Translations under genes and position numbers: made by a program | Shown here: positions 1 through 16,229 of the stretch, in pieces | Layout: each line of letters begins with the position of its first letter | Position numbering within the stretch: the stretch's first letter is position 1 | Notes under the pieces: generated by a model | Databases searched by the model: none | The model's input: the letters and a program-made list of their open reading frames with translations, nothing else | What the model was told of the DNA's origin: nothing | From: Micromonospora chokoriensis | GTDB taxonomy: Bacteria > Actinomycetota > Actinomycetes > Mycobacteriales > Micromonosporaceae | Direction: 5' to 3' | DNA: 16,229 bases | Assembly: GCF_000718555.1 (NCBI RefSeq) | Contig: NZ_JOAN01000038.1 | Span: 1 to 16,229, forward strand

Positions 1-421
1 CGGGAACTTCCCGGGCAGCTTCGGGTCGAACTACACGACGATCATGAGCGACACGACGAACAACCTGTTCGAGGCCGTGCAGGTCTACAAGCTGCAGGGT
101 CTGAACAAGTACCTCATGATCGTCGAGGCGATCGGCTCCACGGGCCGCTACTTCCGCTCGTTCACGGCCACCAGCCTGGGTGGTACGTGGACGCCGCAGG
201 CCGCGACCCAGAGCAACCCGTTCGCCGGCAAGGTCAACAGCGGTGCCACCTGGACCAACGACATCAGCCACGGTGAGCTGCTGCGCACCAACGCCGACCA
301 GACCATGACCGTCGACGCCTGCAACCTGCAACTGCTCTACCAGGGTCGTTCCCCCAGCTCTGACGGCGTCGACTACGGCCTCCTGCCGTACCGGCCGGGT
401 CTGCTGACCCTGCAGCGCTGA
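1..421 (+). CDS. GH62 alpha-L-arabinofuranosidase, C-terminal fragment (5' end outside window)
   Basis: The frame is open from base 2 to the TGA at 419-421 and gives about 139 residues of a longer protein that begins before the window. The sequence matches the C-terminal half of family GH62 alpha-L-arabinofuranosidases, secreted enzymes that remove arabinose side chains from arabinoxylan. Recognisable stretches are [40 protein letters not shown] and LLYQGRSP. The Glu of LFEA (codon 71-73) lies about 115 residues from the C-terminus, where I recall the catalytic acid lying in the Streptomyces enzyme; this residue assignment is from memory. The signal peptide, any carbohydrate-binding module and the other catalytic residues are not visible. 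The methionine at 44 is internal and not a start. The gene converges on the methyltransferase, with a strong hairpin between them. Confidence 0.9.
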
Positions 422-450
422 CCCGCTGCTCAAGCTTGACCCGCACGTGA

Positions 451-483
451 CGGGCGGGCTCGGCGTTACGCCGAGCCCGCCCG
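451..483. terminator. Perfect 15-bp inverted repeat, probable bidirectional terminator
   Basis: CGGGCGGGCTCGGCG at 451-465 and its exact reverse complement at 469-483 flank a TTA loop. The repeat lies between the convergent GH62 gene (stop at 421) and methyltransferase gene (stop at 514), so one hairpin can end both transcripts. No T-run follows on either strand, which is common for actinobacterial terminators. Confidence 0.85.
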
Positions 484-513
484 GCTCATGTTGGTGCCGT
501 GATCAGCCCTGAC

Positions 514-1107
514 TCATTCGACAGGCGTGCCGGTGACGCAGGTGAGCACCTGACCCTGCCCACGAGTGGTGCTCGAGGTGGTCGTGGCGAACCCGTGGGT
601 TTCGAGCAGCAGCTCGGTGGTGGTGAGGTTCGCGGTGGCGTGCGCCGCGGTGGGTCGCTCACCGAACACGTAGAGCTGGCCTCCGGGTGCCAGCAGGCGT
701 CGCACCCGAGCGACCTGCTGCGCTGCGTCGCCCAACCAGAAGAGGCTGACGTTCACTGCGAAGATCTTGGTGAAGTGGTCAGCCGGGAGGGTGGCCGACT
801 CGAACCCGGCACGCCGGATCTCGGCTCGGCCGGCGCTGATGTGGCTCAGGTTCCGTTGGGTCGCGAGCCGCACCATCGACGCGGCACGGTCGATGGCGAC
901 GATTCGGCCGGTCGTGAGTCGGGCGGCGACCAGCGAGACGGCCGCTCCCCGACCACACCCGATCTCCAACACCTGGTCGTTGGGCGCGACAGCCATCGTC
1001 TCCACCGCCCAGCGCTGCCGATGGGCGGTCGGCACCCGAGTTGCGTCGTCGGCTCTGGGGGTCGTGCCGGTGCTGGAGAGACTTGTCGAAAGAGTGGATC
1101 TCACCAC
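514..1107 (-). CDS. Class I SAM-dependent methyltransferase
   Basis: This 197-aa protein has the Rossmann-type methyltransferase fold. Motif I is VLEIGCGRG at residues 46-54. The acidic end of strand 2 follows at IVAIDRA (Asp73), which should hold the SAM ribose. A later stretch, RRLLAPGGQLYVF, fits the post-motif strand typical of methyltransferase domain 11/25 families. The methyl acceptor cannot be told from sequence. The GTG at 1107 (or the adjacent GTG at 1104) is taken as the start; an AGAAGG-like site lies about 14 nt upstream, rather far, so the start is only moderately certain. The lipoprotein gene lies 102 bp upstream on the same strand, with no obvious functional tie. Length is normal for a stand-alone small methyltransferase. 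Confidence 0.85.
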   Translation of the reverse strand: MVRSTLSTSLSSTGTTPRADDATRVPTAHRQRWAVETMAVAPNDQVLEIGCGRGAAVSLVAARLTTGRIVAIDRAASMVRLATQRNLSHISAGRAEIRRAGFESATLPADHFTKIFAVNVSLFWLGDAAQQVARVRRLLAPGGQLYVFGERPTAAHATANLTTTELLLETHGFATTTSSTTRGQGQVLTCVTGTPVE

Positions 1108-1209
1108 GTCACTCGCCGGTGCCTTCTCTGCTCACACATCTGATTCCACTATCTCAGCGGAGTCAGTGCACCGTGTCCTCGGTCACCATGCGGGCGGAGC
1201 CGGCAGGCG

Positions 1210-1875
1210 TCAGAGCCAGACCACGATCCCGGTCAGGTCGTTGAGGACTGCGGCCACGCCCGCCCGGATGGCCGCCGCGCAGCGATCCGCGGTGAACGAG
1301 TTCGGGTCGTACGTCGAGGACATACCGAGCCCTTCACCACGGAACGACGCGCCGTCCCAGTCGACTGCGGTGACGTTGTGGGTGGGCTCGGCCAACTCCG
1401 CGCCCACCACGAGGAAGTTCTCATCCAGGTGGTTCGGGGTGACCAGCGCGAGCGCGTCGATGAGGTCGTTGCCCGCGCCGACGATGAGGTCCGGGCCCAT
1501 CTCCATCGCCTTGGCGATGCTGGGAACGGGGTCGTGCGCCTTGCCGACGGCGATCGTCCTGAGGTCGACGTGCTCGTCGTCGGCCCACTCCTTGACCGCC
1601 GTCACGAGGGCCTTGGTCGGGTTGTCCTCGCCGCTGGTCAGCAGGACGACCCGGTAGTCCTTCGGCGGGTGGACGCCGGCCCAGGAGCCGGGCTGCGGCG
1701 TGATGGTCGCCTCCGGGGCGGGCTTCACGGAGGGGTCGACGAACCCCGGGCCGAGGGTGCCGATGGCGCTGGGCGCCGGATGTGGCTCGGACCAGTCATC
1801 GCTGGAGCTACTACAGGCGGTGACCAGAGCGGCGGTCGCGGCCAGCATGGCAACGGCCCGAAGCGGGGGGCGCAA
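1210..1875 (-). CDS. Lipoprotein resembling BMP-type substrate-binding proteins
   Basis: This 221-aa exported lipoprotein has a short signal peptide ending in the lipobox LVTACS, so Cys21 should be lipidated and the protein held on the outer face of the membrane. A low-complexity Ser/Pro linker follows, to about residue 60. The folded part (YRVVLLTSGEDN, GPDLIVGAGNDLIDAL, NFLVVGAEL, NVTAVDWDG) resembles the first lobe of basic membrane protein (BMP/Med) substrate-binding proteins, which bind nucleosides or similar ligands for ABC transporters. It is much shorter than the usual roughly 350 residues and no transporter genes lie nearby, so a ligand-sensing or orphan role is as likely as transport. 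The start is a TTG at 1873-1875, chosen because GGAGG lies 9 nt upstream; an internal ATG at residue 10 would shorten the signal peptide too far. It is divergent from the HupE-like gene. Confidence 0.75.
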   Translation of the reverse strand: MRPPLRAVAMLAATAALVTACSSSSDDWSEPHPAPSAIGTLGPGFVDPSVKPAPEATITPQPGSWAGVHPPKDYRVVLLTSGEDNPTKALVTAVKEWADDEHVDLRTIAVGKAHDPVPSIAKAMEMGPDLIVGAGNDLIDALALVTPNHLDENFLVVGAELAEPTHNVTAVDWDGASFRGEGLGMSSTYDPNSFTADRCAAAIRAGVAAVLNDLTGIVVWL

Positions 1876-2010
1876 GGTGATCGTCCTCCGAGTGGTGGCG
1901 GAAAGTGCGCGTACGTCTTCGTATTCCTATCTCAATTCCGGTCCCCGGCAATCGGTGGGTGGCCCTTCGGCGATTTTGTTTTCCGGCGGTTTGCCGGTGC
2001 GCGGGCTGGT

Positions 2011-2021
2011 GTTCACCCACG
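2011..2021 (+). promoter_or_regulatory. Single PHO-box-like half-site
   Basis: GTTCACCCACG at 2011-2021 contains the seven bases GTTCACC that head each 11-nt PhoP repeat in Streptomyces. It lies 35 nt before the HupE-like start codon. Neither neighbouring 11-mer matches, so on its own it is a weak candidate. It is listed because a fuller site precedes the next gene. Confidence 0.25.
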
Positions 2022-2056
2022 ACATGCAGCGTGCACTGGCCAACCGAGGGAGTCGA

Positions 2057-3274
2057 ATGTTAGGCCGCGTCCGCCGTACCGTTATCGTCGCCGCTGTCGG
2101 TTTCGCCGCAGCGGTGGTTCCGTTTCTGGGCGCCGAACCGGCGTCCGCGCACGGTTTCTCATCGACTGTGTACGCAAAAATTGAAGCGGGAGATGAGGGT
2201 CACATCCGCACCGCGGTGGAGCTCGAATATGACCTCCTCGTCGTGTCCGCCGCCGATTCGGGTCACGACGATCCGCTCTTTCAGGCGGGAACCGCCGCAT
2301 TCGAAGCGGGCGACGCCGGCGCCCAGGCCGCCGCGTTGAAGAGTCACGCGTCGACGGTCCTCACGTACGTCTCCGACCGGTTCTCGGTGAGTTCCCGGGA
2401 CGCGGCCTGCCGGCCGACGCAGGTGGGCGACGCGACGATCAGTGCGCGCGACGGCGTGCCGCACGCGAACCTGCTGCTGGACTGGACCTGCCCCGAACGG
2501 GTCGGCGAGCACGTGGTGCGCAGCGGCCTCTTCCCGGACGGCGAGGGCTACGTCAAGGGCACGAAGACGATCGTCACCTACGAGATCGACGCCCGCTCGG
2601 GCAGTGCGGCGCTCGACGCCGCCAATCCGTCCTTCTCGACCGGGCAGGCCTGGTACCAGCGTTTCGGGGAGTTCTTCCTCCTGGGCGCCGAGCACCTGCT
2701 GAGCGGGATCGACCACATCCTGTTCCTGCTGGCGCTGATCGCCGGATCGCGGCGGCTCCGGGAGATCGTGCTCGCGGCCACCAGCTTCACCCTGGCGCAC
2801 TCGGTGACGTTCATGCTCGCCGCGCTTGGCCTGGTCGAGGTGCCGGGGGCGATCGTGGAGCCGATCATCGCGTTGTCGATCGCCGTCGTCGCCGGCTGGC
2901 ATCTGTGGGGGATCTGGCGGCGTGGTGAGCACGCGACCGACCTGGAGGCGGCCGGGCACGGTCACCTCAGCCTGGACCGGGCCGGCTGGATCCGCCTCGC
3001 GGTGGTGTTCTGCTTCGGCCTCGTGCACGGCCTGGGCTTCGCGGGCGCGTTGGGTATCGACGAGGCATGGTCGTGGACCCTGCTGTGGTCGCTGCTGGTG
3101 TTCAACGTCGGCATCGAGGTCGTTCAGTTGACGATTATCGCTGTCGTCTTCCCGCTGCTGTTCCTGCTGCGCCGCCGTGCGCCGAAAGCCGGCCTCTGGG
3201 CGACCGGGGCTGTTTCTGCTGGCGTGTCCATTATGGGGCTGATCTGGTTCGTGCAGCGTATTTCTGGATCATGA
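2057..3274 (+). CDS. HupE/UreJ-family membrane protein with exported N-terminal domain
   Basis: This 405-aa protein has a signal peptide (residues 1-31, cleavage probably after ASA), an extracytoplasmic domain of about 170 residues, and a C-terminal bundle of about six or seven membrane helices. The membrane part carries the conserved pattern of the HupE/UreJ_2 family: EHLLSGIDHILF (His213, Asp219, His220), FTLAHS (His248), FGLVHGLGFAG (His324) and FNVGIEVVQL. HupE and UreJ are metal (nickel) permeases of hydrogenase and urease systems, but no such genes are nearby, so the metal here is unknown. Predicted cleavage leaves His32 as the new N-terminus (HGFSS), as in some copper-binding exported proteins; this is inference. 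GAGGG lies 6 nt before the ATG. The phosphatase gene follows on the same strand after 137 bp. Confidence 0.8.
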   Translation: MLGRVRRTVIVAAVGFAAAVVPFLGAEPASAHGFSSTVYAKIEAGDEGHIRTAVELEYDLLVVSAADSGHDDPLFQAGTAAFEAGDAGAQAAALKSHASTVLTYVSDRFSVSSRDAACRPTQVGDATISARDGVPHANLLLDWTCPERVGEHVVRSGLFPDGEGYVKGTKTIVTYEIDARSGSAALDAANPSFSTGQAWYQRFGEFFLLGAEHLLSGIDHILFLLALIAGSRRLREIVLAATSFTLAHSVTFMLAALGLVEVPGAIVEPIIALSIAVVAGWHLWGIWRRGEHATDLEAAGHGHLSLDRAGWIRLAVVFCFGLVHGLGFAGALGIDEAWSWTLLWSLLVFNVGIEVVQLTIIAVVFPLLFLLRRRAPKAGLWATGAVSAGVSIMGLIWFVQRISGS

Positions 3275-3318
3275 GTAAGGCTAAGTAGTTCGTGAAGTGC
3301 AGTCTTTCGCAAGATCAC

Positions 3319-3340
3319 GTTCATGATCGGTTCACCAGGC
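3319..3340 (+). promoter_or_regulatory. Probable PHO box (two 11-nt direct repeats) before the phosphatase gene
   Basis: GTTCATGATCG (3319-3329) is followed directly by GTTCACCAGGC (3330-3340). This is the arrangement of the actinobacterial PhoP site: tandem 11-nt units whose first seven bases follow GTTCACC. A possible -10, TGTAAT at 3351-3356, places the -35 position (about 3328-3333) inside the second repeat, the usual geometry for PhoP-activated promoters. The resulting leader would be about 50 nt, ending in the AAGGGA ribosome site. The downstream gene encodes an exported phosphatase, which fits phosphate control. Confidence 0.65.
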
Positions 3341-3411
3341 AGCGAAAGCGTGTAATTGCTTCCCCGGCGTCGGGTGAAGACACATTCATTTCTCTATTTG
3401 AAAAGGGAACA

Positions 3412-5385
3412 ATGTCGATGACATTGAACACATGGGTCTCCGCGCCCATGCGGCGGCGCCTGGTCGCCGGGGTCGCAGCCGGGTTCCTCGGAATGGGCGC
3501 GGCTCTCGGCAGTGGCCTGATGGCCTCTGCGAGTGCGGCTGAGTCCACCACGATCACAGGTGTGGTCCTCGGCGTCGGCGCCAACGAGACCCAGCGCATC
3601 GTGACCTGGTACTCGTCCGCCGACACCGCGCAGAAGATCCAGCTCGCGCCGACGGCTGAGATCGTCAACGGAGAGTTCCCGGCCAGCGCCCTCAGCTTCG
3701 ACGCTGTTGGCGCGGCGAACACCTCCACCACCGGCTTCAACCGGCACGCCACGATCAGCAACCTGCGCGAGAACACGGCGTACTCGTACCGGGTCGGCGC
3801 CGAGGGCAGCTGGTCCCCGGCGTACGCCTTCAAGACGCAGGACTTCGAGGGCGACTACAACTTCTTGTTCTTCGGTGACCCGCAGATCGGTTCCTCCGGC
3901 GACGTCGCGAAGGACCAGGCCGGTTGGGCCGAGACGCTGAAGGTCGCCACCACGGCGAACCCGGACACCGAGATGCTGGTGTCCGCCGGTGACCACGTCG
4001 AGTCCGCGAACAACGAGGACCAGTGGAACGCGTACCTCTCCCCGGAGCAGCTGCGCCAGTACCCCACCGCGGCCACCATCGGTAACCACGATGTCGGCGG
4101 CAAGTCCTGGGAGCAGCACCACTTCACCCCGAACACGGACCGCTCAGCCCAGTACTACACCGGTGACCAGGCGACCCGCTCCGGCGGCGACTACTGGTAC
4201 ATCTACAAGGACGTGCTGTTCATCGACCTGAACAGCAACAGCTACGTCAACCCCGCTGACGGCTCCGCCGGTGGCGACGCGGCGCACGTCGCCTACGTCA
4301 CCGACATCGTCAAGAAGCACGGCAACGAGGCCAAGTGGAAGGTGCTGGTTTACCACCACTCCATCTACTCGGCGGCGAGCCACGCCACCGACGCGGACAA
4401 CAAGAACCGCCGCAAGGACTTCACGACGGCGTTCTCCGACCTCGGCATCGACATGGTGCTGCAGGGTCACGACCACGTCTACACCCGCAGCTACTCGATC
4501 AAGAACGGCCAGAAGGAGAACCCGGCTGAGAAGCCGGGCGCTGCCGACGTGTTCCCCGGCCCGGGTGGCGTCATCTACGTGACGGCCAACTCGGCCTCTG
4601 GCTCGAAGTACTACGACATCAAGAAGCCGGACAACACCGGCACCGGTGTCGAGGGCCTCGGCCCGGACCCGCTGAACCCGAACAACTACTGGTTCAACTC
4701 GGTGCAGAACCAGGAGCACGTGCGCAGCTACGTCAAGGTGCAGGTCAAGGCCGACAAGCTGGTGCTCCAGAACATCCGCAGCGGCACCTGCGCGGCGCCG
4801 AACGCGGCGGTCGAGAAGGGCCTGTCCTGCACCAACACCGCCGATGGCCAGCCGGTCGGCTCCATCGTCGACAACACCACGATCCACCCGTACCACGCTG
4901 ACGGCCAGGCCATCCAGGTCAACGTGCCGAACCCGGCTCCGGGTGAGTTCGGCTGGACGATCGACGGCTACAACGGTCTCGTCAACCTGGGCACCGCTCA
5001 GGAGCGCAACGGCACCTACTTCGAGGCGACCGGCAAGATCAACCCGATCCTCGTGTCGGACAGCCGCCGCTCGCTCACCCCGTGGTCGATCTCGGCCAAC
5101 GTCGGCGACTTCCAGGACGCCGACAAGAAGTTCTCCGGCTCCTACCTGGGCTGGAACCCGTACGTGCTCGACGGTGGCGCGGGTGCCGAGGCCGGTGCTC
5201 CGGTCCTGTCGTCCCTCGACGACCAGGGCAAGGGCCTCTCGGTCTCCAGCGCCCTCGCCGCGGCCGCGCAGGGTCACGCGCGGGGCGGCGCCCGGCTCGG
5301 TGCCGACCTGGATCTGAAGATCCCGGACAGCATCGCGAAGGGTGACTACCGCACCACGCTCACGATCACCGCGCTGAGCAGCTGA
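3412..5385 (+). CDS. Secreted purple-acid-phosphatase-like metallophosphoesterase with WxL-like C-terminal domain
   Basis: This 657-aa exported protein has a signal peptide of about 43 residues (RRR, hydrophobic core, ASASAA). Next is a fibronectin-III-like domain of about 100 residues, as in purple acid phosphatases (NLRENTAYSYRVG). The calcineurin-type metallophosphatase domain shows all its metal-ligand motifs: GDPQ (Asp156), GDHVE (Asp194), GNHD (Asn225, His226), VYHHS (His315/316) and GHDHVY (His353, His355). It should hydrolyse phosphomonoesters outside the cell. The last 150 residues form a beta-rich domain with Trp515, LTPWSI (Trp558), YLGWNP (Trp581) and an ending TTLTITALSS, resembling the WxL wall-binding domain of Firmicutes although the W-x-L triplets are not exact. 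No LPXTG or membrane anchor is present. The start ATG has AAGGGA close upstream; the ATG at 3418 is an equal alternative. A PHO box precedes the gene and a DUF916-type gene follows. Confidence 0.88.
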   Translation: MSMTLNTWVSAPMRRRLVAGVAAGFLGMGAALGSGLMASASAAESTTITGVVLGVGANETQRIVTWYSSADTAQKIQLAPTAEIVNGEFPASALSFDAVGAANTSTTGFNRHATISNLRENTAYSYRVGAEGSWSPAYAFKTQDFEGDYNFLFFGDPQIGSSGDVAKDQAGWAETLKVATTANPDTEMLVSAGDHVESANNEDQWNAYLSPEQLRQYPTAATIGNHDVGGKSWEQHHFTPNTDRSAQYYTGDQATRSGGDYWYIYKDVLFIDLNSNSYVNPADGSAGGDAAHVAYVTDIVKKHGNEAKWKVLVYHHSIYSAASHATDADNKNRRKDFTTAFSDLGIDMVLQGHDHVYTRSYSIKNGQKENPAEKPGAADVFPGPGGVIYVTANSASGSKYYDIKKPDNTGTGVEGLGPDPLNPNNYWFNSVQNQEHVRSYVKVQVKADKLVLQNIRSGTCAAPNAAVEKGLSCTNTADGQPVGSIVDNTTIHPYHADGQAIQVNVPNPAPGEFGWTIDGYNGLVNLGTAQERNGTYFEATGKINPILVSDSRRSLTPWSISANVGDFQDADKKFSGSYLGWNPYVLDGGAGAEAGAPVLSSLDDQGKGLSVSSALAAAAQGHARGGARLGADLDLKIPDSIAKGDYRTTLTITALSS

Positions 5386-5401
5386 TCGAACAGTTCCATC
5401 G

Positions 5402-5435
5402 GGCGGGGTAGGCACCTTCGGGGGCCTACCCCGCC
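5402..5435 (+). terminator. 12-bp perfect hairpin between phosphatase and DUF916-type genes
   Basis: GGCGGGGTAGGC (5402-5413) pairs exactly with GCCTACCCCGCC (5424-5435). The 10-nt loop contains CCTTCGGG, a UUCG tetraloop closed by C-G pairs, which would make a very stable structure. It starts 17 nt after the phosphatase stop and ends 41 nt before the next start. No T-run follows, so it may be a terminator, a partial terminator that lowers expression of the next gene, or a 3'-end stabiliser. Confidence 0.7.
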
Positions 5436-5476
5436 ACCCATTTGCAATCCGTCCAAGATCACCTCAAGGAACCGGT

Positions 5477-6556
5477 ATGTACCCGTCCGTAACGCGCTGG
5501 AAGACCACGCCCGCCGCACTCCTCCGTACGACCGCACTGTCCCTGCTCGCCGTCGTCGCGGCCGGCGGTGTCGGCGCTGGTCCCGCCCAGGCCGCGGACG
5601 GCAACGTCGCCTGGACGGTCCGGACGGCCTCCAACGGTTACGGCGAGGCCCGGTCCAGCTTCAGCTACGACGTCAACCCCGGTGGTGCCGTCGATGACGC
5701 CATGGTCGTGGCCAACCGCGGTCCGGCGCCGCTGACCCTCGCCGTGTACGCCGCCGACGGCTTCACCACCGACGCCGGCCAGCTCGACCTGCTCACCAAG
5801 GACAAGAAGTCCGTCGCGATCGGCGCCTGGGTGAAGGCGAACGCCGGCAGCGTCGTGATCCAGCCCGGAAAGACCGCTCAGGTCCCGTTCAAGGTCAGCG
5901 TCCCGGAGAACGCCACGCCCGGGGACTACGTCGGTGGCATCCTCACCACGCTGACCCAGTCCGACCAGGCCGAGGGGATCAACGTCGACCGGCGTCTCGG
6001 TATCCGGATCAAGTTGCGGGTGGGTGGCGAGCTGAAGCCCAACCTCGCGATCGAGAACCTCCATGTGAAGTACGCCGGGCCGACCAACCCGTTCAGCAAG
6101 GGTGACGCCACCATCACCTACAAGATCCACAACGTTGGCAACGCCGCCCTCTCCGGGCAGCAGGCGGTATCGGTCTCGGGGCCGTTCGGCGTACTGCGAG
6201 TCCGGGCGAAGGACATCGCCGCGCCGCCGGAGCTGCTCCCCGGCGAGAGCTGGGACGTGACCGTGCCCGTCCACGGTGTGGCGCCCACCATCTCACTGGC
6301 CGCGACTGCGACCCTGACGCCCCTGCTCACCGACGCCTCCGGCTCCACCACGCCGCTCAAGCCGGTCAAGGTCACCGCGCACGGCTGGGCCCTGCCGTGG
6401 ATGCTGGCGCTGGTGCTCGTCGTGCTGATCGCCGCGCTCGTCGGGGCGTTGCTCTACCGACGCCGCAACAAGGCGCAGCGCAAGGCACGCGAGGACGCCC
6501 GCGTACGTGACGCTGTCGAGCAGGCGCTCCGCGGTCCGGAGCAGCAGACCTCCTGA
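5477..6556 (+). CDS. DUF916-type (WxL-interacting) membrane-anchored surface protein
   Basis: This 359-aa protein has a signal peptide (about residues 1-39, ending AQA), two beta-sandwich regions, one C-terminal membrane helix (about 306-326, MLALVLVVLIAALVGALLY) and a basic cytoplasmic tail of about 33 residues. The first region (FSYDVNPGG, DDAMVVANRG, TPGDYVGGI, RLGIRIKLRVGG) matches the DUF916 peptidoglycan-binding domain of WxL-interacting proteins. The second (YKIHNVGNAALSG, LLPGESWDVTV) resembles their host- or partner-binding domain. In Firmicutes such proteins sit beside WxL-domain proteins and form surface complexes with them. Here the preceding gene ends in a WxL-like domain, which supports a pairing. 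AAGGAA lies 5 nt before the ATG. The stop falls only 4 nt from the stop of the convergent ThDP-enzyme gene. Confidence 0.82.
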   Translation: MYPSVTRWKTTPAALLRTTALSLLAVVAAGGVGAGPAQAADGNVAWTVRTASNGYGEARSSFSYDVNPGGAVDDAMVVANRGPAPLTLAVYAADGFTTDAGQLDLLTKDKKSVAIGAWVKANAGSVVIQPGKTAQVPFKVSVPENATPGDYVGGILTTLTQSDQAEGINVDRRLGIRIKLRVGGELKPNLAIENLHVKYAGPTNPFSKGDATITYKIHNVGNAALSGQQAVSVSGPFGVLRVRAKDIAAPPELLPGESWDVTVPVHGVAPTISLAATATLTPLLTDASGSTTPLKPVKVTAHGWALPWMLALVLVVLIAALVGALLYRRRNKAQRKAREDARVRDAVEQALRGPEQQTS

Positions 6557-6560
6557 GCAC

Positions 6561-8120
6561 TTAGACGGCCGACGGGATCACCGCCTGGATGAGGTGTGGT
6601 CCCGGTTCGGCGATGGCCCGGGAGAACTGCTCGGCGAGTTCCTCGGCGGTCGTGGCACGGCTGGCGGGCATGCCGAAACCCTCCGCCAGCTTCACGTAGT
6701 CGATCGCCGGGTTGGCCAGGTCGAACAGCGGGATGTCGTCGGCCTTGGCCGGGCCCGGGGGGAGAGTGAAGTAACCCCACTCCGCGCGCAGGATCCCGTA
6801 CGCGTGGTTGTTGAGGATCACGTTTGTGATGTTCAGCTTCTCGCGGGCCTGGGTCCAGAGCGCGGTGAGGGTGTACATGGCGCACCCGTCGGCCTCCAGG
6901 GCCACCACCGGCCGGTCGGGGGCGGCGATGGCGGCTCCGACGGCCAGGGGCAGACCGTCGCCCATCGCGCCACCGCACTGCATGAGCACGTCGTGCCGGG
7001 GAGCGCCCTCGGTCGCCGCGGCCAGGGCGGTGCCGGAGCTGACGGTCTCGTCGATGACGATCGCCCGTTCGGGCAGCAGCGCGCCGATGACCTCGGTCCA
7101 GCTCTTGAGGGTGAGCGGCCCGCTCGGCATCGCCGGCCGTTGCGGCTTGGTGACCTCGGGGGCAGTGTCCGGCGCTAGCAGGTCGGCGAGCTGCACGAGC
7201 GCGGCGACGGCATCCTGACCGGCCTCGGCGAGCGCGTGCGACTGGGCACCCTCCGGGACGAGGCAGCTCGGCAGGCCGGGGTAGGCGAAGAACGCGACGG
7301 GCTCCTTGGCGCCGGCGGTGATCACGTGCTTCACCCCGGCCAACTGCTTGACCGTCTGGTCGGGGAAGAAGCTCAGCCGAGGGAAGCTGGGCAGGCCGGC
7401 GCCGTGCTCAAGCCGGTTGGAGTAGAGCTCCTGCAACACCCGTGCGCCGGTGGCGGCACCGATGCGGCTCGCCGCGCAGAGGCCCGCCTCGCGGACCGCC
7501 GGACCGCCGATGACCAGGGCCACCGGTTCACCGCTGCGCAGCACGTCCGCGATTTGCGCGATCACCTCCTTGGTCACCGGCTGCGGCGGCTTGAGGGCGG
7601 CCGGCGTGCCGACCACTCCGCCGTCGTTCCACGAGGCGTCCGCCGGCACGATCACGGTGGCGACCTGCCCGGGTGGTTCCACCGCTGCGGCCAGGGTGGC
7701 GGCGGCGTCGGTCCCGGTGCCCGCGGCGTTCTCGGGGCGGCGGACCGAGCCACGCAGCCAACTGCCGAGCAGGGCGATCTCCGAGGTCAGGGGCGAGTCG
7801 TAGACGTTGTGGTAGGTCGGGTGGTCGCCCACGATGCTGACCACCGGCGAGTTGGCGCGACGGCTGTTGTGCAGGTTCGTCAGCCCGTACGCGAAGCCCG
7901 CTCCCAGGTGCAGCATCGTCGCGGCGGGTTTGCCGGCGATGCGGGCGTAACCGTCGGCCGCGCCGGTGGCCACGCCCTCGAAGAGAGTCAGCACCCCGCG
8001 AAGTTGCGGTAGGCCGTCTATCGCTCCGACCATGTGCATCTCCGTGGTGCCCGCATTGGCGAAGACGACCTCCAAGCCGCCGTCCGCCAGCGTCCGCATG
8101 AGTGCTTCAGCCCCGTTCAT
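6561..8120 (-). CDS. ThDP-dependent enzyme, benzoylformate decarboxylase / acetolactate synthase-like
   Basis: This 519-aa protein has the three-domain layout of the acetolactate synthase large-subunit superfamily: pyrimidine-binding, central and pyrophosphate-binding domains. The cofactor-activating Glu is Glu48 (LFEGVATGAADGYARI). The diphosphate/Mg motif is EADGCAMYTLTALW followed by NVILNNHAYG, so the usual GDG is ADG (Asp411) while the closing NN (437-438) is kept. ALW...NN.xYGxLR and the active-site-like LHLGAG (His71) resemble benzoylformate decarboxylase more than true acetolactate synthase, but the second catalytic His of that enzyme is not evident, and NAGTTE replaces its NPGSNE. 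No ilvN-type regulatory subunit lies nearby, so a 2-oxoacid decarboxylase or carboligase of unknown substrate is the safest call. The ATG at 8120 is preferred over the GTG at 8129 because GAGAGG lies 8 nt before the ATG. Confidence 0.85.
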   Translation of the reverse strand: MNGAEALMRTLADGGLEVVFANAGTTEMHMVGAIDGLPQLRGVLTLFEGVATGAADGYARIAGKPAATMLHLGAGFAYGLTNLHNSRRANSPVVSIVGDHPTYHNVYDSPLTSEIALLGSWLRGSVRRPENAAGTGTDAAATLAAAVEPPGQVATVIVPADASWNDGGVVGTPAALKPPQPVTKEVIAQIADVLRSGEPVALVIGGPAVREAGLCAASRIGAATGARVLQELYSNRLEHGAGLPSFPRLSFFPDQTVKQLAGVKHVITAGAKEPVAFFAYPGLPSCLVPEGAQSHALAEAGQDAVAALVQLADLLAPDTAPEVTKPQRPAMPSGPLTLKSWTEVIGALLPERAIVIDETVSSGTALAAATEGAPRHDVLMQCGGAMGDGLPLAVGAAIAAPDRPVVALEADGCAMYTLTALWTQAREKLNITNVILNNHAYGILRAEWGYFTLPPGPAKADDIPLFDLANPAIDYVKLAEGFGMPASRATTAEELAEQFSRAIAEPGPHLIQAVIPSAV

Positions 8121-8176
8121 CCGAGCCACCTCTCGTCAGATCGATGCCGCCAGCGTAGGTGTTAAAAGACCACCTA

Positions 8177-8197
8177 ATGCCGCATATAGTGCGCTAT
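8177..8197. promoter_or_regulatory. Two adjacent short palindromes, possible operator upstream of the ThDP-enzyme gene
   Basis: ATGC-C-GCAT (8177-8185) is followed directly by ATAG-TGCG-CTAT (8186-8197). The pair lies in an AT-richer stretch 57-77 nt upstream of the ThDP-enzyme start and touches the end of the DUF1275 gene. Two abutting palindromes in a promoter region could bind a repressor, but the arms are only 4 bp, so chance is a real possibility. Confidence 0.25.
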
Positions 8198-8889
8198 CAC
8201 CCCCCGCTGGACGCTTGGTCGGCTGTCGCGCGGTGACTCAGCTCGACCGCGAAAACGATCACGGCGATCACCAGCACCACCGCCGGCACGGATGCCCAGA
8301 TCGGGGCCGCGCGCAGCACCACCGTGCCCAGTACGGCGCCGAGCACCAGCCCCGCCAGCCGGCCCACGCCACCCAGGTCGGCGAACCGGTGCGGGTCGAC
8401 GACGCGACGCCGAACCAGCTCGGTCAGCGAGCCGGTCAGGTAGGTGGTGGACGCGCCTCGTACGCCGGCACCGACGGTGATCACGCTCTGGATGCCACTC
8501 GACACGGCGGCCATCGCCAGCAGCACGAGCCCGAAGCCATACCCGGGACGTGCCGAACAGGCCAGCCAGCCCACCGTGAACCCGAGCAGCAGCACCGCCT
8601 CGGCCGACGTCACCACCGCGGTACGGCGGTTCCAGCCCGGTGGGGCGTGGCGCAACGGCACCGTGGCAGCGGCCACCCCCACCGCGTAACCACCAACCGC
8701 CACCACCGCCCCCGCGAGCGAGCGGGTGTCCGCCGTGGCGAGCGCGTGGCCGAAGTGCACCAGGTTGCCGGTGACCACGCTGGCGAAGTAGCCGTTGAGC
8801 CTGGTCAGACAGATCACGTCGACGCAGCCGGAGGCCGCGGCCAGTGCCACCAGGAGCCAGGCCGTGGCCCGTGTCGACGGAGCGTGCAC
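8197..8889 (-). CDS. DUF1275 (YoaK-like) integral membrane protein
   Basis: This 230-aa protein is mostly hydrophobic, with about six predicted membrane helices. Its N-terminal block, ASGCVDVICLTRLNGYF followed by ASVVTGNLVHFG, is the signature of the DUF1275/YoaK family, and the later SGIQSVITVGAGVRGASTTYLTG block is also typical. Family members are inner-membrane proteins of unknown function, often called putative transporters. The GTG at 8889 is chosen because GGGAAGGGA lies just upstream. The ThDP-enzyme gene follows 76 nt downstream on the same strand. The intergenic space to the divergent MDR gene is 180 bp and should hold promoters for both. Confidence 0.85.
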   Translation of the reverse strand: MHAPSTRATAWLLVALAAASGCVDVICLTRLNGYFASVVTGNLVHFGHALATADTRSLAGAVVAVGGYAVGVAAATVPLRHAPPGWNRRTAVVTSAEAVLLLGFTVGWLACSARPGYGFGLVLLAMAAVSSGIQSVITVGAGVRGASTTYLTGSLTELVRRRVVDPHRFADLGGVGRLAGLVLGAVLGTVVLRAAPIWASVPAVVLVIAVIVFAVELSHRATADQASSGG

Positions 8890-8987
8890 GATGTCCCTTC
8901 CCGTTGCCTGGAGTGCGTGGACATTCCCGTGCCCGCCCCGGCTACGCCCGGTGAGGCACGCCGCGCGGGGGCGTTCGTCCTTGTGGG

Positions 8988-9000
8988 TGAACGAGGTTCA
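8988..9000. promoter_or_regulatory. Short perfect palindrome in a divergent promoter region
   Basis: TGAAC-GAG-GTTCA is a perfect 5-bp inverted repeat with a 3-nt centre, midway between the divergent DUF1275 and MDR genes. It could be an operator; the short arms make this weak. Confidence 0.25.
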
Positions 9001-9069
9001 GCCCTGCGCCACGCCCGTTCCCGAGGCGGCATGCTGCGACGGTGACGCCGGCACGGAGAGGGAATCCAC

Positions 9070-10041
9070 ATGGTTGACGGGGACGTGCCGGAGCGGATGC
9101 AGGCTGCGGCCTTCGACGAGTTCGGCGGGCCGGAGGTGATCACCCTGCGGAAGCTGCCGGTCCCGGAGGTCGCCGACAACGAGGTGCTGATCAAGGTCTT
9201 GAGCGCCGGCGTCGGGGTGTGGGACGCGTACGAGCGGCAGGGTGTGCTGGTGCCGGAGGGCTCGACCTTCCCGATCGTGCCCGGCTCCGACGGTGCCGGC
9301 ACCGTCATCGCGGCCGGCAGCAAGGTGACCAACCTCGCCGTGGGCGACCTGGTCTACGTCTCCGCCGCCACCCGGCCAAAGGGCGGTTTCTACGCCGAGT
9401 ACGCGGTGGTCGACGCGAAGTACGCGGCGAAGGTCCCCGACGGTGTGCCCGCCGAGCACGCCGGTGCCATGCCCACCGACGCGCTGACCGCGCTGGCCGG
9501 GCTCGACACCCTCGGCCTGTCGACCGGCGCCTGGCTGCTGATCTTCGGTGCGAGCGGCGGTCAGGGCCACCTGGCCGTGCAGCTGGCCAAGCGGCAGGGG
9601 CTGAATGTGATCGCCGTGGCCTCCGGGGCGGACGGCGTCGCGCTGGTTACCCGGCTCGGCGCCGACGTGTCCCTCGACGGCCACGGCGACATCACCGATG
9701 TGCTCGCCCAGGTCCGGGAGGCGGCACCGGCCGGGGTGGACGCCATCCTGGCGATGGCCGCTGGCGAGACCCTGGACCGGCTCACCGAGGCGCTCGTCGA
9801 CGGCGGGGTGGTCGCGTTCGCCCACGGGGTGCAGCCAGAACCGCAGGAGCGGCCCGGCGTCGTGGTCCGCGCGTACGACGGCGAATCGAACCCTCGACAG
9901 TTGCAGCGCCTCAACGAACTCATCGAGGCGGGGCCGTTCGTGGTGCATGTCGCCGAGACGTTCCCGCTGGGCAAGGTGCGGGAGGCGCACAAGCGCCTAC
10001 AGACGTCCTACGCCGGCAAGCTGCTGCTGACGGTGGCCTGA
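9070..10041 (+). CDS. Zinc-independent MDR oxidoreductase (NADPH:quinone reductase-like)
   Basis: This 323-aa protein has the medium-chain dehydrogenase/reductase layout: a GroES-like N-terminal domain (MQAAAFDEFGGPEVI, GSDGAGTV, VGDLVYV) and a Rossmann domain with GASGGQGHLAVQLAK around residue 160 that binds NAD(P)H. The structural-zinc Cys cluster of classical alcohol dehydrogenases is absent, which points to the quinone oxidoreductase/enoyl reductase branch. The C-terminal AHKRLQTSYAGKLLLTV is also typical of that branch. The substrate is unknown; such enzymes reduce quinones or activated alkenes. GGAGAGGGA ends 6 nt before the ATG; an ATG at 9097 would begin closer to the family's usual N-terminus but has no such site. 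The stop is 4 nt from the convergent HAD gene's stop, leaving no room for a separate terminator. Confidence 0.87.
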   Translation: MVDGDVPERMQAAAFDEFGGPEVITLRKLPVPEVADNEVLIKVLSAGVGVWDAYERQGVLVPEGSTFPIVPGSDGAGTVIAAGSKVTNLAVGDLVYVSAATRPKGGFYAEYAVVDAKYAAKVPDGVPAEHAGAMPTDALTALAGLDTLGLSTGAWLLIFGASGGQGHLAVQLAKRQGLNVIAVASGADGVALVTRLGADVSLDGHGDITDVLAQVREAAPAGVDAILAMAAGETLDRLTEALVDGGVVAFAHGVQPEPQERPGVVVRAYDGESNPRQLQRLNELIEAGPFVVHVAETFPLGKVREAHKRLQTSYAGKLLLTVA

Positions 10042-10045
10042 GGCC

Positions 10046-10636
10046 TCAGGCCGTGCGCTGCTGCGGCACGCGTACCGATGCCATGCCGGCCGCCGTCGCG
10101 GCCTGGATGCCCAGGTCGGTGTCCTCGAAGACCAGGCAGGACTCCGGTGCTACGCCGAGGTGCTGCGCCGCGAGCAGGAACGCCTCCGGGTCGGGCTTGG
10201 CCCGGGTGTAGTCGTCGGCGCAGACCAGCACGTCGAACCGGTCCAGTAGGCCGAGCGCGTCCAGGGAGGCGGTGACCGACGCGCGGGTGCTGCCGGAGAC
10301 CACGGCGAACGGAACCCGCCGGTGCGCGTCGTGGATGTGCGCCAGCACCTCGGGCACGGCGGCGAGCTGCGGCAGCAACTCCTGGTAGTAGCTCTCCCGG
10401 CGCTCGACTACAGCCGCGACCGGCATGGCCAGACCCTGCTGCTCGTTCAGGGCGACGATGATGTCGGCGGTCGGCCGCCCACCCCAGGCGTAGAAGAGGT
10501 CCTCCGGGAACTCGCAGCCCCACTCCTGAAGGGCTCGCTGCCAGGCCAGGTAGTGCAGCGGCATCGAGTCGACGATGGTGCCGTCGCAGTCGAACAGGTA
10601 CGCGGCGAACTGGCCGGGAGGCAGAGGCAGACTCAC
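10046..10636 (-). CDS. HAD-superfamily hydrolase, beta-phosphoglucomutase-like subfamily
   Basis: This 196-aa protein has the four HAD motifs in order: FDCDGT (nucleophile Asp16, Asp18), VVSGST (Ser114), AKPDPE (Lys147) and VFEDTDLGIQAA (Glu171, Asp172). The helical cap inserted after motif I (DSMPLHYLAWQRAL) places it with the beta-phosphoglucomutase / YqaB fructose-1-phosphatase type. It probably dephosphorylates or isomerises a small sugar phosphate in the cytoplasm. The GTG at 10636 is chosen because it begins 15 residues before motif I and 16 nt after the ECF42 stop; longer frames would run into the sigma gene. No good ribosome site is visible, so translation may be coupled. It is probably the last gene of the DGPF-ECF42 transcript. 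Confidence 0.85.
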   Translation of the reverse strand: MSLPLPPGQFAAYLFDCDGTIVDSMPLHYLAWQRALQEWGCEFPEDLFYAWGGRPTADIIVALNEQQGLAMPVAAVVERRESYYQELLPQLAAVPEVLAHIHDAHRRVPFAVVSGSTRASVTASLDALGLLDRFDVLVCADDYTRAKPDPEAFLLAAQHLGVAPESCLVFEDTDLGIQAATAAGMASVRVPQQRTA

Positions 10637-10652
10637 CCGGGAAGGGTACAGC

Positions 10653-11909
10653 TCACTCGGTCGAAACGGATTGCAACTGTCTGAGCAGGTACGCGCGCTC
10701 CGGTTCGGTGCCGACAAGCGTCAACGCGGTGCGGTACGCCGCCGCGGCCTCGTCGTGCCGGCCGAGCCGGCGCAGCAGGTCGGCCCGGGTCGCCGGATAG
10801 GGGTGGTGGCCGCGCAGGAGGGGCTCATCGGCCAACCCGTCGAGCAGGGCGAGCCCCGCCTCCGGCCCGTCCCGCATGGCCACTGCGGCGGCCCGGTTGA
10901 GCGCGACGATCGGTGAGGGCACCAGGCCGAGCAGCACGTCGTAGAGCGCCACCACCTGCGGCCAGTCGGTGCTGGCCACATCGGCGGCCTCGTCGTGCAG
11001 CGCGGCGATGGCGGCCTGCACGCCGTACGGCCCGGGCGCTCGGCCGGTCAGCGCGACCACCACCAGGCCGCACCCCTCCTCGATCATGGGGCGGTCCCAG
11101 CGTCCCCGATCCTGGTCGTCGAGAAGGATCATGGTGCCGTCCGGTCCGGTACGCGCGGCGCGTCGGGCGTGGACGAGCAGCATCAGGCCGAGCAACCCGG
11201 CGACCTCCCGCTCGGCCGGCAGCAGCCGGCGCAGGATCCGGCCCAGCCGGATGGCCTCCTCGGCCAGGTCGATCCGTTGGAGATCCGGGCCGGTGCTGGC
11301 GGCGTAGCCCTCGGTGAAGACCGAGTAGACGGCCTGGAGCACCGTGGGCAGGCGATCAGGCAACTCGTCGACGCCCGGCACCCGGAACGGAATCCGGGCG
11401 TCGCGGATCTTCCGTTTGGCCCGGACGAGCCGCTGGGCCATGGTGGCGGGCGGCACCAGGAAGGCCCGCGCGACCTCGGTGGTGGTGAGCCCGGCCAGGA
11501 ACCGCAGGGTGAGCGCACCGCGATCCTGCGCGGCCAGGGCCGGGTGCGCGCAGGTGAAGAAGAGCGCGAGCCGGTCGTCGGGTAGGTCGCGGTCCGCGTC
11601 GGCGGGTGGGGCCGGGTCGGCCCGCTCGGCCTCCGCCTGAAGTACGGCGAGCCGGGTCGCCAGCACCCGGTCGCGGCGCAACCGGTCCACGGCTCGACGC
11701 CGAGCCGTGGTGAGCAGCCAGGCGCCCGGTCGGCTCGGGACGCCGTCGGTCGGCCAATGCGTCAGCGCCGCCTCGATGGCCTCGGAGGCGACCTCCTCGG
11801 CCAGGTCGAGATCGCCGAAGCGATGCACGAGCGCGGCGAGCAATCGGCCGCGTTCCTCCCGGAACACCGCCTCCACCGACGCCCCGACGGCTGCCCCCGC
11901 ACCTGACAC
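10653..11909 (-). CDS. ECF42-group RNA polymerase sigma factor with C-terminal extension
   Basis: This 418-aa protein is far longer than a normal ECF sigma factor. Region 2 (about residues 12-80: VEAVFREERGRLLAALVHRF, DLAEEVASEA, PGAWLLTTARRRAVDRLRR) and region 4 (about 113-172: LFFTCAHPAL, LTTTEVARAFLVPPATMAQRLVRAKRKIRDA) direct RNA polymerase to promoters. The remaining 240 residues (LPTVLQAVYSVFTEGYAAS, DWPQVVALYDVLLG, PIVALNRAAAVAM) form the conserved helical extension that defines group ECF42. Members have no anti-sigma gene and are paired with DGPF/YCII proteins, as here. The GTG at 11909 lies 2 nt after the DGPF stop, so translation is probably coupled. The extension is reported to be needed for activity. 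Confidence 0.92.
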   Translation of the reverse strand: MSGAGAAVGASVEAVFREERGRLLAALVHRFGDLDLAEEVASEAIEAALTHWPTDGVPSRPGAWLLTTARRRAVDRLRRDRVLATRLAVLQAEAERADPAPPADADRDLPDDRLALFFTCAHPALAAQDRGALTLRFLAGLTTTEVARAFLVPPATMAQRLVRAKRKIRDARIPFRVPGVDELPDRLPTVLQAVYSVFTEGYAASTGPDLQRIDLAEEAIRLGRILRRLLPAEREVAGLLGLMLLVHARRAARTGPDGTMILLDDQDRGRWDRPMIEEGCGLVVVALTGRAPGPYGVQAAIAALHDEAADVASTDWPQVVALYDVLLGLVPSPIVALNRAAAVAMRDGPEAGLALLDGLADEPLLRGHHPYPATRADLLRRLGRHDEAAAAYRTALTLVGTEPERAYLLRQLQSVSTE

Positions 11910-11911
11910 GA

Positions 11912-12268
11912 TCAGACCGGCGCCTCGATCTCGGCGATCGGGCGGACCTGGACCGACCCGCCGCCGGTGGCGCCGGGACTGCGGGCCGCCCACTCCAGCG
12001 CGGCGTCGAGGTCCGGCACGTCGATGATGTCGTACCCGCCGAGCAGTTCACGGGTCTCGGCGAACGGCCCGTCGGTGATCGTGCGCTCGCCGCTGGGGCC
12101 CACCTGCACGGTCGTACAGGTGGTCAGGTCCTGTAGCGGATGCCCCGAGACCCAGATGCCCGCGTCCTTCATCTCCCGGTCGTAGCGGATCCAGTCCTCG
12201 AAGGTGCACCCGTTGTCGAAGGCTTCCCCGTCGGTCGTGGGGCTCATGAACAGCAGCATGTACTTCAC
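11912..12268 (-). CDS. DGPF/YCII-domain protein paired with ECF42
   Basis: This 118-aa protein has the YCII-related ferredoxin-like fold. It opens with KYMLLFMS and contains the namesake DGPF at residues 66-69 (ITDGPFAETRELLGGYDIIDV), followed by DLDAALEWAARSPG. DGPF proteins are the usual partners of ECF42 sigma factors; their biochemical role is not established, though some YCII members are small enzymes. GAGAGGAG lies 7 nt before the GTG at 12268, which fixes the start; the frame upstream has no better site. The gene overlaps nothing and is followed after 2 nt by the sigma-factor GTG, so the two form one operon. A candidate ECF42 promoter lies about 65 nt upstream. Confidence 0.9.
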   Translation of the reverse strand: MKYMLLFMSPTTDGEAFDNGCTFEDWIRYDREMKDAGIWVSGHPLQDLTTCTTVQVGPSGERTITDGPFAETRELLGGYDIIDVPDLDAALEWAARSPGATGGGSVQVRPIAEIEAPV

Positions 12269-12312
12269 GTTTCGGCTCCTCTCGGTGCGGCGTGGTCGCC
12301 GTACAGCATGAC

Positions 12313-12339
12313 GACGAACGAGGCCTGCGGATATCGACA
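12313..12339 (-). promoter_or_regulatory. Candidate ECF42-dependent promoter of the DGPF-ECF42 operon
   Basis: Read on the minus strand, TGTCGA (12339-12334) is followed after 17 nt by CGTC (12316-12313), with the DGPF start codon 44 nt further on. As I remember it, the ECF42 motif reported in Streptomyces venezuelae is TGTCGA at -35 and CGA/TC at -10. The position and spacing fit an autoregulated promoter. Confidence 0.6.
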
Positions 12340-12347
12340 CGGCGGCG

Positions 12348-13598
12348 TCAGGTCTTTCCGGCTCGATAGCCGGGCCGGGGCTGGGTGGGATCGGGAGGTT
12401 CGATCCGTCGCTCGAACCAGGTCACCGCGACCAAGAAGACGGTCAGCAGGGTGAGCGCCGCCAACGGGGGCAGCGACCGGCCGATCGGCAGCAGGGCCAG
12501 CGGCAGCAGCGCGGCGACTACCTGCGCCGGGCACACCACGCGGACGGTCAGTCGGCGGAAGACCAACCTGCTGAGCAGGTAGAGGGCCGTCCCGCCGTAG
12601 AGCGCGGTCGCGGCCTCCCAGCCCAGCCGGTCGGGGTGCGCCGACTCCTCGGTGAGCCGGGCGATCACCTCCTCGATGCCGAGCGCGACGTAGATGGCCC
12701 CGATGATCAGCGGGGAGTGCCCGATGCCGTACGCGTCGCCGGCCACACTCGCCCGTCGCTCATCCGGCACGTTACTGACGGCCTCCCGCGCGGCGGGGGC
12801 GAGCCGGTCGAAGTAGAGCCACCACAGGCAGACCGTAGTGGTGAGGCCGAGCAGCGCGGCCAGAACGGCCGCACCGACCGGTGCCATCGTCCGCGGTCCC
12901 GCGCCGGCGGAGATCAGCGACTCACCCAGCGCGATGATGAGCACCAGGCCGAAGCGCTCGGTGAAGTGGTCCAGGCTGCGCACCTGCCACGGCCGGAAGG
13001 CGGACGCGATCCGCGCGCCGCCGATATCCACCAGCAGCGCGACCGTCCAGAGCACCGTCTGGGCCGCGCCGCCGAGCAGCGCGCCGCCGATCAGCGGGAG
13101 CCACGCCAGGATCACCGGCACGCGGAAGAACCGCAGCGTCGAGCGCAGCGGTGGGTTCGTCGCGCTCACCCAGAACAGGATCACGAGCTGCACGGCCCGG
13201 CCGACCACGTACGCCAGGGCGAGGGTGAGCGGCGCGTCGAACAGCTCCGGGCTCTGTTTCCACGCGTCCGGCAGGACCAGCGCGGCCACGAAGATCGCCG
13301 CCATCGCGACCAGGGTGGCCGCGCGGACCAGGCCGACATCCGGGCGGACCAGGTTTCCCACCCAGGTGTACGGGCCCCAGGAGTAGAGCAGCAGCAGGAG
13401 GAGGAGCAACCCCTGGGCCAGGGTGAGCGCCGTCGGCGATCCCGCCATGAACGTGATGACGCGGGTGAGTGCGAAGACGAAGACCAGGTCGAAGAAGATC
13501 TCGAACATCGTGGTCCGGTGCGTCACTCCCACCGGCACCGGACGAATGTCAGATACCCTCCTCACCCTCGCATTCTGCGCCATGTCGGTCGGCGGCAC
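12348..13598 (-). CDS. LtrA-family (low temperature requirement protein A) membrane protein
   Basis: This protein of about 416 aa is rich in membrane helices (roughly ten to twelve). The LtrA signature is clear: FEIFFDLVFVFALT after about 30 residues, and HFTERFGLVLIIALGES in the middle, with GHSPLIIGAIYVALGIEEV later. The family is named for a Listeria gene linked to growth in the cold; the molecular function is unknown. The start is uncertain: the GTG at 13598 lies 11 nt after the trpS stop and suits translational coupling, while an ATG at 13583 is equally possible, and neither has a clear ribosome site. It is probably cotranscribed with trpS; no terminator-like repeat was seen between them. 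Confidence 0.87.
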   Translation of the reverse strand: MPPTDMAQNARVRRVSDIRPVPVGVTHRTTMFEIFFDLVFVFALTRVITFMAGSPTALTLAQGLLLLLLLLYSWGPYTWVGNLVRPDVGLVRAATLVAMAAIFVAALVLPDAWKQSPELFDAPLTLALAYVVGRAVQLVILFWVSATNPPLRSTLRFFRVPVILAWLPLIGGALLGGAAQTVLWTVALLVDIGGARIASAFRPWQVRSLDHFTERFGLVLIIALGESLISAGAGPRTMAPVGAAVLAALLGLTTTVCLWWLYFDRLAPAAREAVSNVPDERRASVAGDAYGIGHSPLIIGAIYVALGIEEVIARLTEESAHPDRLGWEAATALYGGTALYLLSRLVFRRLTVRVVCPAQVVAALLPLALLPIGRSLPPLAALTLLTVFLVAVTWFERRIEPPDPTQPRPGYRAGKT

Positions 13599-13609
13599 CC
13601 GCTCGGCGC

Positions 13610-14668
13610 TCAGGTCGAGGCGTCCGTCCGGCGTCGACTCCGCTCAGCCCGCCGCCGCACCTGCTGGTACGCCCCGGTCAGCCCCATCGCCCGGCGTACC
13701 TCGACCAAGGTCTGGCGTACCTCCTGGCGGGTCCGTTCCGTGCCCTCGACGATCAGTCGGTCGACCAGACCCCGGTCGGCTTCGATCTCGGCCCGGCGTT
13801 GCCGGATCGGCGCCAGGAACCCCTCCAGCGCGACGACCAGCCGTTCCTTGACCTCCACGTCGCCCACCCGCCCGGCCCGGTAGCGCTGGGCCAGGTCGGC
13901 CACCTCGTCACGGTCGGGATTGAAAACCTCGTGGTACGCGAAGACCGGGTTGCCCTCCACCGTGCCCGGCACGTCGGCCCGCACCCGGTTCGGGTCGGTG
14001 TACATGCCGAGCACCTTGCGACGCACCGTCGCCGCGTCGTCGGAGAGAGCGATCGTGTTGCCCCGGCTCTTGCTCATCTTGGCGGCGCCGTCGGTGCCCA
14101 CCAGGCTCGGCGTGTCCGCCGGGATCAGCTCGGGCACCGGGAAGACGGGGCCGTACAGGTGATTGAACCGTCGGGCGATCTCCCTGGTCACCTCGACGTG
14201 TGCGGCGTTGTCCCGGCCGACCGGGACCACCTCTCCCTTGACGCAGAGGATGTCCGCGGCCTGCAGCACCGGGTAACCCAACAGCCCGTACGGCATCTCC
14301 TCCTTGCCGGCGTCGCGGGCCATGTCCTTGAGCGAGGGCACCCGTTCCAGCCGGGGGACAGTCACCAGGTTCTGTAGGAGGGTGTTGAGGTCGCCGACCT
14401 CCGGGATGGCCGACTGGAGGTAGAAAGTGGCCCCGTCCGGCTCGACCCCGGCGGCGAGGATGTCGGTCACCATCTCGCGGGCGTTGCCGGAGACCTGGTC
14501 GATGTCCTCCCGCCGGTTGCGAGTGGTGAGCATGTGCAGGTCGGCGATGATGAAGAAGCTCTCGTAGCGCCGGTGCAGCCGTACCCGGTTGACGATGCTG
14601 CCGACGTAGTGGCCGAGGTGCAGGCGGCCGGTGGGCCGGTCGCCGGTGAGCATTCGTGCGACGGACAT
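13610..14668 (-). CDS. trpS: Tryptophanyl-tRNA synthetase, auxiliary (TrpRS II-like) type
   Basis: This 352-aa class I synthetase charges tRNA-Trp. The two signature motifs are present: HLGH at residues 17-20 (GDRPTGRLHLGHYVGS) and KMSKS at 197-201 (GAAKMSKSRGN). Details such as TGDRPTGxLHLGH, GMYTDP, VEGNPVFAYHEVFNPD, APIRQRRAE and EGTERTRQEVRQTL follow the Deinococcus TrpRS II / Streptomyces TrpRS1 type rather than the common form. In Streptomyces coelicolor such an auxiliary enzyme gives indolmycin resistance, and its gene is controlled by attenuation; whether this one does the same is not known. GAGAGG lies 7 nt before the ATG. A 12-bp hairpin sits 45 nt upstream. The LtrA-like gene follows after 11 nt. 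Confidence 0.92.
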   Translation of the reverse strand: MSVARMLTGDRPTGRLHLGHYVGSIVNRVRLHRRYESFFIIADLHMLTTRNRREDIDQVSGNAREMVTDILAAGVEPDGATFYLQSAIPEVGDLNTLLQNLVTVPRLERVPSLKDMARDAGKEEMPYGLLGYPVLQAADILCVKGEVVPVGRDNAAHVEVTREIARRFNHLYGPVFPVPELIPADTPSLVGTDGAAKMSKSRGNTIALSDDAATVRRKVLGMYTDPNRVRADVPGTVEGNPVFAYHEVFNPDRDEVADLAQRYRAGRVGDVEVKERLVVALEGFLAPIRQRRAEIEADRGLVDRLIVEGTERTRQEVRQTLVEVRRAMGLTGAYQQVRRRAERSRRRTDAST

Positions 14669-14712
14669 GGTGGTGCCTCTCGTTCCGTTGGTGGGTCACG
14701 CATGGGCGCGCG

Positions 14713-14740
14713 CCGACAGGGGCTGGTTCAGCCCTGTCGG
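14713..14740 (-). promoter_or_regulatory. Strong hairpin in the trpS leader
   Basis: On the minus strand CCGACAGGGCTG pairs with CAGCCCCTGTCGG around an AAC loop, giving 12 bp with one bulged C. It ends 44 nt before the trpS ATG. A second hairpin, CGGCTC-GCT-GAGCCG (14765-14751), lies 10 nt upstream of it. No U-run follows, so this may be an attenuator, a terminator of the upstream small genes, or a processing or stability element. Confidence 0.5.
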
Positions 14741-14754
14741 TCAGCGGGATCGGC

Positions 14755-14931
14755 TCAGCGAGCCGTCCGCCATCGCGCGCCGGCGCGGAACCGCAGACCA
14801 CCGGCACGGAGGACGTTCAGAAGTTGCTCACGGCCATCGCCGGAGCGGGTCGGGATCTCGGGCACGGCACCGAGGGGGAGGCCGTCGACCAGGTCGACCG
14901 TCTCCGATGCGCAGTTGCCCGTCCGGACCAC
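14755..14931 (-). CDS. Possible small ORF, 58 aa, unrecognised
   Basis: A GTG at 14931, 4 nt after the stop of the 70-aa gene, opens a 58-codon frame ending in TGA at 14757-14755. About four fifths of its codons end in G or C, less than the neighbouring genes, especially toward the end. GTGAGG sits too close to the start to be a normal ribosome site, though coupling to the upstream gene is possible. The product is basic at its C-terminus (RFRAGARWRTAR) and has no membrane segment or motif I recognise. It may instead be untranslated trpS leader. Confidence 0.3.
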   Translation of the reverse strand: MVRTGNCASETVDLVDGLPLGAVPEIPTRSGDGREQLLNVLRAGGLRFRAGARWRTAR

Positions 14932-14935
14932 GGCC

Positions 14936-15148
14936 TCACATTACCTGCGGCGGGGCATAGCTGTCGGCGTAGTAGTTGCCGATGCGTTCCCGGTACTCCA
15001 GGTCGTCGACGCTGCCGGGCGCGTCCGGGCCGTCGTGACCACCCTCCTGGCCGTCCGGAGGGTGACCGAGGGAGTGGAGTGCGTGTGCCCGCCAGCCAGG
15101 GGCGGACGGGTCACGCCAGGCCCAGGGGTTGAAGACCGAGGGTTGCAT
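14936..15148 (-). CDS. Small 70-aa protein with PRC-barrel-protein-like ends
   Basis: The frame begins at ATG 15148, has AAGG 6 nt upstream and strong G/C third positions, so it looks genuinely coding. The N-terminus, SVFNPWAWRD, and the C-terminus, YRERIGNYYADSY, resemble the two ends of actinobacterial PRC-barrel proteins of about 120-150 residues. The barrel that should lie between them (motifs such as KVEATDGHIG and DTGPWIFG) is absent and is replaced by about 30 Gly/His/Asp-rich residues. Reading the other two frames of that stretch does not recover the barrel, so a simple frameshift is unlikely. It may be a small paralogue or a relic after internal deletion; function unknown. The gene is divergent from the SCO4848-family gene and lies upstream of trpS. 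Confidence 0.6.
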   Translation of the reverse strand: MQPSVFNPWAWRDPSAPGWRAHALHSLGHPPDGQEGGHDGPDAPGSVDDLEYRERIGNYYADSYAPPQVM

Positions 15149-15283
15149 GGGACACCTTCAGGGGGGACGGTCCTGCGCTGTCCTCCTTCGCAGTGCACAC
15201 CCCGCTGCCGCTGGAAACACCTCGGGTGCGGGAGTGACGACAGGGCTCGCGTCCGTGGCCGGCCTGGTGAACAGGCGCGCTGG

Positions 15284-15289
15284 CATACT
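15284..15289 (+). promoter_or_regulatory. -10 element of a probable leaderless promoter
   Basis: CATACT lies 8 nt before the ATG at 15298, which places the expected transcription start at or within a base or two of that ATG. No ribosome site is present, so the transcript is probably leaderless. No convincing -35 box is seen. Confidence 0.5.
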
Positions 15290-15297
15290 CGGCTGCC

Positions 15298-15546
15298 ATG
15301 GTGCTGTCGCGAGGGTGGGCCGTGTTCCTGGTCGGAGTCGGCGTCTGGACCTGGGTGATCTGGCCGAGGTTCGCGGTGGCCATCTGGCAGGACCCGCGGT
15401 CCTGGGCGTCCGGCACGGTGGCGGACGGTCCCGCCACCAGCTTTCTCTGGGTGCATGCGCTGCTGATTGCCGCATCCCTGGCGATCGGGACCACCGCCGG
15501 CGTCCTCGGCATCCGAGCCTGGCTCGCCGCCCGCCGTCAGCAGTAG
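15298..15546 (+). CDS. SCO4848-family small membrane protein
   Basis: This 82-aa protein has two membrane helices, at about residues 6-26 (FLVGVGVWTWVIWPRFAVAIW) and 49-73 (LWVHALLIAASLAIGTTAGVLG), joined by a polar loop and ending in a basic tail. The pattern LSRGWAVFLVGVGVWTWVIW and the W-V-H at the start of helix 2 match the SCO4848 family of actinobacterial membrane proteins of unknown function. The ATG at 15298 has no ribosome site but a -10-like CATACT 8 nt upstream, so leaderless expression is likely. It lies between the divergent 70-aa gene and the rRNA promoter region. Confidence 0.8.
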   Translation: MVLSRGWAVFLVGVGVWTWVIWPRFAVAIWQDPRSWASGTVADGPATSFLWVHALLIAASLAIGTTAGVLGIRAWLAARRQQ

Positions 15547-15678
15547 TCCTGACCGGTCCCCCGTGCAGGCAAGCCCTTCGTGCTGGCGGCAGCGCCGGCT
15601 ACGCGGCCGGTCGGGTCCTCGCTGAGCTGGGTAAACCGCAGGCGAACGGAAGTGTGACGCGCGCCCCTACCCGCGGAT

Positions 15679-15708
15679 TTGACGATCAAACCCGCGAACG
15701 CGTAACTT
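15679..15708 (+). promoter_or_regulatory. rRNA operon upstream promoter (candidate P1)
   Basis: TTGACG (15679-15684) and TAACTT (15703-15708) are separated by 18 nt. Both are near-consensus and lie in the gene-free stretch before the rRNA leader, as expected for the multi-promoter rrn regions of actinobacteria. Confidence 0.65.
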
Positions 15709-15847
15709 TCTCTCTGCCAGCGCGGAACGGGGCAAACGGGACGAAAGTCCTGGAGCGCCGAGACGGGGTGGCAACCGGGTCAAACAGGGGTTCGCTCCTG
15801 CGAGACGCGGTCCGGGCGGGGCTTGCCGGATCGGCCGCGAGGCGGAT

Positions 15848-15876
15848 TTGGTGCGGCGAAGCCGACCGGGTAAGGT
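15848..15876 (+). promoter_or_regulatory. rRNA operon upstream promoter (candidate P2)
   Basis: TTGGTG (15848-15853) and TAAGGT (15871-15876) are 17 nt apart. The -35 is weak but the -10 fits TAnnnT, and it lies between two stronger candidates. Confidence 0.45.
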
Positions 15877-16020
15877 TCACGACCGGCAGGGAACCGGGCG
15901 AGACTGCGGGACACCGCAGCGGCCGGCCTGCCGAATCCGACGACCTGACGCAGCGGTTCGCTGCTGCGTGAGTGCGCCGGCGCTGACCCGTACGAAGCAT
16001 GACAGACCGGGACACACGGT

Positions 16021-16049
16021 TTGACACGACGAAGACGGTGAGGTAACGT
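16021..16049 (+). promoter_or_regulatory. rRNA operon main promoter (candidate P3)
   Basis: TTGACA (16021-16026) matches the -35 consensus exactly, and TAACGT (16044-16049) follows after 17 nt. The layout and the following GTAGTAAAAGTG closely resemble actinobacterial rrn promoters. Transcription should start near 16056, giving a leader of at least 170 nt. Confidence 0.85.
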
Positions 16050-16093
16050 AGTAAAAGTGCCCGGCGCGAGAGCGGCGGGGACACAGAGCGGAA

Positions 16094-16128
16094 AAGCCCC
16101 GAGTTGGGGTTCCACTGTGGTGGGGCTT
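16094..16128 (+). other. Hairpin in the rRNA leader
   Basis: AAGCCCC (16094-16100) pairs with GGGGCTT (16122-16128). The same left arm can instead pair with the nearer GGGGTT (16106-16111), so two exclusive folds are possible. It lies between the promoter and the boxA-like element, where leader stem-loops are common. Confidence 0.45.
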
Positions 16129-16144
16129 CTGGTCGGTGTGTGGT

Positions 16145-16165
16145 TGTTCTTTGAGAACTCAACAG
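16145..16165 (+). promoter_or_regulatory. boxA-like antitermination element of the rRNA leader
   Basis: TTCTTTGAGAACTCAACAG within 16145-16165 is the conserved block found before 16S genes across actinobacteria, where it acts as the Nus-factor boxA. The downstream GTGCCAATTATGATTTATA is also typical of these leaders. The 16S rRNA gene itself does not begin within the window. Confidence 0.85.
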
Positions 16166-16229
16166 GGTGCTTGTAAAGCCAGTGCCAATTATGATTTATA
16201 CCCCGGACTGGTCAGTTTTTGCTGGCTGG

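Follow-up and report, generated by a model that had tools for sequence, protein, structure and literature searches.

Can a secreted phosphatase be held at the surface of an actinomycete through a membrane protein encoded by the neighbouring gene? The question is raised by contig C38 of the 6.97-Mb Micromonospora chokoriensis genome, the whole of which (16,229 nucleotides) was analysed and is termed here the window. Three genes are grouped on one strand, and the next gene past them, encoding a thiamine-pyrophosphate enzyme, lies on the opposite strand. The group comprises:

2057..3274, plus strand: HupE/UreJ_2 membrane protein, the upstream neighbour (PF13795, 125.5 bits)
3412..5385, plus strand: predicted secreted purple-acid-type metallophosphatase with a C-terminal WxL-like tail, 657 aa
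5477..6556, plus strand: DUF916/WxLIP-like membrane protein, 359 aa (PF06030, profile match)

The phosphatase start at position 3412 is that chosen in the initial annotation, the containing open reading frame being listed from 3292. An N-terminal signal-like segment was recognised by eye, and the catalytic part displays two domains:

3559..3837, plus strand: PAP N-terminal domain, residues 50-142 (PF16656, 57.5 bits)
3859..4482, plus strand: metallophosphoesterase domain, residues 150-357 (PF00149, 38.6 bits)

The motifs GDPQIG, GD, GNHD, HH and GHDH are kept across 121 aligned phosphatases, comprising the window protein and 120 listed homologues, and the Micromonospora inaquosa phosphatase is 95% identical to that of the window. 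Solved relatives identified by sequence search are purple acid phosphatases (best E about 1e-9). The plant enzymes of this family (e.g. 2qfp, 1kbp) present a related catalytic domain and a PAP N-terminal domain, whereas the window enzyme adds a WxL-like tail and seems to lack the purple-type tyrosine, since the position of GDxxY, which we take to be the tyrosine motif of purple acid phosphatases, reads GDHVE.

The tail forms the C-terminus of the phosphatase and comprises:

4906..5382, plus strand: WxL-like domain, residues 499-657 of 657 (hhalign, PF13731 below cut-off, AlphaFold2)
5059..5091, plus strand: D550-x-R552-(5)-W558-x-I560, corresponding to the first WxL motif and the D-x-R ahead of it

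The extra C-terminal domain proposed in the initial annotation is real: it is present in 120/120 homologues, with a mean identity to the window protein of 78.6% (76.3% for the catalytic part), and is folded confidently by AlphaFold2 (pLDDT 90.6, pTM 0.84). Trp-515, Trp-558 and Trp-581 lie where they had been placed and are unchanged in 121/121 aligned sequences, as are Asp-550 and Arg-552, and the protein does end in TTLTITALSS. Asp-550 and Arg-552 lie eight and six residues ahead of the Trp of the first motif, in agreement with the Asp/Arg rule stated in PMC9772566. Among the 19 actinobacterial WxL-like sequences of alignment A1, the Asp and Arg are invariant and the Trp is found in at least 90%. 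The resemblance to WxL domains claimed at the outset holds for the first motif, where W-x-[I/V/L] is present as W558-x-I560 in place of Trp-x-Leu, but not for the second, where the second Trp of the classical pair is missing and the site reads T-I-T-A-L.

Single-sequence searches place the tail near the limit of detection. PF13731 matched the excised window tail at 14.4 bits (E 0.039), under the Pfam cut-off of 25 bits, while no WxL domain was returned when the full-length phosphatase was scanned against Pfam and NCBIfam, and a PF13731 search of the M. chokoriensis genome gave no match. At E ≤ 0.1 the same profile matched 11/19 relatives of the tail, and of ten tails rescanned one, from a congener, reached 25.5 bits (L017; cut-off 25), eight scored 15.1-20.7 and one gave no match. 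In the profile comparison that the initial annotation had suggested, the 19 actinobacterial tails aligned with ten Firmicutes WxL domains at 94.1% (E 1.2e-7; hhalign), a result that ties the tail family to the Firmicutes domains, and a control comparison with Firmicutes WxLIP gave 0.6%. The 50 solved structures listed as matches to the tail model comprise pilin domains and further Ig-like folds; 9i25_A, a solved WxL chain, is absent from these 50. Against part of the 9i25_A sequence the A1 profile gave 16% (E 0.0015) and BLASTP with the tail gave no match; a tail-profile sequence search of the PDB yielded chance-level matches only (E 0.08 and up). As judged from profiles, the window tail is WxL-like and distantly related to the Firmicutes WxL domain.

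The following gene had been described as DUF916-type with a membrane anchor, and this description proved correct, with PF06030 (DUF916) matching at 40.5 bits (cut-off 27.3) and a hydrophobic segment starting at residue 308. The features recognised in the partner are:

5933..6028, plus strand: DUF916 β-hairpin, residues 153-184, proposed to grip the tail (length pattern across loci)
6038..6376, plus strand: second Ig-like domain, at the DUF3324 position
6389..6553, plus strand: predicted transmembrane helix, then a basic, probably cytoplasmic tail (hydropathy)

Hydropathy peaks at residues 308-326 (mean 2.93), the sequence YRRRNKAQRK follows the helix, and the basic C-terminal tail is partly kept in homologues. 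The DUF916 family profile aligned with that of Firmicutes WxLIP at 95.1%, and the two-domain fold of a relative (L057) matches WxLIP across 235 residues. Pfam did not identify DUF3324 in the partner by sequence. Identity to the Enterococcus faecium WxLIP of PDB entries 9i25 and 9i1y (with and without long WxL, respectively) is 12-13%; a search of open-access literature listed no publication describing these two entries. Around the position of the WxLIP motif NQIDKxxxYFDLK the window partner has instead EARSSFSYDVNPGG, as judged by eye.

The pair thereby recalls the WxL/WxLIP (Csc) clusters of Firmicutes (PMC10599100, PMC9772566, PMC1534035), in which a WxL-related domain likewise immediately precedes a DUF916 protein built from two external domains and a membrane helix at the C-terminus; the gene order is also that of Lactobacillus plantarum plasmid pPF. 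It differs from them in its actinomycete host, in the missing second WxL motif, in having one WxL-like protein instead of two, in a DUF3324 that is not recognised by sequence and in carrying an enzyme as cargo. Large Firmicutes WxL proteins bear mostly adhesin-like domains (PMC9772566), although CscC has ConA-like lectin/glucanase-type domains (PMC1534035). The WxL system has been described as mainly one of Firmicutes and gut commensals: Firmicutes contribute over 91% of 938 sequences in PMC9772566, and PMC10599100 places the system almost entirely in Lactobacillales and Bacillales. No report of WxL-like enzyme tails in actinomycetes was found among the titles and first lines of abstracts of the open-access papers searched. 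We regard the window pair as a variant of the WxL/WxLIP system that is WxL-like and bears an enzyme.

A survey of gene neighbourhoods revealed consistent pairing of the two families across genomes. With PF06030 (E ≤ 0.01) in 148 genomes of the class, a domain matching the A1 profile, itself built from DUF916 neighbourhoods, was located within 6 kb of 60/72 matches and directly upstream on the same strand of 52/72; in 25 PF06030-positive genomes outside A1 the corresponding figures were 28/39 and 23/39. An actinobacterial DUF916 profile gave a WxL-like domain within 6 kb for 89/108 genes and directly upstream for 78/108. Viewed from the other side, among 130 WxL-like matches of at least 300 nucleotides, 104 lie within 6 kb of a DUF916-like gene and the remaining 26 do not. 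Both families are present in 54 of the 148 sampled actinomycete genomes, DUF916-like genes only in four and WxL-like domains only in four (excluded here are 13 A5 rows with weak E values, 8.8e-7 to 8.6e-4; two G012 fragments were merged). Within the M. chokoriensis genome, 4/6 WxL-like matches lie beside DUF916-like genes, the window match being the only one on C38 from one contig end to the other. Three further DUF916-like genes of this genome each have a WxL-like protein directly upstream, and the pairing is therefore beyond chance. With profile homology present and co-occurrence consistent, the interpretation first given to the locus is supported.

Two minor observations concern these surveys. 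One paralogous pair of the M. chokoriensis genome, a small WxL-like protein with its DUF916 protein (L006, 26-3011), lies directly behind another open reading frame, and two WxL-like stretches on contigs C34 and C40 of genome G087 have frames of only 87 aa and are perhaps fragments.

From these data it is likely that the phosphatase is kept at the cell surface by docking of its WxL-like tail on a DUF916 receptor. In the proposed mechanism the phosphatase would be exported and its C-terminal domain would bind the DUF916 protein at the first of its domains, this protein being a WxLIP-like receptor with two outer Ig-like domains, one C-terminal membrane helix and a basic cytoplasmic tail. The β-hairpin of the DUF916 domain would probably fill the incomplete β-sandwich of the tail, which would keep the enzyme bound non-covalently at the outer face of the membrane or in the wall. 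Docking is suggested by the genomic pairing together with a predicted tandem model, in which tail and partner are folded as one linked chain and the linker can bring domains together artificially. Profile alignment suggests that the partner hairpin would be the counterpart of the Firmicutes hairpin that enters WxL; completion of WxL by this hairpin has already been proposed for Firmicutes clusters (PMC10599100), and two E. faecium WxL proteins bind their transmembrane partner in vitro (PMC5817068). No LPxT[GAS] motif is present in the phosphatase or in the DUF916 protein, and docking would offer a sortase-independent route for holding enzymes on Gram-positive cells.

The association between tail and partner was examined in 79 loci, of which 52 contain a close phosphatase and 48 of these have sufficient downstream sequence. 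Tail and downstream DUF916 are both present in 31, the tail only in one (L116), DUF916 only in eight and neither in eight. A downstream DUF916 gene is thus missing for just 1/32 tailed phosphatases. Direct protein contact is indicated by the conservation of gene order and by the lengths of the hairpin described below; these and the 1/32 figure make it unlikely that the tail itself binds peptidoglycan, with DUF916 stabilising it or acting as an independent wall protein, even though Firmicutes WxL domains are described as peptidoglycan-binding, also when added externally (PMC5817068, PMC10599100, PMC9772566). Conversely, a recognised tail is missing in 8/39 phosphatases with DUF916 downstream; the two genes can therefore remain paired in its absence. 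LPXTG- or LAXTG-like ends were identified in L127, L132, L133 and L134, which have neither tail nor downstream DUF916, and no LPXTG-like end was found in the other four of this class (L123, L125, L128, L130), among which L130 has a separate WxL-like protein adjoining and a DUF916 gene upstream.

Persistence of DUF916 beside the eight tailless phosphatases, and the few independent losses on the phosphatase tree, are what would be expected if the tail were an ordinary Ig-like accessory domain (e.g. carbohydrate-binding) whose pairing with DUF916 is an inherited neighbourhood without contact. On this tree the tail changes twice and DUF916 three times, and an independent-pairs test of tail against DUF916 gave two pairs with a median p of 1 (L106, L117 and L124, which end too soon after the phosphatase, were omitted; L092, of the same class, was retained); with so few changes and only two independent pairs, the correlation is not phylogenetically significant. 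Nevertheless, WxL-like tails also terminate proteins with HtaA, GDPD, GH18, S15 peptidase, M64 peptidase or Ig-like repeat domains, and the domain occurs beside DUF916 as small proteins too. Pfam scans covered 28 of the 47 WxL-like frames in loci L039-L078, with no further recognised domain in 14 of the 28; the GDPD, M64 and S15 peptidase, GH18 and HtaA cases are found at L066, L075, L077, L039, L040, L047 and L051. As the tail follows unrelated N-terminal parts, a single inherited neighbourhood fails to explain the DUF916 pairing, and the accessory-domain explanation is very improbable.

The DUF916 hairpin, measured between fixed ends, is 32 residues long in 35/35 measurable tailed loci (36 less L092, which is cut off by its contig). 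The hairpins of ten tailless partners measure 22, 23, 23, 26, 27, 28, 28, 28, 29 and 32 residues and are shorter in 9/10, full length being retained in L112; this set includes L059 and L062 and omits L130 (31 residues), where a WxL-like protein lies nearby. Hairpin length therefore appears to track the presence of the tail, a suggestive pattern rather than statistical proof, because the ten tailless cases constitute one clade and changes on the tree are few. DUF916 acting as a membrane-tethered folding chaperone, which would lend a strand after export and then free the enzyme like the periplasmic chaperones that serve pilins, seems to us quite improbable.

Some tailless or atypical phosphatases have endings of their own. 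Those of L108, L111, L112, L113, L115, L059 and L062 end in a shared short (A/S/D)WLQ peptide, preceded in some by low-complexity linkers. The relative at L121 (Solirubrobacter) carries another kind of tail, with GAYTKSLTFTLS close to the C-terminus, and its gene adjoins a DUF916 gene.

Returning to docking on a DUF916 receptor, the partner helix and its conserved basic tail would fit anchoring in the membrane of the bacterium itself. This contrasts with the proposal that the receptor helix enters the host membrane (PMC10599100), and receptor orientation becomes testable in soil bacteria. More tentatively, with a chance that we judge slightly below even, actinomycetes may possess their own widespread enzyme display, in which WxL-like tails plug into a DUF916 receptor by strand completion, much as in the pilin-chaperone principle of Gram-negative bacteria but with the contact kept as a permanent tether, and with the receptor helix in the producer's membrane. 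The cargo would include phosphatases, a glycerophosphodiesterase, a chitinase-family hydrolase, peptidases and HtaA domains. The joint occurrence of the two families, with enzymes on several of the tails, suggests a role for genes currently named just DUF916 or WxL protein peptidoglycan domain.

A candidate regulatory element precedes the phosphatase gene:

3319..3336, plus strand: PHO-box-like direct repeat between the HupE and phosphatase genes, one mismatch to GTTCAYC-N4-GTTCAYC

The repeat agrees with the Pho box of PMC7244524, and a comparable match arose in 2/200 shuffles of the window. Upstream of related phosphatases paired with DUF916, a match with at most two mismatches was observed in 14/41, compared with 2.0% of 2199 same-locus blocks; the 14 loci span several genera (Streptomyces 1/11), close species not being independent. 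No sigma-70-type promoter was found in 1500-6700. Once tethered, the enzyme would liberate phosphate from organic phosphates, with PhoP as its probable regulator.

The upstream HupE protein has a secreted N-terminal domain with His predicted to be first after signal-peptide cleavage (Ang-2 type), for the start codon and cleavage site that we chose. Ang-2 genes, reported only from Actinomycetota, have metallophosphatases and DUF916 among their frequent neighbours (PMC12537917). HupE/Ang-2 is likewise upstream at the window locus, whereas the WxL-like phosphatase tail is absent from the neighbourhood description in the part of PMC12537917 cited here. AxAHG is present in 39/40 HupE relatives of the fetched loci and SSAHG in the 40th, and HupE is encoded upstream in 35/39 phosphatase loci with DUF916 downstream.
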